A DNA stretch of 64,000 nt from Acinetobacter tandoii DSM 14970 = CIP 107469. GTDB lineage: Bacteria; Pseudomonadota; Gammaproteobacteria; Pseudomonadales; Moraxellaceae. The notes beneath the pieces are model-generated. The model was not told the origin of the DNA and did no database searches. It was given only the letters and a program-made list of their open reading frames with translations. Position numbers and translations under genes: made by a program. The DNA lies in assembly GCF_000400735.1 (NCBI RefSeq), contig NZ_KE007367.1:135146-199145 (forward strand), written 5' to 3'. This document shows, in pieces, positions 1-64,000 of the stretch (its first letter is position 1; every line of letters starts with the position of its first letter).

Positions 1-56
1 CTAAATCCTGCTTTTAATCGAATAGAGTAAATGGCGAATAATATACACAAAATCGT

Positions 57-1322
57 TTAAGACATCATCCACCATAAAATCAAAATAAAAACCAACATAT
101 GTAAAATTTGGGCAGGTGCAAAGGCTAGGGCATATTTACTTCCACCTGTGAGGCTTGCATTAATAGATTTGGCGATTGCGTGAGCCGCCATTCCTAAAAT
201 GAGGGCATAGACAAGCGTATGGTTGGATGGATCACCTTGTACAACAATGGCAGCAATTGCTGCATGAATTTCAAATAAAGATGCTAAAAGTGTCCCTATA
301 ATTAAGCCAGCAGTGCCTAAGAGTAAGCTCAAACCATAAACGGCCGCCTGAATAATCGTGAGTGTTGCTGCAATAATGGCGGCTTCTTTTAGGCTAAACA
401 TGCGTCCATCAGGATGTTCTGTTGGCGTCGAGGGTTTGGTCTTACGCATGAGCCACAGTGCCCACAAAATTAAAATGCTTATGGCAGCAAGAGCCGGCAG
501 AATAATGAGTTTTAACCAATTTAAATTAATTCCAGCGACGATGAGTAGCAGTTGTAAGAGCGTGGCAACACAAGATAATAAGGCAGCACCTGCATTCGGT
601 ATTGCTTCAGCACGCCCTGCACGAACCTCCATACCTAGGCTGGCAATCGTGGCAGTACTTGATACAAAACCAGAGGCTAATGCAGATAAAATCAGTGCAT
701 TTTTTGCTGAGAGTAGGCGTTTTGCAATATGAGCAAGTGCTTGAACAGCAAGAATTAAAGACAAAAGTTTAAGAATAATGTGAGGGTTTAATACAGTGCC
801 CCAAAGTGGTGTGTTGGGTGTTAATGGCAATGCCACCAGAATCAGTGCAAGTAAGAATAAGCCATCTCGAAACTCATTTTCAGTTATCCATTGATTGGCA
901 AAGCCATGAATTGGGTGTTTGAGCATTAAAATAATGGTGAGTATGACCGATAACCCAGCCGCAAATGGTGCATGCCATATACAAAGTGCTCCAATAAAAT
1001 AGGTCATCACAAAAGCTAGTTCAGTGGTGACCCCTAGATCGTCTTCTTGGTTACGGAGAGAAAATACTGTTATTGCCCCAACGATTATCGCACCGACAAT
1101 ACCAATGCCTGTACCTAAGGCGAAACATAGTGCACCCATCAAGGCACATATGGCAAAAGAGCGTACACCCGCAAAACTGTTTGGGTTTTCACGTTGCTTG
1201 CTTCTTTCTCTTTCTAATCCAATCACCAAGCCGCAGCCCAAAGCCACTGCCATCATAGTCAACAGCTCTTGAAAAGATGCTTGTTGTATGGTCTGGTTAA
1301 AGAGAAGATCAGGCATGAGCAA
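57..1322 (-). CDS. MgtC/SapB and DUF4010 domain membrane protein
   Basis: This is a polytopic inner-membrane protein of about 420 residues. The N-terminal third carries the MgtC/SapB signature GLVIGLERER near residues 31-40 followed by hydrophobic helices. The remainder is the DUF4010 type, with a long series of membrane segments. The family is often described as a putative Mg2+ transporter-C relative, but its transport function is unproven and I do not assign a substrate. The upstream end is ambiguous. A TTG at 1322 lies 7 nt after AAGG, while the first ATG is at 1316. The gene stands alone and diverges from gspE. The family call is secure and the function is unknown. Confidence 0.8.
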   Translation of the reverse strand: MLMPDLLFNQTIQQASFQELLTMMAVALGCGLVIGLERERSKQRENPNSFAGVRSFAICALMGALCFALGTGIGIVGAIIVGAITVFSLRNQEDDLGVTTELAFVMTYFIGALCIWHAPFAAGLSVILTIILMLKHPIHGFANQWITENEFRDGLFLLALILVALPLTPNTPLWGTVLNPHIILKLLSLILAVQALAHIAKRLLSAKNALILSALASGFVSSTATIASLGMEVRAGRAEAIPNAGAALLSCVATLLQLLLIVAGINLNWLKLIILPALAAISILILWALWLMRKTKPSTPTEHPDGRMFSLKEAAIIAATLTIIQAAVYGLSLLLGTAGLIIGTLLASLFEIHAAIAAIVVQGDPSNHTLVYALILGMAAHAIAKSINASLTGGSKYALAFAPAQILHMLVFILILWWMMS

Positions 1323-1569
1323 CTTCGAACCTTGTTATTGTGAGTGTATATTTATGTGAATAATGGATTCTTTTTTATGCTTTTCCTCAACAGAGGATAT
1401 TTTATTCTTTATACCATAATTTAAACAAAAAACTTTGAAATATCTCCTCAGATTAAAAGTTTCAATATGAAATATTAATAAGTTAATCAGTAATTTTAAC
1501 CCTTTAAGTCGATGAACATTCGAGAAATAAAGTCTGTTATAGTGTCGCTAGAAATTGAGGCTTAGAATA

Positions 1570-3327
1570 ATGAATTTTAATTTTGAAATTGATACAACTT
1601 GGTGTTTAGAGCGACTATTTAAAGATGGACGCATTGATGAGCGCGAAAAATTATTAGTACAAACCACGCACCGTCAACGTGAACAACTCAAATGGCATCC
1701 ATTACAGTGGATTGCAAATTTTAATTTAAAAGATCAGCTTCATCCTCAAGCGACCTTATCTCTAAATCGTTTAATGCAATGGCTAGCAGATAAATCTAGC
1801 CTTCCTTTATATGTGATTGATCCACTCAAAGCAGATGTGGGTGCGCTGACCAACGTAATGTCGCAAGAGTTTGCTGTGCGTAACAGAATTCTTGCTGTAG
1901 AAGTGAAAGCGGATGAAATTTTAATTGCAACGGATCAACCCTATAAAACCGAATGGGTGGGAAATTTAGAGCGCAGTTTGTTACCGAAAAAGATTCAACG
2001 GGTGCTGCTCAGTCCAGATCAGTTGCAGCGTTATTTGGTTGAATATTATCAGGTGAGCCGCGCGGTATCGAACTCACAGAAGTCAGGTACTTATGATCGT
2101 GAAAATAAAGGTGTGGAAGCCTTATTACAATTAGGAGACACGCAAAATCCTGATGCGAATGATCAGCATATTGTAAAATTGGTCGATTGGATTTTACAGT
2201 TTGCGTTTGAGCAAAGTGCCAGTGATATTCACATGGAACCGCGCAAAGATACGGGTAAAGTACGGTTTCGTATTGATGGGGTATTACATACGATTTACAA
2301 CATGCCAGCCAATACGCTGACAGCCGTGATCTCACGGATTAAGATTTTGGGTCGTATGAATGTTGCGGAAAAGCGTAAACCACAAGATGGACGTTTAAAA
2401 ACACGTACCCCAAAAGGGCAAGAAACAGAGCTACGTTTATCCACCTTGCCGACGGCTTTTGGTGAAAAGTTGGTGATGCGTATTTTTGACCCAGAGGTTT
2501 TGGTGCGTAGCTTTGAACAGTTGGGTTTTGAAGGTAGCTTGTTAAGTGATTGGCAAAGTTTAACCTCACATAGTCACGGCATTATTTTGGTTACAGGACC
2601 AACAGGTTCTGGTAAAACCACGACTTTATATTCTTCCCTAAAGCAATTGGCGACAGACCAAGTGAATGTTTGTACTATTGAAGATCCGATTGAAATGTTG
2701 GAACCAAGTTTTAACCAAATGCAGGTGAACACAGCAATTGATCTTGGTTTTGCGGATGGTGTACGTGCACTTATGCGTCAAGACCCCGATATTATTATGG
2801 TGGGGGAAATCCGTGACCACGACACAGCCAATATGGCGATTCAGGCAGCATTAACAGGTCATTTAGTGCTTTCAACGCTACATACCAATGACGCACCATC
2901 AAGTTTGACCCGTTTACATGATTTAGGCATACAGCCATTTTTAACTGCGGCAACTATTTTGGGCGTGTTGGCACAGCGTTTGGTGCGTAAACTGTGCCCA
3001 CATTGTAAAAAAGAAAGCCATATTAATGAAAATGAATGGGAACATTTAACTTTTGATTACTTTATGGAAATGCCTGAAAAAGTTTATAGTGCTGTAGGTT
3101 GTGAAGCATGCCGTCATACAGGCTATAAAGGGCGTGTCGGTATTTACGAATTTATGCCACTCAGTTTAACCACCAAGCAACTCATTGGTGCAAATGCCAA
3201 TTTAACCGAGTTACGTCAACAGGCAAAAAAAGAAGGGATTGAACCTTTGCGTATTGCAGGTGCACGTAAAGTGATTGCGGGCATGACCACCTTGGAAGAA
3301 GTGTTACGTGTTGTGCCGTTGAATTAG
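1570..3327 (+). CDS. gspE: GspE/PilB-type secretion ATPase, type II secretion
   Basis: This cytoplasmic hexameric ATPase of the GspE/PulE/PilB family powers pseudopilus assembly in type II secretion. The Walker A motif GPTGSGKTTT starts near residue 343. Asp-box and Walker B segments follow (IIMVGEIRD), then a His box in LSTLHTNDAPSS. A zinc tetracysteine site is formed by C476/C479 and C511/C514. An N-terminal domain resembling the type II secretion N1/N2 region precedes the ATPase core. I start at the ATG 1570 because GAGG at 1557-1560 sits 9 nt upstream; an in-frame TTG at 1555 overlaps that site. No other gsp gene is adjacent, which fits the scattered gsp genes of Acinetobacter. PilB or another paralogue is less likely but not excluded. 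Confidence 0.85.
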   Translation: MNFNFEIDTTWCLERLFKDGRIDEREKLLVQTTHRQREQLKWHPLQWIANFNLKDQLHPQATLSLNRLMQWLADKSSLPLYVIDPLKADVGALTNVMSQEFAVRNRILAVEVKADEILIATDQPYKTEWVGNLERSLLPKKIQRVLLSPDQLQRYLVEYYQVSRAVSNSQKSGTYDRENKGVEALLQLGDTQNPDANDQHIVKLVDWILQFAFEQSASDIHMEPRKDTGKVRFRIDGVLHTIYNMPANTLTAVISRIKILGRMNVAEKRKPQDGRLKTRTPKGQETELRLSTLPTAFGEKLVMRIFDPEVLVRSFEQLGFEGSLLSDWQSLTSHSHGIILVTGPTGSGKTTTLYSSLKQLATDQVNVCTIEDPIEMLEPSFNQMQVNTAIDLGFADGVRALMRQDPDIIMVGEIRDHDTANMAIQAALTGHLVLSTLHTNDAPSSLTRLHDLGIQPFLTAATILGVLAQRLVRKLCPHCKKESHINENEWEHLTFDYFMEMPEKVYSAVGCEACRHTGYKGRVGIYEFMPLSLTTKQLIGANANLTELRQQAKKEGIEPLRIAGARKVIAGMTTLEEVLRVVPLN

Positions 3328-3500
3328 CATATATTCATGAGGCAGCTTATTCAAATGAATGATGCTATTTGAACACAAGATATGAGTTCTACTCATTTTG
3401 TTGAAATATGTTGTATTGAACTCATCTTAAGATTCCACTCATGTTATTTTGTTTTAATTGCATTAACCAAATCAAGATATGAATATTTGAGGGTGAAGTA

Positions 3501-3866
3501 ATGAAAGTAATTTCTAAAATAGCGCTAGTTACAGCTTTGGTAGGTACAGCGAGTGGTTTTGCACTAGCCAATACAGCAGTAGTGAATCAACAGGCAATTG
3601 CTCCAACACAAATTACCGTTAAGCAGGCACTAACTTTAAAAGATGATACACCTGTAAAACTAAAAGGCTATGTTGTTAAAGCTTTGGGTGATGAAAAATA
3701 TCAGTTCCAAGACCATACAGGTAGTATTACGGTCGATATTGATCATGAATTATGGCGTGGTCAACCTGTATCGGCAAAAACACCAGTTACACTAACAGGT
3801 GAAGTGGATATTGATTATCTTCCAACCAAACGTGTTGAAATTGATGTTGATACTTTAACTTTTTAA
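3501..3866 (+). CDS. ygiW: YgiW/YdeI-family periplasmic OB-fold protein
   Basis: This is a small exported protein of 121 residues. It has a clear Sec signal peptide ending ALA near residue 23, followed by one bacterial OB-fold (BOF) domain containing VKLKGYVVKALGDEKYQF and the acidic end VEIDVDTLTF. Members of this NirD/YgiW/YdeI family are linked to stress tolerance in enterobacteria. The gene sits directly ahead of an OmpR-type regulator and its sensor kinase, the same arrangement as ygiW-qseBC in E. coli, so co-regulation or a periplasmic accessory role is inferred. A hairpin terminator at 3888-3912 separates it from the regulator gene. Confidence 0.8.
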   Translation: MKVISKIALVTALVGTASGFALANTAVVNQQAIAPTQITVKQALTLKDDTPVKLKGYVVKALGDEKYQFQDHTGSITVDIDHELWRGQPVSAKTPVTLTGEVDIDYLPTKRVEIDVDTLTF

Positions 3867-3887
3867 TCAGACATCCATTGAACTGAG

Positions 3888-3912
3888 GCCACATGCAAAA
3901 CATGTGGCTTTT
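3888..3912 (+). terminator. Rho-independent terminator after ygiW
   Basis: GCCACATG and CATGTGGC pair around a 5-nt loop, followed by TTTT. It lies 22 bp past the ygiW stop and 56 bp before the response regulator start, so the two-component genes may depend on read-through or on their own promoter. Confidence 0.75.
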
Positions 3913-3967
3913 GCATTTTAAATCCAATCAAGGCATGCTGATGATAAGCATGTGATGTGAGTACACG

Positions 3968-4630
3968 ATGCGTATATTATTAGCTGAAGACGATCACTCT
4001 CAAGCCGAGAGTATTAAAACTTGGTTAGAAATGGACGGTTATAGTGTAGATTGGGTTGATCGTGGAGATTATGCAATTCATGCCATAGAACAACACCAAT
4101 ATGACTGCATTCTTTTAGACCGTGGTTTGCCACAAGCTACGGGAGATGACATTCTTAAAACAATAAGAACACGGCAGCAAGGTATTCCTGTTATTTTTAT
4201 TACAGCAAGAGACAGTATTCATGACCGTGTTGAGGGGCTAGATTTAGGAGCCAATGATTATTTGGTCAAACCGTTTAGCTTAGAAGAATTATCAGCACGA
4301 GTTCGTACTCAATTACGTTTGCAGCAATCATCGGTAGGTCAGTATTTATCTTTTGCCAATTTACAACTCGACCCGCAAGCCAAGGTTGTTCAGCAAAATG
4401 GACAGGTGATTCATCTCACTGCGAAAGAATTTCAGATTTTATATAAATTAATGCAGAAGCCTGAACATATTGTGACGCGTGAACAACTTGAAGAGTCACT
4501 GTATGCATGGGGTGAAGAAATTGAAAGTAATGCAATAGAAGTATTTATTTATCAATTACGGAAGAAAATAGGCGCTGATTTGATTAAAACGGTTCGTGGG
4601 TTAGGTTATCGAATGAATCAGGATACTTAA
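3968..4630 (+). CDS. qseB: OmpR/QseB-type response regulator
   Basis: This 220-residue cytoplasmic transcription factor has an N-terminal receiver domain (acidic pair in LLAEDD, phospho-acceptor D51 in CILLDRGLP, conserved Lys in DYLVKPF). A C-terminal winged-helix DNA-binding domain ends with a typical TVRGLGYRM motif. The closest named subgroup by context and sequence is QseB/PmrA/BasR. The partner kinase begins one base after the stop codon, so the two are translated as a unit. The ygiW-like gene upstream supports the QseB assignment rather than PmrA. The signal sensed cannot be read from the sequence. Confidence 0.8.
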   Translation: MRILLAEDDHSQAESIKTWLEMDGYSVDWVDRGDYAIHAIEQHQYDCILLDRGLPQATGDDILKTIRTRQQGIPVIFITARDSIHDRVEGLDLGANDYLVKPFSLEELSARVRTQLRLQQSSVGQYLSFANLQLDPQAKVVQQNGQVIHLTAKEFQILYKLMQKPEHIVTREQLEESLYAWGEEIESNAIEVFIYQLRKKIGADLIKTVRGLGYRMNQDT

Positions 4631-5986
4631 ATGGCTGCCAAGCATATTTCATTGCAAAAGAGACTGGTTAAGACGTCTGTGCTGAGTTCAGTTGCAGCAG
4701 GCGCAGTCGCTTTTGTTTTATTGGTGGGCATTTCGATATATCAAAGTATGAGTATGCAAGACGAAATTATGGATGAAATTGCTGATGCTTTGCTGCTTGT
4801 TCAACCCAATCAAAATGAAGGACCGCATATCACGCAGTTAAGTGATGAGTTTGATCTACAATATCAGTTGATCCATCAGCAAACGGTCGTGCTTCAATCC
4901 GATTCATTTGAATTGGCATCTGTAGTGAATTTTTCAAATATGCAGCATGAGCATTTTGATTATGTCTGGTTTCAACATGCGCTGTGGCGAAGTTATCAAT
5001 CCTTTGATCAGGATACTCAGATGCAAGTGGTGATTTATCAACCTATGCAAGTTCGTTTTGAAAAAATCTTGAGTAGTTTTGCGATATATGCTGTTTTGTT
5101 AATGGTCTTGTGGTTATTACAGTGGTTATTTTCACATTTTGCGATTGCACGTCAGTTCAAAGTCATGCAAATGCTATCTAAAAAAATAGCGGACAAAAAT
5201 GCGCAGGACTTAATGCCAATTACGCAGAATGAACCCAGCATTGATGAGCTTCAGCCCATTATTTTGCAATTAAATCAATTATTACAACGCCTAGATCAAT
5301 CATTACAAGCAGAGCAGCGCTTTACCGCAGATGCTTCGCATGAATTACGTTCACCACTATCTGCAATTCAGTTGCGTTTGCAGGTGCTCCAACGAAAATA
5401 TCAAGATCAGCCCCAATTTACGCAAGAATTACAACTCATTCAGCAAGATGTTAGCCGTGGTACCCAAGTGCTAGAAAACCTTTTGCTTCTCGCGCGTTTA
5501 GATCCGACAGAAACCGTAGATTTACCATTATCATCGCTTAATTTAAGCCAACTGGTGATGGAGGTCTGGAATAATTTGGAAATATTTAAGCAGCAGAAAC
5601 AAATCCAACTCGTATCCAATTTGGAACCCTGTTGGGTTAAGGTAAATCCTGAATTAATGACGGTTTGTTTACGTAATCTTCTAGATAATGCCATACGTTA
5701 TAGCCAACCTCATGGACGTGTTTATATACAGGTAACAGCCGAGCAGCAACAGGTGTATCTATGTATTGAAAATGAAGGTGACGGGGTAGACAGCGACACG
5801 ATCTCACGTTTGGGTGAGCGTTTTTATCGGGCTTTAGGCAGTAAAACGACGGGTTCAGGGTTAGGACTTTCAATCTGTAAAAAAATTGTGCAACTGCATC
5901 ATGCGAGCATTGATTTTTCAGTGTCTTCTTATGGTGGTTTAAAAGTAGAGTTGTACTTTAGAAAATTTGAAACACCTGAAATTTGA
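4631..5986 (+). CDS. qseC: QseC-type sensor histidine kinase
   Basis: This 451-residue inner-membrane sensor kinase has two membrane helices (about residues 15-37 and 147-167) enclosing a periplasmic domain of about 110 residues. A linker follows, then the dimerisation H-box FTADASHELRSPLS with H237. The ATP-binding domain has the N box NLLDNAIRYS and the G2 motif GSGLGLSICKK. It starts immediately after the regulator stop codon, with AGGA inside the regulator's end serving as ribosome site. It should phosphorylate the adjacent regulator. The name qseC rests on the ygiW-regulator-kinase order and general similarity; the ligand is unknown. Confidence 0.8.
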   Translation: MAAKHISLQKRLVKTSVLSSVAAGAVAFVLLVGISIYQSMSMQDEIMDEIADALLLVQPNQNEGPHITQLSDEFDLQYQLIHQQTVVLQSDSFELASVVNFSNMQHEHFDYVWFQHALWRSYQSFDQDTQMQVVIYQPMQVRFEKILSSFAIYAVLLMVLWLLQWLFSHFAIARQFKVMQMLSKKIADKNAQDLMPITQNEPSIDELQPIILQLNQLLQRLDQSLQAEQRFTADASHELRSPLSAIQLRLQVLQRKYQDQPQFTQELQLIQQDVSRGTQVLENLLLLARLDPTETVDLPLSSLNLSQLVMEVWNNLEIFKQQKQIQLVSNLEPCWVKVNPELMTVCLRNLLDNAIRYSQPHGRVYIQVTAEQQQVYLCIENEGDGVDSDTISRLGERFYRALGSKTTGSGLGLSICKKIVQLHHASIDFSVSSYGGLKVELYFRKFETPEI

Positions 5987-6012
5987 GATATTGTTCTATT
6001 TAGCCTGTAAAT

Positions 6013-6041
6013 AAAAAAGCAGTACGCGCTGACATACTGCT
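6013..6041 (-). terminator. Terminator downstream of hemP
   Basis: On the minus strand AGCAGTA and TACTGCT pair around a 10-nt loop and are followed by a run of six T. It lies about 37 bp beyond the hemP stop codon and supports hemP as a complete transcription unit. Confidence 0.75.
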
Positions 6042-6077
6042 AGTTCCCACGTTTATTATTATCAGTTTATTTTGTTT

Positions 6078-6248
6078 TTATTTCGTGAGAATAAGACGAT
6101 TATTGCGAGTTAAACGTAGACGATATTCTTCACCTGCATGCATGATGCGAATTTCACGTCCAAGCGCAAAAAGATTGTTGGAATGTAGCATTGGCAGTGC
6201 ATGTGCAGCTTCAGTATGACGTGTAAATAAGCTAAAAGGTGCGTTCAT
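6078..6248 (-). CDS. hemP: HemP/HmuP-family hemin uptake protein
   Basis: This 56-codon gene encodes a basic small protein with the family's core, FALGREIRIMHAGEEYRL, and the ending LRLTRNNRLILTK. HemP/HmuP proteins are short and accompany or regulate haem-uptake genes. In some bacteria HmuP acts as an activator of the outer-membrane haem receptor. A GGAG ribosome site sits 8 nt ahead of the ATG. A strong promoter overlapped by a Fur box is immediately upstream and a terminator follows. No haem receptor or hmu operon lies next to it, so here it is an orphan, iron-regulated gene. The family call is good; the local role is inferred. Confidence 0.85.
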   Translation of the reverse strand: MNAPFSLFTRHTEAAHALPMLHSNNLFALGREIRIMHAGEEYRLRLTRNNRLILTK

Positions 6249-6281
6249 TTTTGTTTGCTCCGTGGTGTATTCTTGAATGAT

Positions 6282-6315
6282 TTAAATGATAATCATTATC
6301 GAATAGATCTGTCAA
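6282..6315 (-). promoter_or_regulatory. hemP promoter with overlapping Fur box
   Basis: A 19-bp site at 6282-6300 matches the Fur consensus GATAATGATAATCATTATC at 16 of 19 positions. On the minus strand a perfect -35 TTGACA (6315-6310) and a -10 TATCAT (6291-6286) are separated by 18 bp, so the -10 lies inside the Fur box. This predicts repression of hemP by Fur when iron is plentiful. Confidence 0.85.
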
Positions 6316-6388
6316 CGGGAATTTTAGCAATTTATAAAAAAACTAAATTTACTTACACTGACACCAATTTAAAGTGATGGAACCAGTT

Positions 6389-7288
6389 ATGTCCAAGCCA
6401 AATATTCATGTCGCAATTGCCTTATTACTACATCAAAATAAAGTCTTGGTTGGATGGCGCAATGCTGAACAACATCAAGGAAATAAGCATGAATTTCCTG
6501 GAGGGAAAGTTGAAGCGAATGAAACACCTTTAGAAGCTTGTCGCCGTGAAGTTTTTGAAGAAGTTGGGGTAGGGCTGAATGACTGGCACGCGTTCGATGT
6601 GATTTGTCATGAATATGATGATGTCGTGGTAAATTTACATTTATTTCATGCCATAGTGCCCGAAGCATTATTAAGTGAAATTCAGCAACCATGGACATGG
6701 TATGGCCGTACAGAATTACTGAGTCTGAATTTTCCGAAAGCCAATTTTAGTATTTTGCAACGCTTATATTGGCCAAATCAAATTAAAATTTCTGAGCATT
6801 TGAATGATTTGGAACAACTTAAACCGCAGCAATTATTGTATTGGCGTGTTGAACATACAGCAGCAGACTTGGAAGATTTAGAACAATTATCTGAACAACA
6901 CGCAGGTCATTTAATTGTCAATGTGCAAGCGTGGCAAAAATTGACGTTGCCAATGCAGAAGAACGTAGCTGCAATTCATCTCAAACAACATCAGTTGATG
7001 ACAGTTAAGCGTGGAGAATTACCTGTCGGTTTTCGTTTCATCGCAGCTTGTCATGATATTGTGGCTATGAAACATGCACAAAATATTGGCTGTGATGCGA
7101 TCATTTTAAGTCCTGTTTTGGCTACAGCGACACATCCTGATGTTGAGCCATTAGGATGGGCTCGTTTTCAAGAATACGCTCAACAAGTCGATATTCCTGT
7201 ATTTGCATTAGGAGGAATGAGTGTTGAGCTGTTACAACAAGCGCAATCACATCATGCTTACGGTATTGCAGGAATCAGATATCTTTAA
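6389..7288 (+). CDS. mutT: Nudix hydrolase fused to ThiE/TenI-like domain (MutT-type)
   Basis: The N-terminal half is a Nudix domain of the MutT (8-oxo-dGTP diphosphatase) type, with the Nudix box running from GGKVEANETPLEAC to REVFEEVGV. The C-terminal half (about residues 165-300) is a TIM-barrel resembling thiamine phosphate synthase/TenI, ending VFALGGMSVELL and GIAGIRYL. This two-domain architecture is known in gammaproteobacteria; the job of the second domain is not established. Possible starts are GTG 6374, ATG 6377 and ATG 6389. I use 6389 because the protein MSKPNIHVAIALLL then begins at the Nudix beta strand, but the ribosome site is weak in every case. Confidence 0.75.
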   Translation: MSKPNIHVAIALLLHQNKVLVGWRNAEQHQGNKHEFPGGKVEANETPLEACRREVFEEVGVGLNDWHAFDVICHEYDDVVVNLHLFHAIVPEALLSEIQQPWTWYGRTELLSLNFPKANFSILQRLYWPNQIKISEHLNDLEQLKPQQLLYWRVEHTAADLEDLEQLSEQHAGHLIVNVQAWQKLTLPMQKNVAAIHLKQHQLMTVKRGELPVGFRFIAACHDIVAMKHAQNIGCDAIILSPVLATATHPDVEPLGWARFQEYAQQVDIPVFALGGMSVELLQQAQSHHAYGIAGIRYL

Positions 7289-7326
7289 AAAAAACGTAGT
7301 AAATTCTTCATAAAGTGTAGAACAAT

Positions 7327-7353
7327 CAGGCATTAAAGTGACTTTAATGCCTG
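7327..7353. repeat. 12-bp inverted repeat across a lipoprotein stop codon
   Basis: CAGGCATTAAAG and CTTTAATGCCTG are perfect arms around TGA. The stem includes the stop codon (7333-7335) of the minus-strand lipoprotein gene and lies between two convergent genes. There is no adjacent T-run, so it is a poor classical terminator, but it may stop or stabilise both transcripts. Confidence 0.5.
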
Positions 7354-7884
7354 TTGAGCTTGTTGTACGGTTTTACTGTTATTTTGCTTTTGCCCTGCTT
7401 TGGCTATGGCTCCCCAAAGTTGCTTTTTCATAGCTTGGGTTTGTGCATAGCTTAAGCCACGACGAGCTAAAGCTTCCGCATTTGCAGGCTGATTTTTTTG
7501 ATTGGCAACCAAAGCCAAAAATAAGAAAGTTTCCGCTGACTGCGGTGCTAGACGCTGTGCACGTAAAGCAGCCGCTTCAGCATCATTCCAGTGTCCTTGT
7601 TTATAGGCTTGCTGTGTTTGCTGCATTAATTGTTTAAAGGCGGGAAGTGAGCGTCCATCTTCAAATTTCTGCTGAGATTTTTGTTCAGGCACCACGACCT
7701 GCATTTTTTGCCGTTTAATCTCAGGTTGATCATACGGCGTAATCACCACACCAGAAGGTTTTGCTTGTTCAGCTTTAGGCTTTTCGGTTGTTAGCTCTGG
7801 CTTCGCATTTTCAGGCTTTGGTAGGCTTTGGCAACCAACCAACATTACAGCAGCAGAAAGGAGAATCGGTCTCAGCATATACAA
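7333..7884 (-). CDS. TPR-containing outer-membrane lipoprotein
   Basis: This exported lipoprotein of about 183 residues has a signal peptide ending in the lipobox LVGC followed by QS. A Pro/Lys/Glu-rich linker comes next, then a C-terminal pair of tetratricopeptide-like helices (GHWNDAEAAALRAQRLAPQS and similar). The TTG at 7884 is preceded by AGGA with 7-nt spacing, and that ribosome site overlaps the mrcB stop codon region. The ATG at 7878 is also possible. The position immediately after mrcB suggests one operon and a role with peptidoglycan synthase PBP1B, perhaps as a cofactor lipoprotein, but this is inference from position alone. Confidence 0.7.
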   Translation of the reverse strand: MYMLRPILLSAAVMLVGCQSLPKPENAKPELTTEKPKAEQAKPSGVVITPYDQPEIKRQKMQVVVPEQKSQQKFEDGRSLPAFKQLMQQTQQAYKQGHWNDAEAAALRAQRLAPQSAETFLFLALVANQKNQPANAEALARRGLSYAQTQAMKKQLWGAIAKAGQKQNNSKTVQQAQQALKSL

Positions 7885-7894
7885 TTACAATTCC

Positions 7895-10294
7895 TTAGTT
7901 GGCGTACGTTCCGCTCGAAATGACACGACCTGAATTTTGATCCAAGTCATTTTGCATGTCACTTTCACTCTCGCGGATATAGTTGTCCATACTATCGGGT
8001 TGTGCTGGTTGGTTCTGGTTCATTTCCGTATCAGGTGTGTAAACTGGTTCCACTTGGTAATGAGGAAAGCCGCATGCTGTAGCACGACGTGGTACAGCAC
8101 TCCTTAATAACGGTATATACAATGCACCTTCACAACCCTGAGCCGATAAGTTGCCTGAGCCACTATCGATCCATTGCCATTGCACATCGTCGGTTTGACG
8201 TAAATTGACTGGTTTTTGACGTAATTGACTCATGACATTGGTCCACACAGGTAAAGCACCTGAAGAACCCGTCAGTCCAGTGACTTTATTGTCATCTAAG
8301 CCTAGCCAAACCACACTGAGATAATTGCCTGAATACCCTGCAAACCATGAGTCACGGGTATCATTGGTGGTGCCAGATTTACCAGCAAGTTTTAATGAAC
8401 TTGGCAATGTGCTGTAAGCAGAACGACCTGTACCCGAGTTCATTACCTGTTGTAGGCCATAGTTCACAATATAGGCCGCCGCAGGATCGATGGTTTGTTG
8501 CACGGTTAAGCTATAACGTTCTAAAACACGACCATTAGAATCGACCACCGAGCGAATCGATTTAATTGGGTATTTGAAACCGCCTGTCGCAAAGTTTCCA
8601 TAAATACTCATGACCTCCATCGGAGACATATCAACCGCACCCAAGAAAATCGAAGGGTAGGTTGGAATGTTGGAAGTTACACCAAACTTTTTCAAATGAT
8701 TACTAAAGCTAGCTACTCCAAATTCTTGTCCGAGACGAACTGCAGACAAGTTATACGAATTAGACAAAGCTTGTACCATTGGAACTACGCCATGTTCACC
8801 GCCACTATAGTTTTTCGGTGTCCAAGATTTCCCTTCACTTGGAATGCTAATGTAGCTGTCTTCGACTGGACTAGCCCAGTTATAACGTCCAGACTCAATC
8901 GCACTCAGATAAATCACTGGTTTGAGTAATGAACCGACTTGGCGTTTTGCATCGAGTGCGCGGTTAAAACCAGTAAAATCTTGAGTTGAACCTACAGCAG
9001 CAACCAGTTCACCATTCTCAGGATGAGAAACTAATACCGCACCTTGCAAATCTTTTAGACGTTTTGGATTGTTATTGCTTAAACGGGCAACAGACTCTTT
9101 AAACGCGTTCTGGATATTGGTTTGGGCAATTGGGTCGAGCGTGGTGAAGATTTTTAAACCTTGGTTGGTTAAATCAGACTCTTGATATTCAGTCCGTAAT
9201 TGACGACGCACAATATCTAGAAAATCAGGGAAGCGCGCAGGTCCTAACGTTGGTTTTGCTAAAACATTTAATGGGCGAGCAATTTCACGTTCATATTGTT
9301 CTTGTGATAAATATCCCATCACAAACATATTATTCAACACGATATCGCGACGCTTTTTAGCACCTTCTGGGTTACGCCAAGGATTGAATAAAGAGGGTCC
9401 TTGTACTAAACCAACCAAATAGGCTTGTTGCGAGATATTGAGTTCACGTAACGGTAAACCGAAGTAGAATTGTGATGCCAAACCATAACCATTAATTGAA
9501 TAGTTGCCGTTTTGCCCTAAGTTCACTTCATTTAAATAAGCTTCAAGAATTTCATCTTTGTTGTAATGTAGTTCAACCAAAAGAGCCATCAAGGCTTCGT
9601 TGACTTTACGTTTTAAAGTACGTTCTGGGCTTAAATAAAAGTTTTTAACCAACTGTTGGGTAAGTGTCGAACCGCCTTGGCGTTTTCCTCCAGTCACATT
9701 ACTGACCAAAGCTCGCGCAGTCCCTCGAACAGAAATACCATGATGCTTATAGAAGTTACGGTCTTCAGTTGCAATTAAGGCTTCAATTAAAGGTTTTGGC
9801 ACATTGGACAATTTAATCAGAACCCGATCTTCATTGTGCTGCGGATAAATACCGCCAATCAATAAAGGCTCTAAACGCGCAATCCCTGTTGAAGATGGCT
9901 TGGTTGCACTTACTTCACTAATTTGATCATTCGCAAAACTAACTTTTAAAACTTGTTCAGGTTCAACACTATCACCGAAGTCAAAGCCACGGGTGTGCAC
10001 ATATAAAGTATTACCCGAGCTAACATAGCTCCCCGATTTTGCATAACTATCCGCATTTTTATAACCTAAAAGTTTCAATTCTTGATTGAAGTCTTTTTGG
10101 CTAATGGCTGCATTGGTGTAAATTTCTAGCGGACGAGCAAAAACCTTCGCAGGAATATCCCAACGCTTACCTTCAAACTTTTCTCTCACAATATTATCTA
10201 GACGAATCAGGTAAAAACTAAATGCTAGAAAAATACCAATGACCAATATGGAGAAAATAAGTGCGAATAATCCTATGCCACGTTCAAACTTCAT
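7895..10294 (-). CDS. mrcB: Penicillin-binding protein 1B
   Basis: This bifunctional class A PBP of 799 residues polymerises and cross-links peptidoglycan at the cytoplasmic membrane. A short cytoplasmic tail and one membrane helix (about residues 8-30) come first, then a UB2H-like region. The glycosyltransferase domain has EDRNFYKHHGI and QGGSTLTQQLVKNFYL. The transpeptidase domain carries the SxxK serine in GSLLKPVIYL, SNSYN and KSGTTNDTRDSW. The C-terminus is a polar tail rich in Asp and Asn. The gene is followed after 10 bp by a lipoprotein gene and diverges from nadK. Confidence 0.95.
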   Translation of the reverse strand: MKFERGIGLFALIFSILVIGIFLAFSFYLIRLDNIVREKFEGKRWDIPAKVFARPLEIYTNAAISQKDFNQELKLLGYKNADSYAKSGSYVSSGNTLYVHTRGFDFGDSVEPEQVLKVSFANDQISEVSATKPSSTGIARLEPLLIGGIYPQHNEDRVLIKLSNVPKPLIEALIATEDRNFYKHHGISVRGTARALVSNVTGGKRQGGSTLTQQLVKNFYLSPERTLKRKVNEALMALLVELHYNKDEILEAYLNEVNLGQNGNYSINGYGLASQFYFGLPLRELNISQQAYLVGLVQGPSLFNPWRNPEGAKKRRDIVLNNMFVMGYLSQEQYEREIARPLNVLAKPTLGPARFPDFLDIVRRQLRTEYQESDLTNQGLKIFTTLDPIAQTNIQNAFKESVARLSNNNPKRLKDLQGAVLVSHPENGELVAAVGSTQDFTGFNRALDAKRQVGSLLKPVIYLSAIESGRYNWASPVEDSYISIPSEGKSWTPKNYSGGEHGVVPMVQALSNSYNLSAVRLGQEFGVASFSNHLKKFGVTSNIPTYPSIFLGAVDMSPMEVMSIYGNFATGGFKYPIKSIRSVVDSNGRVLERYSLTVQQTIDPAAAYIVNYGLQQVMNSGTGRSAYSTLPSSLKLAGKSGTTNDTRDSWFAGYSGNYLSVVWLGLDDNKVTGLTGSSGALPVWTNVMSQLRQKPVNLRQTDDVQWQWIDSGSGNLSAQGCEGALYIPLLRSAVPRRATACGFPHYQVEPVYTPDTEMNQNQPAQPDSMDNYIRESESDMQNDLDQNSGRVISSGTYAN

Positions 10295-10482
10295 AAAAAG
10301 TGATAAGATCCTGATAAATTTTGCTAATCATGCGAAGCTTTTTTCCAATTTGCAATAATAAATCTGTCACAGAAGCGAAAAGCTATATAAATGTTTGAGC
10401 TAATCAGGCTATTTATAAGGTTTTTTATTTCAATCGGGTTAATGGTATCATAAGCCAGAATCCTAACGGAGCGATCACATAG

Positions 10483-11388
10483 GTGCAACTTTCACACAAG
10501 TCTTTTCGGAATATTGGATTAATTGGTCGACCAGACAAATCTTCTGTTGTTGAAACTTTAAGCCTCATTCACGATCATCTTATGAGCTTGGGTTTACATC
10601 CTGTTTTTGATGCAGAAACTGCCGAGCTTGTCCCTTATAAAAATACACAGACAGTCAGCCGAGCATTATTGGGTGAGGTTGTAGATTTGGTTATTGTGGT
10701 TGGGGGTGATGGTTCCTTATTACATGCTGCTCGTTCTTTGGTGAAATATAATACGCCTGTGATTGGTGTAAACCGTGGACGTTTAGGGTTTCTTACCGAT
10801 ATTAAACCAACTGAAGTCATCTATAAGCTTGATCAAGTCTTACAAGGTGAGTTCCAGCAAGACCGCCGTTTTTTGTTGGAAATGGAAGTTCGCTCTAAGG
10901 GTGAAACGATTCATGATGCAATTGCCCTAAATGACGTTGTATTGCATTCGGGTAAGTCTGTACACATGATTGACTTTGAATTAAACATCGATGGGCAATA
11001 TGTGTATCGTCAGCACAGTGATGGATTGATTGTTTCTACACCAACCGGTTCAACTGCTTATGCGTTATCGGGTGGTGGACCTATTGTGCATCCGAGTATG
11101 GATGCGATTTCCTTAGTCCCGATGCATCCGCATACACTCTCATCACGTCCAATTGTTGTGGGTGGTCATAGTGAAATTAAAATTCTGATTCGTGAAAATC
11201 GTGTATTGCCAATGGTCAGCGCCGACGGGCAACATAGTGTTTCACTCAATGTAGGAGATAGTTTGCATATCCGCAAACATCCATTTAAATTAAACCTCTT
11301 GCACCCACCTGGGTATGACTTTTATATGGCTTGTCGTACTAAACTAGGTTGGAATCGTGATTTTGATTCATTGCAACAACAGGATTAA
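10483..11388 (+). CDS. nadK: NAD kinase
   Basis: This cytoplasmic ATP-NAD kinase makes NADP from NAD. The diagnostic GGDG motif is in VVGGDGSLLHAAR, with the second signature STPTGSTAYALSGGGPIV downstream. Its 301 residues are normal for proteobacterial NadK. It starts at GTG 10483, preceded by GGAG with an 11-nt gap. The next gene begins 3 nt after the stop, so they are co-transcribed. Confidence 0.95.
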   Translation: MQLSHKSFRNIGLIGRPDKSSVVETLSLIHDHLMSLGLHPVFDAETAELVPYKNTQTVSRALLGEVVDLVIVVGGDGSLLHAARSLVKYNTPVIGVNRGRLGFLTDIKPTEVIYKLDQVLQGEFQQDRRFLLEMEVRSKGETIHDAIALNDVVLHSGKSVHMIDFELNIDGQYVYRQHSDGLIVSTPTGSTAYALSGGGPIVHPSMDAISLVPMHPHTLSSRPIVVGGHSEIKILIRENRVLPMVSADGQHSVSLNVGDSLHIRKHPFKLNLLHPPGYDFYMACRTKLGWNRDFDSLQQQD

Positions 11389-11390
11389 AA

Positions 11391-11663
11391 ATGAATATTG
11401 AACAAATGCTGGCTGTACTTGATCCAGATATTGTTGGTCGTTTAAAGACTGCGATTGAAATTGGTAAATGGCCAAATGGTGTTGCATTAACCAAAGAGCA
11501 ACGTGAAATTTGTATGCAAGCTGTGTATGCGTGGGAAATGAAGCATTTACCAGAAACTGAGCGTAGCGGTTATATTGACCGTGGCACGAAAGAAGAAGGT
11601 GAAGAGTGCGATGATGATCATCACAAAAACGAACCTGAATTTAAGCCAATTCGTTTTGTTTAA
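11391..11663 (+). CDS. YeaC-like DUF1315 family protein
   Basis: This small cytoplasmic protein of 90 residues belongs to the DUF1315/YeaC family. The conserved core includes LKTAIEIGKWPNGVALT and AVYAWE. The C-terminus is acidic with a run of Asp/His (EECDDDHHK). Function is unknown. It begins 3 nt after nadK and ends at a strong terminator, so the two form an operon; a link to NADP supply is only positional. Confidence 0.75.
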   Translation: MNIEQMLAVLDPDIVGRLKTAIEIGKWPNGVALTKEQREICMQAVYAWEMKHLPETERSGYIDRGTKEEGEECDDDHHKNEPEFKPIRFV

Positions 11664-11693
11664 GTCAAAAAGTTTTGCAAATAGCTAAGATAG

Positions 11694-11721
11694 AAAAAGG
11701 ACTCCAGATAGAGTCCTTTTT
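11694..11721 (+). terminator. Terminator after nadK operon
   Basis: AAAAAGGACTC and GAGTCCTTTTT pair around a 6-nt loop. The A-rich 5' side makes it usable from either strand, so it may also serve the convergent ybiB transcript. Confidence 0.85.
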
Positions 11722-11762
11722 GTTAATTGTTATATTGTTGTCATTACATTGGAATGGCATGC

Positions 11763-12758
11763 TTAGAAGCGATTTAACCAAAGCTCTTTCGCCTTCAGCA
11801 TCGCATTAGGGTAACTTTCACAGACTCCCATGGTATACAAGGCAATGCCCATGGTTTCTATGACCGCAGTTTCACCATATTCATGGTGTTGTTGACCTTG
11901 CCAGACAGATTTAAATAGAGCTAAATCAAGTTCTTCCTCAACTGGACTTCGATTTTCTGTCAGTTTAGGAAGCTCGTACTCATACAATTCCCCATCTTTA
12001 ATGCCACAAATTAGTGTCTTGGCATCAGGGTTGCGCTCGAATTCACCACCTTCACCTTTAATAACGGCACTGTTTTGATAACCAAGTTTAAAAGCAGCTT
12101 GTTGATGAGAGCTACGATAGGCGGGGTGGAAAATGGCTTGTAAAGTGGCTTTCGCGTTAAACGGATTAATCAGTCGCGCTAGGGTATGAATTGGCGAGCG
12201 TAATCCCATGACATTGCGTAATGCGATTAGTTCACTCAGGATGGGCGAAATAACCTCTAAAGGTAAATAGGCAAAATTACGTTGTTGTAGTTGCTGCTCA
12301 ACCTCATCTTGATTTTGACAGATGGGAAAACCTAAATATTCAAGTACTTGTTCGGTATACACGCGATTTAAGGTGTGCCCAGATGCACCATGCATGACAA
12401 TTTTATAGCCATGATGTGCCAAAGTTAATGCAGCTAATAAGAACCAAGGATAATGCTTACGTTTACCTGCATACGAAGACCAATCCAGATCAACATCAAG
12501 AGCTTTAAAATTTAATGTGTCACGCGTTGCTTGTACAAAACCTGCCAATTCGTCTACAGATTCTTCCTTCACACGTAATAGCATCAAAAAAGCCCCCAAT
12601 TGCACATCAAGGACTTCATCGTTCAAAATCATTTTGAATGCTTGATAGGCTTCATCATAAGTGAGTGATCTTGCACCATTCTTTCCTTTACCAACAATAC
12701 GGACAAATTGGGCAAAAGGATGCTCAAAATCTTTGTATAAATTTCTTTTGGTTGTCAT
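11763..12758 (-). CDS. ybiB: YbiB/TrpD2-family phosphoribosyltransferase-like protein
   Basis: This 331-residue protein is related to anthranilate phosphoribosyltransferase (TrpD). It keeps the N-terminal helical domain (YDEAYQAFKMILNDEV) and a glycine-rich segment around MHGASGHTLNR where TrpD binds PRPP. E. coli YbiB of this TrpD2 group is reported to bind DNA rather than make phosphoribosyl-anthranilate. No trp genes are nearby, which supports the TrpD2 assignment. The ATG at 12758 is the natural start. Confidence 0.75.
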   Translation of the reverse strand: MTTKRNLYKDFEHPFAQFVRIVGKGKNGARSLTYDEAYQAFKMILNDEVLDVQLGAFLMLLRVKEESVDELAGFVQATRDTLNFKALDVDLDWSSYAGKRKHYPWFLLAALTLAHHGYKIVMHGASGHTLNRVYTEQVLEYLGFPICQNQDEVEQQLQQRNFAYLPLEVISPILSELIALRNVMGLRSPIHTLARLINPFNAKATLQAIFHPAYRSSHQQAAFKLGYQNSAVIKGEGGEFERNPDAKTLICGIKDGELYEYELPKLTENRSPVEEELDLALFKSVWQGQQHHEYGETAVIETMGIALYTMGVCESYPNAMLKAKELWLNRF

Positions 12759-12998
12759 TTGCTTAGATCACTGTGTAATTTCGTGTTTCGAGGGAGAATG
12801 TTTAAATGGATAATAGAAAGATTTTGATATAAAAGGAAGGAAAATGATGGCTTAGATATGCGACTAATGTCTAATAAAAAATGAATATAATTTAATCAAA
12901 TTTAAAAATATATGTAGATTTACTGTTCAAAAATTCGGTAGAATTCAACCGAATAAGGAAAACTGTTAAGTTTTTCTTATGAGTTGTTTTTTCTATCA

Positions 12999-13022
12999 TA
13001 TTGAAAATATTCATTTTCAATA
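12999..13022. promoter_or_regulatory. Perfect 10-bp inverted repeat upstream of dctA
   Basis: TATTGAAAAT and ATTTTCAATA are separated by ATTC. The 24-bp palindrome sits about 180 bp before the dctA start in a 400-bp AT-rich gap and has the size and symmetry of a dimeric regulator's operator. The regulator is not identified. Confidence 0.5.
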
Positions 13023-13069
13023 GTCTAACTGCGATGGAATCGCGGATATTATTATTTAGTTTAATCAGA

Positions 13070-13094
13070 AGGTATTAAGACTGATTTAATACCT
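13070..13094 (+). promoter_or_regulatory. Hairpin in dctA leader
   Basis: AGGTATTAA and TTAATACCT form a 9-bp perfect stem with a 7-nt loop, about 110 bp before the dctA ATG. No T-run follows, so it is not an intrinsic terminator. It could be an operator or an mRNA leader structure. Confidence 0.4.
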
Positions 13095-13201
13095 ATAGCC
13101 TTTTGTAGTGATTATAAAAGGAATTTTAAGGGCTGTGTATTCTTAGGAATAGACTAATATTGGATGTTTCTAGTTCTAGAAATATGTTTAGAAGTAACGC
13201 T

Positions 13202-14548
13202 ATGGCTAAAAAACCCATCTATAAATCACTGTATTTTCAAGTGATTGTTGCCATCATTGCAGGTATTCTGGTTGGTCATTTCTCTCCAAGTGGAACCCAG
13301 ATTGTAAATGGTGCCGAACAATATGTTCCAGGTTTAGGTGAACAACTGAAACCTTTAGGTGATGCATTTATTCGATTGATTAAAATGATCATCGCCCCAG
13401 TGATTTTCTGTACAGTTGTTAGCGGTATTGCTGGCATGGAAAGTATGAAATCGGTGGGTAAAACGGGTGGTATTGCTCTCCTTTATTTTGAAATCGTTTC
13501 TACTATTGCGCTACTGATTGGTTTATTGGTGATTAACATCGCTAAACCAGGTGTAGGTATGAACATTGACCCTGCCTCTTTAGATGTGTCAGGTATTTCT
13601 AAATATGTAGAATCAGGTCAGTCTCAAAGTACTGTCGATTTCTTAATGAATATCATTCCACATACTGTGGTGGGTGCTTTTGCTGAAGGTGAAATTCTTC
13701 AAGTATTGTTATTCGCTATTTTATTTGGATTTGCACTACACAAATTAGGTGATTCTGGTAAGCCAGTTCTTAAGCTGATTGACCAAATTTCGCATGTCTT
13801 CTTCAATATTGTAAATATGATTATGAAGCTTGCGCCTATCGGTGCATTTGGTGCAATGGCATTTACTATTGGTAAATATGGTATTGGCAGCTTAGCGCAA
13901 TTGGCTCAGTTGATTATCTGCTTCTATATTACCTGTCTATTGTTTATCTTCATTGTATTGGGTTCAATTAGCCGTATCTGTGGTTTCAGTATCTTAAAAA
14001 TGATTCGTATGATTCGCGAAGAATTATTAATCGTTTTAGGGACTTCTTCTTCAGAATCAGTATTGCCACGTATGTTGAAGAAACTTGAAATTGCAGGTTG
14101 TGAAAAATCTGTAGTAGGGTTGGTCATTCCAACAGGTTATTCATTTAACTTAGATGGTACTTCAATTTACTTGACCATGGCTGCGGTATTTATTGCTCAA
14201 GCAACCAATACTCAATTAGATATTTCACATCAAATTACTTTGTTATTGGTGTTGTTGATTTCTTCTAAAGGCGCTGCAGGTGTAACGGGTTCAGGCTTTA
14301 TTGTAATGGCAGCAACGTTGTCTGCGGTAGGTCATATCCCAGTTGCTGGTTTAGCACTGATTTTAGGTATTGACCGTTTCATGTCTGAAGCTCGTGCTTT
14401 AACCAACTTGGTGGGTAACTCGTTAGCAACTATTGTGGTTGCGAAATGGGTCGGTCAGCTCGACAAGGAAAAACTAGATTTTGCTTTGGCTAACCCTGAA
14501 GAGGTAGACAAGCAAATGATGGATGAAGGTAATCAAGCGCATGCTTAA
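13202..14548 (+). CDS. dctA: C4-dicarboxylate:cation symporter DctA
   Basis: This inner-membrane carrier of the DAACS family takes up succinate, fumarate, malate or aspartate with protons or sodium. It matches E. coli DctA closely along its length. Visible landmarks are [40 protein letters not shown], the serine-rich [13 protein letters not shown] loop and [20 protein letters not shown]. The ATG at 13202 gives an N-terminus equivalent to E. coli; upstream in-frame TTG 13160 and ATG 13184 lack a better ribosome site. The long leader carries inverted repeats and the gene ends at a strong terminator, so it is monocistronic. Confidence 0.9.
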
Positions 14549-14563
14549 TGTGATCTTGAATTA

Positions 14564-14591
14564 AAAAAAGGAAGCTATGGCTTCCTTTTTT
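14564..14591 (+). terminator. Terminator after dctA
   Basis: AAAAAAGGAAGC and GCTTCCTTTTTT form a 12-bp stem around a TATG loop, starting 15 bp after the dctA stop. Confidence 0.9.
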
Positions 14592-14704
14592 TATGCCTAT
14601 AGAGTTGACCTTTTTGTCGTAAATAAGACATAACATGTACATGACAGTAATCAATAAATTGCCTAGCATTACAAAGCAAAAAATTAAACAACAACAAAGG
14701 AAGA

Positions 14705-15850
14705 ATGATGTTAGCACATGATGCAGATTTGGAACTTTTTAAAGACAATTTCAAACGTTTTATGCAAGAGCATATTGCTCCTGACTATGAGCAATGGGAA
14801 CGAGCTGGCATTATGCCGCGCTCAGTGTGGAAAAAGCTGGGTGAAAATGGATTTTTATGTGTAGATCTACCTGAGCAATACGGTGGCTATGGTGTACCGA
14901 CCCATTATTCTTTAATGTTGGTGGAAGAATCTGCTCGTGCAGGATATGGTGCACTTTCTACAGCGATTTCATGTCATTCTGAAATTGCTGCACCTTATGT
15001 TTTACATATTGGTACAGAACAACAGAAACAATATTGGTTACCTAAAATGGTAACGGGTGAAGTCGTGGGGGCGATTGGGATGACTGAGCCAGGGGCTGGC
15101 TCAGATTTGCAGGCAATACGTACCACTGCTATTTTGCAAGAAAATCATTATGTACTGAATGGTTCTAAAACCTTTATTTCAAATGGACAACATGCGGACC
15201 TCGTGGTCCTTGCCGTTAAAACAGATCCGCAAGCACGTGCAAAAGGGGTGTCTTTACTTTTATTAGATACCCATTTAGATGGGTTTAAGAAAGGAACCAA
15301 TTTAGACAAGATCGGTTTACATTCTCAGGATACTTCAGAATTATTTTTTGATAATGTGAAAGTGCCTAAGGATCAGTTATTGGGACAAGCAGGGCAAGGA
15401 TTTAACTATCTTATGCAGGAGTTGCCACGTGAAAGAACAGCGATTGCCGCGACGGCTTTAGGAGCTATTCGTGGGGCACTCGATGTGACCACGCAATACG
15501 TACAAGAACGTCAGGCTTTTGGACAAAAGATTGGGCAATTTCAAAATACGCGTTTTGTCTTGGCACAGGCAAAAATTGATGAGCTGGCTACAGCAGCTTT
15601 TTATAATCAAAATGTAGAACTTTATATGCAAGGTAAACTTGATGTGGAAACAGCCGCAGCACTAAAAAGTTTTTCAACCGACATGCAAATGAAAGTTGCA
15701 GACCAATTACTACAATTGTTTGGTGGTTATGGGTATATGACGGAATATCCAATTTCCCGTTTCTTTGTAGATGCTCGAATTCAGCGGATTTATGGTGGAA
15801 CGAACGAAATTATGAAAGAAATTGTCGCGCGTGGAATGATAGGACGCTAA
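14705..15850 (+). CDS. Acyl-CoA dehydrogenase
   Basis: This FAD-dependent acyl-CoA dehydrogenase of 381 residues catalyses alpha,beta-dehydrogenation of an acyl-CoA. Family signatures are AIGMTEPGAGSDLQAIRT in the middle domain, and QLFGGYGYMTEYP with RIYGGTNEIMKEIVARGM at the C-terminus, where the GTNE segment holds the usual catalytic Glu region. AAGGAAG precedes tandem ATGs at 14705 and 14708. The gene stands alone between two terminators, so neighbours do not reveal the substrate chain length. Confidence 0.85.
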   Translation: MMLAHDADLELFKDNFKRFMQEHIAPDYEQWERAGIMPRSVWKKLGENGFLCVDLPEQYGGYGVPTHYSLMLVEESARAGYGALSTAISCHSEIAAPYVLHIGTEQQKQYWLPKMVTGEVVGAIGMTEPGAGSDLQAIRTTAILQENHYVLNGSKTFISNGQHADLVVLAVKTDPQARAKGVSLLLLDTHLDGFKKGTNLDKIGLHSQDTSELFFDNVKVPKDQLLGQAGQGFNYLMQELPRERTAIAATALGAIRGALDVTTQYVQERQAFGQKIGQFQNTRFVLAQAKIDELATAAFYNQNVELYMQGKLDVETAAALKSFSTDMQMKVADQLLQLFGGYGYMTEYPISRFFVDARIQRIYGGTNEIMKEIVARGMIGR

Positions 15851-15856
15851 CAATAT

Positions 15857-15880
15857 AAAAGAGCCGAAAGGCTCTTTTTT
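15857..15880. terminator. Bidirectional terminator
   Basis: AAAAGAGCC, loop GAAA and GGCTCTTTT followed by further T. It sits between the convergent acyl-CoA dehydrogenase and DJ-1/PfpI genes and can serve both. Confidence 0.9.
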
Positions 15881-15885
15881 CTGAC

Positions 15886-16404
15886 TTAAAGCTTGAGTAC
15901 AGTCAAACTTTCGCGAATAAAGGCGGGTAGATCTTCTGGAGAGCGTGAAGAAATATACAAATTATTGTCATTCACCACGGCTTCGTCATAAAACACTGCA
16001 CCTGCATTAAGTAAATCAACAACAACCGATTTCATGGTGGTCATACGCCGACCTTTTACAACGCCTGCGTTAATCAGTAATTGTGGACCATGACAAATAC
16101 TCATAATCGGTTTTTGTGCATTTGCAAAACAACGGACAAAATCAACATAGCGTTCATCTGCTCTTAAGTGATCTGGTGAATAGCCACCAGGAATAAGCAA
16201 AGCATCAAATTCGTGTACTGTAACATCATCAATGCCTTGATCTATAGTGACAGAATATCGGCGCTTTTTTCCGTATACAATATTGCCTGCTTTATTTTCA
16301 ATATTGATTACACTATGACTCGCAGCACGAAAGGCTTCAACAGGTTCGACATATTCCATATCTTCGAAGTCATGTGTGACTAAAACTGCAATTCTTTTTG
16401 GCAT
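15886..16404 (-). CDS. DJ-1/PfpI family protein (YhbO-like)
   Basis: This 172-residue cytoplasmic class I glutamine-amidotransferase-fold protein has the nucleophile elbow Cys in SICHGPQLL and an upstream conserved Glu in the EDMEYVEP region. Members such as YhbO and PfpI are described as proteases or deglycase/glyoxalase-like stress proteins; the exact activity is disputed. GGAG lies 7 nt before the ATG. The upstream region contains four phased AAATTGTG boxes, which would fit regulation of this gene. Stop codon and terminator abut the neighbouring convergent gene. Confidence 0.85.
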   Translation of the reverse strand: MPKRIAVLVTHDFEDMEYVEPVEAFRAASHSVINIENKAGNIVYGKKRRYSVTIDQGIDDVTVHEFDALLIPGGYSPDHLRADERYVDFVRCFANAQKPIMSICHGPQLLINAGVVKGRRMTTMKSVVVDLLNAGAVFYDEAVVNDNNLYISSRSPEDLPAFIRESLTVLKL

Positions 16405-16446
16405 TTTTATTCTCCGAATAGCATTTTTAAATTTAAAATAACAGAC

Positions 16447-16499
16447 AAATTGTGAAATACGTCATATTAAATTGTGGTTAAATTGTGGTTAAATTGTGA
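16447..16499. promoter_or_regulatory. Four phased AAATTGTG direct repeats
   Basis: The octamer AAATTGTG starts at 16447, 16469, 16480 and 16491, giving spacings of 22, 11 and 11 bp. The last three lie in an 11-bp tandem unit TTAAATTGTGG (third copy ends in A). One helical turn of spacing places all boxes on one face of the DNA. They sit 43-95 bp upstream of the DJ-1/PfpI start on its template side and 345 bp before pheA, and look like a multi-site regulator array. Confidence 0.55.
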
Positions 16500-16843
16500 T
16501 CTAAAGTAATATGCCTTGATCATGTCATATTCTTAATGAAATTTTCTAGTGCTATGTTTTAAATAAAAAATAATAAAGATAACGTGATTCATCAATTTTC
16601 AATGTTGTGCGGTATTAAGAATGATGTTTCATGGAGGGTTAGACCATATACTCAAACCATCTTATGCTCAAGCTCGCTAAGCCAGATGCTCTATCTATTC
16701 TACAACTCAAACTTTAGTTAGATTTTGGCAAATATTACGGGCTATAGCGTTGAAATCAGGATGAAACCAGATTTTATTGCCTACCATTTCATTGAACTCT
16801 TGATATACTGTCGGCATTCACGTTTTCGAAGGGCGAAATAACA

Positions 16844-17953
16844 ATGATCAACGACGATCAAAACACTACGACTTCTCTGGACTTGACCAAGATTCGCGAA
16901 GATATTGATTCTGTCGATCAACAGATTCAACAATTGATTAATCGTCGCGCGCGCTTGGCTGAAGCAGTAGCAAAAGCAAAGTTTGCCTCTGAAGAGAATC
17001 CAATGTTTTACCGTCCTGAACGTGAAGCACAAGTTCTGCGTAATGTCATGGAGCGTAATGAAGGGCCTTTGTCGGATGTAACAATGGCACGTTTATTCCG
17101 TGAAATTATGTCAGCATGCTTAGCACTAGAAGCACCGCAAAGCATTGCTTTTTTGGGTCCTGTGGGAACATTTACACATTCGGCTGTGCTTAAGCATTTC
17201 GGTCAGGATGCGGTGGTTCGCCCTTTACCAACGATTGATGAAGTATTCCGTGAAGTTGAAGCGGGCAGTGCACACTACGGTTTAGTACCAGTCGAAAACT
17301 CATCTGAAGGGGTCGTGAACCATACTTTAGACTGTTTTAAATCATCGACATTAAATGTGATTGGTGAAGTGGAACTACGTATTCATCATCAATTCTTAAT
17401 TTCTGAAAATACGCGTAAAGACAGTATTAAACAGATTTATGCGCATCAACAAACCTTGGCACAATGCCGTAAATGGTTGGATGCACATTATCCAGGTGTT
17501 GAACGTGTTGCGCTCAATTCAAATGCAGAAGCTGCGCGTCGTATTCGTAATGAATGGCATTCGGCTGCGATTGCATCGGACGTTGCTGCAAGTATTTATG
17601 AGTTAGAAATTCTACACAGTAACATTGAAGATAATCCAGAAAACACCACACGTTTCTTGGTCATTGGCCGTGAAAAAGTGCCACAAAGTGGTAATGACAA
17701 AACGTCTTTATTGATTTCGGCGCATGACCGCGCGGGCGCATTGCTTGAAATCTTAGCACCGTTTGCAAAACATCAAATTAGTTTGACCAGTATTGAAACG
17801 CGTCCTGCACTTCCAGAGAAATGGGCTTATGTGTTCTTTATTGATCTTGAAGGTCATATTGAACAAGAAAATGTGAAAGCAGCCATTGAAGAAATTCGTC
17901 CTTTAGTCAAAGAAGTACGTGTATTGGGTTCTTATCCAATCGCTGTGCTCTAA
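16844..17953 (+). CDS. pheA: Bifunctional chorismate mutase/prephenate dehydratase (P-protein)
   Basis: This 369-residue cytoplasmic enzyme has two catalytic steps to phenylpyruvate and a regulatory domain. The AroQ-type chorismate mutase is at residues 10-95 (REDIDSVDQQIQQLINRRA). Prephenate dehydratase follows (FLGPVGTFTHSAVLKHFG, VPVENSSEGVVNHTLD and the TRFLVIGRE motif). A C-terminal ACT domain has SLTSIETRPA, the usual site of Phe feedback inhibition. AGGG lies ahead of the ATG. It precedes tyrA-aroA in the same direction with a 177-bp gap. Confidence 0.95.
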   Translation: MINDDQNTTTSLDLTKIREDIDSVDQQIQQLINRRARLAEAVAKAKFASEENPMFYRPEREAQVLRNVMERNEGPLSDVTMARLFREIMSACLALEAPQSIAFLGPVGTFTHSAVLKHFGQDAVVRPLPTIDEVFREVEAGSAHYGLVPVENSSEGVVNHTLDCFKSSTLNVIGEVELRIHHQFLISENTRKDSIKQIYAHQQTLAQCRKWLDAHYPGVERVALNSNAEAARRIRNEWHSAAIASDVAASIYELEILHSNIEDNPENTTRFLVIGREKVPQSGNDKTSLLISAHDRAGALLEILAPFAKHQISLTSIETRPALPEKWAYVFFIDLEGHIEQENVKAAIEEIRPLVKEVRVLGSYPIAVL

Positions 17954-18130
17954 CATTCGCCATAAAAGGTGGTGTTGCTGTCTCGTATATTCAATCCAAT
18001 CTAAAATTTGTAATATGTATTGATATATTGAGACAGCTTACAAAAACTTTTAAGTTAAAAAACTTAAGCATATAGATATCGTTGAAATGCACTTGCCAAA
18101 GTGTGGGGTTTAGAGGCGAAAGCATAAAAT

Positions 18131-20377
18131 ATGACACAGCCATTATTTGAAAAAGTTGCATTTATTGGACTTGGCCTGATTGGTTCAAGTCTGGCTCGTG
18201 TAATAGTTGCTGAAAAACTGGCGAAACAAATTGTCGCATCAACACGTTCAAGTAAGACCTTGGACGATGCAAAAGCTTTAGGATTAATTGCTGAAGGTTT
18301 TACTAATCCAGTTGATGCTGTGCAAGGTGCCGATTTGGTGGTACTTGCCTTGCCTGTACGAGCGACAGAAAAAGTTTTAGCTACCATTAAGCCGTATTTG
18401 TCAGAAAATTGCATCATTACTGATGTAGGCAGTACCAAAGGGAATGTTGTTGATGCAGCCAAAGCCGTTTACGGTGAAAAGTTGCCTGCTGGTTTTGTAC
18501 CAGGTCATCCAATTGCGGGCGCGGAACATACAGGTGTTCATGCAGGTAAAGTCGATTTATTTGCGCATCATAAAGTCATTCTGACACCACTTCCAAGCAG
18601 TGCGCCTTGGGCGGTTGAAAAACTGATCACCCTTTGGCAAGCGGCAAAAGCTGAAGTCATTTGCATGGATGTGGAAAAACACGATGAAGTGTTGGCGCAT
18701 ACCAGTCATTTACCGCATTTGATGGCATTTAACTTAGTCGAGCAATTGGCCAATCGCGCAGATAATTTGGATATTTTCCGTTATGCTGCGGGTGGTTTTC
18801 GTGATTTCTCACGTATTGCGGCCAGTGATCCGCAAATGTGGCATGACATCTTCTTTGCCAATAAAAAAGCCATTTTAAATGCTGTAGATGGATTTGAACA
18901 ACAACTTGCTGTACTCAGAAAACTGATTGAAGATGAAGATTCGCCAGCCTTAATGGGTTTGCTTGGCAATGCTCAAGCTGCACGACAACATTTCAATCAC
19001 ATGTTAGCCAAGAAACCCCTGATGGAGAAAAATAAGGTGACACAACAATTTACCATTTTACCAGGCCCTAAAACGTTCCAAGGTAAGTTTACCGTGCCTG
19101 GAGACAAGTCTGTGTCTCACCGCTCTATCATGTTTGGTGCGATTGCAGAAGGCACAACACATGTAACAGGTTTCCTTGAAGGTGAAGATGCTTTAGCAAC
19201 ATTACAAGCCTTCCGTGATATGGGCGTGAGTATTGAAGGTCCTAAAAATGGTGAAGTGACCATTCATGGCGTTGGCATGCATGGTCTAAAAGCACCTGCG
19301 AGCGCGTTGTATATGGGTAACTCAGGCACATCTATGCGTCTTTTGTCGGGAATGCTTTCTGCACAAAAATTTGATTCAGTCATGACGGGTGATGCTTCTT
19401 TGTCAAAACGTCCAATGGAGCGTATTGCGAAACCTTTACGTGAAATGGGTGCACAAATTCAGACCACAGGTGAGCGTGGTACACCGCCAGTATCGATTAT
19501 AGGTAGCCAGCCATTAAAAGGCATTCACTATAATTTACCAATGGCTTCTGCTCAGGTGAAATCAGGTATTCTATTGGCGGGTTTGTGGGCAGCAGGTGAA
19601 ACTTCTGTGACCGAACCAGAGCCAACACGTGATCATACTGAGCGTATGCTACGTGCTTTTGGTTATGAAGTAAAAACTGAAGGCAATCGTATTTCACTGC
19701 AAGGTGGTGGTAAGTTAGTGGGTACGGATATTCAGGTCCCATCTGATATTTCTTCTGCTGCATTCTTTATGGTCGGTGCTGCGATTACCGAAGGTTCAGA
19801 CGTGACCCTTGAAGCTGTCGGGATTAACCCAACGCGTACAGGTGTGATTGAAATTCTGAAACAAATGGGTGCAGACCTTAGCGTAGAAAACGAACGTATT
19901 GCTGGTGGCGAGCCGATTGCGGATATTCGTATTCGTGGTAGTCGTACCTTAAAGGGTATTCATATGCCTGAAGACCAAGTGCCTTTAGCGATTGATGAAT
20001 TCCCAGCATTGTTTATTGCTGCGGCATGTGCCGAAGGGCAAACTGTCCTGACGGGTGCTGCTGAATTGCGCGTGAAAGAATCTGACCGTATTCAAGTGAT
20101 GGCAGATGGTCTGAAAACCATGGGCATTGACTGTACACCGACAGAAGATGGCATCATCATTGAAGGTAAAGGTCAATCTGGAGATTGGTCTGCAATCTTT
20201 GCAGGCGGTGAAATTGAATCACACCATGACCACCGTATTGCCATGAGCTTTAGTATGGCGGGCTTACGTAGTTCAGGTGAGATCAAAATTTTGGGTACAG
20301 AAACAGTAGCAACCAGTTTCCCAACCTTTACTGAACTTGCAAATCAAGCAGGTTTAGCCATTCAGGTGACTGAATAA
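18131..20377 (+). CDS. tyrA-aroA: Fused prephenate dehydrogenase/EPSP synthase
   Basis: The N-terminal domain (about residues 1-295) is an NAD(P)-dependent prephenate dehydrogenase with the dinucleotide motif GLGLIGSSLAR and HPIAGAEHTGV. The C-terminal domain (about 305-748) is 5-enolpyruvylshikimate-3-phosphate synthase, with PGDKSVSHRSIMFGAIAEG, LYMGNSGTSMRLL and the RIKESDR-like motif RVKESDRI. The fusion joins a common-pathway step to the tyrosine branch and is a known trait of Acinetobacter and relatives. Met 297 or nearby could give a separate AroA only by internal initiation, for which I see no clear evidence. A strong terminator follows. Confidence 0.95.
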   Translation: MTQPLFEKVAFIGLGLIGSSLARVIVAEKLAKQIVASTRSSKTLDDAKALGLIAEGFTNPVDAVQGADLVVLALPVRATEKVLATIKPYLSENCIITDVGSTKGNVVDAAKAVYGEKLPAGFVPGHPIAGAEHTGVHAGKVDLFAHHKVILTPLPSSAPWAVEKLITLWQAAKAEVICMDVEKHDEVLAHTSHLPHLMAFNLVEQLANRADNLDIFRYAAGGFRDFSRIAASDPQMWHDIFFANKKAILNAVDGFEQQLAVLRKLIEDEDSPALMGLLGNAQAARQHFNHMLAKKPLMEKNKVTQQFTILPGPKTFQGKFTVPGDKSVSHRSIMFGAIAEGTTHVTGFLEGEDALATLQAFRDMGVSIEGPKNGEVTIHGVGMHGLKAPASALYMGNSGTSMRLLSGMLSAQKFDSVMTGDASLSKRPMERIAKPLREMGAQIQTTGERGTPPVSIIGSQPLKGIHYNLPMASAQVKSGILLAGLWAAGETSVTEPEPTRDHTERMLRAFGYEVKTEGNRISLQGGGKLVGTDIQVPSDISSAAFFMVGAAITEGSDVTLEAVGINPTRTGVIEILKQMGADLSVENERIAGGEPIADIRIRGSRTLKGIHMPEDQVPLAIDEFPALFIAAACAEGQTVLTGAAELRVKESDRIQVMADGLKTMGIDCTPTEDGIIIEGKGQSGDWSAIFAGGEIESHHDHRIAMSFSMAGLRSSGEIKILGTETVATSFPTFTELANQAGLAIQVTE

Positions 20378-20412
20378 GACTTGTGACTCAATAAGTCAGT
20401 TATTTATGATTG

Positions 20413-20441
20413 AACAGCCAAGCAAATGCTTGGCTGTTTTG
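20413..20441 (+). terminator. Terminator after tyrA-aroA
   Basis: AACAGCCAAGCA and TGCTTGGCTGTT form a 12-bp perfect stem with a 2-nt loop, followed by a T-rich stretch. It closes the aromatic amino acid unit. Confidence 0.9.
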
Positions 20442-20493
20442 TTTTTATTGCTTATGCTAAACCCATATAACAAAAATGCCTTTGGGTAGAGCT

Positions 20494-20874
20494 ATGCGAA
20501 AATTACAATTCACCGCCAATTGCGAGCAGCATCAACATCATGTAGTAGCAGGGAACCAATGCCATATTACACAAGAATATGTGGCAGATTTATTGGTTGG
20601 CAAACTCAGTCAATACGGCTTCCATACCTTGCCACAAAGTGGTGATCATGTTGCTGTAAGCGTCGATAATCATGCTCTACCTTTATCGATTACCTGTCAA
20701 AGTTCAGATCAAGAAGGGCATTTGGTTTGTGAGATTACCTCATACCCAACGGAAGATCAGGACTGGTTAGATCGAATTGCTGAGCAAAGTTTATTGAATC
20801 AATTAGCACAAGCCGTTGAAAATACATTAAAAAAAGATCAAAATTTCAGTGAATTCAAGTGGAGTAATAGTTAA
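20494..20874 (+). CDS. Uncharacterised small protein
   Basis: I do not recognise the family. The predicted 126-residue soluble protein begins MRKLQFTANCEQHQHH, is rich in His and Gln, and has no signal peptide or membrane helix. The N-terminal half reads as beta strands (CHITQEYVADLL, HVAVSVDNHALPLSITCQ), while the C-terminal half contains a helix ending ENTLKKDQNF. The ATG at 20494 is preferred over 20476 because a GGGTAGAG segment precedes it. Codon use looks like that of the neighbours and there is a terminator upstream, so it has its own promoter or shares one with the membrane gene that follows after 33 bp. Confidence 0.65.
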   Translation: MRKLQFTANCEQHQHHVVAGNQCHITQEYVADLLVGKLSQYGFHTLPQSGDHVAVSVDNHALPLSITCQSSDQEGHLVCEITSYPTEDQDWLDRIAEQSLLNQLAQAVENTLKKDQNFSEFKWSNS

Positions 20875-20907
20875 TATTTAAGTCAATATTTCTCCAAGAA
20901 TAAAAAG

Positions 20908-22362
20908 ATGTATTCTAAAATAGCTATTTTCATTGCGATATTTTTATTTTTTCTATCGTGGTGCGTGCCTGCTGTTGATGGTATGGTTGGTTTTGGCGTC
21001 ATGGTGACATCAATTCTATATCATTTTTTGATTGTCCCTATTCCCCAAATGTTTCCTGTATGGGCTAATTTAACTTTTTTATTAGCAGTGAGATGCTATT
21101 TTAAAGAAAGTGAGATGCTGGAAACATTTGAATCCAAAGCATGGATGTATAGTGTTATTACATGTGTTCTTATGTGTATTGGATTTTCTATAGCAATTAT
21201 TAAAGTTAATGTGGGTGCTGTGATATGGTTATATTCAGGATTCTTTTTAATCTTGGCGCTAGCATTAACGAAAATACCTCCTTTCTGGGATAAAATAGGC
21301 TTAGTTCTAGGAATTGGATTTATTGTATTTTTAAGTTTTAAAATTTATCAAAATGAATCCTATGTGTCTAAATATCAAACAGGCTTTAAAGAAGAAGGTC
21401 TAAAACATTATTTATTTCGCCCTAAGAATAGTGAATATGTAATACCAACTTTAACTCAGGTACAGCAAAACAATTCATATAGATGGTTAAATGGGCAGAA
21501 AGTAGCTAATGATACTGTGGATTTATCAAATTTAATCAATGAGACGATTGAATTAGATTTTAACAAAACGATTGATGTTCCAAAATCTAATAATAAAAAG
21601 GCTGAATGTAAGTTAAAACAGAATAACCAACATGCTTTGTATTTTCCTCCACGTTATATTGATAATGGATATTCTTGGACACGATATTTTAATTCAGGAA
21701 ATATCGCTGTAGGATATCCGACTCAAAAGGAAGGAACGGTAATCTATCGCTCTAAGAATATTGATTCGATGCATACAGTTATTCAACTTATTCGTAAAGC
21801 AGATCAGCATATTTTATATCAGCAAACTCTTTTGGCAAATGGTGGCTATGATGGATGTACATATGAACCTAAGCAGTATGAGCAAGAACTGAATTCAGTA
21901 TTTGAATTGGATTCATCTTCTTTAAATAGAAAATTTGGTAGTTTTGTATCTTTGGAAAAATTTGAAGCACCCGAAAAATTAATTGAAAAATGTGAATGGC
22001 TAAATGAATCTTTTAATATTTTTATATTTGAAAATAAAAAAATTAATTTTCTGAATAAAAAAGTATTTAGCCCTCAAATTTTATGTTCTGAACATTATAT
22101 TGCAGTTGTATCATTAACTGAATACAGTGTTGGTGATATTGAAAATACATTACAAGTTGAAATGTTTAAGCGAGATGATTTACAGCCAATTAATTGTGGG
22201 TTGCTTCGTTATGGCTTGACTAAGCCACAGACAGATGCATTTTATAAAAGAGAATTAGAAGTAGTAGACGTAACAATATTATCAGATAAGTTAGAACATT
22301 CTAAATGCCCTTATGTTGAATTACGGCTCAGTGATGGTCATGTGGATAAAGATTATAATTAG
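20908..22362 (+). CDS. Unknown membrane protein with large soluble C-terminus
   Basis: I do not recognise this 484-residue protein. The first 150 residues hold five or six hydrophobic segments (about 3-21, 24-44, 46-63, 80-98, 103-121, 130-146). The remaining 330 residues are polar, rich in Asn, Lys and Tyr, and contain several Cys that could pair outside the cytoplasm. It is visibly more AT-rich and Asn/Lys-rich than adjacent housekeeping genes, which suggests a lineage-specific or acquired gene. No known transporter or enzyme motif is seen. It starts 33 bp after the small unknown gene and has its own terminator. Confidence 0.7.
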   Translation: MYSKIAIFIAIFLFFLSWCVPAVDGMVGFGVMVTSILYHFLIVPIPQMFPVWANLTFLLAVRCYFKESEMLETFESKAWMYSVITCVLMCIGFSIAIIKVNVGAVIWLYSGFFLILALALTKIPPFWDKIGLVLGIGFIVFLSFKIYQNESYVSKYQTGFKEEGLKHYLFRPKNSEYVIPTLTQVQQNNSYRWLNGQKVANDTVDLSNLINETIELDFNKTIDVPKSNNKKAECKLKQNNQHALYFPPRYIDNGYSWTRYFNSGNIAVGYPTQKEGTVIYRSKNIDSMHTVIQLIRKADQHILYQQTLLANGGYDGCTYEPKQYEQELNSVFELDSSSLNRKFGSFVSLEKFEAPEKLIEKCEWLNESFNIFIFENKKINFLNKKVFSPQILCSEHYIAVVSLTEYSVGDIENTLQVEMFKRDDLQPINCGLLRYGLTKPQTDAFYKRELEVVDVTILSDKLEHSKCPYVELRLSDGHVDKDYN

Positions 22363-22401
22363 GTCGAAAATTTTTAGGGATGTGTTGTATTTAAATGAGT
22401 A

Positions 22402-22433
22402 AAAATGCTGAATCATGGGTCATTCAGCATTTT
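22402..22433. terminator. Terminator after unknown membrane gene
   Basis: AAAATGCTGAAT and ATTCAGCATTTT form a 12-bp perfect stem around an 8-nt loop. It lies between convergent genes and can serve either direction. Confidence 0.85.
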
Positions 22434-22500
22434 CTTAAATTATTTGCGTTATCTCAATTTTAAAGATGTGATACTCAATAAAAATAGAAAAAGTAATTGT

Positions 22501-22941
22501 TTACTCCACACGTACCCAAGTTTGACTACGACCTACAGCAGAAACACCGAAATAGCCACGTAAAAAGAGCTTTTTACTATTCGCACTAACCTTACCCTTT
22601 AAGCTATAAATCTTTCCTGAAACAGGGTCAATAATTTTACCATTACTATAATTTATATGATCATTCGTCTTTAAACCTGTAATGACTTGCATGCCGATAA
22701 TTGGTTTGTTGGTATAAGGTGCAGGGCACTGAGTACAAAATTCTTTTGGTGTATAACCAGGACGCGGTGTTAGTTTGAGAACAGTACCTGCGTAAGTATT
22801 ATTTGATTGTTTTTCAATTTTTACTAAGGCTTTAGGCTCACCTGTTTTGTCATCAATAAAGTGCCAAGTACCAGTAATGTCCTGTGCAAAGCTTGATGTG
22901 GTAGCTAAAGCAAGTAAAATTGCCCCAAAAAATGTTTTCAT
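22501..22941 (-). CDS. DUF2147 family secreted protein
   Basis: This 146-residue protein is exported through a signal peptide ending SSFAQ. The mature domain matches DUF2147, a small beta-barrel family: it opens DITGTWHFIDDKTGEPKALV, has a CxxC pair in FCTQCPAP and ends GVSAVGRSQTWVRVE. The function of the family is unknown. It is a single gene in Acinetobacter style, with no operon partner visible. Confidence 0.8.
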   Translation of the reverse strand: MKTFFGAILLALATTSSFAQDITGTWHFIDDKTGEPKALVKIEKQSNNTYAGTVLKLTPRPGYTPKEFCTQCPAPYTNKPIIGMQVITGLKTNDHINYSNGKIIDPVSGKIYSLKGKVSANSKKLFLRGYFGVSAVGRSQTWVRVE

Positions 22942-23345
22942 AGAAATCTGACCGTAGTTTTGAAATTTAAAAGTGGAAAGCTATAGCGAGCTAAGGTATT
23001 GATTGTACAATTAATTATTTAAATAATAATGTGCATAAAATGCCAAAAAATATAAGAAAATAAACTTGTAAAGCAGCATTTTTCATTGCATGAATGTTGA
23101 TAATTGAGGTGTGTTTAATCATGCATTAATCAAGAAATTCAGGCAGAAAAATAGGTATTTAGCCGAATAAAAGTACTGCAATAAAGCTAGAAAGTAATTA
23201 GGAAATAGAAAAAAAGAATCTGTTTGATTGATTCATGATTTTAATCCAGTAGATCAAATACAATGAGTAATATTCAACGAGAGCATAGGTTCGAGAAAGA
23301 AATCACCTTGAATGATCATGATGTCTTTCCCGAACGTATTACAGC
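22942..23345. other. Gene-free AT-rich gap
   Basis: This is about 400 bp between the DUF2147 promoter side and the end of the alpha/beta hydrolase gene. A 28-codon open frame at 23263-23349 has no ribosome site. I see no convincing RNA or repeat. Confidence 0.4.
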
Positions 23346-23975
23346 TTAAATTAATAAGAAACGTGAAATTGCAATACGTAACTGCTTTAAATAGCCTGTA
23401 AAGAAGTGATTCGCACCTGGTAAAACAGTAACTAAATGACGCTGTGGTTTTGCCCAAGCAATCATGTCTGAGAGTAAAGTTACATCATCGGCTTCACCGT
23501 GAATAAACAGAATATCTCCTTTAAGTTCAGGTGTTTGATAGTGGCGTACACCTGCAACAGTCGCCGTTGGCAAACCGCACAAAATAGTTTGAATTGATTT
23601 GAGTTCGCTTGGTAAAGCGTCGTAGCATTTTGCCATGACATGCGCACCAAAGCTAAAACCGCCTGCATAAAATGGTAAGCCAGCATGTTGTAAACGTGCG
23701 TGATGAATGACTTTTAATACATCGTCAGTTTCGCCGTGTCCTTCATCATGGACACCTTCACTTTGACCTGAACCACGGAAGCTTGGACGATAAACTACAC
23801 AACCATTTTCAACTAAAATTTGAGCCAAAAGCGCTGGAACTTTATGTTGCGGCGTACCGCCTTGCAATGGATGGGGGTGGCAAATTACCGCGAATCCTTT
23901 CACTTCGCCTTGTGGGTAATCAACGAAAACTTCAATTTGACCCACTGAACCGGGAATGAAAATTTGCTCGGACAT
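23346..23975 (-). CDS. Alpha/beta hydrolase, dienelactone-hydrolase-like
   Basis: This compact cytoplasmic alpha/beta hydrolase of 209 residues has the nucleophile elbow GGFSFGA, the oxyanion region CHPHPLQGGTPQHK, the acid in FIHGEADDVT and the catalytic His in LPGANHFFTG. Homologues in gammaproteobacteria are annotated only as putative hydrolases. The gene stands alone, divergent from yaaA, with an ATG start after a modest ribosome site. Substrate unknown. Confidence 0.8.
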   Translation of the reverse strand: MSEQIFIPGSVGQIEVFVDYPQGEVKGFAVICHPHPLQGGTPQHKVPALLAQILVENGCVVYRPSFRGSGQSEGVHDEGHGETDDVLKVIHHARLQHAGLPFYAGGFSFGAHVMAKCYDALPSELKSIQTILCGLPTATVAGVRHYQTPELKGDILFIHGEADDVTLLSDMIAWAKPQRHLVTVLPGANHFFTGYLKQLRIAISRFLLI

Positions 23976-24100
23976 AAGATAAATGGATTAATAGCAGGAG
24001 AATCCGCTATTTTACCGATTATGATCAGTAAAAACACAGATTGGAAAAAAAATTAGTCTACTGTTATAGTCTGTTTAATTATTTTTTAATCAAATTGTAT

Positions 24101-24880
24101 ATGCTCGCCTTAATTTCTCCTGCTAAGACTTTAGATTATGAATCTGCACTTCCAACTGATCAACACACTTTACCAAGACTGCTAGAGCATTCACAACAAC
24201 TTATAGACGTAAGTCGTAAGCTGTCTGCTTCAGAAATCGCCAGTTTAATGAGTGTGAGTGAAAAAATTGCACAATTGAATGTAGCACGGTTCCGTGAATG
24301 GCAACCTGAGTTTAATTTTTCCAATGCTCGTCAGGCCATTTTTGCTTTTAAAGGCGATGTCTATACGGGTTTAGATGCGTATGATTTGACATCACAAGAC
24401 TTAGAATTTGCACAAACACATTTACGTATGTTGTCTGGTCTTTATGGTTTATTGCGTCCTTTGGACTTAATGATGCCGTATCGATTAGAAATGGGCACCA
24501 AATTAGCCAATGCGCGTGGTCATAATTTATATGAGTTTTGGGGCGATAAGATTACGCAATTGGTGAATGATGATTTAGAAGAGGCAAATTCAGATTTGTT
24601 GGTGAATTTGGCTTCAGATGAATACTATAAATCGGTGAAAGAAAGTAAAGTGAAGGCTAAAATTATCAAGCCTGTATTCTTAGATCAGAAAAATGGCAAA
24701 TACAAAGTCATTAGTTTTTATGCGAAAAAAGCCCGTGGTTTAATGGCACGTTATATCATTCAGAATCAATTGAATCGTGTAGAAGATTTAAAATCTTTCA
24801 ATACTGATGGTTATTATTTTGATGCAGTGAGCTCAATTCAAGGTGAGCTGGTCTTTAAGCGTGATGAACAAGCCGTGTAA
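24101..24880 (+). CDS. yaaA: Peroxide stress protein YaaA
   Basis: This 259-residue cytoplasmic DUF328/UPF0246 protein matches E. coli YaaA along its whole length ([47 protein letters not shown]-like and GELVFKR at the end). YaaA limits free intracellular iron during hydrogen peroxide stress in E. coli. The ATG at 24101 matches the E. coli start (MLALISPAK); an in-frame upstream TTG would add 20 residues with no family support. The ribosome site is weak. Confidence 0.9.
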
Positions 24881-24940
24881 AAATATGAAGATCATGACTT
24901 GAGTGGTTCTTTATGAATGTTGTATCAAGTATTGTTCAAA

Positions 24941-24969
24941 AAAAAGCCCCTTAAACAAAGGGGCTTTTT
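24941..24969. terminator. Shared terminator of yaaA and small lipoprotein
   Basis: AAAAAGCCCCTT and AAGGGGCTTTTT pair around a 5-nt loop, flanked by A and T runs on both sides. It ends 4 bp before the stop codon of the minus-strand lipoprotein gene. Confidence 0.9.
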
Positions 24970-24972
24970 AAT

Positions 24973-25098
24973 TTAACCAACCCATCCACTTGGCGTATCT
25001 TGAATAAGCTGTTGTGTAGATGGTGGAGGAGGTGTTACAGCCCCTTGGCAGCCAACCAAGTAATATGATGTGAGTAAAACCACTAGAAATGTACGCAT
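24973..25098 (-). CDS. 41-residue proline-rich lipoprotein
   Basis: This short gene encodes a signal peptide MRTFLVVLLTSYYLVGC with a clear lipobox (LVGC). The mature peptide is only about 25 residues, QGAVTPPPPSTQQLIQDTPS, ending GWVG. AGGTG stands 3-4 nt before the ATG and a terminator follows directly. Such tiny proline-rich lipoproteins recur in Acinetobacter without known function. The start codon, lipobox and terminator make it a credible gene despite its size. Confidence 0.7.
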   Translation of the reverse strand: MRTFLVVLLTSYYLVGCQGAVTPPPPSTQQLIQDTPSGWVG

Positions 25099-25621
25099 AA
25101 GCACCTCATATGAAGAAAAAAGTTCTTTCAACTACCATATTCATTGCTTCGATTTTTAGATGTTTTATCTTAAGTTGTGCCGAAGTGATCGGTTTGATCT
25201 TTAGATATCCTATCTCTATTGATGCTATATATTAAGTCATAGCATATATGATTAATTTTACACCCAAATTGAGTGGACAAGCGCAAAATCAATCGAGCTA
25301 GTTACATAACTTAGCAATCAATGTATCTAGTATCTTTCACTTGCAAAATCTGACTTTTGATCTTGGTTTTGGGAGAGAACCAAGCCTAAGTAACTTCAAG
25401 ATCATTATCTAAAGCTAGATTTGATCTATACAGCTTTACAGATCTTATCGGAACTAAATTTCAGTCTTGAGAGCGATAAAATTGTCTAATCGAGAGATTA
25501 GTCGTACGACCATTGGCAGGAGAATGCTTGTGTCGGAAAGAATACTGCAAGGGTAGATTAATAGGTGAATTTTAACATGAAAAGTATAGTTTTTGGTCGG
25601 TTGTTCGCATCGAATTGGATA
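25099..25621. other. Gene-free gap before photolyase end
   Basis: About 520 bp with no supported gene. Small inverted repeats are visible (for example CTTGGTT/AACCAAG at about 25361-25386) but nothing with a terminator or RNA-family character. The strong palindrome that follows is listed separately. Confidence 0.35.
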
Positions 25622-25676
25622 TTTTTTAATATTTATTTGCAAGACTCTGAAAGTGTTGCAAATAAATATTAAAAAA
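25622..25676. repeat. Long perfect palindrome, 21-bp arms
   Basis: The left arm 25622-25642 reads TTTTTTAATATTTATTTGCA plus A. The right arm 25656-25676 is its exact reverse complement, with a 13-nt loop GACTCTGAAAGTG. It lies 15 bp beyond the photolyase stop codon. It may serve as that gene's transcript end, but it lacks a classical GC stem plus T-tail. Confidence 0.7.
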
Positions 25677-25691
25677 AATTATTTGGAGCAA

Positions 25692-27107
25692 TTAAATTCC
25701 CTTAAAGGCATCAATTGCCCGCTGACGGCTCGATTTCAAGTCAACGATAGGGTGGGGATAATCCAGTTTTAAGTTTGTATTTTTGGCAAATGGTTCATGA
25801 ATACTCTTGGCATCGAGATGAGCCAATTCAGGAACCCATTTGCGAATATAGTCGCCATTGGCATCAAATTTTTGTGATTGGCTAATCGGGTTAAAGATAC
25901 GGAAATAGGGCACTGCATCTGTACCTGTAGATGCACACCATTGCCAACCACCATTATTTGCGGCTAAATCACCATCAATTAAATGTTGCATAAACCATTG
26001 TTCCCCCAGACGCCAATCAATCAGTAAGTTTTTACACAGGAACATTGCTGTGATCATACGGACACGGTTGTGCATCCAGCCCGTAGCAAGCAGTTGTCGC
26101 ATACCAGCATCGACAATCGGGATACCTGTACGTCCTTGTTGCCATACAATTAAGTCCTCAGGTGCATCGCGCCATGGAATATATTGTGTACTTGCTTTGA
26201 AAGGTTGGTGCTTAGAGACTTGTGGAAAGTCATACAGGATATGCTGATAAAATTCACGCCAAAGCAGTTCATCTAACCATGTTTGCTGCCCTAGATTTTC
26301 AGGGAGGAAATGCCCGTGTTGCTTTCGAAATAGTGCCTGAATACATTGGCGAATGGAAAGTAAACCAATATTAAGATAAGGAGAGAGCTGACTGGTACCT
26401 CGTAAATTTGGAAAGTCTCTTTCATTTTGATAGTGACTAACTTGATGATCAATAAAATGATCCAATCGTTGTAAGGCACAGTCTTCGCCTACAGGCCATT
26501 GCATTGCAAAATGAGATTCAAGGGGCTGGGCACCTAATTCAGCAAGCGTAGGAATCTTGCTCTCTACCATGAGGTTGACAGGAGACTGTGCCGTAGGTGT
26601 TGGGTAACATTGTGGCAGACTCAAACTGAATTGTTCATAACAAAATTTTTTAAATGCACCAAAGACTTGATAGGGGTGTTGGGATTTATTTCGAATGGAG
26701 CCAATTGGGAAAAGTGTACGATCTTGATACAGCTCTAATGTTTTTTTATGTTGTTGAAGTAAATTTTGAACTTCACTATCACGCTTTAACTCATTTACAC
26801 CAAACTCAATATTGGCATGAATTGTTTCTACCGCATATGTTGTACTCAAATCTAGTAGAGCTTGAGGAATATCTTTCCACAAAGGCACTTGTTGAATGAT
26901 GAGAGGAATATTGAGTTGATGGAGTTGTTCTTTTAAGGAATGTAATTGGCGTAAGTAAAAATCTATTTTAACAGGTGCATCATGGTGAATCGCCCATTGT
27001 TCAGGAGATAAGATGACCACAGCCAAACAGGTATCGGCTTGTGTGGCATACCAAAGTGCAGCATGGTCTTGTATACGTAAGTCTTGTCGGAACCAAATCA
27101 ATTGCAT
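25692..27107 (-). CDS. phrB: Deoxyribodipyrimidine photolyase
   Basis: This 471-residue class I CPD photolyase repairs UV-induced pyrimidine dimers using FADH- and an antenna chromophore. The N-terminal domain starts LIWFRQDLRIQDHAAL. The FAD-binding C-terminal domain shows LRGTSQLSPYLNIGLLSIRQ, WLDELLWREFYQHIL, MRQLLATGWMHNRVRM and GGWQWCASTGTDAVPYFRIF. All are family signatures. It is monocistronic, downstream of the slyD terminator, with a long palindrome at its 3' end. Confidence 0.95.
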   Translation of the reverse strand: MQLIWFRQDLRIQDHAALWYATQADTCLAVVILSPEQWAIHHDAPVKIDFYLRQLHSLKEQLHQLNIPLIIQQVPLWKDIPQALLDLSTTYAVETIHANIEFGVNELKRDSEVQNLLQQHKKTLELYQDRTLFPIGSIRNKSQHPYQVFGAFKKFCYEQFSLSLPQCYPTPTAQSPVNLMVESKIPTLAELGAQPLESHFAMQWPVGEDCALQRLDHFIDHQVSHYQNERDFPNLRGTSQLSPYLNIGLLSIRQCIQALFRKQHGHFLPENLGQQTWLDELLWREFYQHILYDFPQVSKHQPFKASTQYIPWRDAPEDLIVWQQGRTGIPIVDAGMRQLLATGWMHNRVRMITAMFLCKNLLIDWRLGEQWFMQHLIDGDLAANNGGWQWCASTGTDAVPYFRIFNPISQSQKFDANGDYIRKWVPELAHLDAKSIHEPFAKNTNLKLDYPHPIVDLKSSRQRAIDAFKGI

Positions 27108-27201
27108 GAGCTTAGTGCTTGAATAAACTACTTAACTTGATTCTAAAACGATTTACTAAAATTCAGTAGGATGAGATGTATAAAAATAAAACACTAGGCG
27201 T

Positions 27202-27233
27202 AAAAAAGGGCAAAGTTAAATTTGCCCTTTTTT
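27202..27233 (-). terminator. Terminator after slyD
   Basis: AAAAAAGGGCAAA and TTTGCCCTTTTTT form a 13-bp perfect stem with a 6-nt loop, just after the slyD stop on the minus strand. Confidence 0.9.
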
Positions 27234-27246
27234 TGATCTGTCGATC

Positions 27247-27729
27247 TTAGTGGTGATGACCACCCGCACCGTGTACGTGACCGTGATCTAATTCTTCTTG
27301 AGAAGCTTCACGGATTTCAACGATTTCAACTTCGAAAGTTAAGTCTTGACCAGCAAGTGGGAAGTTTGCATCAACGATTACGTTGTCGCCTTCAACCGCT
27401 TTAACAGTTACGATTTGAACGCCATCATCAGTTTGCGCTTGGAATTGCATGCCCGCTTGGATGTTGTCAACGCCTTGGAACATTTGCGCTGGAACTTCTT
27501 GTACTAGGTCTGGGTTGTATTCGCCATAACCTTCAGCAGCAGGAACGTTTACAGTGAATTTTTCGCCTACAGTTTTACCAAGAAGCGCTTTTTCTAAACC
27601 AGGGATGATGTTGCCCGCACCGTGCAAATATGCAAGTGGTTCACCTTGAGATTGGTCGAGAGTTTCACCCTCTGCGTTAGTCAATGTGTAGTGGAAAGAA
27701 ACCACGTGGTTATTTGCAATAGCAGTCAT
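27247..27729 (-). CDS. slyD: FKBP-type peptidyl-prolyl isomerase SlyD
   Basis: This 160-residue cytoplasmic prolyl isomerase/chaperone has an FKBP domain (NAEGETLDQSQGEPLAYLHG, IIPGLEKALLGKTVGEKF) with an inserted IF chaperone flap in the middle. The C-terminus carries a short His-rich tail (HGHVHGAGGHHH), a reduced version of the metal-binding tail that in E. coli SlyD binds nickel for hydrogenase assembly. No hydrogenase genes are present nearby. Confidence 0.95.
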   Translation of the reverse strand: MTAIANNHVVSFHYTLTNAEGETLDQSQGEPLAYLHGAGNIIPGLEKALLGKTVGEKFTVNVPAAEGYGEYNPDLVQEVPAQMFQGVDNIQAGMQFQAQTDDGVQIVTVKAVEGDNVIVDANFPLAGQDLTFEVEIVEIREASQEELDHGHVHGAGGHHH

Positions 27730-27863
27730 GTTATTGATCCATTCAATTTTTAAGGGTACATCATAAAGTGAAAAGCAGATTTTGTTGACTGTATTTCATC
27801 AAAATTCTGCAATTTGTACTTTTTTACGACATTTTTTAGTTAATAAGGGCAATTTAAAAAATT

Positions 27864-29150
27864 TCAATGCAATTTAATATTAGGTGCCAGTTTTTTGTTC
27901 ATTGCATCTTTTGCCATAAAATAAGCGGTTCGGGTATATCCATGTAAAGTTGCCTGATGCATACGATACAAAGAGACATAAAGTGATTTCGCCACCCATC
28001 CCTGCACGTTCACTTGACCAAGCAATTCTCCTACAGCTTTATGATGACTTAATGACACCAATGAGCCTTTATCTATAAATTTAAACATCGGCGGTGTCTT
28101 GTTTTTTATTCGTGCAGACATTGCACTCACCAAGAAATGGGCCTGTTGACTCGCGACTTGTGCACGTGGTCCAAGTACAGGTTCATCGGCAATTGGCTGG
28201 CAATGTGCACAATCGCCAAAAGCAAAAATATTCGGGTCTGTTTTGGTTTGTAAGGTCGCGTAGACTTTTAAACGATTTAAATGATCTTTTTCGAATTCCG
28301 TCAGATGTTGAAATACTTGCGGCGCTTGAATCCCTGCACACCAAACTTTTAGATCTGCGGGAATACTGGCACCATGAGCAAAATATATTTGTTTTTCATC
28401 AATTTTACTGACTCGTTTATGGGTTAAAACTTGAATGTTGGCATGATGCAGTTCACGTAAAGTATGCTGTGATATTTTCTCTGACAGTGCAGGTAAAATG
28501 CGGTCGGCAGCCTCAATGAGGGAGATTTTTACTCGTTTAGGATCGATTTTATTGAGGCCGTATTGATGAAAACTTTGTGTACTCTGTACCAGTTCTGCTG
28601 CCAATTCTACCCCAGTTGCGCCCGCGCCAATAATGGCAATATTCAAATCTGTGAGCGAAGATTGGGTTTGCGCGGCCACATATAGGTGCAAAAGTTGTTG
28701 CTGAAATTGTTCTGCTTGTACGCGACTGTCTAGAAAATGACAATGCTCCTCACGTACACCTTCTGTGTTGAAGTCGTTCGATGTAGAGCCAATAGCAAAA
28801 ATAAGGGTGTCATAGTTAAGAGAAAAGAGCTGCTGATCTTTATTTCCACTAGAGAAAGGATGTTCTAATAAAATACGCTTATTGCTTCGCTCTAATTCAG
28901 TAAAGCGACCTAAGACAAACTCATAATTGTGTTGTGCTGCATGAGCATAATAATTCAATTCCTCGCTGTGGGCATTCAGTGTACCGACTGCAATTTCATG
29001 TAATAACGGTTTCCAAATATGTGTCAGATTTTGGTCAACTAAAATAATTTTGGCTTTAGCCTGTTTACCAAAATGTTCTCCCAATAAAGTAGCCAGCTCT
29101 AACCCTCCAGCACCACCACCGACAATCACAATTTTATGTAGTTCGTTCAT
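27864..29150 (-). CDS. ndh: Type II NADH dehydrogenase (NDH-2)
   Basis: This 428-residue FAD-containing, membrane-associated NADH:quinone oxidoreductase feeds electrons to the quinone pool without proton pumping. The FAD motif VIVGGGAGGLELA is at the N-terminus, the second NADH motif IAIIGAGATGVELAAEL is mid-protein, and the FAD segment FAFGDCAHC lies near residue 313. The amphipathic C-terminal region fits peripheral membrane attachment. It stands alone after the dacC terminator. Confidence 0.85.
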   Translation of the reverse strand: MNELHKIVIVGGGAGGLELATLLGEHFGKQAKAKIILVDQNLTHIWKPLLHEIAVGTLNAHSEELNYYAHAAQHNYEFVLGRFTELERSNKRILLEHPFSSGNKDQQLFSLNYDTLIFAIGSTSNDFNTEGVREEHCHFLDSRVQAEQFQQQLLHLYVAAQTQSSLTDLNIAIIGAGATGVELAAELVQSTQSFHQYGLNKIDPKRVKISLIEAADRILPALSEKISQHTLRELHHANIQVLTHKRVSKIDEKQIYFAHGASIPADLKVWCAGIQAPQVFQHLTEFEKDHLNRLKVYATLQTKTDPNIFAFGDCAHCQPIADEPVLGPRAQVASQQAHFLVSAMSARIKNKTPPMFKFIDKGSLVSLSHHKAVGELLGQVNVQGWVAKSLYVSLYRMHQATLHGYTRTAYFMAKDAMNKKLAPNIKLH

Positions 29151-29176
29151 TTTGACCGACCTGTTTTATTATTAAA

Positions 29177-29215
29177 AAAAAAAGAAGATGGCTTAACATG
29201 CCATCTTCTTTTTTT
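29177..29215 (-). terminator. Terminator after dacC
   Basis: A 16-bp stem (AAAAAAAGAAGATGGC with GCCATCTTCTTTTTTT) closes a 7-nt loop. It lies between the dacC stop and the ndh start on the minus strand. Confidence 0.9.
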
Positions 29216-29222
29216 GATGTGT

Positions 29223-29255
29223 TGTAAGTTGTTTTACAATTTACAACAACTTACA
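29223..29255. repeat. 11-bp inverted repeat in dacC 3' region
   Basis: TGTAAGTTGTT and AACAACTTACA are perfect arms around an 11-nt loop, 25 bp beyond the dacC stop and just ahead of its terminator. It is possibly an mRNA 3' structure. Confidence 0.4.
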
Positions 29256-29279
29256 TAAACCAAACTAAAGCATTCAACT

Positions 29280-30590
29280 TTAATGGAGTGGATAAATTTT
29301 TACTTTAAAATCATCTGAACCAAAAAAAGGCAGAATATGTTTTAACCAGATGAAGAAGCGCTCAAATACATTGGCTTCTTCAATTTGAACATCATCTTCA
29401 ATTGCAATAGTTCGGATGAGCTGGTTGTTTTGATAAACATGTACAGTTGCCAACTGCATGACTTTCGCCAAAGGAGCAGTTAAAGCATGCTCATTCATTT
29501 CAATATTTAAATGTGTTTTTGTTTCTGCCAAAGGGTTGACGGAATGTAAGCTGCCATCACCTGTATTGAGCATAATACGCTGATTAATTTTGTCGTAAGT
29601 GCTTAAGTCAATCGCATAAGGTTGGTCGTACAAAGACGTTGTAATTAGTTCAGGTGCTTGGGTTTGAACTTTAAACATTTTCAATGTGGATTTCACCACA
29701 GGTAGCTCAGCAATGAGTTGCTTATCCTTAATTGCAACTTCGTTGCGTGTGTAGGTATAAGCCAAATTCATAAGGTCATAAGCCACTTCCGCACGTTTTG
29801 CAGCACTCTTGGTTCCCATGACTACAACGACTAGACGACGATTTGGTGCATCAGGGTTCATGGTAGGACGGTTTGCCGTTAGAGCAAGGTTATAACCCGC
29901 TGCTTTGGTATAGCCTGTTTTTAAACCATCAACGGTAGGATCCATTTTCAGGACTAAATTAGTTGCGTGGTGGAAGCGTTGGTTATAGCTAAAACTTTGT
30001 TGCTTGGAATAATAAAAATAGTCTGGCGTTTGTTTACTAATTGCTTGTCCTAATTGCGCTAAATCATTTGCAGATGAATAGTGCTCTGGCATGGTAATGC
30101 CTGCTGGGTTTTGGAAGTGCGTGTCTTTCATACCGAGCGCTTTTGCTTCCTGATTCATGCGTTCTACAAACTTTGGAATACTGCCTGAAATACGCTCGGC
30201 AAGCGTAACGGCCGCATCATTTGCTGACATCACAATTAAGCCTGCCAGAAGTTGATCTACCGAAATCTTTTCGCCTTCCTTTAGGTACATTTGTGATTCG
30301 TCCCACATGACTGTTTTTACAACAGGTGTGGCAGTGAGTACTTCATCTTTACGCAAATGTCCTGCTTGAATTTCTTTTAAAGCAATATAACCAACCATCA
30401 TTTTTGTTAATGAAGCAGGTGCGCGTTGCGCATGGCTATTATATTCAGCAATCACTTGTCCAGATTGGGTGTCTAAAATCGTCCATGATTCGGCTTGAAC
30501 ACTTTCGGGAACTAAGTTAAGGAGTGTAGCGTTTGCAAAAGAAGTACAGAGCAAAGCAAATAAAGCGAGGAGGTAAGTGAAACGTTTCAA
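29280..30590 (-). CDS. dacC: D-alanyl-D-alanine carboxypeptidase (PBP5/6 type)
   Basis: This exported low-molecular-weight penicillin-binding protein trims the terminal D-Ala from peptidoglycan stem peptides. A signal peptide ends CTSFANA. The active-site motifs are SLTKMM (SxxK), SANDAA (SxN) and LKTGYT (KTG). A C-terminal PBP5-like beta domain and an amphipathic end (FFIWLKHILPFFG) anchor it at the periplasmic face of the membrane. I choose TTG 30590, giving MKRFTYLLALFALL, because AGGA stands 6 nt upstream; no ATG is available at the 5' end. Confidence 0.9.
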   Translation of the reverse strand: MKRFTYLLALFALLCTSFANATLLNLVPESVQAESWTILDTQSGQVIAEYNSHAQRAPASLTKMMVGYIALKEIQAGHLRKDEVLTATPVVKTVMWDESQMYLKEGEKISVDQLLAGLIVMSANDAAVTLAERISGSIPKFVERMNQEAKALGMKDTHFQNPAGITMPEHYSSANDLAQLGQAISKQTPDYFYYSKQQSFSYNQRFHHATNLVLKMDPTVDGLKTGYTKAAGYNLALTANRPTMNPDAPNRRLVVVVMGTKSAAKRAEVAYDLMNLAYTYTRNEVAIKDKQLIAELPVVKSTLKMFKVQTQAPELITTSLYDQPYAIDLSTYDKINQRIMLNTGDGSLHSVNPLAETKTHLNIEMNEHALTAPLAKVMQLATVHVYQNNQLIRTIAIEDDVQIEEANVFERFFIWLKHILPFFGSDDFKVKIYPLH

Positions 30591-30768
30591 AGGTATTCCT
30601 ATCAAGCTAATCCATCAGCAAGAAACTGACAAAACTAGGGGAATGCTATGCCTTTTTTAACTTGATGGCTAGTCCGAGTTGCAGACAAATAACACAGTTC
30701 TGCATCGGTTTAGAAAAAAATGCTAAGCTAGCTGCTAAGATTAATTATTTTATTTTGAACTGCCTATT

Positions 30769-32472
30769 ATGTTGCATTATCAAATCGAATTTGACGATTA
30801 TCATCAGCATCTTGTACATGTCACACTGCGTTTTTTGGCAAACCCAACTCAAGTCCTTTCTCTCCCAACATGGATTCCTGGTAGCTACTTGATTCGCGAG
30901 TTTTCTAAACACATCGAATCTGTGCGCGCGTATGATGAATCGGGTCGCGTTCTAAAAATTCAGAAATTTGAAAAGAATAAATGGCGCTTGTTCAACACGG
31001 ATCACGAATTTATTACGGTTGAATATGATGTCTATGCCTATGATTTGTCTGTGCGTGGCGCCTATGTCGATCAGAACCGTTTATATGTCAATCCTGCATG
31101 TGCTTGTTTAGGTTTGGATGGTCAGGAAGAAAAAGAAATTGAAGTTGAACTGTTCTTGCCTGATGAATTAAAACATTTCCAATTGGCAACAGGCTTGGCA
31201 TCTAAAAGTTTGGTCAAAGGTCGTTATACCTTAAAAGCCAAAAACTATGCAGAACTAATTGATGCACCGTTTGAGTTAGCAGAGCAAACTCGCTTTAGCT
31301 TTAATGCTGAAGGCATCACACATGAGTTTGTGGTTTCAGGGCAACATGCCATGAATGCCGAGCGTATGCAGCAGGACATCGAAAAAATCTGTGCCACTGA
31401 AATTAAGATGTTTGGTTCGGCACCGTTTGCCAACTATACCTTTATGACCATGGCAACGGGCAATAGTTATGGTGGATTAGAACATCCAAACAGCACCAGT
31501 TTAATTACACCGCGCAGTGATTTGCCGAAAGTTGATGAACCTGTAGAACCTTCGGAAGATTATCAGCGCTTTTTAGGCTTGTGTAGTCATGAATATTTCC
31601 ATTCGTGGTTGGTCAAGTTTATTCGTCCTGAAAATTTGGTTAATTATGACCTAAACAAAGAAAGTTACACCACTTTACTTTGGGTGTTTGAAGGCTTTAC
31701 TTCATATTATGACGATTTGATTTTGCTACGCAGTGGTGTGGTCTCGCAAGAATCTTATTTAAAACTCCTTAAAACCCAGATTGATCGTTACTTGCAGAAC
31801 CCAGGTCGTCATGTACAAACAGTGGCAGAATCTAGTTTTGATGCGTGGGTAAAATTCTATCGTCAGGATGAAAATTCGAACAATGCTGGCACTAGCTACT
31901 ACAACAAAGGTTGTTTAGTCGCATTGTGTTTGGATCTAGGTCTGCGTTTACGAGGTTCAAGCTTGGATGCTTTAATGCGCAAATTGTACGAGAATGCGCA
32001 AAAGGGTGTACAAGTACACGAACGCACGATTGTTGAATTGTGTAATGAGTTGACAGGTGATAATTGGATTGAACAAATTAACCATTTAATCAATACCGTT
32101 GATGAATTGCCGCTCGATCAATTATTCCCTGAATTTGGCTTAAGCTATAGCTTAAAAAATGATAAATCATTGCCATTTGGCATGAAAGTCGTAGACAAGC
32201 CAGAAGGCGTGCTGATTCAGCAAATTCGCCGTGATGGTGCTGCTGCGCAAGCAGGTCTTTCTGCCAATGATGTGATTCTTGCGATTGATGGCTTAAAAGC
32301 CAGTGAAAAGCTCTTGGCGCAATATGCGAAATGTAAAGAGACGTTCACTATCTTTGCATTCCGTCGTGATGAATTGATGCAATTTGAAGTTCAAGCTGGT
32401 GAAACTGGTTTAACTACTGTGGAATTAAAAGTAGAAGATCAGACGAAGGCAGATGCTTGGTTAAAAGCTTAA
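30769..32472 (+). CDS. M61-family metallopeptidase with PDZ domain
   Basis: This 567-residue cytoplasmic peptidase of the glycyl aminopeptidase (M61) type has the HEYFHSW zinc-binding motif, with a downstream Glu in VFEGFTSYYDD. The N-terminal M61 beta domain includes LPTWIPGSYLIREFSKHIE. A PDZ domain near residues 460-545 (GVLIQQIRRDGAAAQAGLSANDVILAI) precedes the C-terminus. No signal peptide is seen. It starts at ATG 30769, divergent from dacC, and ends at a strong terminator. Confidence 0.85.
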   Translation: MLHYQIEFDDYHQHLVHVTLRFLANPTQVLSLPTWIPGSYLIREFSKHIESVRAYDESGRVLKIQKFEKNKWRLFNTDHEFITVEYDVYAYDLSVRGAYVDQNRLYVNPACACLGLDGQEEKEIEVELFLPDELKHFQLATGLASKSLVKGRYTLKAKNYAELIDAPFELAEQTRFSFNAEGITHEFVVSGQHAMNAERMQQDIEKICATEIKMFGSAPFANYTFMTMATGNSYGGLEHPNSTSLITPRSDLPKVDEPVEPSEDYQRFLGLCSHEYFHSWLVKFIRPENLVNYDLNKESYTTLLWVFEGFTSYYDDLILLRSGVVSQESYLKLLKTQIDRYLQNPGRHVQTVAESSFDAWVKFYRQDENSNNAGTSYYNKGCLVALCLDLGLRLRGSSLDALMRKLYENAQKGVQVHERTIVELCNELTGDNWIEQINHLINTVDELPLDQLFPEFGLSYSLKNDKSLPFGMKVVDKPEGVLIQQIRRDGAAAQAGLSANDVILAIDGLKASEKLLAQYAKCKETFTIFAFRRDELMQFEVQAGETGLTTVELKVEDQTKADAWLKA

Positions 32473-32494
32473 GCTGTCAGATTTAAATAGAGTT

Positions 32495-32524
32495 AAAAAA
32501 CGATGCCTTATGGCATCGTTTTTT
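32495..32524. terminator. Terminator after M61 peptidase
   Basis: AAAAAACGATGCC and GGCATCGTTTTTT form a 13-bp stem with loop TTAT, between convergent genes. It is likely shared with uraH. Confidence 0.9.
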
Positions 32525-32555
32525 ATATTGAATTTAGTAAAGCTGTTTCGAAACA

Positions 32556-32954
32556 TTAGTTGCCACGATAGGTTGAATAGCCATAAGGGCTAATTAACAG
32601 TGGAATATGGTAATGATCAAGTGAGCCATCAATTACAAATACCACAGGAACTTCTGGAAAGAATGAACGTTGATTCTGTTGACGGAACCAGTCACCTGTT
32701 TTGAAGGTAACTTTATAGATCCCTTTCTGTAAAGCTGTGTCCTTGGGGTAAAGCTCAGTAATTCGACCTTGTTCGTTGGTCGTACCTGAATTGATCTCGA
32801 CCCATTGATTGTTTTGTTGCGTTTCTAGCACGACTTTCACATTTGCAGATGGCAAACCATTGTCCAAATTGAGTACATGAACACTTAAAGGGTTTTGTGC
32901 AAAGCAGAAAGAAGAGAGACTAAGTCCAACAAGTGGCAAGAAATATTTAACCAT
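32556..32954 (-). CDS. uraH: Periplasmic 5-hydroxyisourate hydrolase
   Basis: This transthyretin-like protein of 132 residues hydrolyses 5-hydroxyisourate, the product of urate oxidation. A signal peptide ending CFAQ directs it out of the cytoplasm. The fold opens PLSVHVLNLDNGLPSANVKV, has GRITELY, and ends HYHIPLLISPYGYSTYRGN, where the C-terminal YRG segment is the family's active-site signature. No other purine catabolism genes are near. A periplasmic location matches the transthyretin-related protein group of enterobacteria. Confidence 0.9.
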   Translation of the reverse strand: MVKYFLPLVGLSLSSFCFAQNPLSVHVLNLDNGLPSANVKVVLETQQNNQWVEINSGTTNEQGRITELYPKDTALQKGIYKVTFKTGDWFRQQNQRSFFPEVPVVFVIDGSLDHYHIPLLISPYGYSTYRGN

Positions 32955-33082
32955 TTGACTTTTCCTAAAGCTAAAAAAGATTGAGTTTAAACAATCAATC
33001 AGAAATCAACATTTCATTATGTAACAGACACCAGAATCGATAGAACATTAATGAACAATGGATACACAGAGCCAACTTAACG

Positions 33083-33496
33083 TTATGGTTGTTCTTTTTT
33101 CATCGGAACCAACATCCGTGACACACCTCTAAACTCCGCAATTGTTTCTTGCTTTTGGTTCACCACCTGAATGTCGTAAAATTCAGAACGGCCTGCTTGG
33201 GAGCGTAACTCCGCAGTTGCAGTGAGTACATCACCAATCCGTCCAGGTTTAATGTAGCTGATATTACAGTGCTGGCCCACGGCAGGGTAGTCACCTGTAT
33301 TACAAGCAACCGCAAAAGCACCATCGGCTAAAGTGAAGATAATTCCACCGTGACAAGTACCATGTCCTTGGGTATGTCGCTTTTCGACCAAAAGTTCCAC
33401 TTTGGCATAACAGTCTTTGTAGTCGATTAAGCGGGCACCTATATTTTGCATGACTTGATCATTATTAAATAATGTATGTCCTTTTACAGTGTCCAT
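33083..33496 (-). CDS. paaI: PaaI-like hotdog-fold acyl-CoA thioesterase
   Basis: This cytoplasmic hotdog thioesterase of 137 residues carries the PaaI signature GHGTCHGGIIFTLADGAFAVACN, followed by NISYIKPGRIGDVLTATAEL. PaaI hydrolyses hydroxyphenylacetyl-CoA and related dead-end CoA esters. There is no paa cluster in the window, so the phenylacetate link is from family similarity only. A GGATGAGA ribosome site precedes the ATG. Confidence 0.75.
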   Translation of the reverse strand: MDTVKGHTLFNNDQVMQNIGARLIDYKDCYAKVELLVEKRHTQGHGTCHGGIIFTLADGAFAVACNTGDYPAVGQHCNISYIKPGRIGDVLTATAELRSQAGRSEFYDIQVVNQKQETIAEFRGVSRMLVPMKKEQP

Positions 33497-33960
33497 GTCT
33501 CATCCTTTTTGATACGTTATTGTATATTTATAACTAAATATGAATCATCATTAGCACTATCATAGCGCCTGATCAAGGTGTTTGAATAAAAAATAGAAAT
33601 TTGAAAGTTCAATAAATATTCAAGATTCAACATGAAATAGATCATAATTTGAGATGAGGTGGTGTTGGTATTGCGCTATATTGAATTGAATATGAACAAC
33701 AACGATTTTAAAGAATAACGATGAGAATAAAGGATGCAGGATATATTTTGTTCTGTATGTAAATAATTGACTTTAAAAAATGTTTAAAAAAACCACATAA
33801 ACTGTGTGGTATTTTCTGACGAAATGTCGTTATCACAAGATATATCGTTGACTGATAAGCGTTGAAGGCCGATACTCTCAGGGTTTATTCAAGCAATCGG
33901 TTCGTAGGACTGGGCCAAAAGTCTAGTTCTCAATACTCAATTTAACACAAGGGGCTATAT
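33497..33960. other. Long leader region upstream of icd
   Basis: This is about 460 bp between divergent paaI and icd. AAGGGG stands a few bases before the icd ATG. A minus-strand terminator at 33786-33810 points away from icd and hints at a short antisense transcript. No known riboswitch is recognised. Confidence 0.4.
33786..33810 (-). terminator. Minus-strand terminator in icd leader
   Basis: On the minus strand ACCACA and TGTGGT pair around a 7-nt loop, followed by TTTTTTT. No annotated minus-strand gene ends here, so it would close an unannotated short transcript. The 6-bp stem is modest. Confidence 0.4.
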
Positions 33961-36192
33961 ATGGCTGGTGGAAAGTCAAACATCATTTACACACTGACTG
34001 ATGAGGCGCCATTGTTGGCGACTTATTCGCTACTGCCGATCATTGAGACCTTTACTAAATCTGCTGGTGTAGAGATCGTTAAAACGGATATCTCTGTTGC
34101 CGCACGTGTTCTTGCAGAATTCTCTGAATGCCTAAAAGAAGAGCAAAAAGTGCCAGACAATCTTGCAGAACTAGGTCGTCTTACACAAGATCCTGATACA
34201 AACATCATCAAACTTCCAAACATCAGTGCATCTGTTGCGCAGTTAATAGCATGTATCAAAGAGCTTCAATCAAAAGGCTATGCGATTCCTGACTATCCTG
34301 AGAACCCAACAACAGAAGAAGAGAAAGCGATTAAAGCACGTTATGGTAAGTGCTTAGGTTCGGCTGTAAACCCTGTCTTACGTGAAGGTAACTCTGACCG
34401 CCGTGCGCCTGCTGCAGTAAAGAACTACGCTAAAAAACACCCGCACTCTATGAGCGAGTGGAAGCAATGGTCACAAACTCACGTTTCACACATGGAAGAA
34501 GGTGACTTCTATCATGGCGAAAAATCGATGACGCTTGATCGCGCGCGTAACGTCAAAATGGAATTGATCACCAAATCTGGTGAAACCATTGTACTTAAGC
34601 CAAAAGTTGCGCTTCAAGATGGCGAAATCATCGACTCTATGTTCATGAGCAAGAAAGCGCTTTGCGATTTCTATGAAAAAGAACTTGATGATTGTAAAGA
34701 AGCAGGCATTTTGTTCTCTTTACACGTAAAAGCAACCATGATGAAAGTTTCGCACCCGATCGTTTTCGGTCACTGTGTGAAAATTTACTACAAAGAAGCT
34801 TTTGAAAAACACGGTAAATTGTTCGATGAGCTTGGCATTAACGTAAACAACGGTATGGCAGGTCTTTATGAGAAGATTGCAACTTTACCGACGTCTTTAC
34901 GTGAAGAAATTATTGAAGATTTGCACGCTTGCCAAGAACACCGTCCTGCGTTAGCAATGGTTGATTCTGCTAAAGGTATCACTAACTTCCACTCACCAAA
35001 CGATGTGATTGTAGATGCTTCTATGCCTGCAATGATCCGTGGTGGCGGTAAAATGTGGGGCGCTGACGGCAAGCCTTACGACTGTAAAGCAGTAATGCCT
35101 GAGTCAACTTTCGCACGTATCTACCAAGAAATGATCAACTTCTGTAAGTGGAATGGTAACTTTGACCCACGTACTATGGGTACTGTACCAAACGTAGGTT
35201 TGATGGCGCAAAAAGCTGAAGAATACGGTTCACACGACAAAACTTTCGAAATTTCTGAAGCAGGTGTTGCAAACATCACTGACTTAGAAACTGGCGAAGT
35301 ATTGATGTCACAGAACGTAGAAGAAGGTGATATCTGGCGTATGTGTCAGGTGAAAGATGCACCAATTCGTGACTGGGTTAAACTTGCAGTAACACGTGCA
35401 CGTAACTCTGGTATGCCTGCAATCTTCTGGCTTGACCCGTACCGTCCACATGAAAATGAACTTATCAAGAAAGTACAAAAGTACTTGAAAGATCATGATA
35501 CAACTGGTCTTGATATTCAAATCATGTCACAAGTACGTGCAATGCGTTATACACTTGAACGTGTAGCGCGTGGTCTAGATACGATTTCTGTAACAGGTAA
35601 CATCTTACGTGACTACCTCACTGACTTGTTCCCAATTATGGAATTAGGCACTTCTGCGAAAATGTTGTCTATCGTGCCGTTAATGGCGGGCGGTGGTATG
35701 TACGAAACAGGTGCGGGTGGTTCAGCACCTAAACACGTACAACAGCTTGTAGAAGAAAACCACTTACGTTGGGATTCTTTAGGCGAGTTCCTTGCATTAG
35801 CGGTTTCTTTAGAAGAGCTAGGCATTAAAGAAAACAATGCTCAAGCAAAACTTCTTGCGAAAACTCTAGACCAAGCAACGGGTCAGTTACTTGACAACGA
35901 TAAGTCTCCATCACGTCGTACTGGTGAGTTGGATAACCGTGGTAGCCATTTCTATTTAGCGAAGTTCTGGGCTGAAGCTTTGGCTGCTCAGGATGAAGAC
36001 GCTGAGTTGAAAGCGAAATTTGCTCCACTTGCAAAAGCACTTGCAGAAAACGAAGACAAAATCGTTGCAGAGCTTGCGGCTGTTCAAGGTAAAGCTGCGG
36101 ACATCGGTGGTTACTACGCTGTAGATCCTGCGAAAGTAAATGCTGTAATGCGTCCTAGCGAAACTTTAAACGCAGCGCTTGCAGCAGTTTAA
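33961..36192 (+). CDS. icd: Monomeric NADP-dependent isocitrate dehydrogenase
   Basis: This large monomeric-type NADP isocitrate dehydrogenase has 743 residues, unlike the 45-kDa dimeric Icd. It catalyses oxidative decarboxylation of isocitrate to 2-oxoglutarate. Family landmarks are [20 protein letters not shown] at the start, [37 protein letters not shown] and [20 protein letters not shown]. Codon use is strongly biased, suggesting high expression. It has a long upstream region and a strong terminator. Acinetobacter species often also carry the dimeric form; it is not in this window. Confidence 0.95.
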
Positions 36193-36226
36193 GTTGAGCA
36201 AAATCGGCTATTAGCCGATGATGTGA

Positions 36227-36256
36227 AAAAAGCCGATGCAAATGCATCGGCTTTTT
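36227..36256 (+). terminator. Terminator after icd
   Basis: AAAAAGCCGATGCA and TGCATCGGCTTTTT form a 14-bp perfect stem with an AA loop. A second small hairpin (ATCGGCT/AGCCGAT, 36203-36219) precedes it. Confidence 0.9.
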
Positions 36257-36344
36257 ATTTGTTTATATTCTAAACCTTAGAAATTTAACCTTTGCTTTAT
36301 TATTTAGCGGATTGTAGCTAATCATTAGATATTACATTATGTGC

Positions 36345-36475
36345 TTAACCTTCGGTACGAGCTACTTTTGTTTAGGCAAAAGTAGTCAAAACCATCGTCA
36401 TCTACTGAACTCGTCAAATGACATTTTTGATCGAGACTTCGCTGAAACAATAAATATTGTATGCTTCCTGCCTCG
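36345..36475. repeat. Possible interspersed repeat remnant
   Basis: The stretch contains CTACTTTTG/CAAAAGTAG as a 9-bp inverted repeat (36362-36385) followed by TCAAAACCATCGTC. From memory this resembles a dispersed intergenic sequence seen in Acinetobacter and other gammaproteobacteria. Base composition differs from both flanking genes. I cannot confirm copy number here. Confidence 0.35.
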
Positions 36476-36529
36476 AACAGCAGTAGAAGACATTGTCGTG
36501 TATCAGAATATTTTGTGAGATTTAAGAAA

Positions 36530-37240
36530 ATGAATAAGAAAAGTTTGATCTTCGGAGTTTTAGTTACCTTTATCTGGTTATTAGGAATTTATCTATTTAG
36601 CCGAAGCAATGGCTATTCTTTGCCTACTTCATTAAATGAATTGGGTGATTTTCTTGCTGGAATATTTGCACCAATCGCTTTCTTTTGGTTGATTTTAGGA
36701 TATATACAGCAAGGTAAGCAGTTAGATCAAAATACAACAGCATTAGAACAACAAGAAAAAGCATTACAACTTCAGATTGATGAGATGAAGGAGAGTGTTC
36801 AACAGCAAAAAGAATTAGCCACTATTCAAAAGCAGCAGTTTGATGCCCTCAACAAAGCGGTTAAGCCAATATTTGTGATTAGAGATAGTGGATTCACATA
36901 TTTTTCTCATCCTGATGGCAGTGATTTCCTAGTTGAAGTGAAGTTTAATCTGACAAATTTAGGTGGAGTAGCTAATACGCTTTATATTCGAAACAATATG
37001 AAAAAAGCCATATTTTATGTAGATCAAATTGCTGAAAAAGAAACTGTGGAAGTAAAATTAAATCTATATGAACTTGATTTAGATATTAATAATACGCAAC
37101 AAACTATGCTTGCTGAAATTGCGATTGATTTTGAGAATTTATATGCAGTGTATGAAAAATATAACTATGAAATATATATGCAAACTGAATTAGAAGAATT
37201 AGATCGTGAAGAAGTATGTCTCGTTTATAAGCGAGACTAA
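36530..37240 (+). CDS. Unknown membrane-anchored coiled-coil protein
   Basis: I do not recognise the family. The 236-residue product has two N-terminal membrane helices (about residues 5-24 and 42-62). A Gln/Glu/Lys-rich coiled coil follows (about 65-115), then a soluble beta-rich domain of about 115 residues ending EEVCLVYKRD. It resembles many small anchored proteins of phage- or defence-adjacent loci, but nothing specific can be claimed. I use ATG 36530 (MNKKSLIFG) because upstream in-frame codons read through a likely intergenic repeat. Confidence 0.6.
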   Translation: MNKKSLIFGVLVTFIWLLGIYLFSRSNGYSLPTSLNELGDFLAGIFAPIAFFWLILGYIQQGKQLDQNTTALEQQEKALQLQIDEMKESVQQQKELATIQKQQFDALNKAVKPIFVIRDSGFTYFSHPDGSDFLVEVKFNLTNLGGVANTLYIRNNMKKAIFYVDQIAEKETVEVKLNLYELDLDINNTQQTMLAEIAIDFENLYAVYEKYNYEIYMQTELEELDREEVCLVYKRD

Positions 37241-37286
37241 TTTATTAAATAAAGCCCACTGATGTGAGCTTTAATAAAATCAAATT

Positions 37287-38075
37287 TTAACGACCGCTAC
37301 GTCCACGACCACGTGGTGCTTTGGTATTTGGGCGTGTTGTACCGTTGGTCTTACGACGTGGTTTCTCACTTTCATCCATTTGCCAAATACGCTTTGTACC
37401 TGACTTTTTCACAGAACCATCTTTATTCTTACGAACCATAGGTTTGCCACCTGTACCACCTGGTTTTTTCACATAAGAACGTGAACGGTAAGGTTCTTCA
37501 GCAGGAATATTTTGAAAGTCAGGGTATAAAAGTGGCTCAATTTCTTTAGTTTCACCAGGTTGTAAACCCATTTGAACCAGATCAATTGCACCAATTTTAG
37601 TACGAATTAAACGTAAAGTTGGGAAACCAACCGCAGCAGTCATACGACGGACTTGACGGTTACGGCCTTCGCAAATTGAGATTTCGACCCAAGATGTAGG
37701 AACGGATGCGCGAAAACGTACAGGAGGATCACGATCCCATAACCATTCAGGTTGTTCAACCTTCGTTGCTTGGGCTGGTAGGGTCATCCCATCTTTTAAT
37801 TCAACACCTTTGCGAAGTTGCTCTAATGCTTCTTCGGTTATATCACCATCAAGTTGTACTAAATAAGTTTTGTACTTTTTGTTTGCAGGGTTGGTAATGT
37901 ATTGATTTAAACCACCGTGGTCAGTTAAAAAAACTAAGCCTTCAGAGTCCATATCAAGACGACCAGCCAAACGCAAAGTCGGATCATCTACAAAGTCAGA
38001 GATCGTCATATGGGCTTCGTCTTTACGAAACTGAGAGAGAACGTCATAAGGCTTGTTAAGAATGACTATTTTCAC
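37287..38075 (-). CDS. rluE: 23S rRNA pseudouridine synthase RluE with basic tail
   Basis: This RluE-type pseudouridine synthase modifies a uridine in 23S rRNA. It lacks the S4 domain of RluB and starts directly with ILNKPYDVLSQF. The catalytic Asp is in AGRLDMDSEGLVFLT, and EGRNRQVRRMTAAVGFPTLR is the conserved C-terminal motif. The final ~75 residues are a Lys/Arg/Gly-rich tail (ending PRGRGRSGR) that E. coli RluE lacks and that is probably disordered and RNA-binding. The start is GTG at 38075 with AGG upstream. Confidence 0.85.
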   Translation of the reverse strand: MKIVILNKPYDVLSQFRKDEAHMTISDFVDDPTLRLAGRLDMDSEGLVFLTDHGGLNQYITNPANKKYKTYLVQLDGDITEEALEQLRKGVELKDGMTLPAQATKVEQPEWLWDRDPPVRFRASVPTSWVEISICEGRNRQVRRMTAAVGFPTLRLIRTKIGAIDLVQMGLQPGETKEIEPLLYPDFQNIPAEEPYRSRSYVKKPGGTGGKPMVRKNKDGSVKKSGTKRIWQMDESEKPRRKTNGTTRPNTKAPRGRGRSGR

Positions 38076-38100
38076 TTTAACCTACTAGAAAATTTAAAAA

Positions 38101-38340
38101 ATTTGTTTGGACTTGCTTGTGTTACCCGTTTGATTACCCATTTTAGTGGGAGTAGGTAGGGAAGGGTAAAGAAAGGTCCACTAACTATATGGGGGCTACT
38201 ATATCAGATTTCGGCTTGAGCTCCTCAATTTTATTCTTCACATCTGATGTGTAATCCTCTTTGTTTCAAACCTTGGACATATTGGGTCAATGTTCGATTT
38301 CAGTTGCCCTACAACGGATGTTTAAGTTGAGCACATCATT
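38101..38340 (-). other. Possible insertion-sequence remnant
   Basis: The minus strand contains an open reading stretch KNKIEELKPKSDIVAPI ending at a stop. It is followed by AGCCCCCATATAGTTAGTGG, which has the look of an IS3/IS150-type terminal repeat. No intact transposase or second end is present. Frames are interrupted by stops, so at most this is a decayed fragment. The call rests on resemblance recalled by eye. Confidence 0.25.
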
Positions 38341-38478
38341 GATCCATTTTTTGTTAATGTTTTTAATGAAATATATTGTTGATGAAGTTGCATGACGATA
38401 AGAACTTATTGTTTATACATAAGATTATGAATTGATTAGTGAGTTTAAGCAGATTTCCTTAATTTATTTTCATTATGA

Positions 38479-39615
38479 TTAGGGGTCCAATCTCTCCGTC
38501 GAATTCATTTCATGTCGGACGCGACTAATCTGCTCATAGATGATTTTGCGCATTCGGTTTATACCTCCAAGTGGCTTATGTTCAGCCAAAGCATGCCAAG
38601 GTGTAAAAGAGAGGTTTTCACAAAATTTATTTTGCTCTGAGGTATCAAACACTTGCTTAGGAATATGAATCGTTGCCACCTTGTAGAAAGGAGCTTGGTC
38701 TTCTTTCCATTCAGTCATAGAATCTTCGACCGACATGGAAGTGGATGTTCGAGGTTGGACTAAAAACTCCATGCACGCATCGCTTTCTTGCAAACTCGTG
38801 CGGAGTGCCTCCCTTAAGAAGTCCCTGTTAGGTCTAGCAGGAATAGGGCTGACAATGGTCGAACAAGCTCGAGCAGAGTATTTTACCGCCTGACGATGAT
38901 CACCTAATCCCAATTGATAGGGCACCATAGACCAGTATCTGGTTTGTAATGGATTTGAAATTTTATTTCTAGTATTTAGGGCGATCCAAGTTCCTTTTGC
39001 TCCTAATGCAAAAGGAATATGCAGTTTTTTTAGAAATTTGTCACTATTGATATCTTGCATGAAGGACAGATAGCGAGCGGGGTCGTTTGCAAAAAAGACT
39101 GGATGGTTGATCATGATGAAATCTTGGGTGGAAGAATTTTCATCTGAGAGATTTTTACCAGAGACCTCTAAAAGCTTGATTGCCATGCCGCGTGCATCTT
39201 TCTTAATATCTGCCTGTTTAGCATTACTTGATCCATTAGAAAAACGAATCCATGCTTGATAAGTTTTCCCAGGAATGAAAACACCTTGAGCTAGGAGGGG
39301 AGGTAATGTTTCATTGACCTTAAATTCTGCGCGTATGCAACCATGAGCTTTGGGATGTGCATCACGTAGCGCGATGTCTGTGACATATTGTTTACGAATG
39401 GACATTTCAATAGTGTCTGCAATTTGCTTGGCCGTGGCAGCCTCATTTGGATAAAGACTTTCACTTAAACGGGGATCAATATTGGGGTAAATAAGCGCTT
39501 TCGAGGTATTCAGAACTACAGTTGGAGTGTTTGCAGACGCAATAGTGGTAACACTTATGAACAATACAGTGGGAAAAAGTAGGCCTAAGAGCTCAGGTCT
39601 TTTGAAAATAGGCAT
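38479..39615 (-). CDS. Secreted catalase-fold (y4iL-like) heme protein
   Basis: This 378-residue protein belongs to the catalase-related family that has the catalase heme fold but a shorter chain. A signal peptide ends SVTTIASA. The core contains KAHGCIRAEFKVNETLPP, AWIRFSNGSSNA, KDARGMAIKLL and QDFIMINHPVFFANDP, the typical order for this group. The C-terminal region includes HIPKQVFDT and a Leu-rich WHALAEHKPLGGINR. A GGAGG ribosome site precedes the ATG. It may act on peroxides in the periplasm; catalase activity is not certain for this subfamily. Confidence 0.8.
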   Translation of the reverse strand: MPIFKRPELLGLLFPTVLFISVTTIASANTPTVVLNTSKALIYPNIDPRLSESLYPNEAATAKQIADTIEMSIRKQYVTDIALRDAHPKAHGCIRAEFKVNETLPPLLAQGVFIPGKTYQAWIRFSNGSSNAKQADIKKDARGMAIKLLEVSGKNLSDENSSTQDFIMINHPVFFANDPARYLSFMQDINSDKFLKKLHIPFALGAKGTWIALNTRNKISNPLQTRYWSMVPYQLGLGDHRQAVKYSARACSTIVSPIPARPNRDFLREALRTSLQESDACMEFLVQPRTSTSMSVEDSMTEWKEDQAPFYKVATIHIPKQVFDTSEQNKFCENLSFTPWHALAEHKPLGGINRMRKIIYEQISRVRHEMNSTERLDP

Positions 39616-40349
39616 AGATTACCTCCTTGCTTAAAGTTGTTATTTTTGATTCTTAGCCTGATGACAGAAAATGATCTAGATTTATTCAATATATAGGATA
39701 ATCAGAATATCTGTGGTTTTTATTGATCGCTTCTTTTTTGAAAAACTTAATGTTGGTTTTTGAAAAAATGATAAAAATTTGAAAGTGTTCGGTGATGTCA
39801 TTATGTACCTGAGTATGTAGCAATAATAAAAGTGTGAGCTAATGAGAAAGAGTAAATTACTGAGTCAATTGTCATTTTTTTATTAAAAATCTGAATTTTA
39901 TGTACTTTAAGATCAGATAATATTCATTCCATTCTGCAGTGAAGATAATTTTATTCAGCTAAGGTTCTGGCTTTAGAAACATAGGGCATTATTTGATTTA
40001 TTTTGTACAACGAACATTTTATACGCTGTAGTTTTAGAGATTGATCATGTAGCTCTTCTTTGAGAAGGGGCGAAATCCTCTTGTGTAATCGCTTTAAATA
40101 CAGGATGAGCGACTTATTTTTTTTAGTTTTTTGTCTGCAACAAAGTCTTAATATTTAGAAAATTGAGCTATGGTTGCACCTGTGGTTATTTAATTCTTTT
40201 CAATTAACGATGAATAACAGTAAAAACACAATTTGAAAAAACAGTAATGCATTGTGCTTAAAAATAAAACAGTTTGTGAACAGACCATGTTTTGTGAAAT
40301 GTTCATAGTAGGTGCATATCCATAAAATGAATTTTGAGGATTAACCCCA
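39616..40349. other. Large gene-free gap
   Basis: About 730 bp, strongly AT-rich, between two divergent genes. A minus-strand open frame of about 57 codons near 39955-40135 has no start codon with a ribosome site, and I see no family match. No terminator or repeat stands out. Promoters for both neighbours must lie here. Confidence 0.35.
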
Positions 40350-40820
40350 ATGACAAATACAACAATTTTTGAAGCATTAAGACTAAGTCACGATAAGCAA
40401 AGAATGTTATCTGAACAATTAATTCAGACTTCGGGAGACACTGAAGAAAGACATGAGTTATTCAATGAATTAAAAAATGAATTGTTTGCACATTCAGTCG
40501 CAGAAGATAGATATCTTTATATTCCACTGATGATGACCGATTCAGGTCTTAACATCACCCGTCATGCATTAGCAGAACATCATGAGATGGATGAGTTGTT
40601 AGAGCAATTGAGCGAAACTGAGTTTAGCCATCCGAGTTGGTTGGTAATTGCAAAAAAATTATCTGAAAAAGTCCACCATCATTTAAATGAAGAGGAACAT
40701 GGCTTTTTTCAACAAGCAGGGAAAATTTTAGCTGAACAGCAAAAAACACAATTGGCTGAGCAATATTTGAAAGAATATAATAAATATTTGAACAAGGAAA
40801 AAGATAGTCTAACCAGTTGA
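40350..40820 (+). CDS. Hemerythrin HHE-domain protein
   Basis: This 156-residue cytoplasmic protein has one hemerythrin-like four-helix bundle. The iron-binding His/Glu residues appear in RLSHDKQRM, FAHSVAEDRYLY, LAEHHEMDEL and HHHLNEEEHGFF, in the expected order for a di-iron HHE domain. Such proteins are proposed to sense or store oxygen, nitric oxide or iron. GAGGA stands about 12 nt before the ATG. It follows a long gap and has no operon partner. Confidence 0.85.
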   Translation: MTNTTIFEALRLSHDKQRMLSEQLIQTSGDTEERHELFNELKNELFAHSVAEDRYLYIPLMMTDSGLNITRHALAEHHEMDELLEQLSETEFSHPSWLVIAKKLSEKVHHHLNEEEHGFFQQAGKILAEQQKTQLAEQYLKEYNKYLNKEKDSLTS

Positions 40821-40995
40821 TATGGGAGTGGATTTGTATAAATTGGCTCTATACGACAATTGATTTAAAAAAAAGGGATCTTTTAACAAATATTTTAAAT
40901 ATATCTTTAACCAAAGTATTGTAAATAGTTCTCAGTTTTGGCAGTATTAGCACAAGATTTAAAGCTGATAGTTCCCTGACTTGTTTTAAATTTTT

Positions 40996-41031
40996 AAAAG
41001 CCTACATGACTCATTTGTAGGCTTTTTTTTT
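40996..41031 (+). terminator. Intrinsic terminator, possible sRNA 3' end
   Basis: AAAAGCCTACA and TGTAGGCTTTT form an 11-bp stem with a 9-nt loop and a long T-run. It lies 175 bp after the hemerythrin gene, an unusual distance, and could end either its 3' UTR or a separate small RNA. Confidence 0.75.
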
Positions 41032-41199
41032 GCTCGAAAATTATGTTTTATAAATTTAGCGTGCAGTTTGGTCTCATCATAAAGTGACTTTAGCTATTAT
41101 TTAAGATTCTAGGTAATTTACAAGATAACCAAAATACCATTGGGAATTGTAGGACGCACCGTTAGAATTGAGTTAATTTAAAAAATTCAAATTATTAGA

Positions 41200-41763
41200 A
41201 TGAAGTCTCAACATCGAAGCATTAAAAATTTAGCGATATTGCTGCCTCTTAGTTGGATGTTATTGGCATGTAAACCACCTGTTTCAGGTGAGTCGACGGG
41301 TTGGAAATACCCTATTTTGCAGTTTCAATTGGCTCGTCAAAATCTCTCGACGCAATTACCTATGCCTGTTAAAGGCATTACCTCAGCACAAATAAATGAT
41401 ACATGGGGTGCTGCAAGAGGTCAGAATCGTAAACATGAAGGTATCGATATTTTTGCGAAACGAGGCACTGAAGTACTGAGTACAACGCAAGGAATCGTTG
41501 CTAAGGTTGGTTTAGATAGCTTAGGTGGCAAAGTTGTGTGGGTGATTGGTCCGGATTTAAGTCGACATTATTATGCGCATTTAGAGTCTTATGCTCCACA
41601 TTTAGAAGAGGGTGATTGGGTGGAGCAAGGCTCAGTACTGGGTTATGTGGGAAATACGGGCAATGCGAAAAACACACCACCACATTTACATTATGGTATT
41701 TATTTTACTGGGCAAGGGGCGGTGAATCCTTATCCATTTTTAAGCCATAAGCAGAGTTTATAA
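41200..41763 (+). CDS. M23-family (LytM-type) lipoprotein endopeptidase
   Basis: This exported lipoprotein of 187 residues has its lipobox at MLLAC (Cys24). The C-terminal M23 domain carries the zinc ligands in [11 protein letters not shown] (HxxxD) and [10 protein letters not shown] (HxH), plus [18 protein letters not shown]. This is the full catalytic set, so it should cleave peptidoglycan cross-bridges rather than act only as an activator. It acts in the periplasm, anchored to a membrane. Confidence 0.85.
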
Positions 41764-41794
41764 AGGCATATTCTTCGTGTGTCAGGTCTGCAAG

Positions 41795-41940
41795 ATGATT
41801 GTTCAGATCGGATTACATGAAAGACAAGAACAGGTTTTGGGGCATGTTGAAAAAAACATTGCCCGATTTTTGACGATTATCCAATTTCTTTAGAATATCC
41901 AATTATTCTCAATACGGCCAATTTTGAAGGCCTGAAATAA
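41795..41940 (+). pseudogene. Frameshifted short coding remnant
   Basis: An ATG at 41795 opens MIVQIGLHERQEQVLGHVE and stops at 41893. A second frame continues with PIFDDYPISLEYPIILNTA and ends NFEGLK at a stop at 41938-41940. The junction is a run of seven A (about 41850-41856); one extra A would join both parts into a 49-residue peptide. No family is recognised. It could be a decayed gene or a sequencing error in a homopolymer. Confidence 0.35.
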
Positions 41941-41953
41941 AATATCTGCGCGC

Positions 41954-43153
41954 CTAATCTGTTATTTGTTTACTGTTTTGGCTGGTTTTTGCATGCGGGC
42001 GAGTAAACCAAAACAGTTGCAAAGTGCCGAGTAATAGTACCGCAGAGGCAATGCTAAATTGTTGATGATAAGACACACCAAAATGCTGCAAAGTGCTAAA
42101 ACTAATACCGCCGAGCAACTGAATAGTGGCAAAGCTGAGCGTTGCCATACTCCATAATTTTTTATATGCCAGACCGTACAATTGCAAAATGGTATAGGAG
42201 GTTAGGAAAACCACGGCAGGGTTAAGTAAACCTGTGAGGAAAGAAGATATAAAGGTAAAAATAGGCGAGAAGCTAAGTACAGCGATTAAAACTGCAAAAA
42301 TGTAGATGCTGTATAACACTTTAAGCGTGGCAAAATTCCCAAGTCTACGCGCCAAGACGTATGCACTATACGCTCCTAAAGCACTGCCCAGACCGTATAG
42401 AATCCAATTGAAATTAATCCAGAACAAATTCAAAACCAATACATGGCTTAAGTAATCAATCCAGAATAAAGAATGGGGAATATAGGCAAATGCACTACAG
42501 GCATAAGCAATTAATAAGCTGTAGTAAATGAAACCGACTCGATCTGATTGGGATTGTGTTGCTGGAATAGCTTGGAGTTGGGCTTGAAATGGACGTACCA
42601 GAAACCAGAGTAATGCACTTATGCCAAAGGCGAAAGCACATAAGATCAACCACGCAGTAGAAATTGTAATTCGGTCGAGATAGGGCATAAATAACGTGGC
42701 ACATAAAACCCCCAAGCCAATACCACTAAAACCAATAAAGTTGATTTTAAAGCGATGCTGTAAATCGCTACATTGTGCGACCACACTTGGGGACAGAATC
42801 ATCAGTAAGCCGCCACTGATGCCTGAAATAAAGCGCCATATTAAATACCAAATTTCTGAAAAACTGGAAAAGGCGCAAGCAAACAGACTGATTGAACCCA
42901 CAAAAGCAGCGCTAATGATATAGATTGGCATTTTAGGATTTTGCGGGATTTTCATTGCCCAGTAGGCACCGACTAAGTAGCCCAAAAGATTAGCACTGCC
43001 TAAAATACTGGCAAAGTTATGACTCCATTCGTAGGCTTCGCGTGTTGAAGGCAATAAAGCGGTATAGGAAAAGCGCAAAATGCCGATGCCCAAGCACATA
43101 CTCAAACAAAGAAATGCGCTGAGTTTGATGGTATTTGAGAACGTCCTGTTCAT
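41954..43153 (-). CDS. YbfB/YjiJ-family MFS transporter
   Basis: This major facilitator protein of 399 residues has about 12 membrane helices. The N-terminus MCLGIGILRFSYTALLPSTR is characteristic of the YbfB/YjiJ (MFS_4) group. A cytoplasmic loop separates the two halves near residues 190-210 (RPFQAQLQAIPATQSQSDR). No substrate is known for this subfamily. It is convergent with the M23 lipoprotein gene and has no operon partner. Confidence 0.85.
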   Translation of the reverse strand: MNRTFSNTIKLSAFLCLSMCLGIGILRFSYTALLPSTREAYEWSHNFASILGSANLLGYLVGAYWAMKIPQNPKMPIYIISAAFVGSISLFACAFSSFSEIWYLIWRFISGISGGLLMILSPSVVAQCSDLQHRFKINFIGFSGIGLGVLCATLFMPYLDRITISTAWLILCAFAFGISALLWFLVRPFQAQLQAIPATQSQSDRVGFIYYSLLIAYACSAFAYIPHSLFWIDYLSHVLVLNLFWINFNWILYGLGSALGAYSAYVLARRLGNFATLKVLYSIYIFAVLIAVLSFSPIFTFISSFLTGLLNPAVVFLTSYTILQLYGLAYKKLWSMATLSFATIQLLGGISFSTLQHFGVSYHQQFSIASAVLLLGTLQLFWFTRPHAKTSQNSKQITD

Positions 43154-43272
43154 ATAATTTGACTAATTGTTTAAAAAATATACTTGAACTATAAGGTGAA
43201 AAATCTAGAAAAACAATCGCTGACGTTTCACCTTTAGTCGAGCATCATTCAAGCTTAGGGAAGCTTAAAGTC

Positions 43273-43896
43273 TTAACTCTTGTTGGCATCAACAGCATCA
43301 CCTATGGTGTAGTAATGACCTCCCGCAACATGATGTACACTTTTCCATGATGGATCGGCTTCATGATAATACCAATGTCCATCACGAAACACGCGATCAT
43401 CTGCATAGGCTGCGACTACTTTTCCTATAAACAGATCATGTACTTGCTGATTATGCGGTTCAGGAATTAACTCACAAATCAGCCAAGCGGCACAACCTTC
43501 CACCATAGGTAAGTTAAAACCATCAAAGTGAAAAAGTGGAGTATGACAATGCTCAAGTTTAGCTGGGTCATCAAACTGGCTGATTGAGCCTAAGGCTTGT
43601 ACCAACTCAATTTGCTTTAAGGTGGGAACTTGTAGTGCAAAATAACCTGAACCTTCAATTAATTTTCGGGTTTTGGTGCTTTTATCCAGTACGACAGAGA
43701 CTTTGGCTGGAACCAACTCTAGCGCACATGCCCAAGCAGCAGTCATGACATTGGCTTCTTGTTCATGTTGTGCAGATACCAATACGGTTGGGCCATGATT
43801 GAGTAAACGATACGCCTTTGCCAGTTCGACAGGTTGAATGTGTGGATTTAACAGTTCAGCCATATTTAGATTCAATAACATTATTTTCTCGGACAT
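43273..43896 (-). CDS. Flavin reductase-domain protein
   Basis: This 207-residue cytoplasmic protein has an FMN-binding split-barrel domain of the flavin reductase family. Conserved parts include GPTVLVSAQHEQEANVMTAA near the start, STKTRKLIEGSGYFALQVPT and PMVEGCAAWLICELIPE. It is likely an NAD(P)H:flavin reductase or a flavoprotein with a related activity; partner oxygenases are not adjacent. It diverges from tcyP. Confidence 0.8.
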   Translation of the reverse strand: MSEKIMLLNLNMAELLNPHIQPVELAKAYRLLNHGPTVLVSAQHEQEANVMTAAWACALELVPAKVSVVLDKSTKTRKLIEGSGYFALQVPTLKQIELVQALGSISQFDDPAKLEHCHTPLFHFDGFNLPMVEGCAAWLICELIPEPHNQQVHDLFIGKVVAAYADDRVFRDGHWYYHEADPSWKSVHHVAGGHYYTIGDAVDANKS

Positions 43897-44020
43897 ATCA
43901 TAACTCTGATTGTTGCAGGAGTAGTCTAAATTTGAACACTTGGTGAGTCTGTACAGGTAAAGCCAAAAGTCGAATTGAATTTTGATTTATAATAGGGATT
44001 ACATTATTTAGGGAAAAAAC

Positions 44021-45409
44021 ATGAATATGCCCTTAATCATCAATGTCATCCTCTTTGTGGCATTGCTGTTCTTATTAAGTCGGACACGTCATACCCATTG
44101 GAGCCTTGCCAAAAAGGTGCTTGCTGGTCTCTGCTTGGGGGTAGTGTTCGGTTTACTCTTGCACGTGGTATATGGCACAGGTTCAACCGTGCTGCAAGAG
44201 TCAGTGCAATGGTTCAACTTGGTGGGTAAAGGCTACGTCAAACTGTTGCAAATGGTGGTCATGCCGTTGGTCTTCGTTTCCATTTTAGGCGCGGTGATTA
44301 AGCTGCATGATGCAGGTTCGCTGGGCAAGATCAGTTTTATTAGTATAGGCACCTTATTGGTTACAACAGCGATTGCCGCTTTTGTGGGTGTGGTGGTAAC
44401 CAATGCTTTTGGTTTGACCGCGGCAGGTTTGGTTCAGGGGGCGCAAGAAACTGAACGTCTGAATGCCATTCAGACCGACTATGTGGGGCAAGTGACAGAT
44501 TTACAAGTTCCAGATATGTTTCTCTCTTTTATTCCCACTAATCCTTTTGCTGAACTCACTGGTGCTCACCCGACTTCAATTATTAGTGTGGTAATTTTTG
44601 CTGTATTCCTAGGTATGGCTGGCTTGAATTTAATTAAGGCGGATGCAGAGAAAGGGAAAAAATTGCTTGCTGCGATTGAAATTATGCAAGCATGGGTGAT
44701 GAAATTAGTCCGCTTAATTATGACCCTTACGCCGTATGGTGTATTTGCCTTAATGACCAATATTGTGGCGAATTCAAAATTGGCGGACATTCTGAACTTG
44801 GGTGGCTTCCTTGTCGCATCTTATATTGGTCTGGGCATCATGTTTGCTGTGCATGCACTCATTTTGTTGCTTACAGGTGTCAATCCAATTCAATTCTTTA
44901 AAAAGGTTTGGCCTGTATTAACTTTTGCTTTTACCAGTCGCTCTAGTGCAGCCAGTATTCCACTAAATATTGAGGCACAAACGCGCCGTCTGGGCGTGCC
45001 TGAGTCGATTGCCAGTTTCTCAGCTTCTTTTGGGACAACCATTGGTCAAAATGGTTGTGCGGGTTTATATCCTGCCATGTTGGCGGTGATGGTAGCACCA
45101 ACCGTTGGGATTAACCCATTAGATCCAATCTGGATTCTAACTTTAGTCTGTGTCGTAACGCTCAGTTCTGTCGGTGTTGCAGGTGTGGGTGGTGGTGCGA
45201 CTTTTGCTGCCTTAATTGTATTGCCGATGTTGGGCTTACCCGTGACTTTAGTGGCGCTACTCATTTCGATTGAACCTTTGATTGATATGGGGCGTACGGC
45301 ATTGAATGTGAATGGCTCAATGACTGCCGGAATGGTCACCAGTCAAGTCTTAGGGCAAACTGATCAAACCATTTTTAAACAAGAAAATGTTGATTTAACC
45401 GAGAATTAA
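44021..45409 (+). CDS. tcyP: L-cystine symporter TcyP
   Basis: This inner-membrane carrier of the DAACS family has 462 residues. The N-terminus [20 protein letters not shown] and [16 protein letters not shown] match E. coli YdjN/TcyP, the cystine importer, rather than DctA. Other landmarks are [35 protein letters not shown] (the Ser-rich hairpin) and [17 protein letters not shown]. It ends at a terminator, so it is likely monocistronic. Confidence 0.9.
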
Positions 45410-45432
45410 TTTCGCCGTTACGTCATAAATAG

Positions 45433-45468
45433 GAAAGTCAGTATTTTGGATATTGGCTTTCTTTTTTT
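45433..45468 (+). terminator. Terminator after tcyP
   Basis: GAAAGTCAGTAT and ATATTGGCTTTC form a 12-bp stem including G-T pairs, around a 5-nt loop, followed by seven T. Confidence 0.8.
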
Positions 45469-45565
45469 GTGTCAGGCAACAATTGTATCCATAAATCAAA
45501 TAAATTTGTATCTGTTATTGTTTGCCTGTAACGGCATAATCATAATGAAACAATGGAGACAAATC

Positions 45566-46390
45566 ATGAAAATGTATCAAGTCGATGCTTTTAGCAATGC
45601 ATTATTTAAGGGGAATCCTGCGGCAGTAATTGTGACTGAACAATGGTTAGATGAAGTACTCATGCAAAATATTGCTTTGGAAAATAATCTGTCTGAAACT
45701 GCATTTGTAAAAAAGATTGATGCCGAACATTTTGAAATTCGTTGGTTTACACCTACAGCAGAAGTTGATTTTTGTGGGCATGCAACTTTAGCCAGCAGTT
45801 TTGTGCTATTTAAAGATTTTACTCCAGCCAAAACCATTCATTTCCATGTGAAAAAATTGGGTGTTTTTGTTGTGAGTCAGGCGGACGATGGAAAAATTTG
45901 TATGAATTTCCCAATCCGCCGTGCTGAAAAAGTAGAAGATTATCCTGAACTTTTAACTCAGGCACTGAGTAAGCCATTTAAAAATGTGTATCTGAATCAA
46001 CAGGCTTTTATTGTTGAGTATGAAAGTGTGCAAGACGTTTTGGATGAGCAACCCAACTTAGAACTGTTAAAGCAATTGGGTTCTTTACGTACTGCTATTA
46101 CCGCACATAGTTCAAGTGTAGATGTTGCTATTACTGCTTCAAATGCAGAGTATGATTGTGTGTCACGTTATTTTGCCCCTGCAATAGGCATCAATGAAGA
46201 CCCTGTTACAGGTTCTATTCACACTGCGATAGCGCCATTGTGGGCAGAACGATTAAACAAAACAGAGTTGATTGCATATCAAGCCTCTGCGCGAGGTGGC
46301 GAATTGTATTGCAAAATTCTAGATCAGGAGCGGATTGAAATTTCGGGCTATGGCAAACTTTATATGCAGGCAGAGTTGTTCTTAGATTAA
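45566..46390 (+). CDS. PhzF-family isomerase
   Basis: This 274-residue cytoplasmic protein belongs to the PhzF/YddE family, with a diaminopimelate-epimerase-like two-domain fold. It begins MKMYQVDAFSNALFKGNPAA. The proposed catalytic Glu is in NLSETAFV, and the signatures EIRWFTPTAEVDFCGHATLA and GINEDPVTGSIHTAIAPLWA are present. The chemistry in this organism is unknown; no phenazine genes are nearby. GGAGA stands 8 nt before ATG 45566, so I reject the longer upstream extension. Confidence 0.85.
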   Translation: MKMYQVDAFSNALFKGNPAAVIVTEQWLDEVLMQNIALENNLSETAFVKKIDAEHFEIRWFTPTAEVDFCGHATLASSFVLFKDFTPAKTIHFHVKKLGVFVVSQADDGKICMNFPIRRAEKVEDYPELLTQALSKPFKNVYLNQQAFIVEYESVQDVLDEQPNLELLKQLGSLRTAITAHSSSVDVAITASNAEYDCVSRYFAPAIGINEDPVTGSIHTAIAPLWAERLNKTELIAYQASARGGELYCKILDQERIEISGYGKLYMQAELFLD

Positions 46391-46519
46391 ACATATTCGA
46401 ACAAAGCAACGCTCAAAACTGAGGGTTATTTTGCAAAACTTAACTATAAATCCCATTTTTGATTCCGTAAGATAGGCAGCTTATAAAATATTTATATGAC
46501 TGAATATATTGGAATTAAC

Positions 46520-49285
46520 ATGTTAATGCGGTTGAAAAAACTTACTTTCTCTCTGTTTTTTGTTGGTTTAAGTTCGGCTGCTTGGGCACAGCCAGTTTTG
46601 GTCAAATCAGATCATCAAATTGAAGAATATAAATTAGATAACGGTTTTCGGGTGATTTTGGCACCGAATGATAAAGAAAATAAAGTCTATATGAGCACCA
46701 TATATCTGACAGGCTCATTGAATGATCCGCAAGGTAAAGGAGGGCTAGCACATTTATTAGAGCACCTTGCCTTTAAAGGAACACAAAATGTCAAAGGTGA
46801 AGAATTCCAGCGTAGATTGGATCAGTACACTTTAATGACCAATGCCAGTACCGATTATTATTCGACCCGCTATATTAATGTCGTGCGTCCAGAACAAACC
46901 GCTTTGAATGAAATCTTGCATTTAGAAGCCGAGCGTATGGATAAATTGGTGCTGCAAGAGAAGTTTGTTCCTTCTGAAATTGCCATTGTGAAACGTGAGC
47001 GGGAAGTACGTCTGGATCAGCCTTTTGCCGTATTGATGGATCAGATGTGGAAATCGGCTTATGGCAACCAGTATTTAGGACGTTTACCAATTGGTGATTT
47101 AAAAGAATTGCAGTCCATCAAAATGAATGAACTAAACCAGTTTTATCGTACGTGGTATGCACCGAATAATGCAGCAATGGTGATTGCAGGTAAATTCGAT
47201 AAAGGGCAAGTGTTGAAACAGATCGATCAACAGTTTAGTTCAATTCCTGCACGTCAGATTCCTGCTCAGGTTCAAGTACCGCAGTTGGATGCAAGTAAAA
47301 TTAAACAGCGTGAATTTACTGTGGCAAAGGGCAGTGATTTAGCCAAGTTCAATATTTACTTGAATGGAAAAAATGAACAGATCAAACCCGCTTTAGCTTT
47401 GTCACCGCTCTTATATACCATGCAGCCGAGTGGTCATTTGTATCAAAGTATGGTGGAAACAGGCACCAGTACCATGGTGCAGGCAACCACATGGCTAGAT
47501 CGTGATTTTAACTTGGTGTTTATGGGCGCAATTTATGCACCGAATCATAATGCTGAGCAGGTCGATCAAGCGCTCGATCAAGGGGTAGAAAAAACGCAAG
47601 ATTTTAATGAAACAGAATTAAAACGCGTGAAAAGTCTCATTCAAAATCAGGCGGACAGCATTCAAAGTAACTCTGCTGCATTGGGTTCACGTCTGGCGGA
47701 TTATTTTGTAGCGAGTCAGGGACGTTGGGATCAATATTATGTCGATCTGAATAATATTCAAAACCTCAGTCAGAATGAGGTCAATCAGACCTTAAATCAG
47801 TTCTTGGTCAAAGAACATCGTATTACAGGTGATATTCAGCCAACTCCTGAAGATCAGAAAAAAGCCAAGCAACAGCAGCAGGCAAAAGCGCCAAGCAAGA
47901 CCTTAGATCAACAGGCTCAAAAAACAGAACCACTCAAAGATGTGAGTGTGTATCAACAAGAAGTAGCACAATATGTTGCAAGCTCTCAGCAATATTTGGA
48001 AAAGAACGAGAGGAATATTCAACGCGGTGTATTAAAGAACGGGATGAAATATGCACTTTATCCTGTTGCGACTCGTGACAATAAAACTTATGCCACCATT
48101 AATGTGGAGTTCGGTACAGCTCAAAGTTTGATGAACAAAAGTGAAATTATTGATTTCACTTCTTATTTATTGCTCCGTGCTTCAGATAAATACAGTCTGC
48201 AAGACATTGCCGATAAATCGATTGATGCAGGTGGTTCTGCAACAGCATCGTCTAATGGCAACGGTATGACCATTCAAATTGTGGCGAAAAAAGAAAAATT
48301 TGAAGACTTCTTTAATTACATTGTCGAAGTCATGAAGAACCCGAAGTTTGAGCAGTCACAGTTTGATTTAATCAAGTCACAAACGTTGTCGAGCTTAAAC
48401 CGTCCCTATACAGAACCTGAAACCGTTGCAGCACTGACCATTGCACGTTTAATTGAAATTTATCCGCAAGGAGATTTGCGCTATCACTTCGAACCTGAAT
48501 ATGCCAAGAAGCAATACCAAGCCTCGACCAATGAGCAAGTGAAGCAACTTTATCAGCAATTCTTTGCCATGAATAATGCACAAATTGCGATTACAGGCGA
48601 GTTCGATGCGAAGAAAATGTTGCGTAAAGTAAAGCAGCAGTTTGGTACTTGGAAAGGGACTCAAGCTTATGCACAACTGACTTCTGAATATACCCCGTAT
48701 AAAGCGCAGAAGAAGCATGTGCTGTCTGAACAACGTGAGTTTGGTAGTTATCAGAGCTTACTCACTTTCCCGCTAGGCGAGGATCACCCTGATGCTCCAG
48801 CGATGCTGGTCTTTAGTTACATTCTTGGAGATTCTCAGCTCTCTTCACGTTTAGCACAAGAATTACGTGAGAAGAATGCTTTGGTGTATGGTTTTAGCAG
48901 TGAAATTCAACTGGATGATTGGGTTAATTCAGGAGCACTGAGCATTGATGCCAATTACACCGCAGGTAAAGCCGAGCAAGTGTCGCAGGCTGTGCACAAG
49001 GTTTTACAAGAACTGTTAGATCATGGTGTAACTGAACAAGAGTTAGAAGCGGCTAAAGCTGATATTCTAAAAAACCGCATAACGGCTTTGGAAGATGAAC
49101 GCAATATTCATCAAATGTTGACCTCACAGTTAGAACGAAACCGTGATTTGTTGTTCCGTAAAAAGCGTGATCAAGCGATTGCTAACTTGACCAAAGCAGA
49201 TGTAGACCAAGCCATCAAAAAATACATTCATCTTGATCAATTGGTTGAAGTGATGGCTGATCAATATGGACAGCCGAATGACTAA
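46520..49285 (+). CDS. Periplasmic M16 zinc peptidase (two-domain)
   Basis: This exported protease of 921 residues has a signal peptide ending SSAAWAQ. The first M16 unit carries the inverted zinc motif HLLEHLAFKG (HxxEH) with a downstream Glu in LHLEAERMDKLVLQ. The second half (from about residue 500) repeats the fold without HxxEH and so serves as the non-catalytic domain, as in pitrilysin-type single-chain enzymes. A Gln/Lys/Ala-rich linker (about 450-480) joins the halves. GGAA precedes ATG 46520. The substrate is unknown. Confidence 0.85.
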   Translation: MLMRLKKLTFSLFFVGLSSAAWAQPVLVKSDHQIEEYKLDNGFRVILAPNDKENKVYMSTIYLTGSLNDPQGKGGLAHLLEHLAFKGTQNVKGEEFQRRLDQYTLMTNASTDYYSTRYINVVRPEQTALNEILHLEAERMDKLVLQEKFVPSEIAIVKREREVRLDQPFAVLMDQMWKSAYGNQYLGRLPIGDLKELQSIKMNELNQFYRTWYAPNNAAMVIAGKFDKGQVLKQIDQQFSSIPARQIPAQVQVPQLDASKIKQREFTVAKGSDLAKFNIYLNGKNEQIKPALALSPLLYTMQPSGHLYQSMVETGTSTMVQATTWLDRDFNLVFMGAIYAPNHNAEQVDQALDQGVEKTQDFNETELKRVKSLIQNQADSIQSNSAALGSRLADYFVASQGRWDQYYVDLNNIQNLSQNEVNQTLNQFLVKEHRITGDIQPTPEDQKKAKQQQQAKAPSKTLDQQAQKTEPLKDVSVYQQEVAQYVASSQQYLEKNERNIQRGVLKNGMKYALYPVATRDNKTYATINVEFGTAQSLMNKSEIIDFTSYLLLRASDKYSLQDIADKSIDAGGSATASSNGNGMTIQIVAKKEKFEDFFNYIVEVMKNPKFEQSQFDLIKSQTLSSLNRPYTEPETVAALTIARLIEIYPQGDLRYHFEPEYAKKQYQASTNEQVKQLYQQFFAMNNAQIAITGEFDAKKMLRKVKQQFGTWKGTQAYAQLTSEYTPYKAQKKHVLSEQREFGSYQSLLTFPLGEDHPDAPAMLVFSYILGDSQLSSRLAQELREKNALVYGFSSEIQLDDWVNSGALSIDANYTAGKAEQVSQAVHKVLQELLDHGVTEQELEAAKADILKNRITALEDERNIHQMLTSQLERNRDLLFRKKRDQAIANLTKADVDQAIKKYIHLDQLVEVMADQYGQPND

Positions 49286-49319
49286 ACTTTAAGGTTTTAA
49301 TCCACTTAAAAACTTCTAT

Positions 49320-49345
49320 AAAAAGTCACATTTTTGTGGCTTTTT
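49320..49345 (+). terminator. Terminator after M16 peptidase
   Basis: AAAAAGTCACA and TGTGGCTTTTT form an 11-bp stem with one G-T pair and a short T loop. It lies 34 bp past the stop codon. Confidence 0.8.
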
Positions 49346-49437
49346 ATTTTAAAACTTGAAGTTAAATTGAACAGATGATAAAAAACTTTATATAAATTTT
49401 TAATAATGAAAACATCATGTTAATTGAGTCTATCTAT

Positions 49438-49749
49438 ATGAAGAAAATTCTAAAAATTTCTGGTTATCTTCTTTTTGTATTTGTCATCGGTACTTCATAT
49501 GCTACAGCAGCAACTGAAACGCGTACCATCCGTACTGAAAATGGGCAATTGGTATCTCTTGGTGATAGCTATATTCAACTGGTACAGAATATGCAGCAAT
49601 CGCCAATCTCGGTGCGAAATTACGAGTGGAAAGAAGGTAGAAAGCAGCTTACTACATCGGACCCTGTATATTTGGTGGGGAATGCTTATTACACTGTTAC
49701 CATTATCGATAACGTTATTAAAAAGATCGTGTGGGATCGTAAAATTTAA
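49438..49749 (+). CDS. Small exported protein, DUF2845-like
   Basis: This 103-residue protein starts MKKILKISGYLLFVFVIG with a signal peptide ending in Ala residues. The mature part reads TRTIRTENGQLVSLGDSYIQ and ends YYTVTIIDNVIKKIVWDRK. The GxLVSxGDS segment and the beta-rich end resemble DUF2845/BamE-like small periplasmic domains, but the match is tentative. ATG 49438 is preferred to the upstream 49417 because it begins a normal signal peptide. A terminator follows. Confidence 0.6.
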   Translation: MKKILKISGYLLFVFVIGTSYATAATETRTIRTENGQLVSLGDSYIQLVQNMQQSPISVRNYEWKEGRKQLTTSDPVYLVGNAYYTVTIIDNVIKKIVWDRKI

Positions 49750-49754
49750 GTCAT

Positions 49755-49788
49755 AAAAAAGCCCTGAGTCTAAACTGAGGGCTTTTTT
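49755..49788. terminator. Terminator between convergent genes
   Basis: AAAAAAGCCCT and AGGGCTTTTTT pair across an internal loop that itself contains AGT/ACT. It is T-rich on both ends, so usable from both strands. Confidence 0.8.
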
Positions 49789-49802
49789 ATTACACCATTA
49801 AA

Positions 49803-50192
49803 TTAATGGTCATGATCATGCTTGTTGGCATGGAATTCTTCATTATGACGGAAACGTAAATAGTTTTCGAACTGTTCACAGTATTCGTCATAGTTATCTT
49901 CCAGCATCATTTGGAATTGCTGAAGGATATAAGACATCACTTGCTCTTTGGCATCACGCATTTCGTTGCCATCTTTGAAATTATTGGCTGCAACCCAAGT
50001 ATTAAAACGTGCTGTTGCAAACAGCATAGAAGCACTGACTTGACCACGAATTTCAGTGGGCTTGACTTGTTGTCCTTTGGCTGGGCGACAAAATTCATTG
50101 GCATGTTTAATAAATTCATCTGCACGTTCAAAAAAAGCAGCATTCAAAGCTTCTTCTTCGGTAACATCGGTAGCGTCAATCTTTTGAACCAT
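49803..50192 (-). CDS. DUF3144 family protein
   Basis: This 129-residue cytoplasmic, mostly helical acidic protein matches DUF3144. The core is FFERADEFIKHANEFCRPAK followed by VSASMLFATARFNTW, and the chain ends in a His/Asp tail (HANKHDHDH). The function of the family is unknown. It is divergent from the next hypothetical gene, with a short promoter region between. Confidence 0.75.
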   Translation of the reverse strand: MVQKIDATDVTEEEALNAAFFERADEFIKHANEFCRPAKGQQVKPTEIRGQVSASMLFATARFNTWVAANNFKDGNEMRDAKEQVMSYILQQFQMMLEDNYDEYCEQFENYLRFRHNEEFHANKHDHDH

Positions 50193-50301
50193 GATTGTTC
50201 CTAGCTAAAATTTCATTCTGCATTATAGGCAAAGCCTTGCAGAAACAAAACCTTTGACTTAATCTAAAAATAGCCTAAGCATTATAAAAATGGAACACGT
50301 T

Positions 50302-50934
50302 ATGTCAGATGCTATTGCAATTCAAAATCTTAAACATGATATTGCACTTTTGCGCCAACAAATTTGGCCACCACAAACTTTGGCAAATGTCGAAGGATTA
50401 CCTATTTATTATGGCTCGAAAGAAGATGTCGCACACTATTATCAGCAATGGCAAGATTTAATCGAGCGTGCACAACTGTTGAGCCAACCTTTTTTAAGTG
50501 ATGAAATGGTTGATGCGATTCATTTACCCAGTCATTTGAATTTGCCGTTGTTTTATTTTCATGTAGATCGGATTCGAATTAATAAAACACGGGCTAAAGA
50601 GTCGAAGACCTTTAGAGGGATTGCTAGTCTATTGGATAAATGCGGAGAATATTCCGCAGAGCAGGTTGCAGCGATGCAAGTCTGGTTAAATAGTGATGAT
50701 CAGGCAGCACTGGTCGCACACCGAGAATTCATTGACCTTAGAACTTATGTGTTTCAGCATGGACAAAGTGAATATACGCGTACCCGATTTTATGTGAATG
50801 GTATTGTGTTAAGCACTGAAGAGGACTTTAAACTGGTGGATGCACGAGATAAGCCACGCAAGCAACGCAGTGATAGCTATAGTGATCCACTGGCGGATAA
50901 CGGGGTGTGGAAAGTCTTTGGAAAATACCGCTAA
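50302..50934 (+). CDS. Uncharacterised protein, convergent with CYTH-CHAD
   Basis: I do not recognise a family. The 210-residue product begins MSDAIAIQNLKHDIALLRQQ, is soluble and mixed helical, and has a basic segment HVDRIRINKTRAKESKTFRG. It ends DNGVWKVFGKYR. The gene stops only 5 bp before the end of the CYTH-CHAD gene on the other strand. ATG 50302 is favoured over 50290 because GGAA lies ahead of it. No catalytic motif is seen. Confidence 0.6.
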   Translation: MSDAIAIQNLKHDIALLRQQIWPPQTLANVEGLPIYYGSKEDVAHYYQQWQDLIERAQLLSQPFLSDEMVDAIHLPSHLNLPLFYFHVDRIRINKTRAKESKTFRGIASLLDKCGEYSAEQVAAMQVWLNSDDQAALVAHREFIDLRTYVFQHGQSEYTRTRFYVNGIVLSTEEDFKLVDARDKPRKQRSDSYSDPLADNGVWKVFGKYR

Positions 50935-50939
50935 GTTGT

Positions 50940-52400
50940 TCAAGACCAGAACGGTTTAATTTTCTTGAAGGCTTTGAGTTGCTTATCAATGTGTTTGAGT
51001 TGTTGCTTTTCCTGTTGATTGAGCCAGTCTATCGCACAGTGAATTTCTTCATTTTCAGGCAGTTCATGGAAAAATTGCTCGGCAACCAAAAGATCATTGT
51101 ATTGCCCCAAGAGTTCTTGAATTGGTTTAATTGCTTTGAGGTAATCTTTCACTGCTTTATTGCTGTATAGGCTACGCACAAACTCAATGTTGTAACGTAA
51201 GTGTTTGAAGCGTTTACGGAGTTTGTGCTTTTCTTCATCTTCTAGTTGTGAAAAATGACCAATGTCATCTGCAATGCGTTGATGGGTTTTCTTTAAGTTT
51301 TTCTCAGCATATTTTAAAAACGGTTTTTTCTTTTTATTTTTGGGACTCTGTTCTGAAGTCATATAGTCCATCAGTTCTAATATTAATTGATTGGTTTCGG
51401 TGGACTGGAAAATCCACATCACCTGATTGTGATAACTCTCGGCAGTTGGAATTTCTAAGTGTGAACAGCCCGCTTGCTGTAACTGGGGCAGAAGGGTTTC
51501 ACGAATGGCATCGGTATCACGCGCATTGCCTAAAGATTGAAATATGATACGGAGCTGAGCTGCCCAGTGTGGAGAGATGTCATGTACCAAGTTGGCATAA
51601 CTTTTTAAAGCACTACGCATACGCCGTATTGCGACACGTGCCTGATGTATGTGTTCGCTATTATAAAAGCCACTGGCGAGGGCAGTTGCATTTGGCAAGA
51701 GATGCTTAAAGGTATTATTTAAGATCGCATGTACAGCGGCATTCGATGTCATGGCTTGATCTAAAACGACAGGCTCCGCATATTGTGGCAGTAACATATC
51801 CTGTTGTTGTAGATGTAAATCCCCTCGTTGTGATTTACTTCGTGTGTCTAGCCAAAGTTGATATTTATTCATCCATGGCTCTATGCAGCGAATTAAGTCA
51901 TGAATGGAACCTTGTACCAGTTCAAACTCAATTTCAAATATTCTTAATTTTTCTTGTTGAAAGACCAAGTGTCCAATGTCGAGGCAAACTTCAATTTCAG
52001 ACTGATTAAACAGCAGAATTTTTGATATCCGTTCAACATCGGTAGAAAATTTGATTTTAAAATTTTGTGATGCATCTTCAGTGGTGAAAAGAGCAGGTAG
52101 TTCGTCTATATGATCCTGATACAGGGCTAAATTGAGTTTAGGCTGTTTTTTCTTACCAAGGTCAGATTCAAATTCAAAACGCTCGATATGTTGCTCGGTT
52201 TTGTATTTTAAGGTTTGAATCCAGTGTCCTTGTTCTAAGCGTAATCGTAGGGCAATCGACTGTTGCGCCAATTGAAAATCTGGAGTGTCGTAGTAGTGGG
52301 CGAGTAGGCGTTGCTTATATACCTTAGAGGCACAGAAGTCTTGATAAATCATGTCCTGAAAAGCATCTGGAATCTGAAATTTGAGTTCAATTTCTGACAT
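50940..52400 (-). CDS. CYTH-CHAD protein with intact CHAD motifs
   Basis: The N-terminal CYTH domain (about residues 1-200) has the ExExK motif in MSEIELKFQIP, the basic strand LRLRLEQGHWIQTLK and acidic EIEFELVQG, all expected for a triphosphate-tunnel hydrolase such as E. coli YgiF. The CHAD domain (about 215-480) keeps the polyphosphate-binding His/Arg signature in HIHQARVAIRRMRSALK and HKLRKRFKHLRYNIEF. The expected activity is inorganic triphosphatase with polyphosphate binding, in the cytoplasm. It follows a paralogue in the same direction by 176 bp. Confidence 0.85.
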   Translation of the reverse strand: MSEIELKFQIPDAFQDMIYQDFCASKVYKQRLLAHYYDTPDFQLAQQSIALRLRLEQGHWIQTLKYKTEQHIERFEFESDLGKKKQPKLNLALYQDHIDELPALFTTEDASQNFKIKFSTDVERISKILLFNQSEIEVCLDIGHLVFQQEKLRIFEIEFELVQGSIHDLIRCIEPWMNKYQLWLDTRSKSQRGDLHLQQQDMLLPQYAEPVVLDQAMTSNAAVHAILNNTFKHLLPNATALASGFYNSEHIHQARVAIRRMRSALKSYANLVHDISPHWAAQLRIIFQSLGNARDTDAIRETLLPQLQQAGCSHLEIPTAESYHNQVMWIFQSTETNQLILELMDYMTSEQSPKNKKKKPFLKYAEKNLKKTHQRIADDIGHFSQLEDEEKHKLRKRFKHLRYNIEFVRSLYSNKAVKDYLKAIKPIQELLGQYNDLLVAEQFFHELPENEEIHCAIDWLNQQEKQQLKHIDKQLKAFKKIKPFWS

Positions 52401-52576
52401 GTTCTAGCCCTCGCACTGGAGTTTTTAAAATTATTTTAATGGCGCTAAATTTATATCTTGGCTAAAGTGACTGAAGAAGTCCAGTAAAAATATAATTTGT
52501 CTATTTTTAGAAGTAGAAATGAAGTACATCCACAAGCTTTGCCCGTGGATGTTGGTCTGTTTGTATGTCTAAGGGC

Positions 52577-54040
52577 TTAGAATTTAAGGAACTTACGACT
52601 TACCATAAATTGTTCAGTCGCATCTAAAAGCGCTTGAGCGTACACTTCTTGTTTGGCAGTTAACCAACCTAAAACAAACCAGTCGCTTGCCTCTAATTCG
52701 GTTTGCTGTATATAGGCAGCAGATGAACTGAGCGTCAAGTATTCTTCAGCAGCTTGGTGTGCTTCATTTAATGCTTTGCTATATTTTTGCAGGTTTTTTA
52801 CATCATAAATTGAAGTAAGAATTGGGAAGCTGAATTTGAGTTCGCGAATGCGTTGAGAGAGCTGTTCTAAACTTTCAAAATTAGTAACGTCGGTTTCTGA
52901 AAGCTGCTCATGAATCTGTTTATACTGCTGTTGCAAGGTGTTCTGCGCGTAGCCTTTTAAATCTAACTCTTGCGTGGCAGTACTGCTTTGTAAGCTAAAC
53001 ATTAATAGCTCTAAAAAGTGATGTACATTGAGTGTTGAACGCACCAAATTATTCAGCTTTTCTTGTGCATATAAAATATCCTTGGTTAGGCTTGCTGCTG
53101 TGGTTGGATTTTGCAACAACGCTCCTAAGGTGTTCTGCATATGTTCTAGTTGTTGTAAGTTTTCAAAATGATGTTTAAATGCTGCCAATTGATAGGCCCA
53201 TTTATCAGAAATATCCTTGCTCCACGTTTTAAATAAAGCCGAAGTTAAATAGAGATGGTCCAATGCTACATAAGCTTGCTCAAGATGTTCTTTTTCTGCA
53301 ACGCCTGCCGAGATGGCTGCAATATTTGGCAGTAAGTGTTGTAACTGTTGTGCAATGAGCGAACGGACATTGCAGTCGGCACTGTCTTTTTTCACCAGTT
53401 GAAATGCTTTGGCTTGCTTGGCTGGACTCACTTCTTGTTGAATTGAAAGTAAATGACCCATTTCAGCTTTACTGCGAACATCTAACCACAATTGGTATTT
53501 CTTGACCCACTCAAAACTAAAGGCAAGCAAAGACTGAATAGAACCTTGTTTGAGTTCAAACTCAACTTCGTGAACTTCTCTTTCTTCAGTTTCAGTGGCT
53601 AAGCGGCCAATATCGAGGCTGACTTCAATTTCTGCATCTTCGAAGTGAATCACACGATAAGTGCGCTGAATATCAGACTCAAATTGTAATTTTAATGAAG
53701 CAAACTGATCACCCAAAGCATTTTGCAAAATGGCTAATGCTTCAGGTTCATGTTGATAAATCGTTAAATCTAAAGCAGGAGCATGTTCAGAAATACCAAA
53801 ATCATGATTATGCTCAAAGCGGTGCAAATGGCTTTTTCCCGCTGCTTTTAAGGTTTGAACCCAATGCTCACCTTCAAGGCGTAAGCGTAGGGCAACACCA
53901 TGTTGTGAAAGTAATTTATCTGGCGTGTCAAAGTATTTGGCTTTCAGATGAATCAAATTTGATTTTTTGGGGTCTAAGGCTTTAAGGAGCATTGTTCTTT
54001 TTGCTGTAGGAATTTGAAATTTTAATTCAACTTCAATCAT
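52577..54040 (-). CDS. CYTH-CHAD paralogue with degenerate CHAD domain
   Basis: The CYTH half is intact: MIEVELKFQIP, ALRLRLEGEHWVQTLK and EVEFELKQG are present. The CHAD half aligns in length and helices with its downstream neighbour but has lost the conserved His/Arg ladder. The first motif reads EHLEQAYVALDHLYLTSAL and the second LEQLSQRIRELKFSF. It probably keeps triphosphate hydrolysis but not CHAD-type polyphosphate binding. The tandem copies arose by an old duplication, since identity between them is modest. Confidence 0.8.
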   Translation of the reverse strand: MIEVELKFQIPTAKRTMLLKALDPKKSNLIHLKAKYFDTPDKLLSQHGVALRLRLEGEHWVQTLKAAGKSHLHRFEHNHDFGISEHAPALDLTIYQHEPEALAILQNALGDQFASLKLQFESDIQRTYRVIHFEDAEIEVSLDIGRLATETEEREVHEVEFELKQGSIQSLLAFSFEWVKKYQLWLDVRSKAEMGHLLSIQQEVSPAKQAKAFQLVKKDSADCNVRSLIAQQLQHLLPNIAAISAGVAEKEHLEQAYVALDHLYLTSALFKTWSKDISDKWAYQLAAFKHHFENLQQLEHMQNTLGALLQNPTTAASLTKDILYAQEKLNNLVRSTLNVHHFLELLMFSLQSSTATQELDLKGYAQNTLQQQYKQIHEQLSETDVTNFESLEQLSQRIRELKFSFPILTSIYDVKNLQKYSKALNEAHQAAEEYLTLSSSAAYIQQTELEASDWFVLGWLTAKQEVYAQALLDATEQFMVSRKFLKF

Positions 54041-54408
54041 AAATTTGCCTTAGATTACGGTTCAAAAAAAGGGAGCAGCTTTTATTAAAAACTGGTGTGG
54101 CTCTTTGGTATTAAATTTTAGCTGAAAAATTCTATGCTGTACGCGTTGATGAGAGAAATTATCGGCAGTTAACTATGCCAAATGGAGGTAAAAAAATACT
54201 GCCATTAAAAATCCAAGGGTTATTACATTTTTAAATGTACAGACAGAAAGATTGTCGGATTTGTAATGAAATAGCAATGATAAAATGAGGTTTGCCAATT
54301 TTTCAGCAGGAACATGAGCAAAAAGTAATTGACCAATTGAATATTACGCCCAATGATATTGGTGCAAAATCAGAAAACATAATTCAAAACAATCAGGATG
54401 ATTTGAAT
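54041..54408. other. Gap ahead of the DUF962 pseudogene
   Basis: About 370 bp. From 54292 a frame in phase with the pseudogene's N-terminus is open (QQEHEQKVIDQLNITPND), so the original gene may have begun further upstream than 54409. No terminator or RNA is seen. Confidence 0.35.
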
Positions 54409-54791
54409 ATGAATGCAAATGTTCAAGCAAATAGAAGTGTACAGCACCTTCAATCGCCGCAATTACCCATTCGAAATTATAATGAATTTTATCTTTTTAT
54501 TTAACCGAGCACCGTAATATCACCAGCAGACGCCTGCATGTGTTAGGAAGTGTCATCGGTGGATATTGGATAGCAAAAGCAATTCGCCATCGTAAACCTA
54601 AGTATGTTTTGTATGGTTTAGTGCCTGGTTATGCATGTGCATGGATTGGACACTTTGTCTATGAAAAGAATAAACCTGCGTCTTTCAAACAGCCATTTTA
54701 CAGTTTTATCTCGGACTGGCGTATGTTGTCTGATATTGTGCGAGGCAACTTGAGTTTAAAGTGTCGTTCATTAGATAAAATTCCAAGTTAA
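54409..54791 (+). pseudogene. DUF962 (Mpo1-like) membrane protein, frameshifted
   Basis: The first frame runs from ATG 54409 through PIRNYNEFY. The second frame continues FYLTEHRNITSRRLHVLGS, GLVPGYACAWIGHFVYEKNK and FKQPFYSFISDWRMLSDIVR, ending IPS. Together they form a complete DUF962/Mpo1-like protein, whose family start is EFYPFYLxEHRN. Here the Pro codon is short by one C at about 54493 (TTTTATCTTTTT), which breaks the frame. Inserting one C restores an open gene of about 128 codons. The damage is recent or a sequence error, because no other lesion is visible. Confidence 0.75.
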
Positions 54792-55003
54792 TTTTCATTC
54801 TTATTAAAGTGTATTTATCTAATAATATTTGATTGAAAATTTAATATAACTATATGTTATAAATTAGCTTTTAGTCTTATATGAAGTATATTTTTCAAAT
54901 ATTTTTAATAAAAATGGCTAGGATGTTTTATCCTTCTGATGTAGTATAAGTTTCGGATTTTTAGATAGTCTGGTATACCACTAAGACATTACAAGTTTCC
55001 AAT

Positions 55004-55034
55004 GCCTAGAGTGACCTTTCTCTGGGCTTTTTTT
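55004..55034 (+). terminator. Intrinsic terminator in intergenic region
   Basis: GCCTAGAG and CTCTGGGC form an 8-bp stem with one G-T pair and an 8-nt loop, followed by seven T. It lies 212 bp after the DUF962 pseudogene and may end that transcript's 3' region or a separate small RNA. Confidence 0.75.
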
Positions 55035-55088
55035 ATTTTGAATGTAAATAAAGTAACTCGATTAAAAAATTGAGGCTATACATTGAAA

Positions 55089-55146
55089 GACTCTCTAATT
55101 TTTTGCCCACATTGCCCGTGTGGTTAGTGCAAAAAATTAGAGAGTC
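55089..55146. repeat. Nested palindrome with 17-bp outer arms
   Basis: The outer arms GACTCTCTAATTTTTTG (55089-55105) and CAAAAAATTAGAGAGTC (55130-55146) are exact reverse complements. The 24-nt loop contains an inner stem CCACA/TGTGG (55107-55111, 55119-55123) around TTGCCCG. It would fold into a long two-tier hairpin in DNA or RNA. Confidence 0.75.
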
Positions 55147-55148
55147 AT

Positions 55149-55187
55149 GTTTATTTTCAGTTATTGTTATAATTATTGAAAATAAAC
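55149..55187. repeat. 11-bp inverted repeat next to nested palindrome
   Basis: GTTTATTTTCA and TGAAAATAAAC are perfect arms around a 17-nt AT-rich loop, beginning 2 bp after the preceding palindrome. Confidence 0.6.
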
Positions 55188-55261
55188 AAAATCTTTCGGT
55201 TTTATCGTTGTATTTTATTGCTTTTATGACTTTATTAAACCGTGATTTTGATACTTGCTCT

Positions 55262-55284
55262 ATCCCTAGAACTAGGGATTTTTG
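55262..55284 (+). terminator. Hairpin with T-run downstream of gloB
   Basis: ATCCCTAG and CTAGGGAT pair around AA, followed by TTTTTG on the plus strand. It points away from the gloB transcript and so would end a plus-strand transcript from the preceding structured gap. Confidence 0.55.
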
Positions 55285-55297
55285 TTAAATACAAAAA

Positions 55298-56029
55298 TTA
55301 AAAGTTATCTTTTAATTCACGTAATTTTTGAAATTCTTCGACACTTTGTACTCTTAAAAAAGGATTGGTTTCGAGTTCAATGGCAATATTGCTGGGGACC
55401 GTGGGTTGACCAAGCATTCGTAAGGCCTCCACATGTTCAAAGCGTTTCTGAATTTCTAGATTATCGGGTTCTACATGTAACGCAAATTTAGCATTCGACA
55501 GCGTATATTCATGAGTGCAATACACTTGGGTTCGTGGGGGTAATGCGGCCAAACGATTTAAGGAATGATACATTTGTTCAAATGTTCCCTCAAATACCCG
55601 ACCACAGCCCATTGCAAATAAAGTATCCCCACAAAACACCAGATCTAAAGCATCACTAAAATAAACGATATGTCCTAAAGTGTGTCCTGGCACTGCAATC
55701 ACATCAATACGGACATCATGGAAATTAAAATGGTCGCCATCCGTGAGGGGGTGGGTAATAAACGGAATCTTGCTCAGCTCGTCTCTTGGGCCATAGACTG
55801 GAATGTTGCGATTGACCAATAGCGCTGCTACTCCGCCAATATGGTCTTTGTGCCAATGAGTCAACCAGATTTGCTTCAGGTGGAGTTGGTGTTCTTGACA
55901 ATAATCCTCGACCAATTCTGCTTCGGTTGGGTCTACCGCAACCACTTCATGAGTTTCAGTGTGTTCAAGTAACCAAATATAGTTTTGTAATTGATTTTTT
56001 ACATCAATGATATGGACTTGATAAGTCAT
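55298..56029 (-). CDS. gloB: Hydroxyacylglutathione hydrolase (glyoxalase II)
   Basis: This 243-residue cytoplasmic metallo-beta-lactamase-fold enzyme hydrolyses S-D-lactoylglutathione in methylglyoxal detoxification. Metal ligands are in WLTHWHKDHIGG (THxHxDH), PGHTLGHIVYF, FCGDTLFAMGCGRVFEGT and YCTHEYTLSNAKFAL. The C-terminal substrate domain ends NPFLRVQSVEEFQKL. It lies next to alaA but a terminator separates them. Confidence 0.95.
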   Translation of the reverse strand: MTYQVHIIDVKNQLQNYIWLLEHTETHEVVAVDPTEAELVEDYCQEHQLHLKQIWLTHWHKDHIGGVAALLVNRNIPVYGPRDELSKIPFITHPLTDGDHFNFHDVRIDVIAVPGHTLGHIVYFSDALDLVFCGDTLFAMGCGRVFEGTFEQMYHSLNRLAALPPRTQVYCTHEYTLSNAKFALHVEPDNLEIQKRFEHVEALRMLGQPTVPSNIAIELETNPFLRVQSVEEFQKLRELKDNF

Positions 56030-56131
56030 GTCATGCGCTCTTTATCACTTGGCATTAAGTTTAGCATTGAATAGCTTAGGCTCACTATTTCAAGGTTGTA
56101 ATTAATCAATTTTGGAAAAACAGATAAAAGC

Positions 56132-56159
56132 AAAAAGCCGCATAAAAATGCGGCTTTTT
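56132..56159 (-). terminator. Terminator after alaA
   Basis: AAAAAGCCGCAT and ATGCGGCTTTTT form a 12-bp stem with an AAAA loop, on the minus strand between alaA and gloB. Confidence 0.9.
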
Positions 56160-56172
56160 GCAAATATATGAC

Positions 56173-57603
56173 TTAACGCAATTTCGCCAAGAAACGACCT
56201 ACTCGTGTGATGGCTTCGCGAAGTTCATTTTCAGCAGGTAAGAATACAACACGGAAATGGTCTGGTGTTGGCCAGTTAAACCCTGTGCCCTGAACCAATA
56301 AGACTTTCTCTGCACGCAGTAAATCAAGCATGAGCTTTTCATCGTCCTGAATTGGGTATATCTCTGGATCAAGTTTAGGGAAGCAATACATTGCACCTTC
56401 AGGTTTTACACAAGAGACGCCAGGAATTTCATTTAACATTTCCCATGCAATATTGCGCTGTTCATATAAACGACCACCTGGGCGGATTAAATCATTAATC
56501 GATTGATAACCACCTAGGGCTGTTTGAATCGCATATTGTGCTTGATGGTTGGCACACAAACGCATAGATGCAAGCATATCCAAACCTTCGATATAATCAG
56601 TTGCGCGTGATTTATCGCCTGTAATGGCCATCCAGCCTGAGCGATAACCTGCAATACGATAGGCTTTTGATAAACCGTTGAATGAAATACACAGTTGATC
56701 GCCTGCTAATGCTGCAACGGAAACATGTTCGATACCGTCATAAATAATTTTGTCGTAGATTTCATCTGCAAATAAAATCAGGTCGTACTTTTTCGCTAAA
56801 GCGACAATTTGCTCTAAAACATGACGTGGATAAACAGCACCCGTTGGGTTGTTTGGGTTAATAATCACGATACCGCGGGTATTTGGCGTGATTTTACTTT
56901 CCATGTCGGCAATGTCTGGATACCAGAAATTTTCTTGATCACATTTATAATGAATCGCTGTACCACCCGATAAATTCACAGCCGCAGTCCACAGTGGATA
57001 ATCTGGCATTGGCACCAGCATCTCATCACCATCATCGAGCAAGCCTTGCATCGCCATAACGATGAGTTCAGAAACACCATTACCGATATAGACATCATTC
57101 ACGTGCATATCGAAAATGCCTTTTTGCTGGTAATACTGGCAAATGGCTTTACGTGCGGGGAAAATCCCTTTCGAGTCGGTATAACCCACAGCATTTGGCA
57201 GGTTTAGGGCGACGTCGTTAATAATTTCTTGTGGGGCTTCAAAGCCGAATGGAGCAGGGTTGCCAATATTCAGCTTAATAATTTTATGACCTGCTTCTTC
57301 CATCTCGATGGCCGCTCGTAACACTGGTCCACGGATGTCGTAGCAAACATGCTCGAGCTTAGACGATTTTTTTATTTCGCGTGGAGTTTGGATAGTGTTC
57401 GGCATTTTGATGTTCTCGGAAAGAGTGGAGGTCACTTTTGCATAACGATATAAATAACTTTTAAATGTTTCAGTTGTTACCAAATCGAGATCATGTTCAT
57501 CTCGGAGTAAAGCAACAATTTTTTCATGCGTATAACCCGCCTGTTGATATTGTTTAATCACAGGTAGTAGATGTTTAAAAATAACGCTCTTTTTCTGCGA
57601 CAT
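56173..57603 (-). CDS. alaA: Alanine aminotransferase AlaA with extra N-terminal domain
   Basis: This PLP-dependent class I/II aminotransferase makes alanine from pyruvate and glutamate. It matches E. coli AlaA from KSSKLEHVCYDIRGPVLRAA onward, with the PLP lysine in ISFNGLSKAYRIAGYRSGW and NPNNPTGAVYP. Unlike AlaA, it carries about 66 extra N-terminal residues (QYQQAGYTHEKIVALL and TTETFKSYLYRYAK) that look like a small helix-turn-helix. AGGA precedes the long start. A second ATG at 57405 with GAGAA upstream could start a normal-length AlaA. Confidence 0.85.
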   Translation of the reverse strand: MSQKKSVIFKHLLPVIKQYQQAGYTHEKIVALLRDEHDLDLVTTETFKSYLYRYAKVTSTLSENIKMPNTIQTPREIKKSSKLEHVCYDIRGPVLRAAIEMEEAGHKIIKLNIGNPAPFGFEAPQEIINDVALNLPNAVGYTDSKGIFPARKAICQYYQQKGIFDMHVNDVYIGNGVSELIVMAMQGLLDDGDEMLVPMPDYPLWTAAVNLSGGTAIHYKCDQENFWYPDIADMESKITPNTRGIVIINPNNPTGAVYPRHVLEQIVALAKKYDLILFADEIYDKIIYDGIEHVSVAALAGDQLCISFNGLSKAYRIAGYRSGWMAITGDKSRATDYIEGLDMLASMRLCANHQAQYAIQTALGGYQSINDLIRPGGRLYEQRNIAWEMLNEIPGVSCVKPEGAMYCFPKLDPEIYPIQDDEKLMLDLLRAEKVLLVQGTGFNWPTPDHFRVVFLPAENELREAITRVGRFLAKLR

Positions 57604-57832
57604 TTTTTAATCCTGAGTAAGCATGATCGCAAGAATAACACCAATTTTGCTCACAAAAAAGCATTAATGAAATAAAAATGCTTACCATAATTATTGCATT
57701 TGCTTACTTTTTGCTTTTATTGGAATTATAAGTCTTTTGTAAATTGTTAACGAAAGACTAGAAATTTTAAGATGAATGACGTAAATATAAGATTATCTTT
57801 TTTGAAACAGCAAGATAGAAAGGGAAATAATC

Positions 57833-58252
57833 ATGGGAAAACTCAGTAAAACAGACCGAGAATGGCAAAGAGAGTTATCACCAGAAGAATTCCGTATAAC
57901 TCGACAAAAAGGAACAGAACCTGCTTTTACGGGAAAATATTGGAATAGCAAACAAGAAGGAACTTATGTGTGTCGTTGCTGCGGTACACCGTTATTTTCA
58001 TCGACGACGAAATATGACAGCGGTTGTGGCTGGCCAAGTTTTTTTAAACCAATTGCTGGAGGAGCAATTGATGAATTACAAGATAACTCACATGGTATGG
58101 AAAGAACTGAAATAGTTTGTCATCATTGTGACGCACATTTAGGGCATGTTTTTGAGGATGGTCCGCAGCCGACAGGATTACGCTATTGCGTAAATTCGGC
58201 TTCATTAGAACTACAATCACAAGAAAAAAATGACGAGGAAACCTATCCATGA
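57833..58252 (+). CDS. msrB: Methionine-(R)-sulfoxide reductase
   Basis: This 139-residue cytoplasmic repair enzyme reduces R-methionine sulfoxide. Zinc ligands are two CxxC pairs (CRCCGTPL and [10 protein letters not shown]), with the family segment GWPSFFKPI between. The catalytic Cys is in [11 protein letters not shown]. The gene overlaps gpx by four bases (ATGA), so they are translationally coupled as an oxidative-stress pair. Confidence 0.95.
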
Positions 58253-58731
58253 CCAACATTTATCAGTTTGAAGCTGAGTTGCTAGATGGAAAAAATAAAT
58301 CTTTTGCCGATTATGAGGGGAAGGTTTTATTAATTGTAAACACTGCCAGTAAGTGCGGGTTTACTCCACAATTTGCTGGCTTAGAAAAGTTATATGAAAA
58401 ATATAAGCCTCAAGGGTTGGAAGTACTTGGCTTTCCATGTAATCAATTTGGTGGGCAAGACCCAGGCTCAAATGACCAAATTGGAGCTTTCTGCCAGAAG
58501 AACTATGGAGTGACTTTTCCAATGTTCTCCAAAGTGGATGTCAAAGGTCCTGAAGCTCACGCCATTTTTCGCTATCTGACCAATAACAGCAAAGGAATTT
58601 TAGGCAGCGGTATTAAATGGAACTTTACCAAGTTTTTAATTGGTAAAGATGGCACAGTATTAAACCGTTTTGCCCCAACCACAAAACCAGAAGCTTTAGA
58701 GGAAGAAATCGAAAAGGCATTACAACAATAA
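58249..58731 (+). CDS. gpx: Glutathione peroxidase (thioredoxin-fold)
   Basis: This 160-residue peroxidase has a Cys (not selenocysteine) in [19 protein letters not shown], and the Gln and Trp of the catalytic tetrad in [12 protein letters not shown] and [11 protein letters not shown]. It belongs to the BtuE/GPx group that reduces hydrogen peroxide and lipid peroxides, often using thioredoxin. The ATG overlaps the msrB stop, and an AraC gene follows after only 5 bp, so all three may be one transcript. Confidence 0.9.
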
Positions 58732-58736
58732 ATGTC

Positions 58737-59615
58737 ATGTTGAATAGATTGCAGCCTTCCAATGATACCTCCAAAGCTCAGACTGAGTTTTGGAGTGACC
58801 CGAATATGCCTTATGTAGAAACACGTAAGGCATGTCATAGTCGCGCCTGTTATCATGCTCATAGTCATCCAACCTTTTCCATAGGTGCTGTATATCTTGG
58901 GCAAAGTGTTTTCAGTAGTCGCTTTATAGGCGCACAAGAAATTGAGTCAGGAACATTGGTTTTAATTCCTGCAAATATTGAACACTCTTGTAATCCTGAA
59001 CCTGATCAGGCGTGGAGTTATCAGATGATGCATCTGGATATGCTCTGGTTACGACAGTTACTACATGAAACTAAACAGGATTTTCGTTGTGACGCAGTTC
59101 CACAGTATAAACCTCAACTTTATCAATCAGAGCGATTGTATTCAGTTTTTTGTCATTTAAATCAAAACTTATTTGATTCTTCCATTTCATATTTGCAGAA
59201 AGAACAGTTGCTAATTCAGACCTTAACTGAGCTGTTATTTCCCAATTTGCACTTGGAATTGCTTACTGAAAATAGCTATGCGCAGCAGGAGTTCCAATTG
59301 CTAATTTCTAGGTTGAGTGGTAATGATGAGTTTTTATCCTTAGAGCAATTGTCTGAGCAAAGTGGTTTGAGTCGTTACGCGATTATTCGTTTATTTAAGT
59401 CGAATTTGGGTTTAACTCCACATGCCTATCAACTCAATTTAAAAATTAATCAAGCAAGAACGCTTTTAAGACAGGGTAAGGATATTATTGAGTTGAGTTA
59501 TCAGTTGGGTTTTAGTGATCAGAGTCATTTTCAGCGTGTATTTAAACAGTTGACAGGGACCACGCCGAAGTTTTATCAAAAACAGCACCGTCGCGCAATT
59601 TTATACAATAATTAA
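58737..59615 (+). CDS. AraC-family transcriptional regulator
   Basis: The N-terminal AraC sensory cupin (residues 1-160, with SHPTFSIGAVYLGQSVFSS and LVLIPANIEHSCNPEP) is followed by two HTH motifs (LSEQSGLSRYAIIRLFKSN and DIIELSYQLGFSDQSHFQR), ending TGTTPKFYQ. It stands directly ahead of a LysE-type exporter gene, the usual layout in which such regulators control amino acid export. ATG 58737 lacks a clear ribosome site; ATG 58806 has GGAG about 10 nt upstream and would shorten the protein by 23 residues. Confidence 0.8.
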   Translation: MLNRLQPSNDTSKAQTEFWSDPNMPYVETRKACHSRACYHAHSHPTFSIGAVYLGQSVFSSRFIGAQEIESGTLVLIPANIEHSCNPEPDQAWSYQMMHLDMLWLRQLLHETKQDFRCDAVPQYKPQLYQSERLYSVFCHLNQNLFDSSISYLQKEQLLIQTLTELLFPNLHLELLTENSYAQQEFQLLISRLSGNDEFLSLEQLSEQSGLSRYAIIRLFKSNLGLTPHAYQLNLKINQARTLLRQGKDIIELSYQLGFSDQSHFQRVFKQLTGTTPKFYQKQHRRAILYNN

Positions 59616-59662
59616 ATCTAAACACTGATTAGGCTTGTCTCAAAATTTAGTTGAGATGAGTT

Positions 59663-60277
59663 ATGGAATTATTCTTTTTTATTGCAGTTACGCATTTTAT
59701 GGCACTGCTTTCTCCCGGACCTGATTTTTTTCTCATATTAATTCATTCAATGCAGTACGGTTCGAAACTAGCCCGTTACACGGTATTAGGGATTGCAAGC
59801 GGGAATGCACTAATATTATTGATGATTTTTATATTGTTATGGTGGTTAGGGCAAATTCATCCCATATTATTGCAACTATTTCGTTACTTAGGCACCGCCT
59901 ATTTACTGTATTTGGGATGGCAATGTTTTCGTTATCATGAAGCTGAGAATCAGTGTTTTGAAGATCATAATCAGATACAAATCAAGTCATCAGGTGTTCT
60001 ATGTTTTGTTCAAGGTTTGCAGTCCAGCCTACTTAATCCTAAAAATGTGATGTTTTATAGCAGTCTTATTTTATTGGTCTACAGTCAATTTAGTGTTAAA
60101 CAACTGTCTTTGATTTGCTTTTGGATGGTAAGTGTCGTCCTATTTTGGAATTTATTTTTGCTTAAATTGTTTAATTTTAAGAGTTGGAATCAGTTTTTAA
60201 AAAGAAATACGAAGATATTGTATAGGTTTACAGGTTGTTGTTTCTGGGGATTCGCTGCGGTTTTGATGGTGTTTTAA
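59663..60277 (+). CDS. LysE/RhtB-family exporter
   Basis: This 204-residue inner-membrane protein has about six membrane helices and the family opening FIAVTHFMALLSPGPDFFLI. Other landmarks are LGTAYLLYLGWQCFRYH and GLQSSLLNPKNVMFYSSLI. Members export amino acids or related solutes. The substrate is unknown. GAGATGAG precedes the ATG and the gene lies 47 bp after the AraC regulator gene. Confidence 0.85.
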   Translation: MELFFFIAVTHFMALLSPGPDFFLILIHSMQYGSKLARYTVLGIASGNALILLMIFILLWWLGQIHPILLQLFRYLGTAYLLYLGWQCFRYHEAENQCFEDHNQIQIKSSGVLCFVQGLQSSLLNPKNVMFYSSLILLVYSQFSVKQLSLICFWMVSVVLFWNLFLLKLFNFKSWNQFLKRNTKILYRFTGCCFWGFAAVLMVF

Positions 60278-60793
60278 TCCATTGCAGACGCGGTCTATTT
60301 TATTTTGTAATGAATTTAGCTAATGCTTTGTTTTTCTATCGCCTTTCAGATGCAGAAACAACTATAGATTTTCATATAACTTAATAAGGGCTCAGTTGAT
60401 AAAAGATTAGATAATCAAAACTCAGAGGCACTTTGAAATGCCTCTGATGGTTTTAGATGCTTATGAATCAGAAGTTTCTATGGCTAAATTCTTTCAATAA
60501 ATCGTCAAAAGATATTCACTTTGATGGGTTCTGAATGGATAGATTCATCATTTGAATTACAAGCTATTGTCGTTGGTCTATGAAATAAGTTGGTCAAAGT
60601 ATTGCTGTTCAGTAGGTTAAAATAGAACTGAAAATACTGTTTATAAAATGTGTGTATTTGAATATTTCTTAGAATTTTAAAATTTAGATCAATTTTGTGA
60701 ATCAGTGAGAGCACAAGTTCTTCATTATTATTTTTGTAAAATTTTCCAATAAAAAACCTCCCATAAGGAGGTTTTTTATTGGTTAAATAGGAA
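60278..60793. other. Gap after LysE gene
   Basis: About 500 bp between convergent genes. CAGAGGCA/TGCCTCTG (60423-60446) is an 8-bp hairpin with only a weak T-run and may end the LysE transcript. The rest, up to the dapC terminator, shows nothing supported. Confidence 0.4.
60748..60780 (-). terminator. Terminator after dapC
   Basis: AATAAAAAACCTCC and GGAGGTTTTTTATT form a 14-bp perfect stem with loop CATAA, 14 bp beyond the dapC stop on the minus strand. Confidence 0.9.
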
Positions 60794-61963
60794 TTAGAGA
60801 ATCTTCTTTAACCGCGCGATGGCTTGCTCACATTGCGCAATATCAGCCACTAATGCCATACGCACGTGGTTTTCACCAGGATTACCCGTCGCAGTATCAC
60901 GCGATAAATAGCGACCTGGAAGCACTTTAATATGAGCCTTTTCCATCAGCATTTTGGCAAATGATTCATCATTATCCACTTTAAGCCAATAATAAAAGCC
61001 AGCATCAGGTTTCTGAAGTGGTAAAAGATGTCCCAATTCATTTTGAAATAAATCAAACTTGGCACGGTACTGCACGCGATTTTCCTCAACGTGTGCTTCA
61101 TCATCCCATGCTGCAATAGAGGCCAACTGATGTTGAACAGGCATGGCTGCACCATGATAAGTACGATATTGCAAATATGGTTTTAATAAGGCTGCATCGC
61201 CCGCAACAAAACCAGAACGCATACCTGGTAAGTTTGAACGTTTTGATAAAGAGTGGAATACGACACAATTTTTATAATCGTTACGTCCAATTTCAGCACA
61301 AACTTCTAATAGCCCTGTTGGTGCTTGATCAAACCATAGTTCCGAATAACATTCATCTGATGCAATCACAAAATCGTATTGGTCAGATAGTGCAATCAGC
61401 TTTTTAAATTGTTCTTTAGAAAGCACTGCACCTGTAGGATTACCTGGGGTACAAACAAACAAGAGTGCCGTTTTTTCCCATACTTCAGCAGGAACTGCAT
61501 CAAAATCACCTAAATAGCCATTTTCTTCGGTACAGTTTATGAAGTAAGGCTCAGCACCTGCGAGTAAAGTTGCCCCTTCATAGATTTGATAGAAGGGATT
61601 TGGCATTACCACATACGGTTTTTCATCACGATTAATCAGCGCTTGTACAAAAGAAAAAATCGCTTCTCGCGTACCAGAAACAGGCAAAATTTCCTGTTCA
61701 GGGTTAATTTGATTCAGATTAAAACGACGTGTTAACCAGTTGGCAATGCTCAGGCGTAGCTCAGGCAAACCTTTACTGTTCGGGTAAGTCGATAGGTGTT
61801 GGAAATTATCAATAATCGCTTGTTTCACAAACTCTGGCGCAGGATGCTTTGGTTCACCAATAGAAAGTGGGATCAAAGGTAAATCTGCGGGTTGTACATC
61901 CTTAAAAAGCTTATTTAATTTTTCAAATGGATACGGATGTAATAGGGACAAACTAGAGTTCAT
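60794..61963 (-). CDS. dapC: N-succinyldiaminopimelate aminotransferase
   Basis: This 389-residue PLP aminotransferase makes N-succinyl-LL-diaminopimelate precursors for lysine and peptidoglycan. It shows PLSIGEPKHPAPEFVKQA, CTPGNPTGAVLSKEQ, the PLP lysine in FHSLSKRSNLPGMRSGF, and HVRMALVADI near the end. It follows glnD after 25 bp in the same direction, the conserved glnD-dapC pairing of gammaproteobacteria, which supports dapC over other class I transaminases. Confidence 0.9.
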   Translation of the reverse strand: MNSSLSLLHPYPFEKLNKLFKDVQPADLPLIPLSIGEPKHPAPEFVKQAIIDNFQHLSTYPNSKGLPELRLSIANWLTRRFNLNQINPEQEILPVSGTREAIFSFVQALINRDEKPYVVMPNPFYQIYEGATLLAGAEPYFINCTEENGYLGDFDAVPAEVWEKTALLFVCTPGNPTGAVLSKEQFKKLIALSDQYDFVIASDECYSELWFDQAPTGLLEVCAEIGRNDYKNCVVFHSLSKRSNLPGMRSGFVAGDAALLKPYLQYRTYHGAAMPVQHQLASIAAWDDEAHVEENRVQYRAKFDLFQNELGHLLPLQKPDAGFYYWLKVDNDESFAKMLMEKAHIKVLPGRYLSRDTATGNPGENHVRMALVADIAQCEQAIARLKKIL

Positions 61964-61988
61964 GAAACGAATACCCGAACGTTAAAAA

Positions 61989-64000
61989 TTAATGTTGACC
62001 ACAGACCTGATTAGAGGCTTCATCTAAAGCAGACTTCAGTTGATTGGCAAATAATACAGTCTCTTCTTCCGTCATCGGAGAGCCATCTTTTTTGGTGACA
62101 AAGAAAATATCTTCGGCGCGTTCACCTAAGGTGGCAATTTTAGCAGAGTGAATGTCTAAACCCTGCATCATAAACAGACCACCAATTTTCGCAAGTAACC
62201 CAGGATGGTCAAGTGTAGAAATTTCCACCATATTTTGCTGTAACGCTTCGTTTAAGGTTACATCTACCGTATTTTCAATATCAAAATGACGAAGTTGGCG
62301 TGGAATACGGCGCTGCATTAATCCTGGATACTTATCGGATTGGCTTAGTGCTGAGGTGAGTGAGTGAATGACTGTAGCTTCTCGTTCAGGATCGGTTAAT
62401 AACGTGCCAAAACGGTCTAAAACCACATAGGTATCTAAACTAAACGCAGTGGTTGCAGTAATGATTCGTGCATCCTGAACATCCAGATTCATTCGGTCTA
62501 AAATGGCCACAGTGGTTGCGAATAAGTTGGGTTGATCGCGCGTATAAATAAAGATCTGCACGGCATCTTGTGCTGATTTACGATGTGCTCTCATTAATAC
62601 CAGAGGTGCAGGATTTTCACCGTGTTCCAATATTGCACGGGTATGCCAAGCAATTTCATCAGCCGATTCTTTAATGAAATATTCATCCCCCAGTTCTTGC
62701 CAGACTTTTTCCACATCGGCCAAGGAGAAGTCATTCACCAGCATTTCGCTGGCTGCAAACTTGGTATCTTCAATTAGCATTTGGTAATCCACTGGACGTC
62801 CCAAACCTGTACGAATAATGTCGCGGGCATGGGTATACAGTTGACGCATGAGTGATGCACGCCACGAGTTCCATAATTTTGGATTGGTCGCATTAATATC
62901 GGCAACAGTGAGGGTATAGAGATAGTCTAAATGCTCCATATCCCCCAGTTTTTCCGCAAAATCTTTGACTACATCTGGGTCGGAAATGTCTTTTTTCTGT
63001 GCCGTCAGTGACATGAGTAAGTGATTGTGAATTAACCAAGCCACCAGTTTGCATTCCCGTTCGGTAAAGCCATGCACGCGGCAGAATTCTATCGCATCTT
63101 CTGCACCGAGTTCACTGTGGTCTCCACCGCGACCTTTGGCAATGTCGTGGAACAAGGCAGCTAAGAATACGATGTCACGACGCGCAAGGCGTTGAAAGAC
63201 TGAACTGACCACTGGAAAATCTTTGGCAAATTCCGGCTCTTTAAAGCGGTTTAAATTGCGTAACAATAGGAGCGTATGCGCATCGACGGTATAAATATGG
63301 AACAAGTCATATTGCATAAGTCCCATAATTTGTCCGAAAGCAGGAATATAATTGCCTAAAACGCCGTAACGCTTCATTGCGACCATGGTGTCGTATAAAC
63401 GGTAAGGTGAACGAATAATCGCCATAAACAAGGCTTGATGTTCTGGATTATCCCGATAGGCTTGATCAATGCGTTTGGCAGCTAGAATCAATAAGCGTAA
63501 GGTTCGCGCGCGAATGCCTTCGATTTCTGGGCGGTTCGCGAGCAAATAGAATAATTCTAAAATTGCACTTGGGTTTTCTGCAAAAATTTTATGGTGTTGA
63601 ACTGCTAACTTACCATCGACCAGTTTGAAGTTGTCATTAATTTCCACAATCTGACGTTCATATTGTGGCAGTCGAGGGGTGATGACCGATTCACTAAAAT
63701 ATGCCAATAACATTTCATTCAGGGTAGAAACCTGCTGCGCAGTACGGTAGTAGCGCTTCATGAACTGTTCAATTGGATAATTAGGTGATTTGTCTTCTTC
63801 ACGCACATAGCCAAACATAGCGGCAATGTCACGTTGATAGTCAAATAATAAACGGTTTTCATCACGTTTGGTTAGGCGGTGTAAGTGATGGCGAATTTCC
63901 CATAAGAAACTCTCGGCTTCTTCGAGCACACCCAATTCAAATTCAGAAATAAAGCCCAAATGGACTAAATCATAAATACGATTGACTCTAAAGTGGCGCT
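61989..64000 (-). CDS. glnD: [Protein-PII] uridylyltransferase, 5' end cut by window
   Basis: This bifunctional uridylyltransferase/uridylyl-removing enzyme modifies PII in nitrogen control. The window holds the C-terminal two-thirds. The HD hydrolase motif is in [18 protein letters not shown], with the helical linker before it, and two ACT domains end the protein (including [20 protein letters not shown]). The frame stays open to the window edge ([16 protein letters not shown]), so the true start and nucleotidyltransferase domain lie outside. It is upstream of dapC in one unit. Confidence 0.95.

Follow-up and report, generated by a model that had tools for sequence, protein, structure and literature searches.

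The E. coli inorganic triphosphatase YgiF (PDB 5A60/5A61) joins a CYTH domain to a CHAD domain, and the latter is reported to bind polyphosphate with micromolar affinity (PMC6537752). Other polyphosphate-binding domains of this kind are CtCHAD, RcCHAD and SsCHAD; when four positions of SsCHAD were jointly changed to alanine, the same report describes no detectable polyphosphate binding. CHAD domains also occur as stand-alone phosins, such as Streptomyces PptA (6rn5). In Acinetobacter baumannii AB5075 the CYTH-CHAD protein CavB (487 aa) is the second annotated cyclase beside CavA; as described in PMC11410210, it made no cAMP and was dispensable for growth and biofilm formation in the conditions used. 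No apparent phenotype is described for knockouts of YgiF or of Ralstonia CHAD proteins (PMC6537752).

Here we describe a tandem pair of such genes in Acinetobacter tandoii DSM 14970, found in a stretch of 64,000 nucleotides (the window; contig NZ_KE007367.1, positions 135,146 to 199,145). CYTH-CHAD enzymes are already known; in this variant a CYTH protein lacking the basic ladder of CHAD domains stands beside a CYTH-CHAD neighbour. Among the papers listed in literature searches, none describes the ladder-less Acinetobacter copies.

Two CYTH proteins in tandem

The genes for the two proteins, P0002 (upstream) and P0001 (downstream), lie on the minus strand, separated by 176 bp. Their features within the window are:

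52577..54040, minus strand: upstream gene P0002, 487 aa, predicted enzyme of the CYTH/TTM type whose CHAD-fold domain lacks the ladder
53447..54040, minus strand: CYTH (TTM) domain of P0002, residues 1-198, with E3, E5, K7, R52, R54, K65, E160 and E162 kept
52601..53380, minus strand: CHAD-fold helical domain of P0002, residues 221-480, without the basic ladder; assigned from the model and its fold match to 6qv5/6qv7, with no Pfam CHAD match
53234..53293, minus strand: P0002 helix 250-269, with E, Y and D in place of the HxxRxxxR ladder
52526..52552, minus strand: terminator-like hairpin between the P0002 and P0001 genes, with a 12-pair stem, kept in five close relatives with changed bases
50940..52400, minus strand: downstream gene P0001, 486 aa, ladder-bearing CYTH-CHAD protein
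51813..52400, minus strand: CYTH (TTM) domain of P0001, residues 1-196, octad kept in the A. tandoii genome
50967..51746, minus strand: CHAD domain of P0001, residues 219-478, ladder complete (10/10)
51588..51659, minus strand: P0001 helix 248-271, bearing ladder residues H252, R255 and R259

The proteins share 33% identity (448 aligned columns) and, with YgiF, the two-domain order and a similar size. P0001 matched the Pfam profiles for CYTH (52.2 bits) and CHAD (151.4 bits), and P0002 matched CYTH (69.0 bits), both CYTH scores lying above the PF01928 cut-off of 23.2 bits. For P0002 no CHAD match (PF05235) was listed up to E 1, in a search that filters out the majority of matches with E above roughly 0.1. 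Across the whole A. tandoii genome CYTH was matched twice and CHAD once. Neither protein matched an NCBIfam family at E 0.01, and no RNA family reached its gathering score within the window.

The initial annotation had proposed that both genes keep the CYTH catalytic residues and that only the downstream one keeps the CHAD ladder. Both statements were borne out, and the motifs quoted for them occur letter for letter in the two proteins. The eight CYTH residues checked read EEKRRKEE in each, and both proteins contain the ExExK motif, the tunnel arginines and lysine and the metal-binding glutamates characteristic of the family (roles as given in PMC4641920); the metal-binding glutamates of YgiF align with those of P0002. 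By these residues both CYTH domains of the window look active. The ten ladder positions read HRRRRKRYND in P0001 and EYDQSRKFLT in P0002, none being identical and two being K/R swaps. At the four positions of the SsCHAD alanine test, P0002 has E, Y, D and Q.

P0001 is thus a CHAD protein by profile match and by ten of ten basic residues, sharing the ladder with CtCHAD, RcCHAD and SsCHAD. P0002 falls outside the family on both counts and shares with these domains only the fold of two four-helix bundles, from which it departs in its ladder positions and in its net acidic helical domain. It also differs from YgiF in having neither the ladder nor a Pfam CHAD match, a comparison made at the level of domains rather than of individual YgiF ladder residues. 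The AlphaFold2 model of P0002 (mean pLDDT 89.0) aligned with 6qv5 at Z 24.7 (rmsd 3.0, 278 residues) and with 6qv7 at Z 24.1, and full-length YgiF was the top structural hit for each model (Z 28.7 for P0002, 31.0 for P0001). A sequence search with a profile of the ladder-less clade returned no CHAD structures at E 0.1; fold comparison provided the link. Judged from these residues and the model, the CHAD fold of P0002 appears to have been remodelled and should no longer bind polyphosphate.

Distribution and ancestry in Acinetobacter

Of 149 Acinetobacter genomes, 79 (A. tandoii included) hold an upstream-type copy, defined by at least 55% identity to P0002 without reference to the ladder; these copies were at least 61% identical to P0002. 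The residue table omits proteins shorter than 250 aa or cut by a locus end, so that the upstream-type copies of four genomes (G046, G075, G113, G134) are absent from it; these loci, two of them partial, showed the same changed motifs, and the G046 and G075 copies keep the octad. The ladder was kept in none of the 75 full upstream-type copies and in none of 12 deeper ladder-less relatives; among 118 ladder copies, 117 had it complete. The last two groups were separated by a threshold of at least six of ten ladder residues, so that their sizes of 118 and 12 are in part a matter of definition, with counts distributed bimodally (9-10 versus 0-2). The question raised by the initial annotation, whether orthologues of the upstream gene retain the ladder, is therefore answered in the negative for the copies read, and the ladder-less copy in the window is not a chance case. 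Among the deeper relatives, that of G050 is short (276 aa), with the greater part of the helical domain missing.

The CYTH octad was complete in all 87 ladder-less copies (75 upstream-type, 12 deeper relatives). At E 0.01, the CYTH profile matched 45/45 ladder-less and 56/58 ladder rows, and the CHAD profile matched 2/45 rows of the P0002 clade; across the 149 genomes a single upstream-type copy exceeded the CHAD cut-off (G127, 38.5 bits). A tandem pair was present in 64 genomes, on the same strand with the ladder-less copy first and 77-2256 bp apart (no more than 400 bp in 59). The two kinds were unlinked in four genomes, and in 23 the ladder-less copy stood alone (upstream type in 15, deeper relative in eight), with no CHAD match over the cut-off elsewhere in those genomes. 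A family member was found in 141 genomes, and none of these is without a copy that has the complete octad.

A search for polyphosphate kinase PPK1 (PF02503) succeeded in 147 of 149 genomes and failed only in two assemblies of 64-65% completeness. Loss of the ladder therefore does not track loss of polyphosphate synthesis, which is ruled out as its cause.

Trees were built from rows below 90% identity, comprising 125 of 190 full-length proteins. In the whole-protein tree the ladder-less rows formed one branch (SH-aLRT 99). Whether this branch could be an artefact of the lost residues was checked with the CYTH domain alone: a free search did not recover the rows as one group (two changes), and a tree in which they were held together scored better than the free search and was not rejected (p-AU 0.58).

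Divergence of the paired copies

The same 52 genomes were used to compare conservation in upstream and downstream copies. In the helical domain, 97 of 269 positions were invariant in upstream copies versus 38 of 270 downstream; in the CYTH domain, 77 and 33 of 198 positions were invariant, respectively. Median net charge of the helical domain, by residue count, was -7 in upstream-type copies and +2 in ladder copies. Upstream-type copies also carry clade-specific motifs, for example LKFSFP, and all 75 have Met, Ile, Phe or Leu instead of the arginine just after the CYTH domain. The description of the upstream CHAD as eroded thus stands for the ladder but not as decay, the fold being kept and the helical domain being better conserved than that of the downstream copy. 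Pseudogene decay of the upstream copy is ruled out by the 75 full-length reading frames and by low dN among the closest relatives.

Downstream copies diverge faster than upstream copies, by 2.8 times in CYTH and 2.0 times in the helical domain; with both domains affected, the downstream copy may simply be less needed. CYTH residues were lost in 12 of 68 ladder copies paired with a ladder-less copy, in six separate clades, and in none of 50 unpaired ones (Fisher p 0.0012, a value that ignores kinship). The excess amounts to five or six events, and paired lineages make up 68% of the branch length of ladder copies. With branch lengths counted, the probability of such an excess by chance is 0.14 or 0.10, so the contrast is only suggestive of a tie between CYTH loss and pairing; an independent-pairs test cannot reach significance here. 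The CYTH/helical distance ratio was 1.16 in paired ladder copies that keep the octad and 0.66 in unpaired ones, and it was likewise high (1.30) in the upstream copies of the eight linked genomes whose ladder copy has a broken octad. Close-pair CYTH dN/dS was 0.061 in paired ladder copies, 0.053 in unpaired ones and 0.087 in upstream-type copies, weak values in that synonymous divergence differs between gene parts, and no clear relaxation of CYTH in paired ladder copies was apparent from them. The 12 broken-CYTH ladder copies still carry a full-length degenerate CYTH domain. If read rightly they would act like phosins, from which they differ in retaining that domain.

A probable division of duties and its alternatives

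The reading we favour, with a probability of about 0.6, is that P0002 is a dedicated triphosphatase whose remodelled CHAD fold does not bind polyphosphate, and that the domain duties of P0002 and P0001 drifted apart after a duplication. Like E. coli YgiF, the ancestor would have been a bifunctional CYTH-CHAD protein, its tunnel domain cleaving triphosphate and its helical domain binding polyphosphate, and its gene would have been duplicated early in Acinetobacter. In the P0002 lineage the tunnel residues would have been left untouched while the CHAD domain became an acidic, well conserved helical module, whose task may now lie within the enzyme itself, in folding, dimer contact or regulation, and not with a partner. 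In the P0001 lineage polyphosphate binding would have been kept and the catalytic residues lost in several lineages, A. tandoii not among them, yielding a polyphosphate-binding protein. Such a split of duties between the copies, as opposed to two unrelated changes, is likely.

The genus offers related species in which the protein has the tunnel residues but not the polyphosphate site, the site but not the tunnel residues, or both together, and nearly all of these species possess polyphosphate kinase. A comparison of such natural variants would tell which of the two domains is under selection. Their distribution gives a hint in favour of the tunnel, because the full octad occurs in all 141 member-bearing genomes and a ladder copy is missing from 23.

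A tentative alternative is neofunctionalisation, in which the upstream helical domain was turned to another selected task (binding a new ligand or partner of its own, or controlling the tunnel enzyme), with CYTH kept in service of that task, while the neighbour becomes a pure polyphosphate binder. The two halves of a CYTH-CHAD enzyme would then have come apart naturally in this clade and its neighbour. The many invariant helical positions, the acidic charge, the clade-specific motifs and the replaced post-CYTH arginine would all agree with it, and the suggestion in the initial annotation of a CHAD freed for a new partner may hold in view of conservation and charge. However, core packing alone can account for many invariant residues, and the recurring neighbours in the window (hyp214, DUF3144, M16) also flank the genes in genomes with only a ladder copy; among the window's own neighbours, the only ones traced, no recurring gene was specific to the upstream copy.

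Somewhat less probable is plain relaxation, with the ladder easily lost wherever the protein has no need to bind polyphosphate, the duplicate being incidental. In other genera of Moraxellaceae, 48 genomes carried one CYTH match, and the 28 best-matching proteins among them were examined; 17 had at most six of ten ladder residues and all 28 kept the octad. Ladder loss thus needs no duplicate, and the knockouts described without apparent phenotype (PMC6537752) point the same way. Against relaxation, the upstream helical domain diverges less than that of the ladder copy.

The initial annotation had further proposed that the pair acts as a catalytic and a targeting subunit. A complex through which the ladder-less enzyme reaches polyphosphate granules with the help of the ladder copy would fit the tandem order, the complementary residue changes and the CYTH losses in paired ladder copies. 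Those changes stand, but a working pair does not follow from them: the ladder-less copy occurs alone in 23 genomes and unlinked in four, a hairpin that relatives also have lies between the genes, and the downstream copy diverges faster. In the window, moreover, neither copy is visibly a mere targeting subunit, because both keep the CYTH residues. A two-subunit machine of P0001 and P0002 is therefore unlikely.

The older annotation of CYTH proteins as class IV adenylate cyclases very probably applies to neither copy: the CYTH part of the P0002 model also matched CyaB-type cyclases (Z 13.9 and lower), but YgiF was the better, full-length match and is reported as a specific triphosphatase with no cyclase activity detected (PMC3440374), and removal or return of A. 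baumannii CavB is described as leaving cAMP unchanged (PMC11410210). CavB has the domains and size of the ladder-bearing single copies of the genus, the features from which we take it to be their kin. The names 'CHAD domain protein' and 'adenylate cyclase' should not be transferred to the ladder-less copies.

Paired genes and diagnostic residues

The tandem CYTH-CHAD paralogues of the initial annotation were recovered with their quoted motifs letter-exact in both proteins. The genes lie head to tail, 176 bp apart, with a hairpin of at least 12 pairs directly 3′ of the upstream gene.

52577-54040, minus strand: upstream gene, encoding P0002 (487 aa)
52526-52552: hairpin, present in the window and at the same place in five relatives (loci L064, L065, L066, L067, L114)
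50940-52400, minus strand: downstream gene, encoding P0001 (486 aa)

P0001 and P0002 share 33% identity over 448 aligned columns; among named organisms the pair matches A. kanungonis best (95% and 94% protein identity). Pfam matched CYTH in both proteins and CHAD in P0001 only (151.4 bits), and genome-wide there are two matches to CYTH and a single one to CHAD. The 1.26 kb between the P0002 gene and an MBL-fold gene (54041-55297) contains no ORF of at least 90 aa and gave no Rfam match at gathering score; match positions imply a similar-sized gap beside the upstream gene in the same five relatives.

Two residue sets were followed. The first is the CYTH octad (E3, E5, K7, R52, R54, K65, E160 and E162 in P0002); the glutamates and tunnel arginine named in PMC4641920 were placed by hand on an alignment to 5A60. 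The CHAD ladder comprises ten positions linked to polyphosphate binding (H252, R255, R259, R294, R395, K399, R402, Y403, N435 and D436 in P0001), and alignment and spacing equate H252, R255, R259, R294 and R402/Y403 with CtCHAD His253, Arg256, Arg260, Arg296 and Arg418/Tyr419. According to PMC6537752, a quadruple alanine change in SsCHAD at the equivalents of the first four made polyphosphate binding undetectable. At those four positions P0002 has Glu, Tyr, Asp and Gln, and none of its ten ladder residues agrees with P0001, which has the full set; two of the ten are K/R swaps.

AlphaFold2 models (mean pLDDT 92.4 for P0001, 89.0 for P0002) both had full-length E. coli YgiF as best PDB match (P0001: Z 31.0, rmsd 3.7, 413 residues; P0002: Z 28.7, rmsd 4.2, 410 residues). 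The helical part of P0002 also matched RcCHAD (6qv5; Z 24.7, rmsd 3.0, 278 residues) and the polyphosphate complex 6qva (Z 23.4). As modelled, P0002 is a protein that retains the CHAD fold and has lost the polyphosphate site.

Distribution and descent

A family member was found in 141 of 149 Acinetobacter genomes, our own included, and in 8 there was none. P0002-like copies (upstream type) accompany P0001-like ladder copies in 64 genomes, in every case on the same strand with the ladder-less copy first (spacing 77-2256 bp, ≤400 bp in 59). Four genomes hold a deeper ladder-less relative and an unlinked ladder copy, 15 the upstream type alone, 8 a deeper relative alone and 50 a ladder copy alone. 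CHAD exceeded the cut-off in 118 genomes (64 + 4 + 50). Of the 23 ladder-less-only genomes, three gave sub-cut-off CHAD matches: in G084 and G112 these lie in the upstream-type protein, in G094 elsewhere. One upstream-type protein, that of G127, passed the cut-off (38.5 bits), its ladder nonetheless lost. Upstream-type copies were read full-length in 75 of 79 genomes, our own among them; the other four have the same altered motifs at the loci read (two partial).

The whole-protein tree (125 rows: 38 upstream type, 7 deeper ladder-less) united all ladder-less rows on one branch (SH-aLRT 99, long branches flagged), adjoining 38 paired ladder copies, from genomes also holding a ladder-less copy (support 85). 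Twenty ladder rows lay outside these, 18 of them unpaired and two from deeper-relative genomes. A CYTH-only tree, likewise flagged for long branches, grouped the upstream type (99) and, separately, the paired ladder copies (98), and a grouping of all 45 ladder-less rows was not rejected (p-AU 0.58). A flank of a hypothetical 214-aa protein, DUF3144 and an M16 peptidase recurs in many genomes of the upstream-only, paired and ladder-only kinds, if not at every locus read, so the family loci of Acinetobacter probably represent one ancestral locus. A probably early duplication within the genus, then losses, is the simplest account.

Conservation and complementary losses

Median Kimura distances were taken over 52 genomes in which both copies were read and the octad is intact: upstream copies gave 0.331 for CYTH and 0.374 for the helical domain, downstream copies 0.892 and 0.763. 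In the same genomes, invariant positions numbered 77/198 (CYTH) and 97/269 (helical) upstream, and 33/198 and 38/270 downstream. The seemingly eroded copy is therefore the conserved one of the two. The initial description of an eroded CHAD holds for the missing ladder and Pfam match, but with the fold kept and the copy well conserved, remodelling fits better. CYTH/helical distance ratios were 0.86 in upstream copies, 1.16 in paired octad-keeping ladder copies and 0.66 in unpaired ladder copies, rising to 1.68 in 8 linked octad-losing ladder copies, whose genomes' upstream copies were also raised (1.30). Close-pair dN/dS for upstream, paired ladder and unpaired ladder copies agreed with the distances in the helical part (0.034, 0.063, 0.095) but disagreed in CYTH (0.087, 0.061, 0.053); these values get little weight because synonymous divergence is unequal between the upstream gene's halves.

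Ladder loss extends to orthologues of the upstream gene: the ladder was complete in 0 of 75 full-length copies, with at most two of ten positions kept, and the octad in all 75. Deeper relatives gave 0/12 and 12/12. Ladder copies kept a complete ladder in 117/118 (sole exception R402Y). Median helical-domain net charge was −7, −5.5 and +2 in these three classes (75, 12 and 118 proteins). P0002 residue 194 (codon 53459-53461), just past the CYTH core, is Met, Ile, Phe or Leu in 75/75 upstream-type copies; the position is arginine in 50/50 unpaired ladder copies and 12/12 deeper relatives.

The octad was complete in 50/50 unpaired ladder copies and broken in 12/68 paired ones (G005, G019, G039, G055, G063, G073, G092, G101, G126, G127, G132, G139), which fall in six separate clades, or five changes by parsimony. 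Fisher's test of loss against pairing gave 0.0012, kinship ignored. Paired lineages make up 68% of the paired-plus-unpaired branch length in the CHAD-domain tree, which gives a chance of 0.14 for five events, or 0.10 for six, all falling on them; there are also too few independent pairs. This leaves the contrast suggestive and short of proof. The octads of L164 (G126) and L165 (G019) read YNKSDQES and LTIHYNSS, with hardly any CYTH catalytic residue beside a complete ladder; they may be proteins that bind polyphosphate and carry a dead tunnel domain.

In other genera of the family, the octad was complete in 28/28 proteins, the best 28 of 48 CYTH proteins (L034-L063 without L049 and L052; 500-569 aa), a choice by best CYTH match that may favour complete octads. 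The ladder was complete in 9, one residue short in 2 and reduced to ≤6/10 in 17. These genomes have one CYTH match each, and more than one CHAD match was found in none of the genomes listed for those genera. Since the ladder is reduced in such single-CYTH genomes, its loss recurs in the family and needs no second copy, which weakens the case for a partner having to take over a lost function.

Functional readings

YgiF cleaves inorganic triphosphate, leaving ATP and ~65-unit polyphosphate uncleaved (PMC3440374), and the affinity of its CHAD domain for polyphosphate is in the micromolar range (PMC6537752); P0002 has a like fold without the ladder. Most likely, P0002 would be a triphosphatase released from polyphosphate, its CHAD-fold module retained for its structural or regulatory value, and P0001 a polyphosphate-binding member, with catalysis still possible in the window genome. 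Among matches listed from the CHAD, CYTH, YgiF and CavB literature, mostly non-subscription, titles and abstract openings describe no ladder-less CHAD paralogues, leaving absence unproven.

The proposed division of labour between the two copies survives in part: ladder and octad losses are complementary, but the octad contrast by pairing is only suggestive, and P0002 and P0001 working as one machine is opposed by the 23 genomes with a ladder-less copy only and the four with unlinked copies. Both in the window and in five relatives the hairpin lies between the two genes, its stem bases differing with pairing preserved by compensating changes, and suggests a terminator there, which also speaks against one machine. 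So does PPK1, present in 147/149 genomes regardless; one PPK match (G076:C1:1480220-1480759) falls within an 11336-aa open frame, which may be an oddity of assembly or masking.

That P0001 and P0002 make cAMP is unlikely, as the A. baumannii family member CavB made no contribution to cAMP in PMC11410210. The same source describes one CYTH-CHAD gene, cavB, in A. baumannii AB5075; a record titled Acinetobacter baumannii ACIN00150 (L116) holds the pair, and its title may be wrong.
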